The position numbers and the translations under genes are program-made. A stretch of 64,000 nt of DNA from Bacteroides sp. (GTDB lineage: Bacteria > Bacteroidota > Bacteroidia > Bacteroidales > Bacteroidaceae). The notes beneath the pieces were generated by a model. It was not told where the DNA came from. It ran no database searches and worked only from the letters and a program-made list of their open reading frames with translations. The stretch lies in assembly GCA_015060765.1 (NCBI GenBank), contig SUXW01000003.1, forward strand, positions 124,001 through 188,000, given 5' to 3'. Positions 1 through 64,000 of the stretch are shown here, in pieces (the stretch's first letter is position 1; every line of letters begins with the position of its first letter).

Positions 1-1
1 T

Positions 2-388
2 GCCGGTGACGATTTCAAGAACGACTGTAACACTCAGATCTGCCAGGCTGATGCTATCCCTGCTGGTTTCGAAGGTCTCGATGCAGGTCCCGAAAGCCGC
101 AAGGCATTCGCTGCAGCTATCGAACCCGCCAAGACTATCCTTTGGAACGGTCCTGCCGGTGTATTCGAATTCGACAACTTCACCGGTGGTTCACGCGCTA
201 TCGCCGAAGCCATTGCTACTGCTACTGCCAACGGCGCCTTCTCTTTGATCGGTGGTGGCGACTCTGTAGCTTGTATCAACAAGTTTGGTATGGCCGATAA
301 GGTATCTTATATCTCTACCGGTGGTGGTGCTTTGCTCGAAGCTATCGAAGGTAAGGTACTTCCGGGTGTAGCGGCTATTAAGGGCTGA
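2..388 (+). CDS. pgk: Phosphoglycerate kinase, C-terminal part (5' truncated by window)
   Basis: Frame 2 reads [94 protein letters not shown], the typical PGK C-terminus. Confidence 0.95.
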
Positions 389-930
389 TTTTCTTTACTT
401 TTTTCTTTCTGGCAGCAGAAAGAAAAAAGATAACAAAAAAGAAAGACTGCCGGCTGCCGTTCCGGAGCTAAAAATGGAGCTTGTTTCCTAAAGAAAAAGA
501 ACTCGCTAACGCTCAAACAGCTTTTTCTTCTTCACGGAAACAAGCCCCATTTTCTTCACGCTCCTCCACTAAAGGCCGGTCCCCGTGATGCAACATTGCT
601 TCGCTCGTTGAGGTGGGTGTTTTCGAAAGCATACACTTTAACGAGCGAAGCAATGTTGCATCAAACTTCCGGCCTCACTTTTTGGGCGTTAAATGGAGGA
701 AGTTGATGGAGCGTATAGAACAAAAAGCTGTTTGAGCGAAGCGAGTTCTTTTTGTTCAGCGGAAACAACTTTCGGAATAGCCCAAAAAGTGCAGCCGGCG
801 CTTTTTCTTTGTTTCGTTTCTTTTGTGCGCACAAAAGAAATGAAAAGCCCGTGCGGCTAGAGCACAATAAAAGATTCAAAAGAAATGAAAAGCCCGTGCG
901 GCTATAGCACACACCCACGAAAAAAAACAA
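389..930. repeat. Two head-to-head copies of a dispersed, hairpin-rich intergenic element (A1 ~390-660, A2 ~640-920 inverted)
   Basis: Shares blocks (ccggctgccgttccggagct, gaactcgc..gctcaaacagcttttt, cgctcctccactaaaggccgg, caacattgcttcgctcgttg, gccgcacgggcttttcatttcttttgtgcgcacaaaagaaa) with copies at 46.1, 50.1, 52.4, 53.5, 58.4 and 59.6 kb. Confidence 0.85.
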
Positions 931-947
931 AAAAACTTCCTCAATTA

Positions 948-979
948 TTTGGAAGTTTCAAATAAACCCATTACCTTTG
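948..979 (+). promoter_or_regulatory. Bacteroidetes-type promoter upstream of tRNA cluster (TTTG-N20-TACCTTTG)
   Basis: Matches -33 TTTG / -7 TAnnTTTG consensus with 20-nt spacer. Confidence 0.7.
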
Positions 980-1016
980 CACTCGCTTTAGAAAACAAAG
1001 CAGTTCTTTGAAAAAC

Positions 1017-1090
1017 GGTGTGGTAGTTCAGCTGGTTAGAATACCTGCCTGTCACGCAGGGGGTCGCGGGTTCGAGTCCCGTCCATACCG
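1017..1090 (+). tRNA. tRNA-Asp (GTC)
   Basis: GGTGTGG..CCATACC acceptor stem, anticodon loop CTGTCACGC, TTCGAGTCC T-loop. Confidence 0.95.
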
Positions 1091-1130
1091 CTCGATTGAA
1101 CAAGGTTCGCTTCGGCGAATCATTTAGGAT

Positions 1131-1205
1131 GGTCCGTTCGTATATCGGTTAGTACTCAAGATTTTCATTCTTGCAAGGGGGGTTCGATTCCCCCACGGAC
1201 TACCA
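1131..1205 (+). tRNA. tRNA-Glu (TTC), CCA encoded
   Basis: Anticodon loop ATTTTCATT; GGTTCGATTCCCCC T-arm; ends ACCA. Confidence 0.93.
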
Positions 1206-1210
1206 AAATT

Positions 1211-1283
1211 GCGGAAATAGCTCAGTTGGTAGAGCATAACCTTGCCAAGGTTAGGGTCGCGAGTTCGAGCCTCGTTTTCCGCT
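1211..1283 (+). tRNA. tRNA-Gly (GCC)
   Basis: GCGGAAA..TTTCCGC acceptor; anticodon loop CTTGCCAAG. Confidence 0.94.
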
Positions 1284-1292
1284 CTTTTTTTT

Positions 1293-1366
1293 GCCTCTTT
1301 AGCTCAGTTGGCCAGAGCACGTGATTTGTAATCTCGGGGTCGTTGGTTCGAATCCGACAAGAGGCT
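1293..1366 (+). tRNA. tRNA-Thr (TGT)
   Basis: GCCTCTT..AAGAGGC acceptor; anticodon loop ATTTGTAAT. Confidence 0.94.
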
Positions 1367-1371
1367 CACCA

Positions 1372-1401
1372 AGGACGTTTCTACAGAAACGTCCTTTTTT
1401 T
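1372..1401 (+). terminator. Intrinsic terminator after tRNA cluster
   Basis: AGGACGTTTCTACAGAAACGTCCTTTTTTT perfect stem + T tract. Confidence 0.9.
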
Positions 1402-1402
1402 A

Positions 1403-1530
1403 TTTATACAGGACTGATTGTTTATACGGATCAGGCTTTGTCTATATAGGCTCGACTTTATCTATACAGGTCTGGCTTTATTAGGCCGTCTATACAAGTT
1501 TGGTTTTATCTATACAAGTCCGGCTTTTTG
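1403..1530. repeat. Degenerate ~20-bp tandem repeat (consensus tctatacaggtctggcttta), about 6 units
   Basis: Repeated tTtAtaca/tctatata/tctataca..ggcttt units visible by eye. Confidence 0.7.
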
Positions 1531-1543
1531 AGTGATTGGAATC

Positions 1544-2686
1544 CTACTTCTTCTTTCCTTTCCTTACGTTGATCTTGAATCCGTTGTCGCTCACCAGAAT
1601 GTAATGTTTCTGTGTCACGATGTGTACCACCCCCTCTATCTGGTTGCTCTTTTCCACGCCCATGGCGATGTGTGCTACATCCCCCTCGCGGTAGTCCTCG
1701 TACAGTGCTTCGGTCGCTTCCGATCGCTCTTTCAGGAATCGTGCAAAGATACGCACCTGCATCTCCGGTATGCGGATGGGTGTGCCGTCGCTGTTCCTCA
1801 TCACGTAGATGTGCGAGTTGAACCTACTGTCGCGGAACGTCTCCAGGTCGTACCGGTTGGTCCGGAAGAAGAAATAGTGCGGCATCAGGTTCACTTCCTC
1901 CACGCCCTCCTTGGTGTGTCGCCGGTAGATGGCCTGATACAGAAAGCGTACCGTCTGTATTTCGTGTCCCTCTTCCGTCAGCGGCAGGTGAGTCACCACC
2001 ACCTCGTCGTTGCCGTCGGGGTTCCATGTGTTCAGTGTCTCGCCCAGGAGCCGTTCGATGTACTCCTTCTTCAGGCACGACAGCAGGAACCATTGCGGCT
2101 CCCGTTCGTTGGTCAGGTAGTTCAGTGCGACCTTCTCCTGCTTCCGTCCCTTCTTTACATCCCCAATGGGAATCCGCACCTCGATGCAGAACCGTTGCAG
2201 TACCGACAGGTAAAATCGTTTTCCTCTGGGAGTCTTGGTGTCCAAGAAGACCCCTTTCAAACCTTTCAGCGGACCCTGCGGCAAGGTTATCTCCTTAATC
2301 TGTTTGCCGGTGGGCACTTCCTCGATGCGCACCACCGTGTAGTTCTCCGGAATCTGCAGTGTCAGTACAAATTGGTCCATTTCCTCTTGCGACAGCTGCA
2401 CATGTCCCTGTTGGCCCGCTTTCCGGCGTACCCGTTGGAGAATTCCTTTGTTGTTTGTCAACAAAGCATCCAGTTCCGTACCCTCATCTTTTGTCTCCAC
2501 GAAGTACGAATTGTCAACATATTCCTGCAGCAGAAACCTCACGGCAGGTTGGGGTCTGTGCTGCTCCACTATCGATGAAATGGGGAAAAATGAAAGATTC
2601 GAAGCCCTTAAGGCCGCTTCGGCGTTCCCTTTTTCTTTCTTGCTGATTGTTCGGATTAAATGCCACATACTGTACCTAACTTGCAT
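1544..2686 (-). CDS. NusG/UpxY-like transcription antitermination protein, enlarged (380 aa)
   Basis: N-term WHLIRTISKKEKGNAEAALRASNLSFFPISSI resembles NGN domain; internal TLPQGPLKGLKGVFLDTK and C-terminal EGDVAHIAMGVEKSNQIEGVVH resemble KOW motifs; divergent from the CPS operon. Confidence 0.5.
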   Translation of the reverse strand: MQVRYSMWHLIRTISKKEKGNAEAALRASNLSFFPISSIVEQHRPQPAVRFLLQEYVDNSYFVETKDEGTELDALLTNNKGILQRVRRKAGQQGHVQLSQEEMDQFVLTLQIPENYTVVRIEEVPTGKQIKEITLPQGPLKGLKGVFLDTKTPRGKRFYLSVLQRFCIEVRIPIGDVKKGRKQEKVALNYLTNEREPQWFLLSCLKKEYIERLLGETLNTWNPDGNDEVVVTHLPLTEEGHEIQTVRFLYQAIYRRHTKEGVEEVNLMPHYFFFRTNRYDLETFRDSRFNSHIYVMRNSDGTPIRIPEMQVRIFARFLKERSEATEALYEDYREGDVAHIAMGVEKSNQIEGVVHIVTQKHYILVSDNGFKINVRKGKKK

Positions 2687-2745
2687 GCAAAATTAGTTAA
2701 CTGTTTCCAATAATCACCATGAATCGTGAAAAAAATGGGATTTTC

Positions 2746-2777
2746 TTTCTTTATATAAAAATAATAACTTACTTTTG
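2746..2777 (+). promoter_or_regulatory. Candidate CPS operon promoter (TTTC-N20-TACTTTTG)
   Basis: Matches TAnnTTTG -7 consensus, near-consensus -33, ~190 nt upstream of first CPS gene. Confidence 0.55.
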
Positions 2778-2969
2778 TAACACAATTTAAGGATAGAGGC
2801 CCGTCGCACGATGTGCCGTCCGTGGTAACTTCCCGTTTTTCGGGGGGACTTTTTCTATTAGAAATATTATAGCATGTTTTTTCGCAAGAATTTGATAGAC
2901 AATGATTAAAAAATCATTGTTTGCCTTTTCTATGCCCTTTTCCTCGCAAATAAAAATTAAGATTGATAC

Positions 2970-4898
2970 ATGAAACGATTGAAGGTTAAATTGAAACAAC
3001 TGATTATTCGGTTGAGTCAGGTCAGGTACATGAATCGCGCGGCGGTTCTTTTATTGGACACATTTCTCTCCGTATTCTCCACTTTGATGGTCATCCTGTT
3101 TGTCCGCTTCGGTTTGTGGTACAAACTCTCTTTGGGCGATTCGTTGCTCTTGTGCGGCGTATCCCTGGTGGCCACCTTCCTATCCATCCTGGCTTTCCGC
3201 ACCTATGCCAACGTCATCCGTTATTCCACGTTGCGCGAAGTGTGGCGTCTCCTTATGATGGTCATTGCCAAGGAATGCATTTGCGTCCTGCCCATCTGCT
3301 TTACCGACATCCTGCCACACCGGCAGTTGGCCTTCTTTGTAGCCGATTTCTTTGTCGCCTTCGTGGTGCTCCTTTGCTTCCGCATCTTCCTGCTCAATGT
3401 ATACAACCTCATCCAGATGTCCAACTACAGCAAGAAGAAGAACATCCTCATCTACGGCATCGGGGAGGACAGTGTAACCTTGGCGCAGGGCAGTACCAAG
3501 ATCTACATGCTCGACTATGTGGTGCGCGGCTTCCTGGTGAAAGACCCCAAGAAACGCCGTTTTATGTTGGCCGGTATGAATGTCTACAGTGCCAACAGCG
3601 TGGAAGAACTCAAGAAAGTGGCCTATACCCACAACATCGAGGGCATACTGTTCCCCACCATGGCTCTGGCGCAACGCTCCGAGAAGACCATCATCTGCAT
3701 GTGCAAAGAGCTCAACCTCCGCGTGCTGGTAGTCCCCAACACCGAAGAGATGAAGGGCGGCATTGTGAACCGTTCCATCCGCCACATCCACATCGAGGAC
3801 CTCTTGGGACGCGAAGAAATCCAGATCAACTTCAAGGAAATCGGTGCCCTGTTGCAGCGTAAGTCCGTTCTGGTAACCGGAGCCGCTGGTAGCATCGGTA
3901 GCGAAATCTGCCGCCAGCTGGCCAAGTTCGATATCCAGCAGCTCATCTGCTACGACATGGGCGAGACCCCCATGCACGACCTCCGTCTGGAGCTCGAAGA
4001 GAAATACCCCCGCCTCAAGTTCATCCCCGTCATTGGCGATGTGCGTAGCGAGGAACGTCTCGACTTCGTGTTCCGCGCCTACCATCCGCAGGTAGTGTTC
4101 CATGCCGCGGCCTACAAGCACGTGCCCCTTATGGAAGAAAACCCCTGCGAAGCCATCCGCGTGAATGTATACGGCACCCGCAACGTGGCCGATACCGCCG
4201 TGAAGTACGGTGTGGAAAAGTTTGTCATGGTCTCTACCGACAAGGCCGTGAACCCCACCAACATCATGGGCTGCAGCAAGCGTCTGGCCGAAATTTATGT
4301 ACAGAGCCTCAATGCCGCCATCCAGAAAGGCGAGGTGAAGGGCGTTACCAAGTTCATCACCACCCGTTTCGGCAATGTGCTGGGCAGCAACGGCTCCGTT
4401 ATTCCCCGTTTCAAGGAACAGATCAAACAGGGCGGTCCCGTTACGGTGACCCATCCCGATATCATCCGCTTCTTTATGACCATCCCCGAAGCCTGCCGCC
4501 TGGTGCTCGAAGCCGGTACCATGGGCAATGGAGGCGAAATCTTCGTCTTCGATATGGGTGAACCCGTGAAGATAGCCGACCTGGCCCGTCGCATGATCGA
4601 GCTGGCCGGATTCCGTCCCGACAAGGACATCCAGATAAAGTACACCGGTCTCCGTCCGGGCGAAAAGCTCTACGAAGAAGTGCTCAGCGACAAGGAGAAC
4701 ACCAAGGAAACCCCGCATCCCAAGATCAATGTGGCTGCCGTCCGCGAGTACGACTACTGGCAAGTGCTTCCGCATGTCGAGTCGCTCACCCGTCTCAGTA
4801 TCGAGGTGAAGATCCCCGAAATGGTCATCGAGATGAAGGAAGTGGTTCCCGAGTTCAAGAGCCGCAATTCCGTTTACGAAATGTACGATAAGAAATAA
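2970..4898 (+). CDS. CapD/FlaA1-type membrane-anchored nucleoside-diphosphate sugar epimerase/dehydratase
   Basis: 642 aa; N-terminal TM segments; VTGAAGSIGSEICRQL Rossmann motif; FHAAAYKHVPLMEENP; GLRPGEKLYEE. Confidence 0.92.
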   Translation: MKRLKVKLKQLIIRLSQVRYMNRAAVLLLDTFLSVFSTLMVILFVRFGLWYKLSLGDSLLLCGVSLVATFLSILAFRTYANVIRYSTLREVWRLLMMVIAKECICVLPICFTDILPHRQLAFFVADFFVAFVVLLCFRIFLLNVYNLIQMSNYSKKKNILIYGIGEDSVTLAQGSTKIYMLDYVVRGFLVKDPKKRRFMLAGMNVYSANSVEELKKVAYTHNIEGILFPTMALAQRSEKTIICMCKELNLRVLVVPNTEEMKGGIVNRSIRHIHIEDLLGREEIQINFKEIGALLQRKSVLVTGAAGSIGSEICRQLAKFDIQQLICYDMGETPMHDLRLELEEKYPRLKFIPVIGDVRSEERLDFVFRAYHPQVVFHAAAYKHVPLMEENPCEAIRVNVYGTRNVADTAVKYGVEKFVMVSTDKAVNPTNIMGCSKRLAEIYVQSLNAAIQKGEVKGVTKFITTRFGNVLGSNGSVIPRFKEQIKQGGPVTVTHPDIIRFFMTIPEACRLVLEAGTMGNGGEIFVFDMGEPVKIADLARRMIELAGFRPDKDIQIKYTGLRPGEKLYEEVLSDKENTKETPHPKINVAAVREYDYWQVLPHVESLTRLSIEVKIPEMVIEMKEVVPEFKSRNSVYEMYDKK

Positions 4899-4899
4899 T

Positions 4900-5973
4900 A
4901 TGCTGAACTATAACATATCTTTGGAAGGCAAGACCGTCCTGGTGACGGGTGCCGCCGGTTTCATCGGATGCAATTTGTCCTTGAAACTGTTGAGAGAGAG
5001 TAAGAACGTGACCGTAGTGGGCATCGACAACATGAACGACTACTACGACGTGCGCATCAAGGAAGAACGCCTGGCGCAGCTCACGCAGTATTCCAACTTT
5101 GTCTTTGTGAAGGGCGACATTGCCGACCGTGCCGCTATCGACACCCTGTTTGCCGAGTATCGTCCGCAAGTAGTGGTCAACCTTGCAGCCCAGGCAGGTG
5201 TGCGCTACAGCATCACCAATCCCGAGGCCTACATTGCCAGCAACTTGGTGGGCTTCTTCAACATCCTCGAAGCCTGCCGCCACAGTTACGACGAAGGCTG
5301 CACCCCCGTGGAACACTTGGTATATGCCAGCTCCAGCAGCGTGTACGGATCCAACAAGAAGATCCCTTACAGCACCGACGACCAGGTGGACAACCCCGTG
5401 TCGCTCTATGCCGCCACCAAGAAGAGCAACGAACTCATGGCCCATGCCTATTCCAAGCTCTACAACATCCCCAGTACCGGCTTGCGCTTCTTCACCGTCT
5501 ATGGACCCGCCGGTCGGCCCGACATGGCCTACTTCGGCTTTACCGACAAACTCGTGGCCGGCAAGACCATCCAGATTTTCAACTACGGTCATTGCAAGCG
5601 CGATTTCACTTACGTAGACGATATCGTGGAAGGCATCACCCGCATCATGCAGCATGCCCCCGAACGTAGAGTAGGCGAGGACGGCCTCCCCGTACCGCCC
5701 TATAAAGTATATAATATAGGTAACAACCAGCCCGAGAACCTCCTCGATTTCGTACAGATCTTGCAGGAAGAACTCGTGCGTGCCGGTGTGCTTCCAGCCG
5801 ATTACGATTTCGAAGCCCACAAGCAGCTCGTGCCCATGCAGCCCGGCGATGTCCCCGTGACCTACGCCGATGTCACCGCCTTGCAAGAAGATTTCGGATT
5901 CAAGCCCAGTACCTCCCTTCGTCAGGGCCTCCGTGCCTTTGCCGAGTGGTATGCCGCCTATTATAATTTATAA
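4900..5973 (+). CDS. NAD-dependent epimerase, UDP-glucuronate 4-epimerase-like
   Basis: LVTGAAGFIGCNLSLKLL, GIDNMNDYYDVRIKEERL, NLAAQAGVRYSITNPEAY, PVSLYAATKKSNELMAHAY. Confidence 0.9.
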   Translation: MLNYNISLEGKTVLVTGAAGFIGCNLSLKLLRESKNVTVVGIDNMNDYYDVRIKEERLAQLTQYSNFVFVKGDIADRAAIDTLFAEYRPQVVVNLAAQAGVRYSITNPEAYIASNLVGFFNILEACRHSYDEGCTPVEHLVYASSSSVYGSNKKIPYSTDDQVDNPVSLYAATKKSNELMAHAYSKLYNIPSTGLRFFTVYGPAGRPDMAYFGFTDKLVAGKTIQIFNYGHCKRDFTYVDDIVEGITRIMQHAPERRVGEDGLPVPPYKVYNIGNNQPENLLDFVQILQEELVRAGVLPADYDFEAHKQLVPMQPGDVPVTYADVTALQEDFGFKPSTSLRQGLRAFAEWYAAYYNL

Positions 5974-6023
5974 TTCTCAATTTTTATTTTTTAATTCTCA
6001 ATTTTTAATTCTCAATTCCCAAA

Positions 6024-7160
6024 GTGCAGTATCACATCTTTTCTCCCTATCGCGTCTGCCCGTTGGGCGCACACGTCGATCACCAGCACGGCCTGGTTAC
6101 CGGCTTTGCCATCGACAAGGGCGTGGACCTCTGGTTCACACCGAGTGAAGACGGTCGGGTGCACCTCGAGTCACAGACCTTCGAGGGCATTGTAGACTTC
6201 GACATCACCCAGCCCACCCAGATGAAGGAAGGCAATTGGGGCGACTACGCCCGTGGTGCCAAGTACGCATTGAAGAAACGCTTCCACCTCTCCCGGGGTA
6301 TTCGGGGTGTCATCAAGGGAAGCCTGCCCATTGGCGGACTCTCCTCCAGTGCCGCTGTGCTCATTGCCTACGTCATGGCGTTTGCCAAGGCCAACAACAT
6401 CACCCTCACCCCCATGGAAGTCATCAAGATATCCAGTCAGGCCGAGCGCGAATACATCGGTCTCACCAACGGTATCCTCGACCAGGCCTGTATCGCCTTG
6501 AGCGAAAAAGATGCCCTGCTCTTCCTCGATACCGATACCGAGCAGTACCGCCTTATCCGTCGCAATCCCCGCATGCCCCAGTTCGAGCTGGCCATTATCT
6601 TCAGCGGGCTCACCCGTAGCCTGGTGAACAGCGACTACAACCTGCGTGTGGCCGAGTGCAAGACCGCTGCCTGGAACATGATGGCCTATACCGGTATGCC
6701 GCTCAAGAGCTTCGACAAGACCTTCTTGCGCGACATCCCCAAGGAAACCTTCGACCTCACCAAGGATAAGATGCCCCCCCGCTTCGCCCGTCGTGCCGAG
6801 CATTTCTACAGCGAATACAAGCGCGTGCGCAAGGGAGTCACCGCGTGGGAAACCGGCAACCTCGCCCTCTTCGGCCAGCTCAGTTTCGAGAGCTGCCAGA
6901 GTTCCATCAAGAACTACGAGTGCGGTAGCGAAGAGCTCATAGCCATCTACAACATCATGCGCCAGACCGACGGCATCTACGGAGGCCGTTTCAGTGGAGC
7001 CGGATTCAAGGGCGCCTGCATTGCCCTGGTCGATTCCGCCAAGCGCGACCAGATACGCGAACAGATTACCACCGAATATCTTCGTATGTTCCCCGAATAC
7101 GAAGGCAGTTTCGAAATCCATTTCTGCCAGACAGACAATGGTGCCCGATTTATAGAATAA
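6024..7160 (+). CDS. GHMP kinase (galactokinase-like), GTG start
   Basis: PYRVCPLGAHVDHQHG; GSLPIGGLSSSAAVLIAY; GGRFSGAGFKGACIALV. Confidence 0.85.
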   Translation: MQYHIFSPYRVCPLGAHVDHQHGLVTGFAIDKGVDLWFTPSEDGRVHLESQTFEGIVDFDITQPTQMKEGNWGDYARGAKYALKKRFHLSRGIRGVIKGSLPIGGLSSSAAVLIAYVMAFAKANNITLTPMEVIKISSQAEREYIGLTNGILDQACIALSEKDALLFLDTDTEQYRLIRRNPRMPQFELAIIFSGLTRSLVNSDYNLRVAECKTAAWNMMAYTGMPLKSFDKTFLRDIPKETFDLTKDKMPPRFARRAEHFYSEYKRVRKGVTAWETGNLALFGQLSFESCQSSIKNYECGSEELIAIYNIMRQTDGIYGGRFSGAGFKGACIALVDSAKRDQIREQITTEYLRMFPEYEGSFEIHFCQTDNGARFIE

Positions 7161-7167
7161 CGTTAGA

Positions 7168-7905
7168 ATGAAGAATATTGTCATAGCTGCCGGTTACGCC
7201 ACCCGTTTGGGCGAACTCACCAAGAACTTCCCCAAGCCCCTGTTGCAAATCGGCCAAAGCACCATTCTGGGCCGCATGCTCGATGACATCGACCGCATCC
7301 CCCAGATCGATGAGCACATCCTCATCACCAACCACAAGTTCGCCCCCATCTTTCGCGAATGGGCCGCGAAGCAAAGCTATACCAAGCCCATCACCATTAT
7401 CGACGATGGCACCGAGACCAACGACACCCGCCTGGGCGCCGTGTGCGACCTCCTTTTCGCCATCGACCAATTGCATATCGACGACGACATGCTGGTAGTC
7501 GCTGCCGATAACCTCCTGTTTTTCTCCTTCCAGGAATTCGTGGACTTCGCCTTGCAGAAAGGCACCAGTTGCATCATGTGCCACGAGCAGCCCAGTATCG
7601 AGAAACTTCAGCGCACCGGAGTCATTGTGATGGACCAGCAGAACCGAGTATTGAACATGGAAGAAAAGCCCCAGCAGCCCAAGAGCCACTGGGCCGTACC
7701 TCCTTTCTACATTTATTTAAAGAAAGACCTCGATTTGGTAAAGCAGAGCGTAGCCAATGGCTGCGGAAAGGATGCACCCGGCAACCTCGCCCATTACATG
7801 GTAGAAAAGACCGTGATGCACGCCTGGCCCATGAGTGCCGGTCGCTTCGATATCGGTAGCCTTGATACCTATTACGAAGCCTGCGAAAAGTTCGGTAAAA
7901 TATAA
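7168..7905 (+). CDS. Sugar-phosphate nucleotidyltransferase
   Basis: MKNIVIAAGYATRLGELTKNFPKPLLQIG signature; WAVPPFYIYLKKD. Confidence 0.88.
   Translation: MKNIVIAAGYATRLGELTKNFPKPLLQIGQSTILGRMLDDIDRIPQIDEHILITNHKFAPIFREWAAKQSYTKPITIIDDGTETNDTRLGAVCDLLFAIDQLHIDDDMLVVAADNLLFFSFQEFVDFALQKGTSCIMCHEQPSIEKLQRTGVIVMDQQNRVLNMEEKPQQPKSHWAVPPFYIYLKKDLDLVKQSVANGCGKDAPGNLAHYMVEKTVMHAWPMSAGRFDIGSLDTYYEACEKFGKI
7887..7899 (+). repeat. Left 13-bp direct repeat AAAGTTCGGTAAA bounding defence-like cassette 1
   Basis: Identical to 12011-12023; covers last codons KFGK of the nucleotidyltransferase. Confidence 0.8.
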
Positions 7906-7926
7906 GTTTGCCACAATTTGGTTCTT

Positions 7927-9006
7927 ATGATTACTAAATTACATATTAAAGGTTATAAGTCAATTCAAGACCAAGAGATAGACCTGACTCCTATCAATAT
8001 ATTGATTGGTGGAAATGGAATCGGTAAATCCAATTTTATTTCTACATTCAGTTTGATGCGCAGTTTATATGAAAAGGAATTGCAGTCTTATGTATTGAAA
8101 AAAGGAGGTGCAGATGTTTTACTTCATATGGGGAAGAAACTGACAAAAACGATGTCTGTCGACTTCTCTTTTTTGCGTGGAGAATATCAAAACAGGTATT
8201 TTGTTGAATTACAGGAAGCGCAGGATAGTTTGATTATCAAGCAAACTTCTACTGCATTTTTGTTTGCTGACGAATGGAAATGGCAGGTTTGCGATTTAGA
8301 TGTAAAGGAAGCAACAATTAAGGACGATCGGAAAGGTCAGGCATGGTATGTAAGTGATTTGATGAGTCAATTTAAAGTATATCATTTTCATGATGCCGGT
8401 GATACTTCTCCTATGAAGTCTAAGTCAAAGATTGACGATAACCGTTCTTTAAAGAAGGATGGTTCAAATATTGCCTCTTTCTTGTATTATCTACAGAAAA
8501 AACATCCCAAATGCTTTACACGTATTGAAAGTGTTATTCAGTCGGTATCTCCATTTTTCTCTTCATTTGCATTGGAGCCCAATCGTTTGAATCCGGATGT
8601 CATAGCATTGGAGTGGAAACAAAAAGACGTAGAGGATGTATATTTCAATGCTTATCAGTTGTCCGACGGAACTTTACGGTTTATATGTCTGGCTACATTG
8701 TTGTTACAACCGGATCCTCCCCCTACCATTATTATTGATGAACCGGAATTGGGGCTTCATCCTATGGCTATTAATAAATTGGCGGCTTTAATCAAGAAAG
8801 TGTCTCATAAGTCACAGATTATTATTTCCACGCAATCCGTTAATTTGGTGGATAATTTTAATGCCGAAGATATATTGGTAGTGGATATGAAAGAACATGC
8901 TTCGTACTTTCACCGTTTGAGTAGTGATGATTTGTCCGTTTGGTTGGAACAATATAGTATTGGCGAAATTTGGGAGAAGAACTTGATAGGTGGCCAACCC
9001 TTTTAA
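7927..9006 (+). CDS. AAA (AAA_15/21-like, SMC/OLD-type) ATPase
   Basis: LHIKGYKSIQDQEIDL; Walker A IGGNGIGKSNFI; Walker B PTIIIDEPELGLHP; IIISTQSVNLVD. Confidence 0.88.
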   Translation: MITKLHIKGYKSIQDQEIDLTPINILIGGNGIGKSNFISTFSLMRSLYEKELQSYVLKKGGADVLLHMGKKLTKTMSVDFSFLRGEYQNRYFVELQEAQDSLIIKQTSTAFLFADEWKWQVCDLDVKEATIKDDRKGQAWYVSDLMSQFKVYHFHDAGDTSPMKSKSKIDDNRSLKKDGSNIASFLYYLQKKHPKCFTRIESVIQSVSPFFSSFALEPNRLNPDVIALEWKQKDVEDVYFNAYQLSDGTLRFICLATLLLQPDPPPTIIIDEPELGLHPMAINKLAALIKKVSHKSQIIISTQSVNLVDNFNAEDILVVDMKEHASYFHRLSSDDLSVWLEQYSIGEIWEKNLIGGQPF

Positions 9007-9016
9007 ATGAGTTTGC

Positions 9017-9694
9017 ATGGCTGTAAAAAGAATGGTAATATTAGTGGAGGGTGATAGTGAACTCGCTTTTATTAAGCGAATGTTGATACCCCAACTATAT
9101 GCTCGGAGTGAAGCCAAGGGAATATCCGGTTGGTCTATAGAAACTTGTAAAATTATCTCCAATAGGAAATTGCAGAAAAAAGGCGGTAATATAAACTATG
9201 AATATCTATATAATGATATAGAACGTTTTACCTCTCAGGGTTGTAGTGTCTTGACTACTTTTCTGGATTTTTTCCGTTTGCCTAATGATTTTCCGGGATA
9301 TACCATAAATGGGAATCAGATTCATTTGGTAGAGTTAGCGATGAAACATGATTTAAAGGAAAGAATTCCTCATTTGCCATGTTTTGTACCATACATTCAG
9401 AAATATGAATTTGAGGCGTTGCTTTTTTCCAATATGAATGGGTTCAATTATTTAATTGATGATGCAAAGATTTTGGAGGCATTAAATAAGATTACGGAAC
9501 AATATACTAATCCTGAAGACATTAATGGTGGGCAGGATACAGCGCCGTCCAAACGTTTGATGGCTTTATTTAATTATAACAAGACAGCCGATAGCATTGA
9601 AATGCTTAAAAAAATAGGTTTCGATACAATTTATGCCAGATGTCCTCGTTTTTCAAATTGGTTCGATTGTTTGTGTAGTTTGATTATAGATTGA
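9017..9694 (+). CDS. DUF4276-like (putative TOPRIM-fold) protein
   Basis: MVILVEGDSELAFIKRMLIPQLY; TTFLDFFRLPNDFPGY; FVPYIQKYEFEALLFSN; APSKRL. Confidence 0.8.
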   Translation: MAVKRMVILVEGDSELAFIKRMLIPQLYARSEAKGISGWSIETCKIISNRKLQKKGGNINYEYLYNDIERFTSQGCSVLTTFLDFFRLPNDFPGYTINGNQIHLVELAMKHDLKERIPHLPCFVPYIQKYEFEALLFSNMNGFNYLIDDAKILEALNKITEQYTNPEDINGGQDTAPSKRLMALFNYNKTADSIEMLKKIGFDTIYARCPRFSNWFDCLCSLIID

Positions 9695-9752
9695 ATTTAT
9701 CATAAAAAAGACAGTTACCGGGGTTTAAAGGAGTACGCTAAAATTGAATGTT

Positions 9753-9779
9753 TACTCGATAATGGGTGATTATCGAGTA
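9753..9779. promoter_or_regulatory. Perfect inverted repeat TACTCGATAAT-GGGTG-ATTATCGAGTA
   Basis: 11-bp arms, 5-nt loop between the two ATPase modules. Confidence 0.75.
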
Positions 9780-9822
9780 TTTGTTCGATTATTATTAACT
9801 CATGTAGTTGGTGATAACAATA

Positions 9823-9939
9823 ATGAAAGCAGCTACCCACATAATGAAGCCTAAAAATTGGCAGGATTTTGAAAAACTCTGTAAACTGTTATGGGGGGAA
9901 GTCTGGAATTGTGAAGACAACATTAAGCAGCCAAAATAG
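9823..9939 (+). pseudogene. 38-aa N-terminal remnant of a larger accessory/defence-type protein
   Basis: MKAATHIMKPKNWQDFEKLCKLLWGEVWNCEDNIKQPK*; PKNWQDFEKLC.LLWGE resembles starts of restriction-like/STAND proteins. Confidence 0.4.
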
Positions 9940-9989
9940 AAGAGAAAACAGAAAAAGCAACTATTCAATAAGATAATAAAATATTTAAA

Positions 9990-11330
9990 ATGTTATATAG
10001 ATTTATTGTACAAAATTTTAGGTCGTTTCGAGATAGAAATGAGATTTCATTCTATCCCAAGGGGCAGGAACCACAAAGTCATGTAGCTGATGCAAGTACA
10101 CAAATACCTGTATTAAAGACTGCAGTTCTATATGGTCCAAATGCTTCGGGTAAGACAAAATTTATACAAGCTATTGATTTTGCTCGCTCTATTATTTTGG
10201 GTGAGTGTAATATATTATCTTTAGCCAATCAATGTTATAAGTTGGATAAAGATTCTATTAATAAACCTACGTTATTTGTTTTTGAAATAAAAATAGAGGG
10301 TAATCTTTTTCAATATGCTTTTGCATTGGATATGAAGAAATCTTCAGTTGTAGAAGAAAGTTTATCTGTGTGGAATGCTGATGATAAGGCGTTCAACTAT
10401 ATTTATTCTCGTGAGCAAGACAATACTATAGCTGAAACCGATATAGTAACTTTTAATGATGATCTGATTATTGATGTAGATAAGGCCGTTTTTGATGTGT
10501 TCAAGAAAGAGATTGAGAAAACACAAGAAACCTTGGCCCTTACTGTATTGGCAAAGGTAAAGAGTTTGTCGAGTACTATCGGGACTTATGTAAAGACGGT
10601 TTATAAATGGTTTTCGGATTTGGTGATACTATTTCCTTCCACTCGTTATAATTTGCTTGGTGCGGTAAGAAATGGAACAGAAGATGCTAATTCTGTTTAT
10701 AAAGCTTATTTCAAGACTTTTGGCATTGATATTAAAGAAATTGCCTTACAGAAAGTAAGTTTTGAAATGTTACGTGTGTCAAGTGATATGCAGGCAGATA
10801 TGAAAAAAGAACTTTTGCAGCATGACGGTCATGATGCAGTGGCTCAGTTGCGTGGAAGAAATACGGATTATTTAGTAAGACTGAATGAAAATAAAGAATT
10901 GGAAGCATTTGAAGTTAGATTTGTACATGAAAGAAATGCTTTGAAAACATCTTTGTCTAAAACAGACGAGTCGGATGGTACTATGCGTTTGTTTGATTTC
11001 ATTCCTCTGTATGCTATGTTAGCCAATGAGAGTAGGGTTGTATTGATTGATGAAATAGATCGAAGCATGCACACCCTTCTTACACGCTATTTGATAGAGC
11101 AGTTCTTCAAAGCAGCCGAAGGCAAGAACAGTCAGTTGATATGTACTACACACGATGTCATGCTACTGTCCGAAAATCTATTTTCCAATTCCGAAGTTTG
11201 GTTTGTGAATAAAAAGGACGAAGTTTCTACTATTTATCCTTTAAGCAAATACGATCTCTCCAAGTTGTCATCTACTAATCTTGAGCGTAACTATTTGCTG
11301 GGTAGGTTTGAAGCTACACCTAAATTCTGA
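9990..11330 (+). CDS. AAA (OLD/RloA-like) ATPase
   Basis: FIVQNFRSFRDRNEISF; Walker A GPNASGKTKFIQ; Walker B RVVLIDEIDRSMHT; QLICTTHDVMLL. Confidence 0.88.
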   Translation: MLYRFIVQNFRSFRDRNEISFYPKGQEPQSHVADASTQIPVLKTAVLYGPNASGKTKFIQAIDFARSIILGECNILSLANQCYKLDKDSINKPTLFVFEIKIEGNLFQYAFALDMKKSSVVEESLSVWNADDKAFNYIYSREQDNTIAETDIVTFNDDLIIDVDKAVFDVFKKEIEKTQETLALTVLAKVKSLSSTIGTYVKTVYKWFSDLVILFPSTRYNLLGAVRNGTEDANSVYKAYFKTFGIDIKEIALQKVSFEMLRVSSDMQADMKKELLQHDGHDAVAQLRGRNTDYLVRLNENKELEAFEVRFVHERNALKTSLSKTDESDGTMRLFDFIPLYAMLANESRVVLIDEIDRSMHTLLTRYLIEQFFKAAEGKNSQLICTTHDVMLLSENLFSNSEVWFVNKKDEVSTIYPLSKYDLSKLSSTNLERNYLLGRFEATPKF

Positions 11331-11334
11331 AGTG

Positions 11335-12012
11335 ATGCGTCTATTGAGTTCAACAATAAATACGTTACCGGGTACATCTTCGCATGCTGAAGGCACGGAG
11401 ATTCCAAAAAGTTTAGCGTTTGTAGTTTATTTAGGTGAAGGACAGGAAGAAAGCCAATATCTGGAAATGCTATCTCAAGGGAAAGAAAATATTATAGATG
11501 TTTTCAAATACTACCTTAACAGCCAACAGCAAATCACCCTATCTCATCCCAATCATCGATATAAAGCATTGATTGAATTTTTGGAGAGTGATGGTTCTGA
11601 CTATTCACCATATTTGGATAAGGCTTTTCTGATTTCAGACCGAGATAGTCAAAGCTTCAAAGTGATTCAATATGATAAGATGCTTGAAAATTGTGAAAAT
11701 AAAGGAATCGTTTGGATAGTATCTAATCCTTCTTTCCAATTATGGTTGTTGTTACATTTTACAGAAGAGATCGAATCATTGGATTTGGAGAATGTTAATG
11801 GCTGTAAAAAACAAATTGAGAAAATAGAAACTCAAATAAAAGCATTATCCCCCAAAGGATATACCCATGGAACTTTAAATAAATCGGTGTTTAAGCCTCT
11901 TGTAGAAACAGCTATTAAGAACTCTGAACCATTTTGTTTATCAGTAAAAGACCTAAAGGAAAATATAGGAACCAATTTTTCAGTACTTGTAAAGTATATA
12001 TTAGAGAAATAA
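11335..12012 (+). CDS. RloB-like protein (TOPRIM-like fold)
   Basis: VVYLGEGQEESQYLEML; AFLISDRDSQSF; WIVSNPSFQLWLLLHF signature. Confidence 0.82.
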   Translation: MRLLSSTINTLPGTSSHAEGTEIPKSLAFVVYLGEGQEESQYLEMLSQGKENIIDVFKYYLNSQQQITLSHPNHRYKALIEFLESDGSDYSPYLDKAFLISDRDSQSFKVIQYDKMLENCENKGIVWIVSNPSFQLWLLLHFTEEIESLDLENVNGCKKQIEKIETQIKALSPKGYTHGTLNKSVFKPLVETAIKNSEPFCLSVKDLKENIGTNFSVLVKYILEK

Positions 12013-12023
12013 AGTTCGGTAAA
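12011..12023 (+). repeat. Right 13-bp direct repeat AAAGTTCGGTAAA bounding cassette 1
   Basis: Identical to 7887-7899; here continues TAAATG into the 128-aa ORF. Confidence 0.8.
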
Positions 12024-12026
12024 TAA

Positions 12027-12413
12027 ATGAACGGTACATTAGAAAGAATTTTCTTCCCACTAAATATCGACGATAACGGCCGCTTGATTTCCAAGCTCCT
12101 GCAGCCCGTCAAGCTGCAAATCTTCCGTGCCTTGGCCGAAGATAGAATCGATGCCGCCGTTACCCTCTATATCCGGTTGCTCACCACCTTGAGTCGCTGC
12201 TATGTGGAGCATCGCCATTACCTTTATGTAGATAGCCGTTACTTCCCCGATGTGGACTGCACCGATATCTTTAGCTGGTTGCAAGATTGCGGGGAGCATG
12301 GTAAACTATCCATGGAAAACCGCCAGCGCTTGCAAGCTACTTTGCTTGAATTGAAGCAAGCCGAAGCATTTAGAGAATATGAAATACCTACGGTATGTAA
12401 ATTGAAAATTTAA
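12027..12413 (+). CDS. Small hypothetical protein (128 aa), probably originally coupled to the 7168-7905 gene
   Basis: Open frame with GC-rich codon usage like the upstream CPS genes; KFGK-TAA-ATG junction immediately upstream. Confidence 0.65.
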   Translation: MNGTLERIFFPLNIDDNGRLISKLLQPVKLQIFRALAEDRIDAAVTLYIRLLTTLSRCYVEHRHYLYVDSRYFPDVDCTDIFSWLQDCGEHGKLSMENRQRLQATLLELKQAEAFREYEIPTVCKLKI

Positions 12414-12420
12414 TTATTAT

Positions 12421-13563
12421 ATGAATAGTAAAAGAAATATCGTCATAACAGGTGGAGCCGGTTTTATCGGTAGTCACGTTGTCAGATTATTTGTGAATAA
12501 ATATCCTGATTACAAAATCATCAATTTAGATAAATTGACTTATGCCGGTAATCTTGCCAACTTAAAAGATATAGAGGACAAACCCAATTACAAGTTTGTC
12601 AAGATAGATATTTGTGACTTCGATGCATTTTATCAGCTGATGCAAGACGAACAAATAGACGGTATCATTCATTTGGCAGCCGAAAGCCATGTCGATAGAA
12701 GTATCAAGGACCCATTCACTTTTGCCAAAACCAATGTAATGGGTACATTGGCTTTGCTTCAAGCAGCCAAAATCTATTGGGAATCATTACCGGAAAAATA
12801 CGAAGGCAAACGATTTTATCACATCTCTACCGATGAAGTGTATGGAGCATTAACCATGAATCATCCCGAAGGAATTGAACCACCGTTCAAAACCACGGCT
12901 TCTTCTTCCAAGCATCATTTGGCATACGGTGACGATTTCTTTTACGAAACTACTAAGTACAATCCTCATTCACCTTATTCTGCTGCAAAGGCCAGCAGTG
13001 ACCATTTTGTGAGAGCTTATCACGATACTTACGGAATGCCTACTATTGTTACCAATTGTAGTAACAATTACGGTCCATATCAGTTTCCAGAAAAACTGAT
13101 ACCATTGTTTATAAACAACATCCGTCATCGCAAACCGTTGCCGGTATATGGCAAAGGAGAGAATGTACGCGACTGGTTGTTTGTAGAAGACCATGCACGC
13201 GCCATCGATGTTATTTTTCATAATGGAAAGATAGCAGAGACCTATAATATTGGCGGTTTCAATGAATGGAAGAACATCGATATTATCAAAGTGGTAATTA
13301 ATACGGTAGACCGCTTGTTAGGTAGAAAAGAAGGTGAAGATATGGATTTGATTACCTATGTAACCGATCGCTTGGGGCACGATGCCCGTTATGCCATCGA
13401 TTCAACTAAATTGCAGAAAGAGTTGGGATGGGAACCATCTTTGCAGTTTGAGGAAGGTATTGAAAGAACCGTGCGTTGGTATCTTGATAATCAGGAGTGG
13501 ATGGATAATGTCACTTCAGGAGAATATGAGAAGTATTATGACACTATGTATTGTAATAAATAA
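12421..13563 (+). CDS. rfbB: dTDP-glucose 4,6-dehydratase
   Basis: NIVITGGAGFIGSHVV; NLDKLTYAGNLANL; HLAAESHVDRSI; YSAAKASSDHFVRAY. Confidence 0.93.
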   Translation: MNSKRNIVITGGAGFIGSHVVRLFVNKYPDYKIINLDKLTYAGNLANLKDIEDKPNYKFVKIDICDFDAFYQLMQDEQIDGIIHLAAESHVDRSIKDPFTFAKTNVMGTLALLQAAKIYWESLPEKYEGKRFYHISTDEVYGALTMNHPEGIEPPFKTTASSSKHHLAYGDDFFYETTKYNPHSPYSAAKASSDHFVRAYHDTYGMPTIVTNCSNNYGPYQFPEKLIPLFINNIRHRKPLPVYGKGENVRDWLFVEDHARAIDVIFHNGKIAETYNIGGFNEWKNIDIIKVVINTVDRLLGRKEGEDMDLITYVTDRLGHDARYAIDSTKLQKELGWEPSLQFEEGIERTVRWYLDNQEWMDNVTSGEYEKYYDTMYCNK

Positions 13564-13569
13564 ATTTTA

Positions 13570-15030
13570 ATGTCACAATCATTAAAGCAGCAAACAATAA
13601 AGGGAGCTGGATGGAGTTTTGTTGATAATCTGTTTTGTCAAGGCATTACATTTTTAGTAGGTCTTGTATTAGCTCGTTTACTTACTCCAGAAGAATATGG
13701 CCTTATTGGTATTATTACTATATTTATAGCTATATTTAATAGTATTGTAGATAGTGGCTTTTCTAATGCTCTTATAAGAAAAAATAACGCTTGTGATATT
13801 GATTACAATACAGCTTTTATAACTAATCTTGTTTTGAGTGTATTGCTTTTTATTATCATGTATTTGTTTGCACCTACGATGGCTGTTTTTTTTAAACAAC
13901 CTCAGCTAGAGCCATTAAGTAAAGTAATGGCAAGTATTGTTATAATAAATGCATTTGCCATTATTCAACGCACCATCCTTGTTAAGAAAATCGATTTTAA
14001 GACGCAAACTAAAGTTTCATTGGTTTCTTCTATTGTCAGTGGTGGAATAGGTATTACAATGGCATTTGAAGGCTTGGGTGTATGGGCTTTGGTTGGACAA
14101 CAAATTTCACGGCAATTTTTGAATTCTTCTTTTCTTTGGATATATGCAAAGTGGTATCCTCGATTGCAATTTAGTATTAAAAGTTTTAAAGAATTGTTTG
14201 GATTTGGATGGAAACTTCTTGTTTCAGGTCTTATCGATACAATATGGCGTGAAATTTATCAGGTGATAATTGGTAAATATTATAGTGCAGCAACATTAGG
14301 TCAATATACTCGTGCTCATCAATTTGCTTCTATTTTTTCAACTAATTTAAATAGTGTAGTGCAACGCGTCAGTTTTCCTGTACTTAGTTCTATTCAAGAT
14401 GACAAAATTCGTCTTAAATCAGCATACAAAAGAGTAATTAAAACTACTATGTTGATAACCTTTGTGTTGATGTTTGGATTAGCAGCAGTATCTCAATCAA
14501 TGATATTAGTTTTAGTGGGTGAACAATGGTTACCTTGTGTACCATTTTTGCAAATAATTTGTCTTAATATGATGCTTTATCCACTCCATGCGCTTAATCT
14601 CAATATGCTTCAAATTCAAGGACGTTCTGATTTATTTCTTAAATTGGAAATAATCAAAAAAATTGTAGCAATTATTCCTTTATTGATGGGTATTTTTATT
14701 AATATTTATTGGATGTTGTGGGGAAGTGTTTTTGCTGGTATATTTGCATATTACTTAAACAGTTATTATTCGGGTAAATTCTTGAATTATTCCATGTGGT
14801 CACAAGTGAAAGATATTTTTCCTTCGTTTGGTATCGCAAGTTGTATGGCAATAATTGTGTATCTTGTTTCCTTATTACCATTATCTCCTTTTTTCATGTT
14901 ATCGATTCAAGTGATAATTGGTATATGCATTACTATTACTTTATGTGAATGGATAAATACATCTGAATATAAAGAACTTAAAAAAATTACTTTATCCGTA
15001 TTACAAAAGATAAAGCAAAATAATAAATAA
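13570..15030 (+). CDS. Oligosaccharide flippase (Wzx, MOP superfamily)
   Basis: Polytopic; SLKQQTIKGAGWSFVDNLFCQGITFLVGLVLARLLTPEEYGLIGI. Confidence 0.92.
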   Translation: MSQSLKQQTIKGAGWSFVDNLFCQGITFLVGLVLARLLTPEEYGLIGIITIFIAIFNSIVDSGFSNALIRKNNACDIDYNTAFITNLVLSVLLFIIMYLFAPTMAVFFKQPQLEPLSKVMASIVIINAFAIIQRTILVKKIDFKTQTKVSLVSSIVSGGIGITMAFEGLGVWALVGQQISRQFLNSSFLWIYAKWYPRLQFSIKSFKELFGFGWKLLVSGLIDTIWREIYQVIIGKYYSAATLGQYTRAHQFASIFSTNLNSVVQRVSFPVLSSIQDDKIRLKSAYKRVIKTTMLITFVLMFGLAAVSQSMILVLVGEQWLPCVPFLQIICLNMMLYPLHALNLNMLQIQGRSDLFLKLEIIKKIVAIIPLLMGIFINIYWMLWGSVFAGIFAYYLNSYYSGKFLNYSMWSQVKDIFPSFGIASCMAIIVYLVSLLPLSPFFMLSIQVIIGICITITLCEWINTSEYKELKKITLSVLQKIKQNNK

Positions 15031-15047
15031 TCATTATTAATACTCTT

Positions 15048-16160
15048 ATGAAAGAGAATAAACTTATAACTGTAACTTCGCCTTTATTGCCTGACCTTTC
15101 TGAATTTAATGAAATGCTTCAAAAAATTTGGAATAGCAAATGGATAACAAATAATGGTACTTTTCATCAACAATTGGAAAAGGAATTAGCGAGTTATCTT
15201 AAAGTACCCTATATCAGTCTGTTTACCAACGGTACACTTCCTTTGATTACAGCTCTTCAAGCACTTCGAATTACAGGTGAAGTTATTACCACTCCTTACA
15301 GTTTTGTCGCTACCACTCATTCTCTGTGGTGGAATGGTATCAAACCTGTGTTTGTTGATATTGATCCAGATACCGGTAATATTGATCCAGATAAAATTGA
15401 AGCAGCCATAACGCCAAAGACTACTGCTATTATGCCTGTTCATGTGTATGGTAAACCCTGTGATACAAAGCGAATTCAGAAAATAGCTGATAAATATGGG
15501 TTGAAAGTAATCTATGATGCAGCTCACGCATTTGGTGTAGAAGTAGATGGTGAAAGTATTCTGAAAGCAGGCGATATGTCTACTCTCAGCTTTCATGCTA
15601 CGAAAGTATACAATACTATCGAGGGTGGAGCTTTGGTTATGCATGATGAAAAGACCAAACAACGTATTGACTACTTGAAGAATTTTGGCTTTGCCAATGA
15701 GGTTGAAGTGATAGCACCTGGTATCAATAGTAAGATGGATGAAATGCGTGCAGCCTACGGTTTGTTAAATTTGAAGCAAGTAGATGCAGCTATCGAAGCT
15801 CGTCATCAAGTAGCCGTAAAGTATAGGGAAGCGTTACGCCCCATTGAAGGGATTGCTTTTATGGACGATATGCCAGGGGTTAAACACAACTATAGCTATT
15901 TCCCACTTTTTGTAGATGCTGAAAAATACGGTATGACTCGTGATGAACTTTACTTTAAGATGAAAGAGCAAAACGTATTAGGTCGCCGTTATTTCTATCC
16001 GTTAATTAGTGAATTCTCTACTTATCGTGGGTTACCATCGTCCAATCCTGAAAATTTACCCAATGCGCATAAAATGGCAGATAGTGTGATTTGTTTGCCT
16101 ATGCATCATGAATTGACAAGTGAAGATATTGAACGAATTTTGAATACAATAATTAAATAA
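15048..16160 (+). CDS. DegT/DnrJ/EryC1/StrS aminotransferase
   Basis: TTPYSFVATTHSLWWNGIKPVFVDID; YDAAHAFGV; SFHATKVYNTIEGGA (PLP lysine). Confidence 0.92.
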   Translation: MKENKLITVTSPLLPDLSEFNEMLQKIWNSKWITNNGTFHQQLEKELASYLKVPYISLFTNGTLPLITALQALRITGEVITTPYSFVATTHSLWWNGIKPVFVDIDPDTGNIDPDKIEAAITPKTTAIMPVHVYGKPCDTKRIQKIADKYGLKVIYDAAHAFGVEVDGESILKAGDMSTLSFHATKVYNTIEGGALVMHDEKTKQRIDYLKNFGFANEVEVIAPGINSKMDEMRAAYGLLNLKQVDAAIEARHQVAVKYREALRPIEGIAFMDDMPGVKHNYSYFPLFVDAEKYGMTRDELYFKMKEQNVLGRRYFYPLISEFSTYRGLPSSNPENLPNAHKMADSVICLPMHHELTSEDIERILNTIIK

Positions 16161-16162
16161 AG

Positions 16163-17329
16163 ATGATAAAAGTTTCAGAAGTATCCCAACAGGTTCAACC
16201 GTCCTTGACTAGAAAATTATTCAATTTGGCCAAGCAATATGACAATGTAATTGATTTTACATTGGGGGATCCTGATGTGCAACCTCATCAAGATATTAAA
16301 GATGCAGGTTGTAGAGCCATCCAACAAGGAAAGACCCGTTATTCACAAAATGCTGGTTTGTTGGAATTGCGACAGGTCATCACTCAATATTACAAACGAA
16401 AAGAAGGCTTTGAATTTGATCCATTAAAGGAAATTATTGTAACCGTAGGAGCTATGGAAGGATTGTATTTGGCTTTGTTAAGTCTGTTAGATCCGGAAGA
16501 CGAAGTGATAATACCGGCTCCTTACTATGTAAACTATGTTCAGATGGTCAAGATGTGCCATGCTGTTCCTGTAGTGGTGGATAATCCGAATGCCGATGCT
16601 TTGAGTTTCAATGTAGAAGATGTTGAAAAATCCATTACGCCAAAGACACGTGCTATCATTATCAATACTCCTTCCAATCCTTCCGGTAAAATTATTCCTT
16701 GGGAAAAGATAGAACAATTGGCACAAATCGCCAAGGAACACGATTTGGTAGTGATAGCTGATGAAGTTTATAAATGTCTAATATATGACCAGACTCTGTT
16801 CAAGAGCATTGTTTCTATAGAAGGAATGCGTGAGAGAACCATTCTTATCAACAGTCTTTCCAAAGAATTCTGTATGACAGGTTGGCGTATAGGTTATGTT
16901 ATCGCTCCCGAAGAAGTAGTTGCTACTATGACCAAATTGCAAGAAAATGTCGTAGCTTGTGCACCTCTACCTTCACAATATGCAGCGATTCAAGCATTGA
17001 GTGGAGAAGAAAACTATTCTCGTAACATGGTGGATATATTTACGAAAAGAAGGAATGTATTGGTAGAAGGCATTCAAACCATTCCTCTTTTGAAATGTAC
17101 CCCTCCCGATGCGACATTCTATCTGATGGTTGATATCTCTGCTACTGGAATGAAGTCTGAAGAGTTTGCCATCGAATTACTTAAGAGTGTACAGGTAGCT
17201 TTGGTACCCGGTATTACATATGGAGTGAGTTGTGATAATTATGTACGTATAGCGTTTACATTGGACGAAGAAAAAATCCGTGAAGGCATCAAGCGTATTG
17301 CATCATTTGTAAATCAATTGAAGAAATGA
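16163..17329 (+). CDS. Class I/II PLP-dependent aminotransferase (aspartate aminotransferase-like)
   Basis: TLGDPDVQPHQDIKDA; NTPSNPSGKIIP; INSLSKEFCMTGWRIGY. Confidence 0.9.
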   Translation: MIKVSEVSQQVQPSLTRKLFNLAKQYDNVIDFTLGDPDVQPHQDIKDAGCRAIQQGKTRYSQNAGLLELRQVITQYYKRKEGFEFDPLKEIIVTVGAMEGLYLALLSLLDPEDEVIIPAPYYVNYVQMVKMCHAVPVVVDNPNADALSFNVEDVEKSITPKTRAIIINTPSNPSGKIIPWEKIEQLAQIAKEHDLVVIADEVYKCLIYDQTLFKSIVSIEGMRERTILINSLSKEFCMTGWRIGYVIAPEEVVATMTKLQENVVACAPLPSQYAAIQALSGEENYSRNMVDIFTKRRNVLVEGIQTIPLLKCTPPDATFYLMVDISATGMKSEEFAIELLKSVQVALVPGITYGVSCDNYVRIAFTLDEEKIREGIKRIASFVNQLKK

Positions 17330-18525
17330 AGAAAATATTGATGTTGGGTGGCTCCTTGTATCAGGTATATGCCATCAAAGAAGCTGTTAGATTGGGTTAT
17401 CATGTGATTACTTGTGATTATTTACCCGATAATCCGGGTCATCAATATGCGCATGAATACTATAATGTAAGTACTACCGATAAGGAAGCGGTATTAGAAC
17501 TTGCAAAGAAACTTCAAGTAGATGGTGTCGTAGCCTATGCTTCGGATCCTGCTGCGCCTACAGCTGCTTATGTTTGTGAGCAGTTGGGCTTGCCTACCTC
17601 TCCCTATAAGTCCGTAGAAATTCTTTCTAACAAAGATTTGTTCCGTGACTTTTTACAAGAACATGGTTTTAATTGTCCCAAGGCTATGGGCTTTACTACC
17701 TACGAAGAAGCTTTGATACATATTGATGAATTCCAAATGCCTGTGATGGTTAAGCCGGTCGATTCATCGGGCAGTAAGGGAATCAACAAAATGACAGACA
17801 AGTCGCAATTGAAACATTTTGTCGACGATGCCCTTCATTATTCCCGTGGCAAACGTTTCTTGATAGAAGAATTCATTGTTAAGAAAGGACATCAAATTTC
17901 TGGCGATGCCTTTTCGGTTGATGGTAAATTGGTATTCCATTGTTTAGGAAATGAATTCTACGACCCTACTTGCGACAAAGATTTTGCACCACTTGGTGAA
18001 TGCTGGCCTTTCCAAATGGACCATAAATACATCGAAGACCTTGAACAGCAGTTGCAGCGGTTGATGGCATTGCTGAATATGAAAAGCAATGCTTATAATG
18101 TAGAAGCTATTGTGGGTCAAGATGACAAAGTATATTTGCTTGAATTGGGTGCCCGTTCGGGAGGCAGTTTGATACCACAAGTTACGGAATATGCGACAGG
18201 GGTTAATATGGTAACCTATGTGATCAAGGCAGCCATGGGTGAAGATTGTTCCGACCTTAAGCAAGTAGAACCTACGGGTTTTTGGTCGAACTATATGGTA
18301 CATGCCAATGCTACCGGTAAGTTCGTACGTATAGAATTCGATGAAGAATTCAAGACCAAACATTTGGTTGATTGGGTTACTGATATTAAGCTAGGCGATG
18401 CTGTCCATAAATTTCGCGATGCACAAGATTGTATAGGGGAATTTATCTTGAAATACGATAGTATGGAACAGATGTTTGAGGTTATTAAGAATATAGAAAA
18501 GTTTGTAAATGTAGTGGTTGAATAA
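17326..18525 (+). CDS. ATP-grasp ligase
   Basis: ILMLGGSLYQVYAIKEAVRLGYHVI; VMVKPVDSSGSKGINKM; VYLLELGARSGGSLIPQ. Confidence 0.88.
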   Translation: MKKILMLGGSLYQVYAIKEAVRLGYHVITCDYLPDNPGHQYAHEYYNVSTTDKEAVLELAKKLQVDGVVAYASDPAAPTAAYVCEQLGLPTSPYKSVEILSNKDLFRDFLQEHGFNCPKAMGFTTYEEALIHIDEFQMPVMVKPVDSSGSKGINKMTDKSQLKHFVDDALHYSRGKRFLIEEFIVKKGHQISGDAFSVDGKLVFHCLGNEFYDPTCDKDFAPLGECWPFQMDHKYIEDLEQQLQRLMALLNMKSNAYNVEAIVGQDDKVYLLELGARSGGSLIPQVTEYATGVNMVTYVIKAAMGEDCSDLKQVEPTGFWSNYMVHANATGKFVRIEFDEEFKTKHLVDWVTDIKLGDAVHKFRDAQDCIGEFILKYDSMEQMFEVIKNIEKFVNVVVE

Positions 18526-18530
18526 CTAAT

Positions 18531-18965
18531 ATGCTCATATATAAAAACGAAACCCCTTCTTTAGAATCTATAAGAGATTTTTTTTATCTTACTGATAACG
18601 AATTTGATTTACCTTTAAGTCAAAAGGTGAATATTGAAGAGTATACTCTTAAATTATATACTTATGCTGATTTCTTTGTCTGTTATGATGATGATAGAAT
18701 CGTTGGTATGATTTGTTGTTATATGAATCGTCCCCCCGAAGCGTATATTTCACATGTATGTGTCTCTTCTGAATATCAAGGAAAGGGAATATTTAAGACG
18801 TTATTTAATTATGTTGTAGATCAGAGTCTAGAAAAACAATTTACTAAGATTTTGTTAGAAGTTTCAAAACTTAATAAAAAGGCTCAGACAATATATTGTG
18901 GCCTAGATTTTGTAGTAATGCAACAAAAAGATAACTCTTATATCATGAAAAAAACTTTAGTGTAA
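18531..18965 (+). CDS. GNAT-family N-acetyltransferase
   Basis: AYISHVCVSSEYQGKGIFKTLFNYVVDQ. Confidence 0.8.
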   Translation: MLIYKNETPSLESIRDFFYLTDNEFDLPLSQKVNIEEYTLKLYTYADFFVCYDDDRIVGMICCYMNRPPEAYISHVCVSSEYQGKGIFKTLFNYVVDQSLEKQFTKILLEVSKLNKKAQTIYCGLDFVVMQQKDNSYIMKKTLV

Positions 18966-18979
18966 AATATGTTACTGCT

Positions 18980-20326
18980 ATGACTAAAGTTATAACATAT
19001 GGTACCTTTGATTTATTACATCAAGGGCATATAAACCTGTTACGTAGAGCTAAAGATCTTGGCGACTATTTAATTGTTGGTGTAACCAATGATAACTTTG
19101 ATCGTGAACGTGGAAAGTTAAATGTACGTAACAATGTTCTTGAGCGAGTAGAAGCTGTGAGAGCTACAGGTTTAGCAGACCAAATAATAATAGAAGATTA
19201 TATAGGCCAAAAGATAGATGATATACAAAAGTATAATGTAGATGTCTTTGCTATAGGTTCAGATTGGGAAGGGAAATTTGATTATTTATCAGAATTCTGT
19301 AAAATTGTTTATTTACCTCGCACTGAAGGTATTTCATCAACAATGTTACGTAATGAATATCAAAGTGTTGTAAGGGTTGGTGTTATAGGTTGTGGACGTA
19401 TTGCTATACGGTTTATTCCAGAAGCAAATTTTGTAAGTGGGGTTTTTATCAGAGCGGTATATGATATTGATTTGAATAAGGCTACTTCTGTTGGTAATAA
19501 ATTTAAAATACCGGAAATTTGTCAGTCATGCGAAGAACTTATACAAAAAGTTGATGCGGTGTATATTGCTACTCCTCATTTATCTCATTATGGATATATC
19601 AAACAATCACTTTTAGCAAACAAACATGTACTTTGTGAAATACCAATGGTGTTAAATGGATGTCAAGCACGTGAATTGTATGAGTTGGCTGAAAGGAAAG
19701 GTCTGATATTGATGGAAGCAAACAAAACTGCTCATTGTCCTGCATTTAAACATCTGATGGTGATGATAAAAAGTGGGGTTATAGGGGAGATTGTTGATAT
19801 TGAGGCATCTTTGTCACGTTTGTTACCTGATAAAAAATCGCGTGAATTTGATGTTGAACAAGCTGGTGGAGCTATGTATGAATCCGCATCATATCCATTG
19901 TTACCTATTTTTAAATTATTAGGTATACACTATAAACATTTAAACATATATAGTCGGATGGAAAAAGGAGTGGATATCTATACGAAAGGAGTTATGTGCT
20001 TTCCACAAGCTATATGTTCTTTTAAAGTAGGCGTCGGAGTGAAGACGGAAGGTAATTTAGTTATATCAGGTACGAAAGGATATGCTTATGTGCCAGCTCC
20101 ATGGTGGAAGACTGATTATTTTGAATTACGATATGAAGATCAGAATGAAAATAAAAAGTTTTTCTATAAATGGGATGGCGATGGTTTGCGCTATGAAATA
20201 CAAGAATTTATCTCTTGTATCTTTAATAAACGCTTGAATTCAGTCCATTTATATTGCAAAGAGAGCATAGCAATGGCTGAAGTTATGCAACAATTTGCTG
20301 AGCGTAAGAATGTTATGATAATATAG
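18980..20326 (+). CDS. Fusion: TagD-like cytidylyltransferase + Gfo/Idh/MocA-type oxidoreductase
   Basis: VITYGTFDLLHQGHINLLRRAKDLGDYLIVGVTND then RVGVIGCGRIAIRF..DAVYIATPHLSHYGYIKQSLLANKHVLCEIPM in one 448-aa ORF. Confidence 0.9.
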   Translation: MTKVITYGTFDLLHQGHINLLRRAKDLGDYLIVGVTNDNFDRERGKLNVRNNVLERVEAVRATGLADQIIIEDYIGQKIDDIQKYNVDVFAIGSDWEGKFDYLSEFCKIVYLPRTEGISSTMLRNEYQSVVRVGVIGCGRIAIRFIPEANFVSGVFIRAVYDIDLNKATSVGNKFKIPEICQSCEELIQKVDAVYIATPHLSHYGYIKQSLLANKHVLCEIPMVLNGCQARELYELAERKGLILMEANKTAHCPAFKHLMVMIKSGVIGEIVDIEASLSRLLPDKKSREFDVEQAGGAMYESASYPLLPIFKLLGIHYKHLNIYSRMEKGVDIYTKGVMCFPQAICSFKVGVGVKTEGNLVISGTKGYAYVPAPWWKTDYFELRYEDQNENKKFFYKWDGDGLRYEIQEFISCIFNKRLNSVHLYCKESIAMAEVMQQFAERKNVMII

Positions 20327-20344
20327 AAAAAGGAAAATATAATA

Positions 20345-21241
20345 ATGAATGATTTGATTTTTAATATTCCAAAATGCTTTTATTCAGAAGAAATACGAAA
20401 TGGTTTTAAAATTTCTTCTGAAATGAAACATGTATGGGCTGTGCAACTTGAAATATTGAGTGAAATTATAAGGATTTGTGAAAAGTATAAGATAAAATAT
20501 TTTGCCATAGGTGGTACATTATTAGGAGCTGCTCGACATAAAGGTTATATTCCTTGGGATGATGATTTAGATATAGCTATGCCTCGTTTTGATTATGATA
20601 AGTTTTGTAAAATAGCACCTGGGGAATTTAGGTCTCCTTTTTTTCTTCAAACAGAAGAAACTGATCCAGGATATCTTTTGAGACATGCAAAAGTCAGGAA
20701 TAGTAATACTACTGGAATATTAACTAGTCAAAAAGATAATAAGTATCAATTTAACCAGGGTATATTTGTAGATATTTTCCCTTTGGATAAACTTCCAGAT
20801 GATATAGATGAAAGAAAGGTTTATTTCAATGATTTATATAAAGCATGGGGGGATGTTTATAAATATAGTGCTTATATAAATAGGAATGAAGGTTGTTTAC
20901 CTGAAAATAAATCTTTGGAGCAAATAGCAAATGAAGCACGAAGGTTAAATAGGCAATATGAAGAATTAGCTTCAAAATATGCAAATACTCTTTCAAGAGA
21001 GGAATGCATATTGGCTGTTACAATCCAATCAAATAAGATTGTTACATCATGTACATGGAATTGTGTAGATTTTGATGAAATAGAATATGTACCTTTTGAA
21101 TTTATGCGTATTCCTATTCCATATAAATATGATAATATCCTGACTAAACAATACGGTGATTGGAGAACGTTTGTTATAGCGGATAGTCTTCATGGTGAAG
21201 TCATTTTTAATGTAAATAAATCGTATAAAGATTTTATCTAA
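20345..21241 (+). CDS. LicD-family phosphotransferase
   Basis: YFAIGGTLLGAARHKGYIPWDDDLDIAMPRFDYDKF. Confidence 0.92.
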   Translation: MNDLIFNIPKCFYSEEIRNGFKISSEMKHVWAVQLEILSEIIRICEKYKIKYFAIGGTLLGAARHKGYIPWDDDLDIAMPRFDYDKFCKIAPGEFRSPFFLQTEETDPGYLLRHAKVRNSNTTGILTSQKDNKYQFNQGIFVDIFPLDKLPDDIDERKVYFNDLYKAWGDVYKYSAYINRNEGCLPENKSLEQIANEARRLNRQYEELASKYANTLSREECILAVTIQSNKIVTSCTWNCVDFDEIEYVPFEFMRIPIPYKYDNILTKQYGDWRTFVIADSLHGEVIFNVNKSYKDFI

Positions 21242-21264
21242 AAATTATTCTATTATAAAATCCT

Positions 21265-21975
21265 ATGAATATTGCTGTTATGCTTGCCGGTGGTACTGGT
21301 GAAAGAATGGGGGCTGGTCGTCCCAAACAATATTTGGAGATTGGCTCGAAACCTCTTATTGTTCATTGTCTGGAAATATTTCAAAAATCTCCTAATATTG
21401 ATGCAATTGAGATAGTTAGTCATGTAGATTGGATTGAACATGTTTGGGAGTTAGCTAAGAAATTTAATATAACCAAATTGAAGTGGATTTGTGAAGGAGG
21501 GTGTTCTTGCCAAGAATCAACTCGAAATGGTATATTTAATTTGAAGGGAAAGATTGATGATGATGATCTTCTGATGTTTGTTATGAGTAGTAGTCCTTTT
21601 GTCACGGAAGAAATCATAGAAGATTCTATAAAAGTATGTAGACAGTATGGAAGTGCTTTTGCATGTATGCAAAGTAAGTACAATTTAGCATATACGGAAG
21701 ATAATATATCTTCATCGATGATAAATTTTAAGGAAAAGAACAAAACAATCAATATGCCATGGACTTCAAGTTTTGGCGAATTTTATGCGTCATATAAAAA
21801 GGCCTACGATGAGGGAATAGAAACATATTCTTATTCGTATGTACCTACTTTATGGTTGGCTTTAGGAAAGAAAATTTATTTTTCTTTAGATTCAACAAAA
21901 AATATGTTACATGCAACATATAAAGACGATCTGGAAATATTTGAAGCAGTTTTAAAACTTGAAAATAGATTATAA
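21265..21975 (+). CDS. IspD/TarI-like cytidylyltransferase, divergent
   Basis: NIAVMLAGGTGERMGAGRPKQYLEIGSKPLIVHCLEIF. Confidence 0.85.
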   Translation: MNIAVMLAGGTGERMGAGRPKQYLEIGSKPLIVHCLEIFQKSPNIDAIEIVSHVDWIEHVWELAKKFNITKLKWICEGGCSCQESTRNGIFNLKGKIDDDDLLMFVMSSSPFVTEEIIEDSIKVCRQYGSAFACMQSKYNLAYTEDNISSSMINFKEKNKTINMPWTSSFGEFYASYKKAYDEGIETYSYSYVPTLWLALGKKIYFSLDSTKNMLHATYKDDLEIFEAVLKLENRL

Positions 21976-21977
21976 TT

Positions 21978-23507
21978 ATGAAATATTTAATAGGAGTAGA
22001 CGAAGGTACGACTGGATGTAAATCGTGTATATTTGATCAGAATGGAAATATTGTTTCTTCCGCTTCAAGAGAGTATCCCAGTTATTATCCACACCCTGGA
22101 TGGGTAGAGCAAGATATAGAAGAAATTAAATTAGCAGTCTTTGACTCAATAAAAGAATGTGTTATTTCTGCAGGTCGAATGGGAGTAAAATCGGAAGATA
22201 TTGTAGCTATCAGTCATTCAAATCAAGGAATTACTATGGTTCTTCTTGATGAAAATGAGAAGCCTGTGAGAAATCGCACTATAGGATGGCAGGATTTGAG
22301 ATATGTGGACATGCTTCCCGATATTCTTAAAAATGTAGATACAGAACGTTATTGGAACACAGGAGGGATGATGTTCGGTACCTATAATATTGCTGTATTG
22401 AATTGGTTGCAAAAATATGAACCGGAAAATTGGTCAAGGGTTCGTCACATTTGTTCGCATCAAGATTATTTTTTAAGACAATATGGAGCTGATGGCTTTT
22501 ATATTGACGAAGGATGTGTTAATTTTTTATCAATGGCAGACTATCGCACAAATGAATGGAATGAGTATATGATGGGGTTGTTCAATGTTACTAAGGAGCA
22601 ACTACCAATACCCATACATACACCAGGTACAGTTGTTGGATATGTAAAAGAACCATTTTCTGCATTAACGGGTTTGCCTATTGGTTGTAAGGTTTGTTTG
22701 GGTGGATTAGACACAAATTGTTGTTCTTTAGGGGCAGGAGCCATGGAGGCTGGTACTCAAGTTTTGACAATGGGTACAGCAGGTGTATCAATTTTAATTT
22801 CCGATAAAGGCGAGCTTGACCCTAATAAAAGAATTACTGTACGTTCAAATCCAGGATTCGGCAATTATCAGTATTACATCATGACAAATACTGGAGCATC
22901 ATCTTTTAGATGGTTTAGAGATGAATTATGTTCCATGGAAGCTGCGACTGCAAAATTGATGAAGATTGATCCATATAATATCATTACTTCCATAGCTGAA
23001 AACAGTAAACCTGGCGCCAATGGTGTTGTTGCGTTAACTTGTTTTCAAGGTTCTCATACACGTATCAAAAACGAAAAGGCACGTGGAACGTTTTTTGGTA
23101 TTAACTTAGGAACGACTAAGGCGGACATAGCTCAAGCTATATTGGAAGGTATTTGTTTTGAAATGAAGGATATTTTAAAAATGAATGAAGAACTATATGG
23201 AAATAAAGTTCGTAATTTACGTTTGTGTGGTGGAGTTTCTCGTAGTCCATATTGGTGTCAAATGTTTGCAGATATTATGGGTAAACCGATTGAACTTTTA
23301 GAAGCAAAGGAACTAGGATGTCTTGGTGCAGCTATGTGTGCTGGTATTGGAGCTGGTTTGTTTACCAATGTTTCAGACGCTGTAGATAAGGTGGTACGAA
23401 TCAAAGAAGTATTTACTCCAGATCAAAATAGAAAAACTTTATATAATGAAATTATTGAGCAATGGAATAATTGTATGAAGTTTTCTAATAATGAAATATA
23501 CAAATAA
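21978..23507 (+). CDS. FGGY-family carbohydrate/polyol kinase
   Basis: YLIGVDEGTTGCKSCIFDQNG; GGLDTNCCSLGAGAMEAGTQVLTMGTAG; LRLCGGVSRSPYWCQMFADIMGKPIE. Confidence 0.92.
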   Translation: MKYLIGVDEGTTGCKSCIFDQNGNIVSSASREYPSYYPHPGWVEQDIEEIKLAVFDSIKECVISAGRMGVKSEDIVAISHSNQGITMVLLDENEKPVRNRTIGWQDLRYVDMLPDILKNVDTERYWNTGGMMFGTYNIAVLNWLQKYEPENWSRVRHICSHQDYFLRQYGADGFYIDEGCVNFLSMADYRTNEWNEYMMGLFNVTKEQLPIPIHTPGTVVGYVKEPFSALTGLPIGCKVCLGGLDTNCCSLGAGAMEAGTQVLTMGTAGVSILISDKGELDPNKRITVRSNPGFGNYQYYIMTNTGASSFRWFRDELCSMEAATAKLMKIDPYNIITSIAENSKPGANGVVALTCFQGSHTRIKNEKARGTFFGINLGTTKADIAQAILEGICFEMKDILKMNEELYGNKVRNLRLCGGVSRSPYWCQMFADIMGKPIELLEAKELGCLGAAMCAGIGAGLFTNVSDAVDKVVRIKEVFTPDQNRKTLYNEIIEQWNNCMKFSNNEIYK

Positions 23508-23535
23508 ATGGTAATATCAAATTGATATGATATAA

Positions 23536-24390
23536 ATGATGGAACAATCTAATATTGTTGTTAGCGTAATTTGTAATACTTATAATCACGAACTATACAT
23601 ACGTCAATGTTTAGAAGGATTTGTGATGCAAAAAGCATCTTTTAAATTTGAGGTACTTATTCACGATGATGCTTCGACGGATAAAACTGTTGATATAATC
23701 AGAGAATATGAAGCGCAGTATCCAGATATAATTAAACCTATATATCAGACAGAGAATCAATATTCCAAAAAAACTGGGATAATGAAAACTTTTCAATATC
23801 CTCGTGTGAAAGGTAAATATATAGCATTATGTGAAGGGGATGATTATTGGATAGATCCATTAAAATTACAGAAACAGGTAGATTTTATGGAAGGACATCC
23901 TAATCATTCACTTTGTTTTCATGCTCATAATAATGAATATTCAAATGGAAAATCAGATGCTATAAGACGTTATTCTACAGATATGATAGAATGCCCTATG
24001 GAAGATATTATCATGGGTGGAGGTGGATTTATGGCAACGAATTCAATGGTATATAAGGCGGGTATTCATAAGAGTTATCCGGAATGGGTTAAAATGTGTC
24101 CTGTGGGTGATTTGCCTTTAATGTTACTTTTATCAACAAAGGGTAGTGTTGGTTATATAAATGAAATAATGTCATGTTATCGAATTTCATCAATAGGTTC
24201 ATGGTCACAAAGAATGTCATGTGATATAAAAAAACAAATTGATCATAATTCAAAAATAAAAAGAATGTGGATTGCCTATGATTCCTATACAGAAAGAAGA
24301 TATCATTGGATTATTGTAAGAAAGATATTAAAGAATGATTGGAATCTATTAAAAACAATTTTATTACATCTAATAAAAATATTTAAATGA
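23536..24390 (+). CDS. Glycosyltransferase family 2
   Basis: VVSVICNTYNHELYIRQCLEGFVMQ..LIHDDASTDKTVDIIREYEAQYPD; CEGDDYW. Confidence 0.92.
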   Translation: MMEQSNIVVSVICNTYNHELYIRQCLEGFVMQKASFKFEVLIHDDASTDKTVDIIREYEAQYPDIIKPIYQTENQYSKKTGIMKTFQYPRVKGKYIALCEGDDYWIDPLKLQKQVDFMEGHPNHSLCFHAHNNEYSNGKSDAIRRYSTDMIECPMEDIIMGGGGFMATNSMVYKAGIHKSYPEWVKMCPVGDLPLMLLLSTKGSVGYINEIMSCYRISSIGSWSQRMSCDIKKQIDHNSKIKRMWIAYDSYTERRYHWIIVRKILKNDWNLLKTILLHLIKIFK

Positions 24391-25499
24391 AAGTTATAAT
24401 TGCTGGAGATTTCGCTCCTAGAGCAAGATTGGCAAAACAAATTGAAAATAAAAGATTTGGGGAAATCTTTCCAGATAAATTAGTTAAAATAATAAAGTCT
24501 GCTGATTATTCATTAGTAAATTTTGAAAGTCCTGTTATAGAAGATGGTTTTGAACCAATAGAAAAATGTGGTCCTAGTTTAGGATGTTCTTCAAATGCAG
24601 TAGATGCTATAAAATATGCAGGTTTTACAGCTGTCACTATGGCTAATAATCATATACTTGATTATGGTTCTAACGGCCTATCAAAATCTGTAGAGTGTTG
24701 TAAAAATAGTGGATTAGATGTTGTCGGAGTTGGAAATAATCTTCAAGATGCAGAGAAAATACTTTATGTAAAAAAAAACGAGAAAATATTAGCTGTTATT
24801 AATTGTTGTGAACATGAATTTTCTATAGCAACTTCTACAACATCTGGGGCAAATCCATTAAATCCCATTCGTCAATATTATAGTATTCAAGAAGCTAGAA
24901 AGAATGCCGATTATGTGTTGATAATAGTACATGGTGGACATGAACATTATCAGTTGCCATCGCCTAGAATGCAAGAAATATATCGTTTTTTTATTGATGC
25001 GGGTGCTGATGTTGTTGTGAATCATCATCAACATTGTTATTCTGGCTATGAAATATATAATAGTAAGTTAATTTTTTATGGTTTAGGTAATTTTTGTTTT
25101 GATTGGGAAGGCGCTCAAGATAAAAAATGGACTGAAGGATATTTTATTATGGTAGATTTTAATTCAATTCTTTCTTTTAAAATATACCCTTATTGTCAAT
25201 ATGGTATTGAAGCTAATATCAAAATCCTAAATGAAGATAATTTGACTATAGAAATAGAAAAATTGAATAATATTATATATGATAATAAACTTCTAAATCT
25301 AGCGATGGATTCATATTTAAAGGAATCTACTAAAGATTTAAAAAATATTTTTTCTCCAATTAGGAATCGTTATATCAATTATGTATGGAGAAAATTATTT
25401 CCTCCTTTTTTATCTAATAAAAGTAGATTATTCATTTTGGCACATTTACAGTGTGAATCACATATCGTAAAAGTATTATATAAATTAAGAATGAAATAA
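24387..25499 (+). CDS. CapA-family protein (metallophosphatase fold)
   Basis: VIIAGDFAPRARL; VTMANNHILDYGSNGL; VIIVHGGHEHYQLPSPRMQEIYRFFIDAGADVVVNHHQH. Confidence 0.88.
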   Translation: MKVIIAGDFAPRARLAKQIENKRFGEIFPDKLVKIIKSADYSLVNFESPVIEDGFEPIEKCGPSLGCSSNAVDAIKYAGFTAVTMANNHILDYGSNGLSKSVECCKNSGLDVVGVGNNLQDAEKILYVKKNEKILAVINCCEHEFSIATSTTSGANPLNPIRQYYSIQEARKNADYVLIIVHGGHEHYQLPSPRMQEIYRFFIDAGADVVVNHHQHCYSGYEIYNSKLIFYGLGNFCFDWEGAQDKKWTEGYFIMVDFNSILSFKIYPYCQYGIEANIKILNEDNLTIEIEKLNNIIYDNKLLNLAMDSYLKESTKDLKNIFSPIRNRYINYVWRKLFPPFLSNKSRLFILAHLQCESHIVKVLYKLRMK

Positions 25500-25501
25500 T
25501 T

Positions 25502-26086
25502 ATGAAAGTAATTAGAATAATTCAGTTTTTTTTATCTACAATATTTGTATGGCCTGCAAAATTTCTTTATGTTTTATCATCTGATAATATTAGACAATTA
25601 ATAGATTCTGATATTAAAGAAATGAATATAAGAACAAAACAAAAAATCCATCGAGGACTTTTATATTGGCTTGTATTTTACCCACCCTATCGAAATCTGT
25701 TTTATTTTCGTATAGGGAGAAAATCTAGATTGATATCTTGGTTTTTAAAACCATATCCTTTATTTTTTATAGGTGTAAGGGAAAAATTTGAAGGAAATGC
25801 ATATGTACTTAATCATCCTTATGGAACAATAATTAATGCAAAAAGTATAGGATATAATTTTACAATCTGTCAATTAACAACGATTGGTAACAAGACGCAT
25901 GGTAAAAATGATTTAGTACCTACAATCGGTAACAATGTTTCTGTTGGTGCGAATGTGAATATTATTGGTGATATAAAAATTGGTAACAATGTGATAATAG
26001 GTGCAGGTACTGTAGTTGTTAAAGATGTTCCTGATAATTGTATAGTAGTAGGTAATCCAATGAGAATTATATATAAACAAAATTAA
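25502..26086 (+). CDS. Serine acetyltransferase-like hexapeptide transferase
   Basis: TIGNKTHGKNDLVPTIGNNVSVGANVNIIGDIKIGNNVIIGAGTVVVKDVPDNCIVVGNPMR. Confidence 0.88.
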   Translation: MKVIRIIQFFLSTIFVWPAKFLYVLSSDNIRQLIDSDIKEMNIRTKQKIHRGLLYWLVFYPPYRNLFYFRIGRKSRLISWFLKPYPLFFIGVREKFEGNAYVLNHPYGTIINAKSIGYNFTICQLTTIGNKTHGKNDLVPTIGNNVSVGANVNIIGDIKIGNNVIIGAGTVVVKDVPDNCIVVGNPMRIIYKQN

Positions 26087-26143
26087 GTACAAAATATAAA
26101 TGCTCAACGAATTGGTATTTTACGTAGAATAACAAATAATACA

Positions 26144-27079
26144 ATGAATAAATTATATAAAGCAGTTATTTTATTGTTTAAGGATAGGAAACGTTTATTG
26201 TTTTTATTATTAATAAGAATAGCAATTTTATTCCCAGATAAATTATATCTTTCATTATTGTTTCGACTTAAAATGGGATATTGGTTTGATTGGAATAATC
26301 CAAAATCTTTTTCTGAAAAATTACAATGGCTTAAATTATATAATAGAAATCCTTTATATAGTCAATTGGTAGATAAATATGAAGTGAAAAATTATGTGTC
26401 CAAACAAATAGGACAGAATTATATAATTTCAACATTAGGAGTTTGGGATAAACCGGAATATATTGATTGGGATATTTTACCAACTAAATTCGTTTTAAAA
26501 ACCACTCATGGTGGTGGTGGTGTAGGAGTTATAGTATGTAAAGATAAGTCTTTATTAGATAAGCAAAGTGCAATACTAAAACTTAAAAAAGCAATGAAAC
26601 AAGATATTTTTACGGCTTTAAGAGAGTGGCCTTATAAAAATGTCAAACCAAGAATAATTGCTGAAGAATTTGTAGAGGAGACTGAAAATAATCAAAATGA
26701 AGATTTACAAGACTATAAGTTTTATTGTTTTGGAGGTGAACCTAAATTAATGATGATTTCAACTGGCCGAAGTACTGGTAATTTATGTTTTGATTATTAT
26801 GATATGGACTGGAATAAAGTTCCTTTGGTTTGGGATAAGCCTAATTCTAATATTACTCATTTTTGTCCATCATGTTTTGATGAAATGAAAAATCTATGTA
26901 GAATATTATCCAAAGATATACCTCATGTTAGATGCGATTTTTATGTTGTAAATAATAAGCCTTTATTTGGAGAATTGACTTTTTTTGATAGCTCAGGGTT
27001 TTCAAAATTTGAAGATGAAAAGTGGAATTTTAAAATTGGAGAATGGATTGATATACCATCTCATAGAATATTGAAATGA
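26144..27079 (+). CDS. TupA-like ATP-grasp protein
   Basis: NPKSFSEKLQWLKLYNRNPLYSQLVDKYEVKNYV; FVLKTTHGGGGVGVIVCKDKS; VRCDFYVVNNKPLFGELTFFDSSGF. Confidence 0.88.
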   Translation: MNKLYKAVILLFKDRKRLLFLLLIRIAILFPDKLYLSLLFRLKMGYWFDWNNPKSFSEKLQWLKLYNRNPLYSQLVDKYEVKNYVSKQIGQNYIISTLGVWDKPEYIDWDILPTKFVLKTTHGGGGVGVIVCKDKSLLDKQSAILKLKKAMKQDIFTALREWPYKNVKPRIIAEEFVEETENNQNEDLQDYKFYCFGGEPKLMMISTGRSTGNLCFDYYDMDWNKVPLVWDKPNSNITHFCPSCFDEMKNLCRILSKDIPHVRCDFYVVNNKPLFGELTFFDSSGFSKFEDEKWNFKIGEWIDIPSHRILK

Positions 27080-27134
27080 ATAAGCTTTAATTGAATAATG
27101 TAGGAGCTAATAGTTTGTTTATTAAATTTATAGA

Positions 27135-28463
27135 ATGATTTTTCTTCTTCCGTTTTTAGGATTTTTAATACCTATTGCTATTAAAAACAATAATGTTGTA
27201 GCTAGACGTTTTAGTCTCTTTATAATTGCTATGTGGACTTTTATATTTTTTATCTCTTTACAAAATCCATATGGTTTGTTACCAGTTTCAGCTAAAACAT
27301 ATACTTTATTATTAATATATGTTTGTTCATTAGTTATAGGGCTTTCTGTATCAAATAAAAGAAATGTAAATAGTTCAAAGTATATTAAGTTTGATAATGT
27401 AATACAAAAGCAATTAGATTATTTGTTAGATAATAAATATGTTTTAATTATTGTTAGTATTTGTATCCTTTTCTTACTTTATATATTTTCAAAACAACAA
27501 GCAATCCTATTACAAATTTCTGCGATGCAACTTAGAAACGAAGGTGTTCAAGATTTGTTGTTTGAAGGTAATAGCCTTTTAGGATTATTCAATAATTTTG
27601 TTGTAAAACCATTCACTTTTATAATTGAAATCTTGGTAGCTTATGTATTACTATATAGACGTACAAAGGTGTTACCATTATTCTTATTTACTACGGAAGT
27701 ATTATTAAGTGCGTTGATTGGTGGATCTAGAGGAGTTTTTTTAAAAATTTTGGTATATATAATTTTTATATATTTTTGTTGTCCCTTTTTGCAAAACAAA
27801 TCAAGTCGAAAAGCTAATTTAAAATTATTATTGAGTGTTTTAGTTTTTGCTATTATAATTTTTACTACTGTTTCATATTTGACAGCTCAACGATTGTATA
27901 ATATAAAAGAATTTTCTATAGATGCAGTTTTACTTGGTTTTGATTCGATGTTGATACATATAGAAACATATCTAGTAGGTCCATTTCGTGCTTTAGATTA
28001 TGCTTTTGAAAACGATTATTTTAATAAATTAGGAGGCCCTACATTAGGTCGTTCCACATTAGGCTTTATCGAAGGATTTTTTGAAATATTTTTTGGGAAA
28101 TTAGGGATTGATTATACACCAGCAAATAATATAATATACAAAACTTTGCAAAATAATTGGATATGGATTGGACGTGATTTTAATTTTGCATATACCCCTC
28201 TTTTAAATTATTATATGGATTTTGGCTTATTAGGAATACTCATAATTCCATTTGTTTTTGGTATGATAATTAAAAAATATTGCTTAAAACTATATAGATC
28301 AAAAAATTTGGCTATCTTATTTTTACTAGCCTTTTTTTTTAATGTGATATTTGAATCTCATTTTGGGTGGGTATTATATCATTGGAATTGTTTTTTGATT
28401 TTAATATATATATATATAATATATAAATATTTTAACAAAAGAATCAATGATTTTGATAATTAA
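27135..28463 (+). CDS. Oligosaccharide repeat-unit polymerase (Wzy-like)
   Basis: Polytopic hydrophobic protein in CPS context. Confidence 0.75.
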   Translation: MIFLLPFLGFLIPIAIKNNNVVARRFSLFIIAMWTFIFFISLQNPYGLLPVSAKTYTLLLIYVCSLVIGLSVSNKRNVNSSKYIKFDNVIQKQLDYLLDNKYVLIIVSICILFLLYIFSKQQAILLQISAMQLRNEGVQDLLFEGNSLLGLFNNFVVKPFTFIIEILVAYVLLYRRTKVLPLFLFTTEVLLSALIGGSRGVFLKILVYIIFIYFCCPFLQNKSSRKANLKLLLSVLVFAIIIFTTVSYLTAQRLYNIKEFSIDAVLLGFDSMLIHIETYLVGPFRALDYAFENDYFNKLGGPTLGRSTLGFIEGFFEIFFGKLGIDYTPANNIIYKTLQNNWIWIGRDFNFAYTPLLNYYMDFGLLGILIIPFVFGMIIKKYCLKLYRSKNLAILFLLAFFFNVIFESHFGWVLYHWNCFLILIYIYIIYKYFNKRINDFDN

Positions 28464-28524
28464 GTTGATTGCAAATTTATCTCATTGAAAATGTTTTAAC
28501 ATTTATAATGAGTGACATTAATAT

Positions 28525-29655
28525 ATGGGAAGAATTAATTCAATTTTAGTAGTAACTCCTAATTATCCTTTTAAAGATAATCAAGTATATCCATTTGTTA
28601 AAAATCTTTGTGAGCAATTTATAAAGATGGGGTATATTGTAACTGTTATATCTCCACAAAGTATAACTTCTTTGATTCTTCATCGAAAAAAAATGAGACC
28701 TAAAAGATGGATAGACATAATATCTGATAAAAAACTAATAGTTTATCAACCTTATTATATAACGTTCCCATTTAAATATCATGACATTAATAATATTTTA
28801 ATACGATTATGCCTTAAATTGTTCTTTAAAAAAAACAAAATGAAACAAGATGTAGTGTATTCTCATTTTTGGAATTCTGCCTATGCTGTAATGCCTTTTG
28901 CAAAAAAAAATAATATTCCTTTGTTTGTAGCTACAGGTGAAAGTGAAATAAAAGCTTTATTTTCAACTAAGTTTGGATTGAAACGATTGAAGGAATATGT
29001 AAAAGGTGTCATTTGTGTTTCAAGTAAGAATCGCGATGAAAGTATAGCTTTAGGCTTGACTACATATAATAAATGTGATGTTTTTCCAAATGGAGTGAAT
29101 GCAGAATTATTTTATAAACGTGATCGAATGAAATGTCGTAAACTCTTGGGATTTCCGCAAGATGCATTTATTGTAGCATATGTAGGTTGGTTTATAGATC
29201 GTAAAGGTTCTTTACGAGTAAGTGAAGCTATTAATCGTGTGGGTAATGTGAATAGTTTTTTTATAGGTAAAGGTGAACAAGAACCAAAGTGTAACGGTAT
29301 TTTATTTAAAGGCTCATTGCTACATGAAGATATTCCCGTTTATTTATGTGCGGCTGATATATTTGTTCTGCCAACTTTACATGAGGGCTGTTGTAACGCT
29401 GTAATAGAAGCTATGGCTTGTGGTTTGCCAATTGTAAGTAGTAATTTGCCTTTTAATTGGGATGTATTGGATACATCTAATAGTATAATGATAGATCCTA
29501 ATAATATAGAAGAAATAGCTGATGCTATTAGAACTTTACGTGATGATGTTCATAAACGAAAGGCTTTAGCTGATGGTGCAATAGTCAAAGCTAGAAGTTT
29601 AACAATTGAACAACGCGCTGAGTCAATTTTAAAATTTATGGAAAATAGGATGTAA
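28525..29655 (+). CDS. Glycosyltransferase family 4
   Basis: FIVAYVGWFIDRKGSLRVSEAI; DIFVLPTLHEGCCNAVIEAMACGLPIVSSNLP. Confidence 0.92.
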   Translation: MGRINSILVVTPNYPFKDNQVYPFVKNLCEQFIKMGYIVTVISPQSITSLILHRKKMRPKRWIDIISDKKLIVYQPYYITFPFKYHDINNILIRLCLKLFFKKNKMKQDVVYSHFWNSAYAVMPFAKKNNIPLFVATGESEIKALFSTKFGLKRLKEYVKGVICVSSKNRDESIALGLTTYNKCDVFPNGVNAELFYKRDRMKCRKLLGFPQDAFIVAYVGWFIDRKGSLRVSEAINRVGNVNSFFIGKGEQEPKCNGILFKGSLLHEDIPVYLCAADIFVLPTLHEGCCNAVIEAMACGLPIVSSNLPFNWDVLDTSNSIMIDPNNIEEIADAIRTLRDDVHKRKALADGAIVKARSLTIEQRAESILKFMENRM

Positions 29656-29698
29656 ATTTATATAATACTGATTTTTGATTTTTTAAATATACAAAGCA

Positions 29699-30901
29699 AT
29701 GAAAGCATGTTTTATGGGGTTGGGATATATTGGTCTCCCAACTGCAATTATCGCCGCTAAGCACGGTGTACAAGTAACTGGTGTTGATATTAACCCCAAT
29801 GTTGTAGAATTGACCAATCAAGGTAAATTGCATATTATTGAACCAGGCATGGAAGAGTTGTTGCAAGAGGTCGTACAAAAAGGACAGCTAAAAGCATCTA
29901 TTACTCCGGATATTAGTGATGCTTATTTTATGGTGGTACCAACGCCATTTAAAGGTAATCATGAACCTGATATTTCGTATGTAGAGGCAGCTACTCGTGC
30001 TGTTCTTCCGTTATTGAAGGAAGGTGATTTGTATGTTATAGAATCAACTTCCCCAATAGGAACTACGGATAAAATGAAGAATTTGATTTTTTCAGAACGT
30101 CCAGAATTGAAAGATAAGATTTATATTGCATATTGTCCAGAAAGAGTCTTGCCAGGTAATGTAATATTTGAATTGGTTAATAATGATCGCGTTATTGGTG
30201 GTATGAATGAAGAATCTACTACAAAAGCGATTGAATTTTATAGTCAGTTTGTTAAAGGAAAACTTCATCGCACCAATTGCAAGACAGCGGAAATGTGTAA
30301 ATTAACAGAGAATTCAAGCCGTGATGTACAAATAGCATTTGCTAATGAACTCTCTTTAATTTGTGACAAAGCTGGTATTAATGTTTGGGAACTTATTAAT
30401 TTGGCAAATAAACATCCGAGAGTAAATATTCTTCAACCAGGTTGTGGCGTAGGTGGGCATTGTATAGCTGTTGATCCGTATTTTATAACAGCCGATTTCC
30501 CAATGGAATCAAAAATCATTGGGGCAGCTCGTGAAATCAACAATTATAAATCTTTTTGGTGTGCTGAAAAGGTTCAAAATGAAATGTTGAAATTTGAGTT
30601 GGAAAATCATCGCAAACCATGGGTTGCAATGATGGGATTGGCATTTAAACCTAATATTGATGATTTGCGGGAATCTCCGGCAAAGGCTATTACTACTAAA
30701 GTAATGCAAAGTACAAATAATGCTCAAATAATGGTTGTTGAACCTAATGTCCCTGAACATAATGTCTTCAAACTGACAGCTTATAAAGATGCTTATGAAA
30801 AAGCTGATATTGTTGTTTTTTTGGTAAATCACAAGGAATTTGCAGAATTAAATTATCGTAAAGATGTTAGAGTCCTTGATTTTTGCGGTACATTTAAATA
30901 A
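29699..30901 (+). CDS. wecC: UDP-N-acetyl-D-mannosamine dehydrogenase
   Basis: CFMGLGYIGLPTAIIAAKHGVQVTGVDIN; YCPERVLPGN; LQPGCGVGGHCIAVDPYF; GLAFKPNIDDLRESPA. Confidence 0.92.
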   Translation: MKACFMGLGYIGLPTAIIAAKHGVQVTGVDINPNVVELTNQGKLHIIEPGMEELLQEVVQKGQLKASITPDISDAYFMVVPTPFKGNHEPDISYVEAATRAVLPLLKEGDLYVIESTSPIGTTDKMKNLIFSERPELKDKIYIAYCPERVLPGNVIFELVNNDRVIGGMNEESTTKAIEFYSQFVKGKLHRTNCKTAEMCKLTENSSRDVQIAFANELSLICDKAGINVWELINLANKHPRVNILQPGCGVGGHCIAVDPYFITADFPMESKIIGAAREINNYKSFWCAEKVQNEMLKFELENHRKPWVAMMGLAFKPNIDDLRESPAKAITTKVMQSTNNAQIMVVEPNVPEHNVFKLTAYKDAYEKADIVVFLVNHKEFAELNYRKDVRVLDFCGTFK

Positions 30902-30911
30902 ATAATAAAAG

Positions 30912-32075
30912 ATGAAAAAAATAATGCTTGTCTTTGGGACGCGTCCTGAAGCTATCAAAATGGCTCCGTTAGTTAAGGAGTTGCAAAAGCATCATACGAT
31001 ATTTGACACTATTGTATGTGTAACAGGTCAACATCGTGAAATGTTGGATCAAGTGCTTCAACTTTTTGAAATAGAACCTGATTATGATTTGAATATTATG
31101 AAGCAAGGTCAAGATTTGTATGATGTTACAGCCCGTGTATTGACAGGAATGCGTGATGTATTGAAGGAAGTTTGTCCCGATGTAGTATTGGTGCATGGTG
31201 ATACAACTACTAGTACGGCTGCAGCACTCGCTGCTTTTTATCAGCAAATACCTGTTGGTCATGTAGAAGCTGGTCTTCGTACGCATAATATTTATAGTCC
31301 ATGGCCTGAAGAAATGAATCGTTTAATAACTGGTCGTATAGCAACTTATCACTTTTCTCCTACACCTCTTAGTCAAAAGAATCTTTTGAATGAGGGATGT
31401 AGTGCAAATAATATTATAGTAACTGGTAATACTGTTATAGATGCTTTATATTGGGTGGTAGATAAAATTAAAAAGGATAAATTTTTAAATGTTGAATTGG
31501 CAAAACTATTGCAGAATAGTGGATACGATACTTCACGATTGGTTAATGGGAAGAAATTAGTATTGATTACAGGACATCGTCGAGAAAATTTCGGAGATGG
31601 TTTTATAAATATGTGTAAAGCCATCAAAGATTTAACAAAAAAATATCCTGATGTGGATTTCGTATATCCTATGCATTTGAATCCCAATGTTCGTAAACCG
31701 ATTCATGAAGTATTTGGTGATAATTTAAGCAATCTTGGTAATATGTTCTTTATTGAACCGTTAGAATATTTATCATTTGTATACTTAATGGAAAAAACGA
31801 CTATTGTATTGACCGATAGTGGTGGTATTCAAGAAGAAGCTCCAGGGTTAGGGAAACCTGTATTGGTTATGCGAGATACAACTGAACGACCAGAAGCCTT
31901 GGATGCGGGTACTGTAAAACTTGTAGGTACAGATTATGATAAGATTATAAATGAAGTCTCTGCACTTTTGACAAATCAAGAATACTATGATACAATGAGT
32001 AAAGCTGTTAATCCGTATGGAGATGGTTTGGCTTGTTCTAGGATTGTTAAAGCCTTAAATAATAGTTTTAAATGA
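30912..32075 (+). CDS. wecB: UDP-N-acetylglucosamine 2-epimerase (non-hydrolysing)
   Basis: KIMLVFGTRPEAIKMAPLVKEL; VTGQHREMLDQVL; LTDSGGIQEEAPGLGKPVLVMRDTTERPEA. Confidence 0.95.
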   Translation: MKKIMLVFGTRPEAIKMAPLVKELQKHHTIFDTIVCVTGQHREMLDQVLQLFEIEPDYDLNIMKQGQDLYDVTARVLTGMRDVLKEVCPDVVLVHGDTTTSTAAALAAFYQQIPVGHVEAGLRTHNIYSPWPEEMNRLITGRIATYHFSPTPLSQKNLLNEGCSANNIIVTGNTVIDALYWVVDKIKKDKFLNVELAKLLQNSGYDTSRLVNGKKLVLITGHRRENFGDGFINMCKAIKDLTKKYPDVDFVYPMHLNPNVRKPIHEVFGDNLSNLGNMFFIEPLEYLSFVYLMEKTTIVLTDSGGIQEEAPGLGKPVLVMRDTTERPEALDAGTVKLVGTDYDKIINEVSALLTNQEYYDTMSKAVNPYGDGLACSRIVKALNNSFK

Positions 32076-33175
32076 AAATTTTATTATTTCGTTCAAATAA
32101 TATATTTGCTTCTAGGGTAAATAAGTATGTGAATTATTATAAACGATTAGAATTAGACTATACAATTATTGGTTGGGATAGAGAAGGTGAAGCAAAACTC
32201 GTAGAGCATTATGATTTTTGTAAATATAAAGCATCTACTAATGTCGGTGGAATAAAGGCTATGATAGCCCATACCAAGTGGATGTGGTTCGTATTTAAAT
32301 ATTTAATGAATCATAAAGATGTAACGACAATACATGCTTGTGATTTAAACGTGGCCTTCCCGGCAGCTTTATTTAAAATGCTTTTTAAAAGAGAAGTTAT
32401 TCTTATATTTGATGTTTGTGATTGGTTTAGTGCTAATTTTTCAAAATATTCTAAATTATGTAAGGTTTTAAATGTGATGGAAAAATTTGCTTGTAAGCAA
32501 GCAAATTACATCATAATATGTGAACCTGAACGAAAAGCTCAAATTCAATTCTCGATTGATAAAGAACCATTAGTCTTACCCAATATTCCAGAAATAGACA
32601 ATAATTATATCTTTGAGAAAGAGAATAAGTATTCGTTTAATAATGATAAAATTACAATAGCCTATTTCGGAGGATTTTCCAATGATCGCTTTTTGACAGA
32701 ACTCCTAGATTTGACAAAGAATAGTACTTTCAATTTACTCATTGCTGGTTATGGTTCTAAAGATATTGAAAATAAATGTCGTGATTTGGAGAAAATGGAG
32801 AATGTAAAGTTTTTTGGAAGGCTTGATATGAAAGAAGGTTTACAAATGTCATATAACGCAGATATTATATATATGATGTATTGTAAATCTAATATGAATC
32901 ATATCTATGCTGCACCTAATAAATATTATGAAGCATTGTTTTTAGGAAAACCTCTGATTACGACTAAAGGTATTATAGTGGAAAATAAAGTTCATAAGAA
33001 TGATATTGGGTATTCTGTAGAAGAGAATATTGATGAACTAAATGAATTAATTTTGTCATTGAATAAAATGGAACTTGAAAATAAGGGGAAAAATGCTAAA
33101 AAGTTGTGGGATGATGTATATTGTCGCTATGTAAATGATTTTTTTGAAAATATATATTCAAAAATTATACACTAG
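32072..33175 (+). CDS. Glycosyltransferase (GT4-like)
   Basis: IAYFGGFSNDRFLTELLDL; DIIYMMYCKSNMNHIYAAPNKYYEALFLGKPLITTKG. Confidence 0.8.
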   Translation: MKILLFRSNNIFASRVNKYVNYYKRLELDYTIIGWDREGEAKLVEHYDFCKYKASTNVGGIKAMIAHTKWMWFVFKYLMNHKDVTTIHACDLNVAFPAALFKMLFKREVILIFDVCDWFSANFSKYSKLCKVLNVMEKFACKQANYIIICEPERKAQIQFSIDKEPLVLPNIPEIDNNYIFEKENKYSFNNDKITIAYFGGFSNDRFLTELLDLTKNSTFNLLIAGYGSKDIENKCRDLEKMENVKFFGRLDMKEGLQMSYNADIIYMMYCKSNMNHIYAAPNKYYEALFLGKPLITTKGIIVENKVHKNDIGYSVEENIDELNELILSLNKMELENKGKNAKKLWDDVYCRYVNDFFENIYSKIIH

Positions 33176-33224
33176 TATTAAAATATCATCAATGATTAAT
33201 TGATAATTAACTTTTTAAAATTAA

Positions 33225-34055
33225 ATGATTACAGCGTCTATTGTTTTATACAAAACAAATCGTACAGATCTTATAAATATTTTAAGCTGTGTCTCTAACA
33301 GTCAAATATCTAAATTATATTTGATAGATAATTCTCCAACAGATAAGCTTAAATATATATTACATGAATTTAAAAATTTAAATATAGAATATGTATATGG
33401 ACAAGGGAATGTTGGTTATGGGGCAGGGCATAATATCGCAATTAAACAGTCTATTAATGAGAATGCAAAATATCATATTGTACTTAATCCTGACATTTTT
33501 TTTAATTCAGATACGATAATTGTTTTATCCAATTTTATGGATAAGAATCCAGAAGTGGGGCAAATTTTACCTGAAGTTAAATATCCAAATGGGGAATTGC
33601 AATATTTGTGTAAATTGTTACCAACTCCAATTGATATCTTCGGGCGCAAATTATTACCGAAAAGATTAATGCATAAAAGGAATATGAAATATGAAATGCA
33701 TGAAACAGGTTATAATAAAATACGTAATTGTCCCACACTATCTGGTTGTTTTATGTTTTTAAGAGTTTCTGTACTTCAAAAAATTGGGGGATTTGATGAA
33801 CGTTTTTTTATGTATTTTGAGGATAATGATTTAACTCGTCGTATTCATCAGGTTAGTAAAACTGTGTATTATCCCTTTGTTTCTATCATTCATAATCATG
33901 CAGCTGAACATCGAACAAATAAAACCTTACTAAAGGCTGGTATAAAAAGCGCTATTCAATATTTTAATAAATGGGGATGGATATTTGATATAGAAAGGAG
34001 AAATATAAATAGGGACGCTTTTTCAAAACAGCATATTATAGAGAATATTGAATGA
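33225..34055 (+). CDS. Glycosyltransferase family 2 (rhamnosyltransferase-like)
   Basis: GQGNVGYGAGHNIAIKQS; LNPDIFF; SGCFMFLRVSVLQKIGGFDERFFMYFEDNDLTRRIH. Confidence 0.92.
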   Translation: MITASIVLYKTNRTDLINILSCVSNSQISKLYLIDNSPTDKLKYILHEFKNLNIEYVYGQGNVGYGAGHNIAIKQSINENAKYHIVLNPDIFFNSDTIIVLSNFMDKNPEVGQILPEVKYPNGELQYLCKLLPTPIDIFGRKLLPKRLMHKRNMKYEMHETGYNKIRNCPTLSGCFMFLRVSVLQKIGGFDERFFMYFEDNDLTRRIHQVSKTVYYPFVSIIHNHAAEHRTNKTLLKAGIKSAIQYFNKWGWIFDIERRNINRDAFSKQHIIENIE

Positions 34056-34242
34056 TGATTATTGATAGACGCAATGAAACCTTTCGAAAATGTTTCTATA
34101 TTATAATAAGTGACATACAATATAGTAGGTTGCAATGAAGCATTGGGAACGTGGATATGAATGAAATATCAATGACAATATGAAGTTTTGGATAAAACGA
34201 AAAATAGATTTCTTATTAAATAGTTGAATATTCAAAAGAATC

Positions 34243-35211
34243 ATGGTACAATATCTTTTGATTATAGCCATACTCTTTATTTTGGAGATTGGCTATTTTT
34301 TTGTGGCAGATAAATGCAACATCATTGACAAGCCGAATTTACGGAGTAGTCATACACAAATCACATTGCGTGGGGGAGGTATCATCTTTTTGTTGGGTGC
34401 ATGGGTGTATAGCGTTCTGTATGGTTTTCCGTATCCTTGGTTCTTGGCGGGGCTGACTGCCATCGCGGGAATCAGTTTCGTAGATGACGTCCGTTCTGTA
34501 TCGAACAAAATTCGTTTGGTGGTTCACTTTTCTTCCATGTTGTTGATGTTTCAAGATTTCGGTATTCTGAATTGGGAATCTTGGTGGATTATCGTAATTG
34601 CATTGATTCTGTGCGTGGGTATTATCAATGCATACAATTTCATGGATGGCATCAATGGTATAACCGGTGGATATAGCTTGGCGGTATTGTTGCCATTGAT
34701 GTACTTGAACCAAACTCTACAGTTTGTAGATATGCATTTCTTAGTGGTGGCATTGCTGAGTGTGTTGGTATTCTGTTTCTTTAATTTCCGTAAGAAAGCA
34801 AAGTGTTTTGCGGGGGATGTGGGCAGTGTAGGCATTGCCTTTATCTTGTTGTTTGCTTTGGGTAAACTAATCTTGCAGACAGGGGATTTTGCTTATGTCT
34901 TGTTCTTGGGGGTATATGGGGCAGACAGTGTGTTGACCATTGTACATCGTATCTTGTTACACGAGAACATTGGACAACCGCATCGCAAGCATGTGTACCA
35001 ATTGATGGCCAATGAACTGAAAATACCACATGTGGTCGTTTCGTTGGTTTATATGATATTACAGTTGAGTATCTCGTTCGGACTAATAATGTGTGCGGGA
35101 TGGCAATGGGGCTATTTTGCTGCGGTATTAGTTGTATTGATCGTAGTATATGTGTGCTTCAAGAAGAAGTATTATCATTTACATGAAGAATATTTAGCAT
35201 CTAAATTATGA
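34243..35211 (+). CDS. MraY/WecA-like undecaprenyl-phosphate sugar-phosphate transferase
   Basis: DKPNLRSSHTQITLRGGGI; NAYNFMDGINGITGGYSLA; FAGDVGSVGIAF; HRKHVYQLM. Confidence 0.92.
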   Translation: MVQYLLIIAILFILEIGYFFVADKCNIIDKPNLRSSHTQITLRGGGIIFLLGAWVYSVLYGFPYPWFLAGLTAIAGISFVDDVRSVSNKIRLVVHFSSMLLMFQDFGILNWESWWIIVIALILCVGIINAYNFMDGINGITGGYSLAVLLPLMYLNQTLQFVDMHFLVVALLSVLVFCFFNFRKKAKCFAGDVGSVGIAFILLFALGKLILQTGDFAYVLFLGVYGADSVLTIVHRILLHENIGQPHRKHVYQLMANELKIPHVVVSLVYMILQLSISFGLIMCAGWQWGYFAAVLVVLIVVYVCFKKKYYHLHEEYLASKL

Positions 35212-35603
35212 TAATAGATAAATGTTTATTGGATGAAGTGACCGCCAAGGCAAAAGCAAGTGAGCGACTGCGAATGAATCATAATTTTCATGATTCGCTC
35301 GATGCCAAGGCGCAACGATTGCTGAATGCGTTGGAACCGGGTACGTTGTTGCCTATACATCGGCATCCGCATACGGCAGAGACATATCTGTTGCTGCGAG
35401 GACGTATCAAAGTATTGTTCTATAACGAACAAAAAGATGTAACAGAAGAATTTGATTTGAATCCGTTGGAGGGAAGATATGGAGTACATATTCCCAAGGG
35501 GCAATGGCATACGTTAGAGGTGCTGGAAAGCGGATCAGTGATTTTTGAAGTGAAAGATGGACCATATACCCCATTGGCTCCGGAGGATTTGATGAAAGAA
35601 TGA
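35208..35603 (+). CDS. WbuC-family cupin protein
   Basis: GTLLPIHRHPHTAETYLLLRGRIKVLFYNE; YGVHIPKGQWHTLEVLESGSVIFEVKDGPY. Confidence 0.85.
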   Translation: MIIDKCLLDEVTAKAKASERLRMNHNFHDSLDAKAQRLLNALEPGTLLPIHRHPHTAETYLLLRGRIKVLFYNEQKDVTEEFDLNPLEGRYGVHIPKGQWHTLEVLESGSVIFEVKDGPYTPLAPEDLMKE

Positions 35604-36385
35604 TGAAAAGAATTCTTTTAACAGGGTTATTGGTCGTATTGCCGTTGATATTTGTCTCGGCCCAGTTCACCTATGGTACTACGGGACTGATGCATGCGCC
35701 TACGGCGGATATGCAGCAGGACAAAACATTTATGTTTGGGGGAGGGTATATCAATAACGATGCGTTGCCTAATCGGTGGGAATATAGTACATGGAATTAT
35801 TATGTAAACATTACGGCGTTTCCTTGGCTGGAAGTGGCGTATACTTGTACCATCTTTGATGAATGGATAGATAGAGGAGCGCCTATACACATGAAGAACC
35901 AAGACCGTTTTTTCAGTGGTCGTCTTCGCCTTTGGAAAGAAGGTTGGTGGAAAGAATGGACACCACAGATTGTAGTGGGGGCGAATGATGTATTGCATGG
36001 ATCAGATGAAGGAGGAAAGATAGGTGCAGTGGAAGGATCTTCGGAAAACGGAAATACATTCTTCCAACGCTACTATGTAGCGGCTACCAAACACTTATCA
36101 CTGTATGGGAAATGGGGCTTGCATGTATCTTATGTCTATAGCAAGCGCATCGGGCATCGGTACAATGGCTTTGCTTGGGGGGTGGATTATACCGTAGATC
36201 TTCCGGAAGTGAATACGCTGAACAAACTGATGAATGGCATCAACTTGATGTTGGAGTATGATTCGCGTGGAATCAACATCGGGGGGAAGTATAGCATTTG
36301 GAAGGATCATATCAACTTGGTGGGGGAACTGCGGGAGTGTAGGCATCCGTCTATCGGGGTGTATTTTAAAGTGCATCTGAAATGA
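35600..36385 (+). CDS. YjbH-like outer-membrane beta-barrel protein
   Basis: Signal peptide; FTYGTTGLMHAPTADMQQDKTFMFGGGYIN; NTLNKLMNGINLMLEYDSRGINIGGKYSIWKDHINL. Confidence 0.75.
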   Translation: MMKRILLTGLLVVLPLIFVSAQFTYGTTGLMHAPTADMQQDKTFMFGGGYINNDALPNRWEYSTWNYYVNITAFPWLEVAYTCTIFDEWIDRGAPIHMKNQDRFFSGRLRLWKEGWWKEWTPQIVVGANDVLHGSDEGGKIGAVEGSSENGNTFFQRYYVAATKHLSLYGKWGLHVSYVYSKRIGHRYNGFAWGVDYTVDLPEVNTLNKLMNGINLMLEYDSRGINIGGKYSIWKDHINLVGELRECRHPSIGVYFKVHLK

Positions 36386-37470
36386 ATCGAACAGAACAGA
36401 TATTGTTTGCCTTGTTGCGAATGGCACTGCATGGCCAGCCTGTGACGGATATCGACTGGAAGACGGTGACGGAACAGGAGTGGAAGGAGGTTTATGTGGT
36501 GGCAGCGGAACAGGGGGTGATGGCATTGGCTTGGGATGGACTGCAGCAGGTGATGGGGCTATGTGCTTTGCCACGCTCGCTGAAGATTACGTGGGGACTG
36601 GCAGTGCAGGCTTACGAAGAACGGTACGAACGATATTGCCGTACGGCAGCGGAGCTATCGGCTCTCTATGAGGAACAGGGAATCGGGATGGTGCAGCTCA
36701 AGGGGGTAGGCTTCTCTACGTATTATCCGATACCGGCGCATCGCGAAGGAGGGGACATTGATATCTATACGTATTCCTTGGATAAGGAGAAGAGGACGGA
36801 TGAAGAGGCGAACCGCATAGCGGATGAGTTGATGAGGGTGCAAGGAATTGAAGTGGAAACGGAGTCGTACAAGCATAGTAATTTTTGTTATCAAGGGATA
36901 CCAGTAGAGAATCACAAGTTCTTTTTGAATAAGCATAAGTATAAAGTGGCGGAACCGATGGATGCGTTGTTGCATCGGTTGCTCACACCCGTACCGGCGG
37001 AATTGTGTGGCGAGAAGTATCGGGTGATGGTGCCTCCACCGGCGTTCAATGCGTTGTTCTTGTCTTTCCATGCAGCGCAGCACTTTATTTTGGGGTTCCG
37101 CATTCATCATTTGTTCGACTGGGCTTGTCTCTTGAAACGCGAGGGATGGTGCCTGCCCAAAGAGGTGACGGATGAGAAACTGCTGGATTTTATCTGTGCA
37201 CTGACGGTCTTGTGTAATCGCCTCCTCGGTACGGAGGTATCGGTGAAAGGTGGGGAGCATCTGGTAGGTAAGGTGTACGAACAGATGATGCATCCACGGT
37301 ATAGCGAGAAGATTCCGGTGAAAGGAGCACTACCGGTGCTGTGGTACAAATGGAAGCGGATGCTGCATGGACAAAAAATGTTGGGACTGATTTTTGATGT
37401 CTCGGTAACGAAACGGGTGATGCGTTATGTTTGGTCTCATCTGAAGAAACCAAAGAGCATCTGGAAGTGA
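36382..37470 (+). CDS. Nucleotidyltransferase-family protein (NTP_transf_5-like), last intact CPS gene
   Basis: GIGMVQLKGVGFSTYYPIPAHREGGDIDIYTY; HHLFDWACLLKREGW. Confidence 0.8.
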   Translation: MNRTEQILFALLRMALHGQPVTDIDWKTVTEQEWKEVYVVAAEQGVMALAWDGLQQVMGLCALPRSLKITWGLAVQAYEERYERYCRTAAELSALYEEQGIGMVQLKGVGFSTYYPIPAHREGGDIDIYTYSLDKEKRTDEEANRIADELMRVQGIEVETESYKHSNFCYQGIPVENHKFFLNKHKYKVAEPMDALLHRLLTPVPAELCGEKYRVMVPPPAFNALFLSFHAAQHFILGFRIHHLFDWACLLKREGWCLPKEVTDEKLLDFICALTVLCNRLLGTEVSVKGGEHLVGKVYEQMMHPRYSEKIPVKGALPVLWYKWKRMLHGQKMLGLIFDVSVTKRVMRYVWSHLKKPKSIWK

Positions 37471-37485
37471 GAGGATATTCAAACA
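37093..37485 (+). repeat. Left 393-bp direct repeat bounding cassette 2 (3' part of nucleotidyltransferase gene)
   Basis: Aligns with 42437-42829 at constant offset 5344 with scattered substitutions and no net indel. Confidence 0.93.
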
Positions 37486-37518
37486 ATTCCTATAAATCTA
37501 CTTTATCGGATGCTTACG

Positions 37519-37542
37519 ATTATCGAATGACTAATCGATAAT
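37519..37542. promoter_or_regulatory. Inverted repeat ATTATCGA-atgactaa-TCGATAAT upstream of cassette 2 operon
   Basis: Perfect 8-bp arms; same half-sites as palindrome at 9753-9779. Confidence 0.55.
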
Positions 37543-37612
37543 TTATACTGGTATCAATCATCTATTAAGGAATTTTGTGAGCACTTTTGGTGAGGGTTAG
37601 GATTAAAAGACG

Positions 37613-37620
37613 TATTTTTG
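37613..37620 (+). promoter_or_regulatory. Candidate -7 element TATTTTTG of cassette 2 operon
   Basis: TAnnTTTG match 26 nt upstream of ATG; TTTG 23 nt upstream (longer than ideal spacer). Confidence 0.4.
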
Positions 37621-37645
37621 CAGAAGAAATAAGGAAAGGAATAGT

Positions 37646-37927
37646 ATGGTTTATGTCATAACATATAATATTAATACTTCTGTTAGAGATTACTCGCCTT
37701 TTTATGAGGCAATAAAAAGGTGCTGTATGAGTTATTATCATGCTCAGGAATCTACTTGGTTCATTGCTTGTAATGAGCGACAAAATGTTAAGATGATGAC
37801 TGATTTTCTCTTGAAAACACTTTATCCGGGCGATACTATATTTATTGCAGAATTGACAAGTGCGACAATGGTTGACGGGTGGATTACAAAGGATTTCTGG
37901 AACTGGTATAGAGATAACATACGATGA
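37646..37927 (+). CDS. Small Cas2-fold/SinR-like protein (93 aa)
   Basis: MVYVITYNINTSVRDYSPFYEAIKRCCMSYYHAQESTWFIACNERQN..LYPGDTIFIAELTS: matches the remembered pattern of SinR/Cas2-like small proteins. Confidence 0.6.
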   Translation: MVYVITYNINTSVRDYSPFYEAIKRCCMSYYHAQESTWFIACNERQNVKMMTDFLLKTLYPGDTIFIAELTSATMVDGWITKDFWNWYRDNIR

Positions 37928-39054
37928 TTACAAATTTAAACATACGAAATTTTAAAGCATTTAAGGATACCGGTAATATTCGATTGGGAGCATTGAATGT
38001 GCTAACGGGTATCAATGGTCGTGGTAAATCAACCTTGATGCAGTCGTTATTGTTAATGTCCCAGTCTATAAGGGAATCTGAGAATCATTCTCCTTTGCAT
38101 TTGTTTTCAAATGGGGAATGGGTGAAATTAGGACCGTTTAGGGATCTTATACATCAATATTCTGACTTGGGGGACTCTGTAATCTTTAGTCTTGTGACTG
38201 ATGATGCTAAGGATAATGAGTATGTTCTGACATACCAGCCTGTTAGCGATGATTCATTTACAGCGAAACTTCGTAGTATGGTTGTAAATGGCAAGGAGAC
38301 ATTCTCGGAAGCGGGTGGTTATAGTGCTGAAAGTACTGAACAGATGCTTGTACCACCGGTGTTTTCAGGATATACATCTTTGCTCCGTTTGCAGAATATA
38401 TATTATATTGCGGCTGATAGAAAGGGGGCTCCCGATGAAGAGGAACTTCTGTCGGTTAATCACAATCTTCATCTGGATTGTCATGGAAATAATGTCCTGA
38501 ATGTCTTATTTCAGCAAGGTGCTGAGCTTCAGGGTAAAGTAGAGAAATGCTTAAGTGATATTTTCGAAGGGGCTACTTTTAGGATTTTGGCAGATGAAAG
38601 AGCAGTACACCTTTATATGGATTCTATGAATGGTGGTAAATTGTTCAGACCAATCAATGTGGGATATGGATATAGTTATATTCTCGCTTTGTTGGTGGCT
38701 GGACTGTTGGCCAAAAAAGGAGAAATTATCATGGTGGAGAATCCGGAGGCTCATCTTCATCCAAGTGCACAGTCTGCATTGATGAAATTCTTGTGCGAGG
38801 AGGTGATTGCTAAGGGGGGGCAGGTCTTTGTGGAGACTCATAGTGATCATATTGTCAATGCTTCTCTTTTGGCTGTTCGGAAAGGTGTCTTGACCAATGA
38901 ACAAATGAATGTTCTGTTTTTCAATCGCAGTGACAGTTCTGCTGATGTTATTGTCAGCAATCTGGAGGTGACTTCGAAAGGTAGAGTGAAAAATCCTCCA
39001 AGGAAGTTTTGTGATCAGTATGCGATGGATCTACGTACTTTGATGGGATTGTAG
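37924..39054 (+). CDS. AAA ATPase, DUF3696-type
   Basis: NLNIRNFKAFKDTGNIRLGALNVLTGINGRGKSTLMQSLLLMSQS; IIMVENPEAHLHPSAQSALMKFL; VETHSDHIVNA. Confidence 0.88.
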   Translation: MITNLNIRNFKAFKDTGNIRLGALNVLTGINGRGKSTLMQSLLLMSQSIRESENHSPLHLFSNGEWVKLGPFRDLIHQYSDLGDSVIFSLVTDDAKDNEYVLTYQPVSDDSFTAKLRSMVVNGKETFSEAGGYSAESTEQMLVPPVFSGYTSLLRLQNIYYIAADRKGAPDEEELLSVNHNLHLDCHGNNVLNVLFQQGAELQGKVEKCLSDIFEGATFRILADERAVHLYMDSMNGGKLFRPINVGYGYSYILALLVAGLLAKKGEIIMVENPEAHLHPSAQSALMKFLCEEVIAKGGQVFVETHSDHIVNASLLAVRKGVLTNEQMNVLFFNRSDSSADVIVSNLEVTSKGRVKNPPRKFCDQYAMDLRTLMGL

Positions 39055-39078
39055 GGTTTGTTGTGTGGAGAGTGGATT

Positions 39079-39954
39079 ATGAGTACGGCGTTATTTTTAC
39101 TTTTAAAGGAGTATACGGATGCTGATCAGCTGCCGTCAGTGCCATATGTCAATGGGGGAGATTGTTTGGATGAGTCAGAATGGTTGAAATATTACAAGCA
39201 GCTGTTTGATACTATTGATTTCTTTCGATACGAGAAATGTGATAGGTATTATGATGTAAGAAACTTTCTTCAAGCTAATTATCCCTTTGATTTATTGAAG
39301 GACTATTATGAAGATCGAGAAGAATTTCCTGGAGACTCTGAAAGTATCATAGCTCAAATAGTTTCCAATGGATTTATTGACTGGAGAGACGAGAGTGAAG
39401 AAGATGGCCAACGGTATTGTTTCTATGATATGGATGTCACAGAGGATGTGCTTGGAGAAATCGCACGCAATATTCGTTCTGAAAAAGCTGTTGTTCTGTT
39501 GAATATGGATGCAATCAGCCATCCTTCTCCAATCAGGTTGTCTTATGCAAATGGTAATTGCTCGGTGGAGATTGAGCATGTAGGTAGTATAAAAGGATTG
39601 CATGGTTGGTTCAGCAAGAACAGGAGACCGCAACGTGTCTTTGTTTATTCTTCCAAGCATGGTGATTTCTATCATCCGTCTGAAATGATATCTGGTACGT
39701 GGCGAAAAGCTGCTCAGTTGGAATGTCTGCAAGAGGAAGCACAGTCGCTTCTTGATTATGCTGTCGGGGATGATATCGGCTCTTCTTTGTGGTATTATGA
39801 TGCCAAGTACAAGAAACATATCTATTTTGAGAATCAGAATGAAATGCGTTTGGCCTTCCACGGCTATCATTTGATTGAAAATGAGGAAAATTTTAATAAC
39901 ATATCCATTGATAAGTTGGCGGCTGTCATGGGGGAGAAATATGACAGTAAATAA
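39079..39954 (+). CDS. Unknown protein of the Cas2-like/ATPase operon (291 aa)
   Basis: Long ORF 24 nt downstream of the ATPase stop, same strand; no family recognised. Confidence 0.7.
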   Translation: MSTALFLLLKEYTDADQLPSVPYVNGGDCLDESEWLKYYKQLFDTIDFFRYEKCDRYYDVRNFLQANYPFDLLKDYYEDREEFPGDSESIIAQIVSNGFIDWRDESEEDGQRYCFYDMDVTEDVLGEIARNIRSEKAVVLLNMDAISHPSPIRLSYANGNCSVEIEHVGSIKGLHGWFSKNRRPQRVFVYSSKHGDFYHPSEMISGTWRKAAQLECLQEEAQSLLDYAVGDDIGSSLWYYDAKYKKHIYFENQNEMRLAFHGYHLIENEENFNNISIDKLAAVMGEKYDSK

Positions 39955-39963
39955 GATTTTATT

Positions 39964-40011
39964 ATGAAGATACTGATTACGGGAGTCCACGGTTTTGTGG
40001 GTTTGGGGTGA
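39964..40011 (+). pseudogene. N-terminal shred of an NAD-dependent sugar epimerase
   Basis: MKILITGVHGFVGLG*: start of a Rossmann-fold epimerase broken after 15 codons. Confidence 0.45.
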
Positions 40012-40718
40012 AGGAACATACGGTTACTTATCATATTAAGGAGATTTATAAGTGTAATGAATTAGACCAAAATTCAACTGCTCGAAAAATTCGAGTAGTT
40101 CGGAAGGAAGGTAGCAGGAATGTTAATCGTGTGTTAGACTTTTATAATCTTGATATGATACTTTCTGTGGGCTATAGAGTGAATAGTGTAAGGGGTATTA
40201 TGTTTAGACGTTGGTCTTCGGAAGTTTTGAAACAATTTATGCTCCGGGGATATTCTGTGAATCAGCATCTGGTGGCTGAACAGAAATATGTAAAGGAAGC
40301 GTTTGATACGAATTGGGTGGTGCCCATGGGACCGAATGTAAATGCATTTGAACAGAAAAAGGCTTCTCTCAACATCAATCCTCATCTGGAACAAGATTTA
40401 AACGAATTAACTGCGGTTAAAGAAGATTTGAATAGTGTAAGTTCTGTTATAACATCTTTGCGAATACGTCGCGATGTGATTTAAGAATCCATCAATGACT
40501 TCAACCAACAGCGTTTTGACGTAGATATGGCTCAATTACAGCTTGTTTATAAACAGGCAGCTGCGTTGATGCCAACAGTACAGCATACATTTGAAGAGAT
40601 GGTAAGTTACCATAATAAGATGTTAGCCAACTTGCGATTGCATCATTTAGGTATTTCTTCGGATGCTTACGCAACAGTACTTGGTTTTAAGGTAAAATTT
40701 GCTGGGGAAGAAGTTTAA
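40012..40718 (+). pseudogene. Chimeric remnant: RhuM-like fragment followed by a DUF2326-like fragment with in-frame stop
   Basis: HTVTYHIKEIYKCNELDQNSTARKIRVV..VNRVLDFYNLDMILSVGYRVNSVRGIMFRRWSSEVLKQFMLRGYSVN (RhuM-like); after 40482-40484 TAA the same frame continues ESINDFNQQRFDVDMAQLQLVYKQAAALMPTVQHTFEEMVSYHNKM (DUF2326-like). Confidence 0.6.
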
Positions 40719-40774
40719 TTTGGTTTGCCCGAAAATTTAGTTTATGTTTTAATAATGAAATATTTAACGGTAAA

Positions 40775-40806
40775 TTTGTATATTTGGAACAAAGCCGTTA
40801 TTTTTG
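40775..40806 (+). promoter_or_regulatory. Promoter TTTG-N20-TATTTTTG upstream of the S24-like gene
   Basis: Exact match to Bacteroidetes -33/-7 consensus and spacing. Confidence 0.7.
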
Positions 40807-40844
40807 TGTTTCCAAAAGAAAAAGAGAGATAGAAAGAAGCTAAG

Positions 40845-41492
40845 ATGTATTCATTTAAGGAAAGTGATATACATACATTGAAGTATGTAAAGGCGGGAAA
40901 GGCTGGTAAGGTCTTGTCGTTAACTCAAGAGGTTGCAAATGATTTTTTGAGTCAGGAATCATTACAATCTTGTAAAGCTTATTTTGAAGGTGAACATTTG
41001 GAAAAGGATACTTTCATGGTGATAGGTGAATCTATGGCACAACACGGGATTCATACGGGAGACTTATTGTTCGTCAGTTTGTGTGGTGATGCCGAAACTT
41101 TGAAATATGGAGCCTATATCGTATTAAAGGTAGATGAAAATCGCTTAATGAAACATCTTTTTAAGACCAATGTGGATTTAGGATATAAATTAAGGAAGTT
41201 TCTGATGGTTGTTGATTTGAGAAAGAATATGGATGAACTTTTTACTGAAGTGAAAGAGGTGGATGAAGTAGCTCGCTACTCGGCAACAGCAAAAAAAACT
41301 TTCAAAGAGAAGTTTGAAGATGCCGTTAAGGATTTGGGAAGGGTTGATGACATCTTACTTTCTGTAACATATACAGAAAAAGGGCGAGATTTTTCTTTCC
41401 ATGCGGTGAAAGACTTGTATGCAAAGGTCGATATGGTTTATGCCAAAAAAGATAGTGTATATAAGTTGAAGAAAAATCTGATAGCGGACTAA
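40845..41492 (+). CDS. S24/LexA-like peptidase-domain protein without obvious HTH
   Basis: FMVIGESMAQHGIHTGDLLFVSLCGDAETLKYGAYIVLKVDENRLMKHLFK: Ser in GxSMxxxGIxxGD and downstream Lys as in S24 proteases. Confidence 0.7.
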   Translation: MYSFKESDIHTLKYVKAGKAGKVLSLTQEVANDFLSQESLQSCKAYFEGEHLEKDTFMVIGESMAQHGIHTGDLLFVSLCGDAETLKYGAYIVLKVDENRLMKHLFKTNVDLGYKLRKFLMVVDLRKNMDELFTEVKEVDEVARYSATAKKTFKEKFEDAVKDLGRVDDILLSVTYTEKGRDFSFHAVKDLYAKVDMVYAKKDSVYKLKKNLIAD

Positions 41493-42298
41493 TGAATTTT
41501 GCAGACTATTTGGCATTCATTCAAGTGTCGGTTGCTTTTAATTTTGCTTCGGCATATTGGAAGAAGGAGAATGATGATGATGCAATTGAAAAATTATTCA
41601 GGGTATTTTACGATAATAAAAAGTTGGAACAAGGCCTGGAGAAAAACCAGCGTTTGATGAGTTCTATAGATCAACATCGCCCTGTAATAACCGACACATT
41701 TCATGAAGAGATTGAAATAGATAAAAAAGCTCTTTCTCTATTTTATGAAATGAAAGATAAATGGACGAAAGCTACTCAAAATATTCTCAATATTTATATC
41801 AGGGTAATGTCGACAGACCGGTCGGTTTTTTTTAATAATGTCTGTATAGTTATGGCACTATACGGACTTTTTCAATTATGGATACTTCCCGATATATGTG
41901 AAAAAGGATATGAGGTCTTTAGGAATGCATATATTTATGCTACAGAAATCTTGTTGGGGATATTGGGAGTGCTGTTTTTGAGTGAGATTGTTTTCAAATT
42001 TAAAGGACTTGTTATAAAAATACCTCATTTGTGTTCCATTGTGTTGTTTTTGTTTCTTGCTATTGGGACATGGCTATTCTCTTATTTATATAGCATAGAT
42101 TCCATAAAACCTTATTATGCAGATTTTAATGAGGATAAATTTATTTATTACTCAATTTTTATACCTTATTTTTCTTATATCGTTTATTTCCTTATAACAG
42201 TAATGTTTGTGGTATGGGATTGGATCCTGATGTGTTTCGTAGTCCCTTATTATGAATGGAGAAGAAGGAAAGCTATGGAAGAATATGAGAAGAAATAA
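41492..42298 (+). CDS. Polytopic membrane protein (about 4 TM), translationally coupled to S24-like gene
   Basis: TAATG overlap; hydrophobic blocks FFNNVCIVMALYGLFQLWIL, ATEILLGILGVLFLSEIV, LCSIVLFLFLAIGTWLFSYLY, YFSYIVYFLITVMFVVWDWILMCFVV. Confidence 0.75.
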   Translation: MNFADYLAFIQVSVAFNFASAYWKKENDDDAIEKLFRVFYDNKKLEQGLEKNQRLMSSIDQHRPVITDTFHEEIEIDKKALSLFYEMKDKWTKATQNILNIYIRVMSTDRSVFFNNVCIVMALYGLFQLWILPDICEKGYEVFRNAYIYATEILLGILGVLFLSEIVFKFKGLVIKIPHLCSIVLFLFLAIGTWLFSYLYSIDSIKPYYADFNEDKFIYYSIFIPYFSYIVYFLITVMFVVWDWILMCFVVPYYEWRRRKAMEEYEKK

Positions 42299-42436
42299 CT
42301 CCAGAAATTCGAAATGCGATTTGTTCTGCTTATGATGATTTGAAAGCAATTTATAATCAATATTATTATAATGGTTATTTAAAAGTGGAATCTCATATAT
42401 GATGCCTTTTCTTGAATAAACGTAAAGGGGACTATT

Positions 42437-42829
42437 GGGTTCCGCATTCATCATTTGTTCGACTGGGCTTGTCTCTTGAAACGGGAGGGATGGTGCCTGC
42501 CCAAAGAAGTGACGGATGAGAAACTGCTGGATTTTATCTGTGCACTGACGGCCTTGTGTAACCGCCTCCTCGGTACGGAGGTACCGGTAAAAGGTGGGGA
42601 GCATCTGGTAGGAAAGGTGTACGAACAGATGATGCATCCACGGTATAGCGAGAAGATTCCGGTGAAAGGAAGATGGGCGGTACTGTGGTACAAATGGAAG
42701 CGGATGCTGCATGGACAAAAAATGTTGGGACTGATTTTTGATGTCTCGCTCCCGAAACGGGTGATGCACTCCGTGTGGTTTCATCTGAAGAAACCAAAGA
42801 GCATCTGGAAATGAGAGGATATTCAAACA
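42437..42829 (+). repeat. Right 393-bp direct repeat: 3' fragment of the nucleotidyltransferase gene (pseudogene copy)
   Basis: FDWACLLKREGWCLPKEVTDEKLLDFICALTALCNRLLGTEVPVKGG..KPKSIWK* duplicates the end of 36382-37470. Confidence 0.93.
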
Positions 42830-42831
42830 GG

Positions 42832-42867
42832 AATTGGGGTTGTTTCAATGAAGAAACAACCCCAATT
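42832..42867 (+). terminator. Terminator hairpin after right repeat
   Basis: AATTGGGGTTGTTTC-aatgaa-GAAACAACCCCAATT. Confidence 0.8.
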
Positions 42868-42957
42868 TCATTTACACCATTTACCTACATCCCTACATGA
42901 TTTGACTTATTGCTGTTATTATCAAGATGTTATCCATGTAGGGAGGCATGTAGGGAG

Positions 42958-42985
42958 CATGTAGGGAACGGCTTTTCCCTACATG
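42958..42985. repeat. Hairpin CATGTAGGGAA..TTCCCTACATG plus tandem catgtaggga units just upstream (from ~42934)
   Basis: Same motif recurs at 45348-45375. Confidence 0.7.
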
Positions 42986-43046
42986 ACGAAGAATAATCTG
43001 TATGATTGGTGTGTAAATAGTTGATAATCAAGGAAATAAATTCGTA

Positions 43047-43112
43047 CGAAGTACTGTGAACGAAGCGACGAAGTACTGTGAACGAAGCGACGATGTACTG
43101 CGAACGGAGCGA
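43047..43112 (+). repeat. 22-bp tandem repeat x3 (cgaagtactgtgaacgaagcga)
   Basis: Two identical units and one with 4 substitutions. Confidence 0.9.
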
Positions 43113-43178
43113 CGGAGGTTGCAAAGGATTTTGGACTGTGCAGAAAGAAGGTTTTTGTTGATAATCGTTGACTTTTTT

Positions 43179-43210
43179 ATTGTTTTTTTGCAAAAAATGT
43201 AGTATATTTG
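43179..43210 (+). promoter_or_regulatory. Promoter ATTG-N20-TATATTTG
   Basis: TAnnTTTG match 27 nt upstream of ATG 43238. Confidence 0.55.
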
Positions 43211-43237
43211 TGCAAATCTAAACTGATAAAATTAATT

Positions 43238-45325
43238 ATGAAAATTGGAATGATTAGAAACGAAAATGCGACAGAAATCTGTAGTATTTGTTCAATGGAA
43301 ACTTTCATCAAGAAAGTAAAGTGTGAAAACAAAAAGAAGTTCATTACCCAGTTGAGGGAAAGCATCCCCACACTACAGGGCTCCTCGGCCCGCTACATCC
43401 ATCTGGGGAAAATTCCACGGGTGTATCCGGTATCGGAATTCCGGCTGAATACGGACGGGGGATGGGTGTTCAAAAAGTATCAGGGAATTGTATTGGTTGA
43501 AGTGAACCGTCTTTCGGGAACGGCCGAAGCGGAGTATGTCAAGGCGAAGGCGGCTTTGCTTCCGCAGACATTAGCGGCTATGGTGGGTGCCAGCGGACGG
43601 AGCACGAAAATTTGGGTAAGGTTTACCTTGCCCGACGGGACGCTGCCGGAATCGGAGGAGCAGGCGGCGTTGTTTCATGCGCGGGCTTACCAGGTGGCGG
43701 TGCAGTGCTACCAGCCACTTTTCCCTTATTCCATTACCATGAAAGAACCGACATTGGACCAGAGTTTCCGGATGACGACGGACGCTTCGCCGTATTTCCG
43801 GCCCGAAGCGGCTGCTTTCTGTCTGGAACAACCTGCCGCGATGACCGACGGGACTTCGTTTGGCGAACGGAAACGGACGGAGAAGAATCCGGTGGATCGG
43901 ATGGAGTTGACGTACCAGTCGTACCACACGCTGACGGTGATGTTTCAGGCGGCTTTGGGAAGGGCGCTCGACTCGTTGCAACACTGGCGCAGGGGGGATG
44001 ACTTGTCGCCGTTGTTGGCTCCACTGGCCGAGGAGTGTTTCAAGACGGGAATCTCGGAAGAGGAGGCGGTGGTGCGCACGATGCGGCATTATGCTTACTG
44101 CAAGGATGAAATGGGGGTGCGGACTACGTTTCGTAATGTGTATGCGGAGATGGAGGGATTTGCCGGACGACCGGCTGTTACAAGGGAGCAGGATCTGGCT
44201 ATCCGATTGGAGGGGTTCCTGAAGCGGAGGTATGAAATACGGTTTAATGTGGTGACCGACGAACTGGAGTTTCGGGAACGGTACAGCAACCGGTTCCATT
44301 TCAGGACACTGGACAGACGGGCACGCAACAGCATCGCTATCTGTGCACTGAAAGAGGGGATGCAGGTGTGGGACCGGGACATCGACCGGTTCCTGAACTC
44401 GGAGGCGGTGCCGGTGTACAATCCCATAGAGGAGTATCTGTTCTCGGTGGGGGAATGGGACGGAAAGGACCGGATACGGGAACTGGCGGACAGGGTGGTT
44501 TGCAAGAATCCGTATTGGCGGGACTTGTTCTACCGGTGGTTCCTGAGTATGGTGGCGCACTGGATGGGGCGGGACAAGCAGCATGGTAATGCGACTACAC
44601 CTGTACTGGTGGGCCCACAGGGGTATCGGAAGTCTACTTTCTGCCGGATTATTCTGCCGCCGGAACTGCGCTTCGGCTATACGGACAGTCTGGATTTCAG
44701 CAGCAAAAGGGATGCGGAACGGTATCTGGGCCGCTTTTTCTTAGTGAATCTGGATGAGTTCGACCAGTTCAGCGTGAACCAGCAGGGGTTCTTGAAGCAC
44801 TTGTTGCAGAAACCGTCGGCCAGCCTCCGGAAACCGTACGGCACGAGCATAAGGGAGGTGAGGAGGTATGCTTCGTTTATCGCAACGAGTAACCATAAGG
44901 ACTTGCTGACCGACCTGACCGGGGGAAGACGGTATATCTGTGTGGAGGTGACGGCGCCAATCGATACCAACGTGACCATCAACTACCGGCAACTGTATGC
45001 GCAGGCGTTTCATGAGGTGATGCACGGCGAACGCTACTGGCTGGATGATGACGATGAGGTGTTGCTGAAAGAGAGCAATGAGGAATTTCGTGCGGTTTCA
45101 CCCATCGAACAGCTGTTCCTGAACCGATTTGGATTTGCTACGGTGGAAAAGGACGACGGGGAATGGATGATGGTTATGGAGGTGTTCAACCACCTGCAGG
45201 CGGGAACACGGGAGAAACTGCCCATCGGAAAGATGTCGTACCTGGGTAAAATGCTCCGGAAATGGAACGTGCCGAACAAGAGAACGGAGAAAGGGAGTCT
45301 TTATTATTTGAAGAGAATACGATGA
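43238..45325 (+). CDS. VirE N-terminal (BT4734/BF3469-like) + VapE-type ATPase/primase-associated protein
   Basis: VGPQGYRKSTFCRIILPPELRFGYTDSLDFSSKRDAERYLGRFFLVNLDEFDQ; SFIATSNHKDLLTDLTGGRRYICVEV. Confidence 0.85.
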   Translation: MKIGMIRNENATEICSICSMETFIKKVKCENKKKFITQLRESIPTLQGSSARYIHLGKIPRVYPVSEFRLNTDGGWVFKKYQGIVLVEVNRLSGTAEAEYVKAKAALLPQTLAAMVGASGRSTKIWVRFTLPDGTLPESEEQAALFHARAYQVAVQCYQPLFPYSITMKEPTLDQSFRMTTDASPYFRPEAAAFCLEQPAAMTDGTSFGERKRTEKNPVDRMELTYQSYHTLTVMFQAALGRALDSLQHWRRGDDLSPLLAPLAEECFKTGISEEEAVVRTMRHYAYCKDEMGVRTTFRNVYAEMEGFAGRPAVTREQDLAIRLEGFLKRRYEIRFNVVTDELEFRERYSNRFHFRTLDRRARNSIAICALKEGMQVWDRDIDRFLNSEAVPVYNPIEEYLFSVGEWDGKDRIRELADRVVCKNPYWRDLFYRWFLSMVAHWMGRDKQHGNATTPVLVGPQGYRKSTFCRIILPPELRFGYTDSLDFSSKRDAERYLGRFFLVNLDEFDQFSVNQQGFLKHLLQKPSASLRKPYGTSIREVRRYASFIATSNHKDLLTDLTGGRRYICVEVTAPIDTNVTINYRQLYAQAFHEVMHGERYWLDDDDEVLLKESNEEFRAVSPIEQLFLNRFGFATVEKDDGEWMMVMEVFNHLQAGTREKLPIGKMSYLGKMLRKWNVPNKRTEKGSLYYLKRIR

Positions 45326-45347
45326 ATGAAGGGGAAAAAGGACAAAT

Positions 45348-45375
45348 CATGTAGGGAAAAACGGCTCCCTACATG
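45348..45375. repeat. Hairpin CATGTAGGGA-aaaacggc-TCCCTACATG downstream of VapE-like gene
   Basis: Same palindrome as at 42958-42985. Confidence 0.75.
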
Positions 45376-45485
45376 CTCCCTACAGGGTTGCCTACATGGT
45401 TAAGTAGTTGACAGTAAGGGTGATAGGAGAATCATGTAGGGATGTAGGTAATTTTTCAAAACTAATTATTGAAGAGAAAGAAGCA

Positions 45486-46109
45486 ATGGCAAAATATATC
45501 AAACAGGAAGTGCCCGACTTCCGGAAAACGGGCGAACAGAAGGTGTTCTATCGGCTGAAGACGGAACGGAACGTGGGGTCTCGGGAATTTATCGACAGGT
45601 TGTGCTCGCATCATGCGGGAATCAGCCGGGGGGATGCTATGAGGGTCTTGACATCGGCCTCGGAAACCTTGGCGGAACTGCTGGCGGGAGGCTACTCGGT
45701 GAGCCTGGACGAATGGGGGACATTCAAGGCAACCATCGGACTGGAACGGGGAAAGGAACCGGATAAGATAGATGGGGATGAACCGCAACGAAATGCACAG
45801 AGCCTTTGCCTGAACGGGGTGAACTTTCAGGCGGACAAGAAACTGGTGAGGAACGCAAGCCGATGGTGCAAGTTGGAACGGGGAGGGGTGACGAGGGTAC
45901 GGCGGTCGCCCTACACGAAGGAGGAACGCCTGCAGCGTGCATGGGACTATCTGGAGAAATACAAGGTGCTGAAGGTGCGGACATACATGGAACTGACAGG
46001 GCAGGCGCATACTACAGCGGCATGTGAACTGCGGGAGTTCAGCAGGGATGCCTTGACGGGTATCTGTGCTGTGGGACGTGGAGCGGCAGTGGTTTATGTG
46101 AAAAGGTAA
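45486..46109 (+). CDS. HU-like (histone-like) DNA-binding family protein
   Basis: VGSREFIDRLCSHHAGISRGDAMRVLTSASETLAELLAGGYSVSLDEWGTFKATIG. Confidence 0.82.
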   Translation: MAKYIKQEVPDFRKTGEQKVFYRLKTERNVGSREFIDRLCSHHAGISRGDAMRVLTSASETLAELLAGGYSVSLDEWGTFKATIGLERGKEPDKIDGDEPQRNAQSLCLNGVNFQADKKLVRNASRWCKLERGGVTRVRRSPYTKEERLQRAWDYLEKYKVLKVRTYMELTGQAHTTAACELREFSRDALTGICAVGRGAAVVYVKR

Positions 46110-46117
46110 AAGTCTTT

Positions 46118-46440
46118 TTGTGCTATAGCCGCACGGGCTTTTCATTTCTTTTGTGCGCACAAAAGAAACGAAACAAAGAAAAAGCGCCGGCTGCCGTTCC
46201 GGAGCTAAAATTCTTTCGTTTTCCCTAAACAAAAAGAACTCGCTTCGCTCAAACAGCTTTTTGTTCTTCACGGAAAAACGAAGGAATTTCTTCACGCTCC
46301 TCCACTAAAGGCCGGAACCTTGATGCAACATTGCTTCGCTCGTTGATGTGGATGTTTTCCTTGCTTCGCTTGTTGCAGTGGATGCTTTCTTTTCCGAAAC
46401 ACTTTATTCTCGGATCAACTTCACTTCGCTAGTTGGGGCT
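46118..46440 (+). repeat. Dispersed hairpin element copy B
   Basis: gtgctatagccgcacgggctttt..caacattgcttcgctcgttg blocks. Confidence 0.85.
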
Positions 46441-46594
46441 TGTATATCTATGGCTTAGTTTAAGCAAATATAAGCAATCATTGTTGTGATTTTAATTTAT
46501 ATGACTAAATTGTTGTTGTGGGAACGGAAATTTAGTTTTTGAGAACACTATATTGTTTTTCTTGACTGGATAATGCAATTTTGAGAACAAAATA

Positions 46595-46626
46595 TTTGGA
46601 GGATGGTTTTTGGATATATATCTTTG
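46595..46626 (+). promoter_or_regulatory. Promoter TTTG-N20-TATCTTTG for the AAA+/subtilase pair
   Basis: Exact consensus match; start codon only ~12-18 nt downstream. Confidence 0.72.
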
Positions 46627-46637
46627 CAAAAAAAATA

Positions 46638-47735
46638 ATGTCCATGAATACTGAAATATTAAGAATTATAGAGGGAGGTCTAACAAATGACAAACGAAAA
46701 GTGGTCAGTTATTCTAACAGACTTGCTGATAGATTGATCCAAGAGGGTAATACAGAATTAGCGTCTTGCATTAGAAAAAAGATAGAAAATTCAAACAAAC
46801 AATCTGGTATAGTTGCCGATGCCTTAAGAAATGCTCCTCTAGACCTTGATAGTAGACTTCAAATAGTTGAAGTTATTCCGCCTGCTGGAACAGTTAGTAA
46901 CATAGTTTTGGATCCATTGACTCAATCTCAAATTGATGAATTTGTTAATATTGTTCGTAACTCTGCAAAATTAGAGGTGCAAGGGATTGATATACCTAAA
47001 ACACTTATACTTTATGGACAACCGGGGTGTGGAAAAACTAGTATAGCACATTATATAAGTTATCAGACAGGACTTCCATTAGTATTGGCAAGGCTTGATA
47101 GTTTAGTCTCTTCTTTGTTGGGAAGTACTGCAAAAAACATAAGAAAAATTTTTGATTACGTTAGGGATATCCCAAGTATATTGTTCTTGGATGAGTTTGA
47201 TGCGATAGCAAAAGCGCGTGACGATCAAAAGGAAATTGGGGAATTAAAGAGGGTTATAAATAGTTTGCTCCAAAATATGGACACTATGCCTAATCATTGT
47301 ATTCTTATTGCGGCAACTAATCATCCCGAATTGTTGGATAGAGCTGTTTGGCGTCGCTTTTTACAAAAAGTGGAAGTAGGTATGCCCAAAGAAGAATCGC
47401 TTACAGATTTGATTCGTTTATTCTGCGGAAAAGATCAAGATAAAGCTGTTAATCAAATACTTAATACAAAAGGTTTGATGACTGTTTTTATGGGTATGTC
47501 TCCTTCTGACTTAAAAAACCTTTTTGACCGAGCTAAAGTTAAAGGCATTTTGGCAGGGCAAAAGGACTTGTCCATATCCCATCTTCTTTTTAGTGTCTTT
47601 GAACTACAAGATGGAGAAAAAACAGAGGATGAATATGTTTTGTATCTGAAATCAAAAGGACTAACGCAACGCACCATAAATGAATTTACAGGCATTAGCC
47701 TTCGCAAGATAAAAAGTTTAACAGTAAATAAATAA
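46638..47735 (+). CDS. ietA: AAA+ ATPase, IetA-like
   Basis: Walker A LYGQPGCGKTSIAHY; Walker B SILFLDEFDAIAKAR; LIAATNHPELLDRAVWRRF; followed by subtilase gene. Confidence 0.75.
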   Translation: MSMNTEILRIIEGGLTNDKRKVVSYSNRLADRLIQEGNTELASCIRKKIENSNKQSGIVADALRNAPLDLDSRLQIVEVIPPAGTVSNIVLDPLTQSQIDEFVNIVRNSAKLEVQGIDIPKTLILYGQPGCGKTSIAHYISYQTGLPLVLARLDSLVSSLLGSTAKNIRKIFDYVRDIPSILFLDEFDAIAKARDDQKEIGELKRVINSLLQNMDTMPNHCILIAATNHPELLDRAVWRRFLQKVEVGMPKEESLTDLIRLFCGKDQDKAVNQILNTKGLMTVFMGMSPSDLKNLFDRAKVKGILAGQKDLSISHLLFSVFELQDGEKTEDEYVLYLKSKGLTQRTINEFTGISLRKIKSLTVNK

Positions 47736-47739
47736 TTAT

Positions 47740-50064
47740 ATGGCAAAAACACTTCCTATTCAATTAGTAAAAACTCGTGAGAAACAAGATGTTTTTTTAA
47801 AAGAGGCTGGAGGCTCTAATGATCTTCCAACTTGGGCGACAGAACAAGTCATCACAGAGAACTCGGCTCGACTTGTCAATGCATTAGACTGTATGAGCAG
47901 ATGTTTTGCAAATCGTCTTGTATACAATAGACGTTTACCATTATTGGTAAAGGCGAAACTCAATGAACATGCTACGGCAAAGTCATATCGTCCAAATGTG
48001 AGAGCAATTCTTAATCAAAAGCGTAAGCGTAATGTAATTGGCATATCTGGATTTCGAGAAATATTGTTCAAGTTAGATGAAGTTGAAGATATTGAAGCTA
48101 TAAAAAATGTCGTTCTTTCGGTACAAAATCATACTTCTTCTAAAGATAAGCCTATAGGAGTGGCTGCTATAGAAGATTTATCTGTGTATTCTTGTGAAAT
48201 TGATGTTGACACATTAAGTAACAAACTTTTAAAAGTTCAATTGGTAGACTATAAAGATGCAAATCTTAATGCTTTATCCGAACAAATATTATTAGAACTT
48301 GGAGAGGAGTTAGAATGTAATATTGAGAAAGTGGGTTATGCCGAAGATTTAATAATGTTTAAAATTCGCAATCCATCAGCTGATTCAATACGAAAAATAG
48401 CTACTCTTGATAGTGTGATTTCAATAAAAGAAATGCCCTATTACGAACTTGTCGCTGCGCCTAATCCTTTTCAGGCCGAGGTGGAGTTAGCAAAACCTAT
48501 TGAAGGAGAAGAGTATCCAGTTTTAGGTATTCTTGATTCTGGTGTTGAAAAATCTGACTATTTGTCATCGTGGAGTCATGGAAATGAGAATAATATTGCA
48601 GGATTAGATGAATTAGATATAAATCGTATTCACGGTACAATGGTAGCAAGTGTAGCCGTATATGGAGATATATTGGAAAATAAAAATTGTACAGGTTGTG
48701 GACCGTTGAAATTTGTTAGTTGCATCGTAAATTCAGATAAAGAAGGTTTAAAAATATCTGAAGATGAACTTATAATGTATATTAGGGCTGCAGTACAGAA
48801 ATATCCTGATATTAAAATATGGAATCTATCACAAGGTTCCCAAACGGAAGTGTCTGATTTTGTCTTTTCTGATTTTGCTATAGCTTTAGATGATGTTCAA
48901 AAGAAAAATAATATTTTAATCTGTAAGTCGGCAGGTAATAGTACGAATTTAGGTCGCATAACATGGGGAGCAGAATCAATACTGGCTTTAACAGTAGGGT
49001 CAATATGTAATAATGGAACCCATCCTGAAGATTTGGAAGAAGGAATGCATTCTCCTTTTTCTCGCATAGGGTATGGGCCAGAGGGGCTGATTAAACCAGA
49101 AGTTGTTCATTACGGGGGAAATAGACATACAGGAATTAAAGTATTGACAGGTGCGGACATTCAGTACACAGCTCATGGTACGAGTTTTTCTACACCAAGA
49201 ATTTCATCATTGGCTACTCATCTATACCATAGACTTGATGGGGTGTTTGATCCAACCTTAATAAAAGCCTTGATTATTCATAATGCTAACTATCCGTCTA
49301 TTGTAGAGAAGAATGCTGTGGGATGTGATAAAATGTATGGTTTTGGTTTGCCTGCTTCTATTGATGAAATGTTAAACAACGATGAAGATGAATTTACAAT
49401 GGTATGGCAACCTGATTTTAATGATGGTACCGATTATCAAGTGATTGATTTCCCATATCCTAAAACTTTGATTGATGAAAATGGTTATTTTTATGGAATA
49501 GTTACTGTTACAATTGTTACTGACCCTATTTTAAAAGGAGGAGAAGGTAATGAATATTGTCAAACGGATGTTGACGTTAAAATCGGTCCCATCCGAGGTG
49601 TCAATCATTTTGCACTTGGTGCTGACGGAACCCCTAAAACATATAGAAATGAAGAAAGAATCGACTCATTATACAATATCTTGACGGAGGATAAATATTC
49701 AACACGACAATCCGAGATAATGAGAGAGCGCAATCTTATAATGAAGAATCACAAATGGCAACCAGTAAAGAAATTTCAAGTAGACTTATCTACTATGACA
49801 ACTAATAAAAAGAATTTGATAAAAGATTGTCAAACATGGGCTATGACAATGCATGCATTTACTAGAGATGCCACAGCGTTTGAACTACAAGAAGATGGCG
49901 TAAGAGATTTAATTAGGGCCACAATTATTGTAACAATAAAAGATCCCAAACATAATGGTTTGGTATATAATGAGGGAATTCGTCTTTTAAATGCATATAA
50001 TTTTGAACATTCTAATATTGTTGTGAGGAACGATGTTCATTTATTGGGGAATATTGATGATTAA
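47740..50064 (+). CDS. ietS: S8 family (subtilisin-like) serine peptidase, IetS-like
   Basis: Catalytic motifs VLGILDSGVE (D), RIHGTMVASVA (H), CKSAGNS (oxyanion N), AHGTSFSTPRIS (S). Confidence 0.8.
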   Translation: MAKTLPIQLVKTREKQDVFLKEAGGSNDLPTWATEQVITENSARLVNALDCMSRCFANRLVYNRRLPLLVKAKLNEHATAKSYRPNVRAILNQKRKRNVIGISGFREILFKLDEVEDIEAIKNVVLSVQNHTSSKDKPIGVAAIEDLSVYSCEIDVDTLSNKLLKVQLVDYKDANLNALSEQILLELGEELECNIEKVGYAEDLIMFKIRNPSADSIRKIATLDSVISIKEMPYYELVAAPNPFQAEVELAKPIEGEEYPVLGILDSGVEKSDYLSSWSHGNENNIAGLDELDINRIHGTMVASVAVYGDILENKNCTGCGPLKFVSCIVNSDKEGLKISEDELIMYIRAAVQKYPDIKIWNLSQGSQTEVSDFVFSDFAIALDDVQKKNNILICKSAGNSTNLGRITWGAESILALTVGSICNNGTHPEDLEEGMHSPFSRIGYGPEGLIKPEVVHYGGNRHTGIKVLTGADIQYTAHGTSFSTPRISSLATHLYHRLDGVFDPTLIKALIIHNANYPSIVEKNAVGCDKMYGFGLPASIDEMLNNDEDEFTMVWQPDFNDGTDYQVIDFPYPKTLIDENGYFYGIVTVTIVTDPILKGGEGNEYCQTDVDVKIGPIRGVNHFALGADGTPKTYRNEERIDSLYNILTEDKYSTRQSEIMRERNLIMKNHKWQPVKKFQVDLSTMTTNKKNLIKDCQTWAMTMHAFTRDATAFELQEDGVRDLIRATIIVTIKDPKHNGLVYNEGIRLLNAYNFEHSNIVVRNDVHLLGNIDD

Positions 50065-50077
50065 AATTAATTAGCCT

Positions 50078-50132
50078 AACTTTTTTGTTATCTTTTTTCT
50101 TTCTGCTGCCAGAAAGAAAAAAGTAAAGACCC
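50078..50132. repeat. Partial dispersed element copy C (CTTTTTTCTTTCTG-ctgc-CAGAAAGAAAAAAG hairpin)
   Basis: Same hairpin as at 389-450, 53.7 kb, 59.77 kb. Confidence 0.85.
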
Positions 50133-50162
50133 TATTCCTAAAATCAAAAAACGAAAGAAAAT

Positions 50163-50193
50163 TTTGAATATTCAAAACAAATACATACATTTG
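50163..50193 (+). promoter_or_regulatory. Promoter TTTG-N19-TACATTTG upstream of histidine kinase
   Basis: Consensus match and spacing. Confidence 0.65.
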
Positions 50194-50216
50194 AAAAATT
50201 ATTGAAAAAATCTGTA

Positions 50217-52406
50217 ATGGACGGCATATTGAACGACGGGAAGAACGCTTCGAAATTGTTGGCGTTGACGGCAGGGACTCTTTTCCTGCTGGATGAACAG
50301 GGTGTGTGCGTAGACATCATGTTCAATGGTGAATACTCGTCTTTTTTGAAAGAACATCTGAAGGTGGGTGTGAACCTGCTGAATATACTCCCTCCTGAAA
50401 CATATAAGCGCTTCTATCCGGAATTCAGAATGGTGGAGACCGAGAAAATTACTTCGTCGGTTTCGTATGAAATCCTGGCAAGACAGAAACAGTATTGTTT
50501 CCATTGTACCATGAAACCGTATGAGAACCTGGTGCTATGCCAGTGTATCGACGTGACGGAACGCAACAAGCGGCAACAGGAACTGGGTAAGCGCAACCGG
50601 GAACTTTCGGAAATCCAGAAAATTGCGATGATAGGCGACTGGTACTATACCTCGAAGGACGGGAACCTGAGGTACAAGGGACAGTCGGGCGCACTGAACC
50701 TGGTGAGCCAGTTCAACATCACGCTGGAACGGTACCGCCGGTTTATCTTGCCGGACGACCTGGAACTGTTTGATATCTGGGTGAAGAATGTACTCAAGGG
50801 GGACCTGAAGGAGACATTCGACTTCCGTATCCTGATGCAGAAGAAAATCTATTACTTGAGGGCCAAAGCGTTGGCACGGGAAAAGAACAGGGACGGATCC
50901 ATCATGGTGGAAGGGTATGTGCAGAACGTGACCGAGGTGTACCAGAAGAGAAACGACATCAGTCTGCTGACGCATGCCATCAACAACGCAGCGGAAGATA
51001 TCTATGCCGCCGATGAGGAGGGAAACCTGATCTTCATCAACCGTCTGTTCCAACAGCATCATAACATCAGCGGACACGATGACATTTCCCGCATGAAGAT
51101 TTACGAGGTGAACTCGCACTTCAAGAGCAAGCAGGACTGGGAGAAGTATGTGGACGAGGTGAAGCACGGAATGCGACTGCATGGATTCCGAATCTCGAAC
51201 CCTACTCCGCTGCATCCGGAAATTCTGGCCATGGAATCGTATGCCTACTGGGTGACCAGCGATTCGGGGGTGGGGACCATCTGGTCGTTTGCCCGCGATA
51301 TCTCACAGCGTATCGAACAGGAACGTCAGCTGAGACACTTCAACCTGATTCTGAACAAGACCATCGAGAACTTGCCGGCAAGTATCGTGGTGAAGGATAT
51401 CAACAACGACTTCAGGTATCTGTACCGCAACAAGGAGTCGTTCAACCGAGACATCAACCAGATTGACCCGATAGGGAAAAGCGACTTCGATTTCCATCCG
51501 TATGACGTGGCGGTGGAAAAGCGCATAGAGGATATGGAGATTGCACGCACAGGAATCGAAAAGCACTGGATCAGTGAGGACAGGGACTCGGAAGGTAACG
51601 TGATCTACATAGACAAACGGAAACTGAAAATTGAAAGTGAGGACTTGCCACCGTTGCTGCTGAACATCGACTGGGACATCACCAGCATGGAACGCATGAA
51701 ACGGGAACTGATCGTGGCAAAGGAGAAGGCGGAGACATCCGACCGACTGAAAACGGCTTTCCTGGCCAACATGAGTCACGAGATTCGGACGCCACTCAAT
51801 GCAATCGTGGGATTCTCGCGCATCATCGCCGAAACGGAGGATGCTACGGAAAGACAGACGTACTACGAAATCGTGGAAGAGAACAACAACCGATTGTTGC
51901 AGCTGATCAACGAGATTCTGGACTTGTCGAAGATTGAAGCGAATATCACGGAATTCAAGATACGTTCGGTGAGCTTGCATGAACTGTGCCGGGAGGTGTA
52001 CAACTCGTTCTACTTCCGTTGCCCGGAGAACGTGGAACTGGTGTTCGATACATCCGACCTGGGTACGATGGTGCGGGCCGACAAGAGCCGCGTGATCCAA
52101 ATCCTGTCGAACCTGATAGGAAACGCCATGAAGTTTACCAAGGAGGGCAGCATCCGATTCGGGTACTGGTCGAAAGGAAACGAGGTGGAATTGCATGTGA
52201 CGGATACCGGTGTGGGTATTTCGGAAGAGAACCAGAAGAAGGTGTTCGACCGCTTCGTCAAAGCAAACGACATGGAACAAGGTACGGGATTGGGATTGTC
52301 GATCTGTAAAATGCTGGTGGAAAAGATGGGTGGACGGATTTCCGTAGAATCGATATTGGGTAAAGGTACAACGTTCCGGTTTACACTGCCGAAGGGGATG
52401 GGGTGA
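50217..52406 (+). CDS. PAS-domain sensor histidine kinase
   Basis: ANMSHEIRTPLNAIVGFSRII; IGNAMKFTKEGSIRFGY; VTDTGVGISEENQKKVFDRF; GTGLGLSICKMLVEKMGG. Confidence 0.92.
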   Translation: MDGILNDGKNASKLLALTAGTLFLLDEQGVCVDIMFNGEYSSFLKEHLKVGVNLLNILPPETYKRFYPEFRMVETEKITSSVSYEILARQKQYCFHCTMKPYENLVLCQCIDVTERNKRQQELGKRNRELSEIQKIAMIGDWYYTSKDGNLRYKGQSGALNLVSQFNITLERYRRFILPDDLELFDIWVKNVLKGDLKETFDFRILMQKKIYYLRAKALAREKNRDGSIMVEGYVQNVTEVYQKRNDISLLTHAINNAAEDIYAADEEGNLIFINRLFQQHHNISGHDDISRMKIYEVNSHFKSKQDWEKYVDEVKHGMRLHGFRISNPTPLHPEILAMESYAYWVTSDSGVGTIWSFARDISQRIEQERQLRHFNLILNKTIENLPASIVVKDINNDFRYLYRNKESFNRDINQIDPIGKSDFDFHPYDVAVEKRIEDMEIARTGIEKHWISEDRDSEGNVIYIDKRKLKIESEDLPPLLLNIDWDITSMERMKRELIVAKEKAETSDRLKTAFLANMSHEIRTPLNAIVGFSRIIAETEDATERQTYYEIVEENNNRLLQLINEILDLSKIEANITEFKIRSVSLHELCREVYNSFYFRCPENVELVFDTSDLGTMVRADKSRVIQILSNLIGNAMKFTKEGSIRFGYWSKGNEVELHVTDTGVGISEENQKKVFDRFVKANDMEQGTGLGLSICKMLVEKMGGRISVESILGKGTTFRFTLPKGMG

Positions 52407-52407
52407 T

Positions 52408-52735
52408 GTGTGCTCTAGCCGCACGGGCTTTTCATTTCTTTTGTGCGCACAAAAGAAACGAAACAAAGAAAAAGCGCCGGCTGCACTTTTTGGGCTATTC
52501 CGAAAGTTGTTTCCGCTGAACAAAAAGAACTCGCTTCGCTCAAACAGCTTTTTGTTCTTTACGCTCCATCAACTTCCTCCATTTCACGCCCAAAAAGTGA
52601 GGCCGGAAGTTTGATGCAACATTGCTTCGCTCGTTGCAGTGGACGCTTCCTTTTCCGAATCGCTTTGCTCTCGGTTGGTTACATTGCTTCGCTCGTTGTG
52701 GTGGACGTTTTCTTTCCGAAACGCTTCGCTTGTTA
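52408..52735 (+). repeat. Dispersed hairpin element copy D
   Basis: Begins 2 nt after kinase stop; same blocks as copies A, B and F. Confidence 0.85.
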
Positions 52736-52798
52736 AAAGAGGGGGTGGGTTAGGATTTTTCGAATTTTATTTGTTTCTTTGCAAAAAGTATTTATAAT

Positions 52799-53095
52799 AT
52801 GAAATCAACATCCGAGTATCTATTATTATTGAAGCAGTTCAAGGAAACTAAGGGTAAGTTCTATGGTATTCAAAAGATTGGACTGTTTGGTTCTGTGGCT
52901 CGTGGAGAACATAAGGAAGGAAGTGATGTGGATGTTTGTTTTGAAGGGGATGCTATAGGACTTTTTAGAATGGCTCGATTAAAAGGAGAACTTGAAATGT
53001 TGTTTGGGACTACCGTTGATTTATTGCGTATGCGTAAACAATTGGATGGCTCAATGCTGAAAGAATCTGTAATGAGAGATATCGTTTATGCTTGA
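52799..53095 (+). CDS. mntA: MNT-type nucleotidyltransferase (MntA-like antitoxin)
   Basis: LFGSVARGEHKEGSDVDVCFEGD. Confidence 0.82.
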   Translation: MKSTSEYLLLLKQFKETKGKFYGIQKIGLFGSVARGEHKEGSDVDVCFEGDAIGLFRMARLKGELEMLFGTTVDLLRMRKQLDGSMLKESVMRDIVYA

Positions 53096-53477
53096 TTGGA
53101 ATAAGAAAGAAATACTCGAACTCTTGGATATGGTTCTGGACTCTATCGAAGTGATACAGGAACGAACTCGTCATATTCGAATAGGGGACGATTTTTTATT
53201 GTCTCCGGATAATATGTTTATATTGGATGGAGTTTGTATGAGACTTATCTTTATTGGAGAAAGTATCAAAAATATAGATAAAAAAACGGAGGGTACGTTA
53301 TTTTGTAATTATCCTTCAGTTCCTTGGAAAGATGTAATGAAACAACGAGATTTAATAGCTCATCATTATTTTCGGGTTGATGCAGACTCTATTTGTGTAA
53401 CTATTAAAGAAGACTTCCCTTTTTTGTATCAAACGTTGTTGCAGATAAAACAGGATTTACAAAACAGATTATACTGA
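53088..53477 (+). CDS. hepT: HepT-like (DUF86) RNase toxin
   Basis: RDLIAHHYF = Rx4HxY motif; overlaps MntA-like gene by 8 bp. Confidence 0.82.
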   Translation: MLDWNKKEILELLDMVLDSIEVIQERTRHIRIGDDFLLSPDNMFILDGVCMRLIFIGESIKNIDKKTEGTLFCNYPSVPWKDVMKQRDLIAHHYFRVDADSICVTIKEDFPFLYQTLLQIKQDLQNRLY

Positions 53478-53479
53478 AA

Positions 53480-53762
53480 ACACCCACCTCAACGAGCGAA
53501 GCGAAGAAAACATCCACTGCAACGAGCGAAGCAATGTTGCATCACGGGGACCGGCCTTTAGTGGAGGAGCGTGAAGAAAATGGGGCTTGTTTCCGTGAAG
53601 AAGAAAAAGCTGTTTGAGCGTTAGCGAGTTCTTTTTCTTTAGGAAACAAGCCCCATTTTTAGCTCCGGAACGGCAGCCGGCAGTCTTTCTTTTTTGTTAC
53701 CTTTTTTCTTTCTGCTGCCAGAAAGAAAAAAGTAAAGAATTGCCAGAAAGAAAAAAGTAAAA
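53480..53762 (-). repeat. Dispersed hairpin element copy E (inverted)
   Basis: caacgagcgaagcaatgttgcatcacggggaccggcctttagtggaggagcgtgaagaaaa..gctgccagaaagaaaaaag. Confidence 0.85.
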
Positions 53763-53817
53763 ACAAGAAGTATCATCATTAGCTAAAATAGTATCATCCA
53801 AATCAATACCCAAAATC

Positions 53818-53825
53818 TATCTTTG
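53818..53825 (+). promoter_or_regulatory. -7 element TATCTTTG for mannan operon
   Basis: Consensus match 27 nt upstream of ATG; no clear -33. Confidence 0.5.
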
Positions 53826-53852
53826 CATTAAAATAATTTAAATCAAAACGAT

Positions 53853-54962
53853 ATGAAAAAAACGTTACTTTCGACCTTGTTGGCCGCAGCACTGGTTTCT
53901 TGCGGACAACCGAAGCAAGAGGCTGTGAAACAGTTGCCTACACGCACACCGGAGGCGGAAAAACTGTTGGCCAACCTGAAGACTATCCCTCAGAAGGGGT
54001 ATATGTTCGGACATCACGATGATACGAATTACGGAATCGGATGGGAATTTGAGGAAGGACGGTCGGATGTGCAGAGTGTCTGCGGAGACTATCCGGGCGT
54101 GATCAGTTTCGACTTGGGACATGTGGAACTGGGCGATAGCGTGACACTGGACAAGGTGCCGTTTGACAAGGTGCGGAAGGAAATAATCAACCAATACAAC
54201 CGCGGTGGGATGGTGTCGCTGAGCTGGCACCTGGACAACCCGATGACCGACGGTGACTCGTGGGACGTGAGCGATACAACAGTGGTGGCTTCTATCTTGC
54301 CGGGAGGCGACAAGCACGAGAAGTTCATGGGATGGATGGGCCGTCTGGCCGACTTCCTGAACTCGTTGCAGACTGCCGACGGTACGAAGGTGCCTGTGTT
54401 GTTCCGCCCGTGGCACGAACATACCGGAAGCTGGTTCTGGTGGGGACAGAAACTGTGCAGCACCGAACAGTACAAGGCATTGTGGCGCATGACATACGAC
54501 TTCCTGCAGAAGGAGGAGGCCAACCACGTGCTGTATGCTTACTCACCGGGTACGGAATTTACCGACAGTACTTCTTACTTGGAACGTTACCCGGGCGATG
54601 ACATCATCGACTTGGTGGGATTTGATACATACCAGTCGGCTTCACGCGATTTCTATGTGGAAAAGGCACGGAAGGCATTGGGTATCCTGACCGAAGTGGC
54701 CAAGGCACACGACAAGGCCATGGCGCTGACCGAAACGGGCTTCGAAGGGGTGAAGGATCCGATGTGGTGGACCGGTACCTTGGCTGAGGTGTTGGAAGGT
54801 TACCCGGTATCGTATGTACTGGTGTGGAGAAACGCACGCGAAAGAGTGACGCATTTCTATGCTCCTTACCCGGGACAGGAATCGGCCAACGACTTTGTGA
54901 CGTTCTATAACGACAGCACGACTTTGTTTGCTGCAGATGTAAAGGAAATATTGTATAAATAA
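53853..54962 (+). CDS. GH26 beta-mannanase lipoprotein
   Basis: Lipobox AALVSCGQ; YMFGHHDDTNYG; RPWHEHTGSWFWWG acid/base region; ALTETGFEG nucleophile region. Confidence 0.92.
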   Translation: MKKTLLSTLLAAALVSCGQPKQEAVKQLPTRTPEAEKLLANLKTIPQKGYMFGHHDDTNYGIGWEFEEGRSDVQSVCGDYPGVISFDLGHVELGDSVTLDKVPFDKVRKEIINQYNRGGMVSLSWHLDNPMTDGDSWDVSDTTVVASILPGGDKHEKFMGWMGRLADFLNSLQTADGTKVPVLFRPWHEHTGSWFWWGQKLCSTEQYKALWRMTYDFLQKEEANHVLYAYSPGTEFTDSTSYLERYPGDDIIDLVGFDTYQSASRDFYVEKARKALGILTEVAKAHDKAMALTETGFEGVKDPMWWTGTLAEVLEGYPVSYVLVWRNARERVTHFYAPYPGQESANDFVTFYNDSTTLFAADVKEILYK

Positions 54963-54974
54963 ATAATTGAGAAA

Positions 54975-56153
54975 ATGAAAAACGAATTTCAGGCAAAGGT
55001 AGAGAAACTGTTTGCCGACCATGAAGCATTGATTACACGCCCGAACATTCCGGTAGAAGGGGGGAATGGGGTGTTTACCCGATATACGTATCCGATTGTG
55101 ACTGCTGCACATACACCGGTATTCTGGCGGTACGACCTGGATGAAGCAACCAATCCGTATCTGATGGAACGCATCGGCATGAATGCAACCCTGAACTCGG
55201 GAGCCATCAAGTGGAACGGGAAGTATCTGATTGTTGTCCGCGTGGAAGGAGCCGACCGCAAGTCGTTCTTCGCCGTGGCAGAGAGTCCCAACGGGGTGGA
55301 TAACTTCCGCTTCTGGGATTATCCTATCACACTGCCGGAGGATGTGGTTCCGGCTACCAACGTGTACGACATGCGTCTTACCGCTCACGAAGACGGATGG
55401 ATCTATGGTATCTTCTGCGCCGAACGTCACGATGACAATGCGGCACCGGGCGACCTGAGTGCGGCAACGGCTACAGCGGGGATTGCACGGACCAAGGACT
55501 TGGTGAACTGGGAACGCCTGCCCGACCTGAAGACGAAGAGCCAGCAGCGCAACGTGGTGCTGCACCCGGAATTTGTGAACGGCAAGTATGCGCTCTATAC
55601 CCGTCCGCAGGACGGTTTCATCGACACCGGTAGCGGTGGCGGTATCGGATGGGCATTGGTGGACGATATGACTTGTGCCGAAGTGAAGGAGGAAATCATC
55701 ATCGACCCGCGCTATTATCATACCATCAAGGAAGTGAAGAACGGGGAAGGACCGCACCCCATCAAGACACCGAAGGGATGGTTGCACCTGGCTCACGGGG
55801 TACGTGCCTGCGCTGCAGGATTGCGTTATGTGCTTTATCTGTATATGACTTCCCTGGAAGATCCGACCAAGGTGATCGCTGCTCCGGCCGGTCACTTCAT
55901 GGCTCCAATCGGCGAAGAACGGGTGGGCGACGTATCGAACGTGCTCTTTACCAACGGATGGATTGCCGATGAAGACGGAAAGGTGTTCATCTACTACGCA
56001 TCCAGCGATACACGCATGCACGTGGCTACATCGACTGTCGACAAGCTGGTGGACTACTGCATGAATACACCGGAAGACGGGTTGCGCTCCTCGGCATCGG
56101 TAGAGACGCTGAAGAAACTGATCCAAAAAAATTTGGACATCCTGAAGAAATAA
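54975..56153 (+). CDS. GH130 phosphorylase (4-O-beta-D-mannosyl-D-glucose phosphorylase-like)
   Basis: KWNGKYLIVVRVEGADRKSFFAVAESPNGVDNF; GPHPIKTPKGWLHLAHGVRA. Confidence 0.92.
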   Translation: MKNEFQAKVEKLFADHEALITRPNIPVEGGNGVFTRYTYPIVTAAHTPVFWRYDLDEATNPYLMERIGMNATLNSGAIKWNGKYLIVVRVEGADRKSFFAVAESPNGVDNFRFWDYPITLPEDVVPATNVYDMRLTAHEDGWIYGIFCAERHDDNAAPGDLSAATATAGIARTKDLVNWERLPDLKTKSQQRNVVLHPEFVNGKYALYTRPQDGFIDTGSGGGIGWALVDDMTCAEVKEEIIIDPRYYHTIKEVKNGEGPHPIKTPKGWLHLAHGVRACAAGLRYVLYLYMTSLEDPTKVIAAPAGHFMAPIGEERVGDVSNVLFTNGWIADEDGKVFIYYASSDTRMHVATSTVDKLVDYCMNTPEDGLRSSASVETLKKLIQKNLDILKK

Positions 56154-56154
56154 G

Positions 56155-56162
56155 TATCTTTG
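56155..56162 (+). promoter_or_regulatory. TATCTTTG -7-like element between GH130 and MFS genes
   Basis: Consensus match, followed by hairpin GTGTTCCTCC-tga-GGGAGGGACAC (about 56168-56191). Confidence 0.35.
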
Positions 56163-56223
56163 CAGAAGTGTTCCTCCTGAGGGAGGGACACTTTGCAAAT
56201 GAACTGAATCATAACCTATTTAA

Positions 56224-57609
56224 ATGAATACCATGGCTACATTGAAAGAAAAAATCGGATACGGTTTCGGTGATATGTCGTCTTCCATGTTCTGGAAGAT
56301 TTTTTCGTATTATCTGCCGTTCTTCTATTCCAACATTTTTGGCTTGAGCCTGGCGGATGCCGGTCTGCTCATGTTAATCACACGTATCTGGGATGCGGTA
56401 TCGGACCCGATGATGGGGGTGATTGCCGACCGTACGCATACCAAATGGGGAAAATATCGTCCGTACCTGTTGTGGATTGCCGCTCCTTTTGCCATTGCGG
56501 GCATCCTGCTGTTTACCACTCCTGATATGGGACCGACCGGCAAACTGGTGTGGGCGTATGTCACTTATATCCTGATGATGACGGTCTATACGGCCATCAA
56601 CGTGCCTTACGGGGCTATGTTGGGTGTGATGACCGACGACTCGAATACCAAGACGGTGTTCTCTTCTTACCGTATGTTCTTCGCTTATGGCGGTAGCTTC
56701 ATCGCTTTGGGTGCTTGGGAACCGTTGTGCAACTGGTTCAAGTCAATGGACTTCACCGAAGCGGGCAGTTGGCAGTACTCCATGATTGTCATTGCATTGT
56801 TCTGCTTCTGCGGATTCCTGTTGTGCTTCAGCATGACGCGCGAACATGTACAGAGCAAGGTGGAGAATGCTTCCATCGGTAAGGATATCCAGTCGCTCGT
56901 GAAGAACTCACCGTGGTGGATCCTGAACGGGGCGGCCTTGATGTCGAACTTCTTCAACACAGTACGTGGGGCTACAGCAGCGTATTTCTTCAAGGATTAC
57001 ATCGCTGCCAATGCGGTGCTCGACTTTGGTGCGTTCAACTTGGTGCTTTATGCCGGTCTCTTCCTGATGGTGGGAGAGGTGTGCAACATGATTGGGGTGG
57101 CTCTGGCAGTGCCCTTGTCCATGAAGTTCGGCAAGAAGCCTACGTATATTCTCTCGCTGATTGCATTGGTGGGATTCAGCGTGCTCTTCTTCTTCCTGCC
57201 TAACAACGGATTCGGCTGGTGGATGATGATGTTGCTGCAGATTATCATCTCTATCTGTACCGGTATCATCTCGCCGCTGGTATGGAGTATGTATGCCGAC
57301 GTGGCCGACTATGCGGAACTGAAGGACGGTTCTGCTTCTACCGGCTTGATCTTCTCTTCGGGTTCGATGGCACAGAAATTCGGGGGTGCGATTGCCGGTT
57401 GGGCAGTCATGGCATTGCTTGCTGCCTTTGGTTACAACACAGCCGAAGGTGCGGTGCAGACTCCTGAGGCATTGGACGGCTTGAAGTACTTGATGAGCTT
57501 CATCCCGGCCGGTATTGCTGCTGTATCCATCTTGGTCCTGATGGTTTATCCGCTCGACAAGAAACGCATGGAATCGATCAACAGCCAATTGAAAGCAGTA
57601 CGTAAATAA
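56224..57609 (+). CDS. GPH/MFS sugar transporter
   Basis: KIGYGFGDMSSSMFWKIFSYYLPFFYSNIFGLSLADAGLLMLITRIWDAVSDPMMGVIADRTHTKWGKYRPYLLW. Confidence 0.93.
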   Translation: MNTMATLKEKIGYGFGDMSSSMFWKIFSYYLPFFYSNIFGLSLADAGLLMLITRIWDAVSDPMMGVIADRTHTKWGKYRPYLLWIAAPFAIAGILLFTTPDMGPTGKLVWAYVTYILMMTVYTAINVPYGAMLGVMTDDSNTKTVFSSYRMFFAYGGSFIALGAWEPLCNWFKSMDFTEAGSWQYSMIVIALFCFCGFLLCFSMTREHVQSKVENASIGKDIQSLVKNSPWWILNGAALMSNFFNTVRGATAAYFFKDYIAANAVLDFGAFNLVLYAGLFLMVGEVCNMIGVALAVPLSMKFGKKPTYILSLIALVGFSVLFFFLPNNGFGWWMMMLLQIIISICTGIISPLVWSMYADVADYAELKDGSASTGLIFSSGSMAQKFGGAIAGWAVMALLAAFGYNTAEGAVQTPEALDGLKYLMSFIPAGIAAVSILVLMVYPLDKKRMESINSQLKAVRK

Positions 57610-57617
57610 GGCGCTTT

Positions 57618-58409
57618 ATGAGAAAAATTACTTATTTGATAATGACCCTGTTGTGCGTGTGTACGATGCATGCACAACAGGGTTTCCCTGATTTCAGTGG
57701 AATGCATTTCGGATGCGACGGCAACAGCATTACGGCCGGTGAACAGTGGTCGAAGACGGTGGTCGACCAGTTGGGCTTCGCCACTCATCATAACGTGGCG
57801 GTGGGCTCTTCGACTTGGGCATGCCATCAGGATACACAGGACTACGGGTCACCCGATTTTGCCGGTATCTCGGGCGGATGGTTGCCTACGGAAGATGCGG
57901 CCGAATTGCAGAAACGACATAACAACGTGGCAAAGGTGCATATACAGCAGTTTATTGCTGAAGTGGACAACGGAAGTTATCCCGCTCCCGATGTGTTCGT
58001 GTTCTCGATGGGAACGAACGACTCGGTACTGGGTACTGCCGAAGAGGCACTGAAAGGAAAGTCGCTGGATGAGGTGGATGTGACCACCATGGCGGGAGGC
58101 GCCCGCTGGGCCATACAGACCATTGCCGAACGCTTTCCCGACTGCCGTATCTTTGTCTGCACACCGATACAGACAGGTAATACCGGTCACAACGAGATGA
58201 ACCTGAAGAAGATTGCCATCTTGAAGGAAATCTGTCGCGCCCTTTCGGTACAGGTGATAGACTGCTATGCTGGTAGTGGCATCAGTGAGAAATTTGAAAC
58301 TCCCAACGGCAAGGGCCGTTATCTGCGGGATGGATTGCATCCGGATGTGCCGGGGCAGAAGTTAATGGGGAGGTTCATAGCAAAAGAAATTAGGAATAAT
58401 TTCTTTTGA
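57618..58409 (+). CDS. SGNH/GDSL hydrolase (putative deacetylase of mannan region)
   Basis: GCDGNSITAGEQW; VFSMGTNDSV; RDGLHPDVPGQKLMG. Confidence 0.88.
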   Translation: MRKITYLIMTLLCVCTMHAQQGFPDFSGMHFGCDGNSITAGEQWSKTVVDQLGFATHHNVAVGSSTWACHQDTQDYGSPDFAGISGGWLPTEDAAELQKRHNNVAKVHIQQFIAEVDNGSYPAPDVFVFSMGTNDSVLGTAEEALKGKSLDEVDVTTMAGGARWAIQTIAERFPDCRIFVCTPIQTGNTGHNEMNLKKIAILKEICRALSVQVIDCYAGSGISEKFETPNGKGRYLRDGLHPDVPGQKLMGRFIAKEIRNNFF

Positions 58410-58419
58410 ATCTTTTTTT

Positions 58420-58735
58420 GTGCTGTAGCCGCACGGGCTTTTCATTTCTTTTGTGCGCACATTTTCATTTCTTTTGTGCGCACAAAAGAAACGAAACAAA
58501 GAAAAAGCGCCGTCTGCCGTTACGGAGCTAAAATTCTTCCGTTTTCCCTAAACAAAAAGAACTCGCTGCGCTCAAACAGCTTTTTGTTCTTCACGGGAAA
58601 ACGGAAGAATTTTTTTACGCTCCTCCACTAAAGGCCGGAGGTTTGATACAACATTGCTTCGCTCGTTGAAGCGTATGCTCTCTTTCCGAATCGCTTTGCT
58701 CTCGGCACAACTTTGCTTCGCTCGTTGCAGTGATT
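58420..58735 (+). repeat. Dispersed hairpin element copy F
   Basis: Includes an internal partial duplication of the ttttcatttcttttgtgcgcac block. Confidence 0.85.
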
Positions 58736-58753
58736 GTTTTCCTTTGTTGTTTA

Positions 58754-59302
58754 TTATATTATTTGCATTAAATCAAAATACATTGCAACAGTATCTCCTT
58801 TATGAGATTCATAGCGTTTCCTTTCTTGTGCTCCCATAAAAAGAAAACCGTTTTTTAAGTAAAAGGGGACTGCAGATTGATAGGCATCTACCGTAATGAA
58901 CCGACAACCTGTTTTATTATCAGTTACCATCCAACGTTTGATATAATCTAAAGTCAAGGTACCCCAATTATTTTCTGTATGCTGGTATTTCTTATTTACT
59001 CCCAAACGACCAATTTTTACGGCTGGGTAATCCTTCCGATGTTTGGAATGAGGAAACAAGTTCTTTATTTTACGCCAAAAACTATTGGATAATTCCATTG
59101 CGGTGATCTTGTCATTCGACAAACTGAAAAATACAATAGTATCCGTTTCATTTTGTAAATAGTAAGTAACGGCCAACAGTTGTTCTTGATAAGACTTTGA
59201 ATTTTGAAATAAATATTCATTTAAATCACTATCACCACAATCAAAAGGGAGGAATTCGTGTTTTAAAGTCAAGCGTTCGTATAACAATAAATCTGAAAGC
59301 AT
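58754..59302 (-). CDS. GNAT acetyltransferase (toxin-like)
   Basis: YERLTLKHEFLPFDCGDSDLNEYLFQNSKSYQEQLLAVTYYL; IGRLGVNKKYQ; CRFITVDAYQSAVPFYLKNGFLFMG. Confidence 0.85.
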   Translation of the reverse strand: MLSDLLLYERLTLKHEFLPFDCGDSDLNEYLFQNSKSYQEQLLAVTYYLQNETDTIVFFSLSNDKITAMELSNSFWRKIKNLFPHSKHRKDYPAVKIGRLGVNKKYQHTENNWGTLTLDYIKRWMVTDNKTGCRFITVDAYQSAVPFYLKNGFLFMGAQERKRYESHKGDTVAMYFDLMQII

Positions 59303-59304
59303 GG

Positions 59305-59475
59305 TTATTTCTTTTTCAGTAAGAGAATCATTTTTTTCAATCGTTCCACACTTGCGTCAATACGTGCACGCTCCTTCTTCCGTTCTTCTTCAGAAGGTAG
59401 TTGCTCTATTTCGGCAAGGAATTGCTTTGCATCCTTACCATATAGTATGGGAGTATTTCTGATGGGTTTAGCCAT
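59305..59475 (-). CDS. 56-aa antitoxin-like protein upstream of GNAT gene (below ORF-track cutoff)
   Basis: MAKPIRNTPILYGKDAKQFLAEIEQLPSEEERKKERARIDASVERLKKMILLLKKK*, 2 nt before GNAT ATG. Confidence 0.7.
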   Translation of the reverse strand: MAKPIRNTPILYGKDAKQFLAEIEQLPSEEERKKERARIDASVERLKKMILLLKKK

Positions 59476-59557
59476 ATATTATCTATTTTGTCGCAAAGTA
59501 ATGAATTATTTTCCTAAATTCCTAACAGCCTCATTGCTTTTTATAGAAATTAGTAAT

Positions 59558-59803
59558 CGCAACGAGCGAAGCAATGTTAAGTCACGGGGAACCGGCCTTT
59601 AGTGGAGGAGCGTGAAGAAAATCGGACTTGTTTCCGTGAAGAAGAAAAAGCTGTTTGAGCGTAGCGAGTTCTTTTTCTTTAGGAAACAAGCCCGATTTTT
59701 AGCTCCGGAACGGGAGCCGGCAGTCTTTTTTCGGACATAGTCCTCAACAACTCGTCTTTTTTGTTATCTTTTTTCTTTCTGCTGCCAGAAAGAAAAAAGT
59801 AAG
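59558..59803 (-). repeat. Dispersed hairpin element copy G (inverted)
   Basis: Same blocks; abuts 3' end of minus-strand GH26 gene. Confidence 0.85.
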
Positions 59804-59811
59804 AGGAATAA

Positions 59812-61257
59812 TCATTTCAACGCTTTCTTCACCGCCTCTCTATCCAATACAAAGCTGCAGCTCATGGCATCTTTCCACCAATCGGTATTGGCATGCTGGT
59901 GTTTGTCCAGGCTGCTGGCATCGTAATGATACCACGGCATGAACCATCCCCATTTGCCTCCTGCGTTCCATTGGTCGGAGATCTTGCCTACACTGCCACA
60001 TTCGCTGAGTACCACCATCTTCTTGGGGTAGGTCTGCTGGATGGCTTTGAAGTGGTTGGCGTTCTGTGTGGCATCTTTTTCGTTGTTGTAGTTGGCTCCG
60101 TAGAGGTCGCGTCCGATGATGTCTACGTATTCGTCGCCAGGATAGAAGTCGGCATCCTTTTCTTGGGTGGTCCATACCCAGATGAGGTTGTTGATGCCTT
60201 TGGACTGGAAGAAGTCGAACATGTAGCGCCAGAGCTTGACATATACTTCACCGCCGTCGTATCCCCACCAGAACCAGGCTGTGCCACCGTTGTATTCGTA
60301 GGTGTTACCGGCTGCTTCGTGCATCGGGCGCCAGATGACGGGGATACCTTTGTCTTGCAGGAGCTTGAGGTAGCCTGCCATCTTTTCCAGATCGGCTTTG
60401 GCGATCTTGTTTTCCCAACTGCCTTCCTGGAAGATGTTCTTCGGGCGGAATGTGGTGGTCCAGTTGTCGCCGTTCTTCTTTCCGTCGCCCGGGGTACAGG
60501 TGTAGTGGTTGAGGTCCGTCACCTGATCATGGGCCGGAACGTTCCAGTGCCAGCAGGCGGATACGATACCTCCTGCCTTGTACCAGTCTTCTACCACTTG
60601 CGTTTTGGAGTAGTCGATCCAGTTGGCTGGCGACCACTGCAGGTGGATGTAGTCGAACGTATTGATGGCGGGGTACTTGCCGGTGGCTTTGTACACCATC
60701 TGGGCCTCGTCGATGTTCCAGCTGACGTTGGCGATGGTGTTCGAAAGGATTTTCTCGCCGTAGACGGTGAGCAGGTAGTTATAGAGCAACTGGGTTTCTG
60801 CCATGGGATTGGGGGTGCAGAGCTTGCCCTGTGCGGTGGGAGGAGCAGGCTTGTCCACGGTGGTGAAGGTCAGGCTTACCGGTGCGGCCTCGGCTTTTCC
60901 CAGTCCGGTCACGGCTCCTTTGCCTACGGTCAGCGTGTAGGTGGTTTCCTTCTTCAGTCCGCTAATTTGTACCGTCAGCTCTTTCTGCATGGCATAGACA
61001 TTGGTTATCTGTGCTCCGTTGTCGATGGTTACCCATTGGTATCCTCCTACCGAAAGGCTGATGGTCTGGTCGTAGGTCAGTTTCACTGTCAGATCGCCAT
61101 CGGAGATACCGGTTGCCCCTTGTGCGGGTGAGGTGGATACCAAGGCCGGTGGGTCTTGTACGGGTGATTCGTTGCCTCCGGGTGCATCGTCGCCGCCGGA
61201 ACAGGCAATCATGGCCATCCCGAGGATAGCCATGACAGAGTATAGGAATGTTTTCAT
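59812..61257 (-). CDS. GH26 beta-mannanase lipoprotein with N-terminal Ig-like domain
   Basis: MAMIACSGGDD lipobox; PALVSTSPAQGATGISDGDLTVKLTYDQTI; VIWRPMHEAAGNTYEYNGGTAWFWWGYDGG; MVVLSECGSVG. Confidence 0.92.
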   Translation of the reverse strand: MKTFLYSVMAILGMAMIACSGGDDAPGGNESPVQDPPALVSTSPAQGATGISDGDLTVKLTYDQTISLSVGGYQWVTIDNGAQITNVYAMQKELTVQISGLKKETTYTLTVGKGAVTGLGKAEAAPVSLTFTTVDKPAPPTAQGKLCTPNPMAETQLLYNYLLTVYGEKILSNTIANVSWNIDEAQMVYKATGKYPAINTFDYIHLQWSPANWIDYSKTQVVEDWYKAGGIVSACWHWNVPAHDQVTDLNHYTCTPGDGKKNGDNWTTTFRPKNIFQEGSWENKIAKADLEKMAGYLKLLQDKGIPVIWRPMHEAAGNTYEYNGGTAWFWWGYDGGEVYVKLWRYMFDFFQSKGINNLIWVWTTQEKDADFYPGDEYVDIIGRDLYGANYNNEKDATQNANHFKAIQQTYPKKMVVLSECGSVGKISDQWNAGGKWGWFMPWYHYDASSLDKHQHANTDWWKDAMSCSFVLDREAVKKALK

Positions 61258-62447
61258 TGTTCTTTGCATCTTTCTATGATTTCCATGCACATGCGTCCGT
61301 TGTGGTACGGACATTTCCAAAATCCTGCCTTATCGTCCGTGCGGTTGATACTACCGTCGGCCCGTCGGCTCCAGAACCATTCTCCGTTTTCGTAGTCGAT
61401 GAGGTTGGCCTTGATGAATTCCCAGCAGCGGAGTGCTTTCTGGAGGCTGTCTTCATCGCCGAAGTGTTCGTAGAGGTTGAAATAGCCGACGACGGTTTCT
61501 GCCTGTACCCACCAGTGGTAGTCGTTGTCCAAGTGGTTGGTGTCGCAGTGCTTTTCGTACATCATGCCTCCGTTGGCAGTGAGTCCTTCGGCAGCGGCGG
61601 TGCCGACCTTCCGGATGATGGGTTCCACCTTGGCGAGCACTTCCGGATCGCCCAACACGAGTGCGGCCTCGTGGATGAGCCAGGAGGCTTCGATATCGTG
61701 TCCGTAGGAGAGGATGTGGTACTTGCTGTTCCAATCGTCGTCGAAGAAGAGCTGCAAGTGGTGGGTGTCGGGATCCAGGATCTTGTCGGTGAACAGCTCG
61801 ATGAGGTTCTTGACCTGTTGCTTGAGCTTTTCGTCCTTCCATACCCGGTAGAGATTGGTGTACGGTTCCAGGATGTGGAGGTGCGTGTTCATGGTCTTCC
61901 GTTCGTTGGCATCCTTTTCGCTCAGTCGCATGTCGGCTATCTCGTTCCATTCGCGGGTGGTGGCTTCGAAGTAACCGTTCTTTTCGGTATCGAAGCTATG
62001 GTCCTCGATGGCATGGAAGAGGCGGATGGCATAGTCGAGCGCTTCCTTGTCGCCGGTGGCGCGGTGGTATTCGCTCAGTCCGTAGATGGCAAATCCGAGG
62101 GCATACATCTGCTTCTTGGTATCGGAAGGGATGCCTTTGTGGTTGAGTGCCCAGTAGATGCCTCCGTATTCCTTGTCGTAGAAATCGTTGATGATTACCC
62201 GTTTGGCACGGGTAGCCATCTGCAGGTATTCTTCCTTGCGCAACAGACGGTAGGCTGCCGAGTAGGTCCACAGGATGCGGGCGTTGAGGATGGCTCCCTT
62301 GTCGGCATCGGGGTCCCGTTCTTCGTTGCCGGTGATGCGTCCGTAGAATCCTCCCTGACAGTCGATCATGCGATTAATCCAGTAGGGAAGGATGTTGTTG
62401 GTCAGTACATCGTGTACTTCGTTCCGTAAGTTCTTAATCTTCATCAT
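61254..62447 (-). CDS. AGE-family cellobiose/mannobiose 2-epimerase
   Basis: GGFYGRITGNEERDPDADKGAILNARILWTYSAAYR; SYGHDIEASWLIHEAA; EWFWSRRADGS. Confidence 0.92.
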   Translation of the reverse strand: MMKIKNLRNEVHDVLTNNILPYWINRMIDCQGGFYGRITGNEERDPDADKGAILNARILWTYSAAYRLLRKEEYLQMATRAKRVIINDFYDKEYGGIYWALNHKGIPSDTKKQMYALGFAIYGLSEYHRATGDKEALDYAIRLFHAIEDHSFDTEKNGYFEATTREWNEIADMRLSEKDANERKTMNTHLHILEPYTNLYRVWKDEKLKQQVKNLIELFTDKILDPDTHHLQLFFDDDWNSKYHILSYGHDIEASWLIHEAALVLGDPEVLAKVEPIIRKVGTAAAEGLTANGGMMYEKHCDTNHLDNDYHWWVQAETVVGYFNLYEHFGDEDSLQKALRCWEFIKANLIDYENGEWFWSRRADGSINRTDDKAGFWKCPYHNGRMCMEIIERCKEQ

Positions 62448-62473
62448 TTTTTCTATCTATGTAGTGGGGGGAC

Positions 62474-63754
62474 TTATTCGAGTCCCATTTGTTTCCAAAG
62501 CCATTGGTTCCAGGCATCGTATTGTTCCTGGTACCAGAAGTGTCCGGTTTCGAGGTAGGGATGCAGTTCCTTGGGAGCCGTCAGGCTGTTGTAGGCTGCA
62601 TGCATGGAGGTGGGGGGACATACTTCGTCGTTCCATCCCCAGCTGTACCAACCGGGTACCTGGATGCGGCGGGCGAAGTTCACCGAGTCGTAGTAGCGGC
62701 TAACTTCCAAGCGGTCGGCATCGGGCTTCTGGTAATAGAAGTAGTGGGGCCATCCACCGGCTTGTCCGTAGATGAAGGCTTCGTGGTCGCACATGGCGGG
62801 GTGTACCGCTGCCAGGCAGGTGACGCTGGGATGAAGTGCGGCAGTGGAGAACGAGAGGGCACCTCCCTGACTGCTACCTGTCACACCGAGTGCCTTGCCG
62901 TTGTATTGGGGCAGGCTGCAGATGAAGTCGACGGCACGGACGGCTCCGACAAATACGCGCTTGTAGTAAAACTCGTCGCGGTTGTCGGCATTGGCTTGCC
63001 AGTAGTTGGCCAGCGCACCGCTGTACAGGCGGTCGTAGAAATCCTGCGTCAGGTTGACGGGGATACCGTGTACACCGATTTCGAGGGTGATGGCACCCTT
63101 TTCGGCTGTCTGAATGTCGCCGTAGTAGGGACGGATGCCGGCACCGGGTACGCGGAGCAGAGCCGGGTATTTGCCAGGTGCCTTGGGCATGCAGAGGATG
63201 CCGTAGGTGCGTGAGCCCCAACGGATGTTATGGAAGCTGACGTGGTAGACGTTCACCGTTTCGGTGCAGCGTTCGGGAATCAGTTCCATGGTAGGCTTCA
63301 GCGGAGTGCGACGGGCCTCTTCCAAGGTCTTTTTCCAAAACTCATCGAAATCCTGCGGGTTCTTGACCTTGGCCTGGATCTTCTCGGGGGCATAGCCGGC
63401 AGCGGCGATTCCTTCGTAGGTGCGGCCGTTGACGTGCGCTCTGACCTTGCAACGGATGAATCCCGGTTGTTTCAGCGATGATTTTACGGTGAGCTCACCG
63501 TTTTTCAGTACCACTCCCTGCTTCTTTTCGGTGGGGTACATTTCGGGACCGAGTTCGTAGTCGATGACCGCTCCGGGCAAGAGGTTCTGTGCCTTGTATA
63601 CCTGGATGCGGAAACTGCATTTCTCTTTCGGCTGGTAGGTCCAGTCGGTATGGTCGGGTGATACCACCACCCGTATCTCGTTGCCCCGTATCTGAGCCTG
63701 CAGCGTGAGCAGGGTCAGTACTAGTGCGGAGCAGAATAGTGCGATGCGTTTCAT
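62474..63754 (-). CDS. CE7-type acetylxylan esterase-like alpha/beta hydrolase
   Basis: VFVGAVRAVDFICSLPQYNGKALGVTGSSQGGALSFSTAALHP. Confidence 0.9.
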   Translation of the reverse strand: MKRIALFCSALVLTLLTLQAQIRGNEIRVVVSPDHTDWTYQPKEKCSFRIQVYKAQNLLPGAVIDYELGPEMYPTEKKQGVVLKNGELTVKSSLKQPGFIRCKVRAHVNGRTYEGIAAAGYAPEKIQAKVKNPQDFDEFWKKTLEEARRTPLKPTMELIPERCTETVNVYHVSFHNIRWGSRTYGILCMPKAPGKYPALLRVPGAGIRPYYGDIQTAEKGAITLEIGVHGIPVNLTQDFYDRLYSGALANYWQANADNRDEFYYKRVFVGAVRAVDFICSLPQYNGKALGVTGSSQGGALSFSTAALHPSVTCLAAVHPAMCDHEAFIYGQAGGWPHYFYYQKPDADRLEVSRYYDSVNFARRIQVPGWYSWGWNDEVCPPTSMHAAYNSLTAPKELHPYLETGHFWYQEQYDAWNQWLWKQMGLE

Positions 63755-63762
63755 GGCTTTCC

Positions 63763-64000
63763 TTATTTGACGTTACCCAATTGAGTGTTGATGGACTTGA
63801 TGACGGCTATGGTGCTGCTGTCGGCTGCAAAGACTGAGTTCAGTCCCTGTTGTTCCTGTGCCGGGTCTCCGGTATAGTCATCGCCCTTCATCCAGTAGAT
63901 GTGGTCGTCGGAGAGTTCGGCAAATCCACCCCATGCCCAGAAGTTACATCCGGCAAAGAGTCCCTTTTGTTGTGCGTCGCTGCTGATGAGTTCGAAGATA
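63763..64000 (-). CDS. Glycoside hydrolase, GH5-like beta-mannanase C-terminus (truncated by window)
   Basis: IFELISSDAQQKGLFAGCNFWAWGGFAELSDDHIYWMKGDDYTGDPAQEQQGLNSVFAADSSTIAVIKSINTQLGNVK*. Confidence 0.75.
   Translation of the reverse strand, partial: IFELISSDAQQKGLFAGCNFWAWGGFAELSDDHIYWMKGDDYTGDPAQEQQGLNSVFAADSSTIAVIKSINTQLGNVK

Follow-up and report, generated by a model that had tools for sequence, protein, structure and literature searches.

A LexA/UmuD-like protein of the S24 superfamily that carries no DNA-binding domain is coupled, in a two-gene unit found across Bacteroidales, to a membrane protein. The pair is real, conserved and apparently undescribed, and it would put an ordinary superfamily to a new use. 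The argument is drawn from its promoter, the coupling of its genes, the conservation of their pairing and of the residues for self-cleavage, and the LexA-like fold predicted for a relative. The reading that fits best is that the S24 protein, by cleaving itself, would gate a membrane effector, a mechanism that we put forward tentatively and to which we give, taken whole, somewhat less than an even chance.

Genes and promoter of the pair

The window (the whole stretch of 64,000 nucleotides that was analysed) covers positions 124001-188000 of contig 1 in a 2.9-Mb assembly, which is incomplete (84%). The unit spans positions 40775-42298 of the forward strand, in AT-rich surroundings downstream of a run of polysaccharide genes, and consists of a promoter followed by the S24 gene and then by the membrane-protein gene (Table 1). 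The exact promoter reported by the initial annotation, TTTG-N20-TATTTTTG, is indeed present and occurs as a single copy in the window vs 0.04 expected by chance; the relaxed form, TTTG-N19-21-TAnnTTTG, has six copies vs 1.36 expected. Among the modules examined, 10/14 have TAnnTTTG at most 60 bp upstream of their first gene (shuffled sequences: mean 0.4, maximum 3), and the modules thus often bring their own promoter. Of the two reported SOS motifs, CTAA-N5-TTAG and GGA-N5-TCC, the scan covered the first, which was absent from the 250 bp preceding the modules, and an Rfam scan of the window returned tRNAs only. The two genes overlap, as had been noticed, by one base: the TAA stop codon of the S24 gene (41490-41492) shares position 41492 with the ATG of the membrane-protein gene.

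Table 1. Positions in the window of the promoter, the two genes and their predicted functional elements.
Feature	Position	Strand	Basis
Bacteroides-type promoter TTTG-N20-TATTTTTG (-33/-7)	40775..40806	+	exact motif match
S24/LexA-UmuD-like protein, 215 aa, without DNA-binding domain	40845..41492	+	ORF, Pfam, family alignment
Ala17-Gly18, first candidate scissile dipeptide	40893..40898	+	family alignment
Ala20-Gly21 in KAGKV, preferred candidate scissile dipeptide	40902..40907	+	alignment with A-type relatives, spacing
Ser63 (GESM), predicted nucleophile	41031..41033	+	Ser in 16/17, aligned with LexA Ser
Lys115 (GYKLRKF), predicted general base	41187..41189	+	invariant, 17/17
Membrane protein, 268 aa, start overlapping S24 stop	41492..42298	+	ORF, TM prediction; N-terminal 97 aa related to L002 partner
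Hydrophobic segment 1, weaker, motif LAFIQVSVAFNF	41498..41554	+	hydrophobicity, relatives' alignment
TM segment 2	41840..41896	+	TM prediction
TM segment 3	41939..41995	+	TM prediction
TM segment 4	42008..42064	+	TM prediction
TM segment 5	42188..42244	+	TM prediction

By itself, the S24 protein falls narrowly below the Pfam threshold for Peptidase_S24 (E=1.4e-4, 22.0 bits; cut-off 23.3), and direct scans with it of genome contigs, viral contigs, plasmids and phages found no match. It contains no helix-turn-helix (HTH), because 16-19 residues at most precede the Ala-Gly motif, and the Pfam and NCBIfam searches gave it no match to an HTH family. In its relatives the N-terminus before this motif is a transmembrane (TM) segment or a short tail, and an HTH was seen in no member; the view of the protein as a stand-alone S24 domain is thereby borne out. 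The membrane protein had been described as having about four TM segments, a number to be corrected to nearer five, i.e. four strong segments and a weaker first one (residues 3-21) that aligns with a clear TM segment in relatives. A search with the membrane protein only gave just chance OmpA-like matches (L008, L009). No family in Pfam, NCBIfam, PADLOC or PHROG covers the S24/membrane pair, no PADLOC-DB component matched either gene or the A- and B-type relatives tested (see below), and no published description of the pair was found in the open-access literature, in agreement with the earlier remark that no named system has this composition.

Self-cleavage residues and predicted fold of the S24 family

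The determinants of S24 self-cleavage are an Ala-Gly bond, a Ser and a Lys (PMC8565304), and all three are found in fully or nearly invariant columns of the family. Across 17 S24 proteins with a median pairwise identity of 22.5%, the Ala-Gly dipeptide and the Lys are present in 17/17 and the Ser in 16/17, with a Cys once (L034). Eight columns of this alignment are invariant (A17, G18, V59, G61, I69, K115, R117 and H186 in window numbering). A family profile matched LexA sequences with probabilities of 96.5-96.7%, the Ala-Gly falling on VAAG and the Ser on the Ser. These LexA alignments stop before K115 or pair the window's other lysines, and the equivalence of K115 to LexA K156 therefore rests on family conservation. 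The catalytic Lys had at first been sought in LMKHLFK, an assignment that we reject: K103 and K107 are not conserved and K115 is invariant. Both Ala-Gly dipeptides noted near the N-terminus do exist, A17-G18 and A20-G21, and the scissile column differs by alignment, the 17-member alignment placing it at A17-G18 and the A-type alignment at A20-G21. We favour A20-G21 as the candidate scissile bond because its KAGKV motif matches the A-type relatives and because its spacing fits better: A20-G21 lies 43 residues from the Ser and A17 lies 46, vs 40-43 in most relatives that have a single clear Ala-Gly. Ser and Lys are about 45 residues apart in A-type proteins of the short kind, compared with 52 in the protein of the window. 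Read from its sequence, the protein would possess the Ser-Lys dyad and the N-terminal Ala-Gly scissile bond of the S24 superfamily (LexA, CI, UmuD). The Cys-bearing relative (L034, 1483-1986; GGCM) is a short protein in which most of the extra C-terminal stretch is gone, a natural minimal version.

An AlphaFold model of the window S24 protein, built from an alignment that included distant A-type rows, was poor (pLDDT 64.8), and a PDB search with it matched no S24 structure. The model of an A-type relative (L048) reached a pLDDT of 86.4; its PDB matches at ranks 1-13 were all LexA, UmuD' came at rank 19 and no signal peptidase was among the 50 matches listed, with a best target TM-score of 0.63 and E-values of about 0.01, none below 0.001. 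An S24 catalytic fold is thus predicted for the family through this relative. In 12/13 A-type proteins, at most one Lys or Arg precedes the TM segment and two to six lie within the next 20 residues, a distribution that predicts a cytosolic S24 domain with the Ala-Gly site soon after the membrane; L030 departs from the rule and its start codon may be misplaced.

Relatives, layouts and genomic settings

Relatives were gathered by searching with the S24 protein alone, family- and order-wide, at first with one sequence and later with profiles, and by an additional scan with three A-type relatives. Sixteen further distinct S24 relatives were found in Bacteroidales (17 with the window), and among the named hosts are Bacteroides mediterraneensis, Phocaeicola coprophilus, uncultured Bacteroides, Porphyromonadaceae, Odoribacter and a Paludibacteraceae MAG. 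The module is sporadic, since in the last family sample 11/400 genomes carry a member. Profile scans of viral contigs gave no match, nor did tblastn searches of phages and plasmids with an A-type relative. Phylum-sample matches outside Bacteroidales were weak (E 5e-7 to 9e-5), and those that were translated are set outside the family because they were mostly HTH-LexA proteins. The alignments A1 and A5 were too divergent for pattern scans. The initial annotation had asked for a co-occurrence analysis and would have been refuted by a pair not conserved together; a membrane-protein gene adjoins the S24 gene in 17/17 members, and, the pair being together in every relative found, this objection falls.

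The modules follow two layouts. In layout A (13 distinct modules), the first gene encodes a 4-TM protein of about 130-210 aa and the second an S24 protein with its own N-terminal TM segment. In layout B (four modules: the window, L002, L003 and L069), the order is reversed: the S24 protein, here soluble, comes first, and after it comes a 5-TM protein (about 250-270 aa) in which a weak or clear first TM segment is followed by a cytosolic stretch and four more segments (L003 excluded, its TM segments not being measurable because the ORF is broken). The S24 proteins of the window, L002 and L003 have no clear TM segment. Both layouts total about five TM segments per module. Among the B-type partners, those of L002 and L069 are homologous over their full length (E about 1e-16 in one direction and 4e-12 in the other), homology of the window partner to that of L002 extends over the N-terminal 97 aa (E about 5e-6) and to that of L069 is marginal (E 0.004), and the L003 partner, whose ORF is frameshifted, is related through a short N-terminal motif only. 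No homology between A-type and B-type partners was detectable with hhalign, which suggests that one kind of switch has been joined to different membrane proteins. Two modules (L003 and L047) are damaged, in both cases in the membrane gene, with the S24 gene left intact. Of the membrane gene in L047 (1872-3998) only the 3' portion is left, as read by eye, the 5' portion being gone, and a PDC-S71 defence candidate adjoins it.

On its 5' side the pair is preceded by a Menshen-like set with NsnB (37924-39054, E 1.6e-82) and NsnC (39058-39954, E 5e-33); a 93-aa ORF that is weakly Cas2-like (E 9e-4) occupies the place of NsnA, the whole set covering 37646-39954. A RhuM remnant with a broken frame (40008-40718) lies immediately upstream of the pair's promoter. 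On the 3' side are a VapE-like gene and a gene that is HU-like by reading of its ORF. Further along (52799-53477), there is an apparent MNT-type nucleotidyltransferase with a HEPN-like partner, the first of the two matching the PADLOC candidate PDC-S09, and a similar-looking MNT/HEPN-like pair adjoins the L002 module in L019. Defence neighbours of the modules, noted as individual cases, are the Menshen-like set of the window, AbiH (L003), HEC-02A (L029), PDC-S71 (L047) and CRISPR-Cas-like genes that L048 follows. Polysaccharide loci house four modules (the window, L002, L003 and L029/L072) and T6SS loci two module kinds (L049 and L030/L066). Elsewhere the surroundings are ordinary: near recA (L055/L012), after groEL (L054), between rpsJ and rplC (L013) and by fimbrillin genes; the T6SS, CRISPR, recA, groEL and ribosomal labels are protein sequences read by eye. 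The ribosomal case (L013 1498-2621; L018 2454-3580) is an A-type module within the operon, between apparent rpsJ (S10) and rplC (L3), in a low-completeness MAG.

L048 and L051/L052 have in common a block of 1.4 kb (identity about 96%) whose left edge lies a little upstream of the promoter; their left flanks differ, and the downstream sequence is common to L051 and L052. L049 and L050, which come from isolates named Bacteroides mediterraneensis and Phocaeicola coprophilus, share an 8.6-kb stretch at 100% identity that contains the module; this may reflect a recent transfer, possibly with a T6SS element, or contamination. The genome that holds the window encodes RecA. A PF00717 search of the 84% assembly listed no more than two proteins besides, one an XRE-type S24 protein and the other small and S24/S26-like, in line with the report that the LexA of Bacteroidetes is non-canonical (PMC8565304).

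A candidate switch at the membrane

Several known systems resemble the pair in part. UmuD, whose processed form is among the PDB matches, is likewise an S24 protein that lacks an HTH and has a short tail preceding the scissile bond, as well as a Ser-Lys dyad; however, UmuD cuts a Cys-Gly bond and works with UmuC, whereas the pair has an Ala-Gly dipeptide, always a membrane partner, additional sequence separating the Lys strand from the C-terminal strands and, in layout A, a TM segment at the N-terminus. No umuC-type polymerase gene was noted in the stretches read, and all 17 modules have a gene for a membrane protein as the neighbour. LexA and the phage CI-type repressors, among them the non-canonical LexA of Bacteroidetes (PMC8565304), have in common with the pair the S24 fold (as modelled in a relative), the Ala-Gly bond and the Ser-Lys dyad; they differ in that LexA is a core regulator, whereas the pair's S24 protein lacks a DNA-binding domain, has a membrane-protein partner and is horizontally scattered. 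SipA and the type I signal peptidases (S26) also have a Ser-Lys domain, sometimes after an N-terminal TM segment, but the S24 domain of the pair is predicted to be cytosolic, has an Ala-Gly site in cis and gave LexA/UmuD' fold matches. A functional parallel is offered by RexAB of phage lambda, in which a cytosolic sensor and a multi-TM membrane effector follow the logic of abortive infection. RexA is not, so far as we know, an S24 protein, and searches of Pfam, PADLOC and PHROGs gave no match to a RexA or RexB family. TisB is a single small peptide controlled by an RNA and by LexA. The pair differs from it in having a dedicated S24 protein in the same operon. A DNA-damage-linked membrane effect of the kind exerted by TisB, an SOS-induced membrane toxin (PMC11997105), is what we propose for the pair.

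In our proposal, the pair would be a compact, horizontally moving sensor-effector module, its S24 protein held at the membrane either through an N-terminal helix of its own (layout A) or through binding to the 5-TM partner (layout B, as in the window). In an unstressed cell the intact S24 protein would hold the membrane protein inactive, or co-assemble with it in an inactive state. Upon a signal, most likely RecA-ssDNA arising from DNA damage or phage infection, the S24 protein would cut its own Ala-Gly bond through Ser63 and Lys115; the cut would detach the S24 domain from the anchor or tail at its N-terminus and turn the membrane protein on, which may then alter the inner membrane in a channel- or pore-like manner, leading to slower growth or aborted infection. 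Another trigger is conceivable, as RecA dependence is not universal in LexA-like proteins, IrvR of S. mutans being a reported exception (PMC7101444). The proposal also draws on the predicted cytosolic orientation in layout A, the exchange of membrane partners, the signs of mobility, the state of the two damaged modules, the defence neighbours and the presence of RecA in the genome; the poor model of the window S24 protein, its Pfam score just under the cut-off, the ordinary surroundings of some modules and the absence of CTAA-N5-TTAG upstream tell against it. What we infer for the pair is that cleavage takes place and what triggers it, which way control runs, what the membrane protein does, and whether the gain is anti-phage or stress survival. 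The protease-gated membrane effector first suggested for this locus is in substance retained as the best fit to a stand-alone S24 domain with intact determinants and a constant partner; its choice of Lys and its TM count were amended. It is a somewhat doubtful further step to see in the modules a new class of immunity or programmed arrest, in which a LexA/UmuD-type autoprotease is wired to exchangeable membrane effectors and cuts itself upon RecA filaments or phage products with no gene regulation.

Other explanations have to be weighed. The S24 protein could be a plain binding antidote to a membrane toxin, the benefit lying in the stability of the pair and self-cleavage being a side feature or a turnover signal. 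Such a toxin-antitoxin-like arrangement would agree with a sporadic, mobile and tightly linked pair whose membrane partners are exchanged, and with the broken membrane gene and intact S24 gene of both damaged modules; but these modules number just two, and the residues for self-cleavage are among the best conserved positions, which counts against a pure antidote because binding alone would not need them. We consider it unlikely. Membrane-anchored stress signalling without killing, in which envelope, capsule or transport would be changed by the membrane protein or by the S24 domain once cleaved, has in IrvR a LexA-like precedent for surface control (PMC7101444) and is suggested by the four modules at polysaccharide loci and the two module kinds at T6SS loci; mobile genes, however, frequently land in capsule and T6SS loci, other modules lie in unrelated places, and this too seems quite unlikely. 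A processing peptidase, of the signal-peptidase or SipA-like type, acting in trans on the membrane partner or on some other protein, is decidedly improbable: while S24 and S26 peptidases are related, layout A sets a Ser-Lys domain after an N-terminal TM segment and one viral 'signal peptidase' figured among the weak fold matches, (i) the charges predict a cytosolic domain in 12/13 A-type proteins, (ii) three of the B-type S24 proteins lack a clear TM segment, (iii) the invariant Ala-Gly lies in cis at the LexA position and (iv) the PDB matches were mostly LexA and UmuD', signal peptidases being absent among the 50 listed. Finally, a transcriptional or polymerase-related LexA/UmuD variant beside an unrelated membrane gene, to which the common superfamily and the UmuD-like short tail of the window protein would point, is very improbable and already disfavoured, since no member seen has an HTH, a membrane gene adjoins 17/17, and umuC or dinB was not noted beside the members examined, yet was seen beside a true UmuD locus (L033).

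We thus return to self-cleavage as a gate on a membrane effector. To our knowledge, self-cleaving S24 proteins are known as DNA-binding repressors or as polymerase helpers. If the proposed mechanism is true, the self-cleavage switch would also serve direct post-translational control at the membrane, and the diverged relatives scattered across Bacteroidales suggest a switch, so far undescribed and triggered by stress or infection, that acts there and not on genes. In dominant gut bacteria, the sensing of DNA damage or infection would then be turned into a membrane response that needs no transcription.
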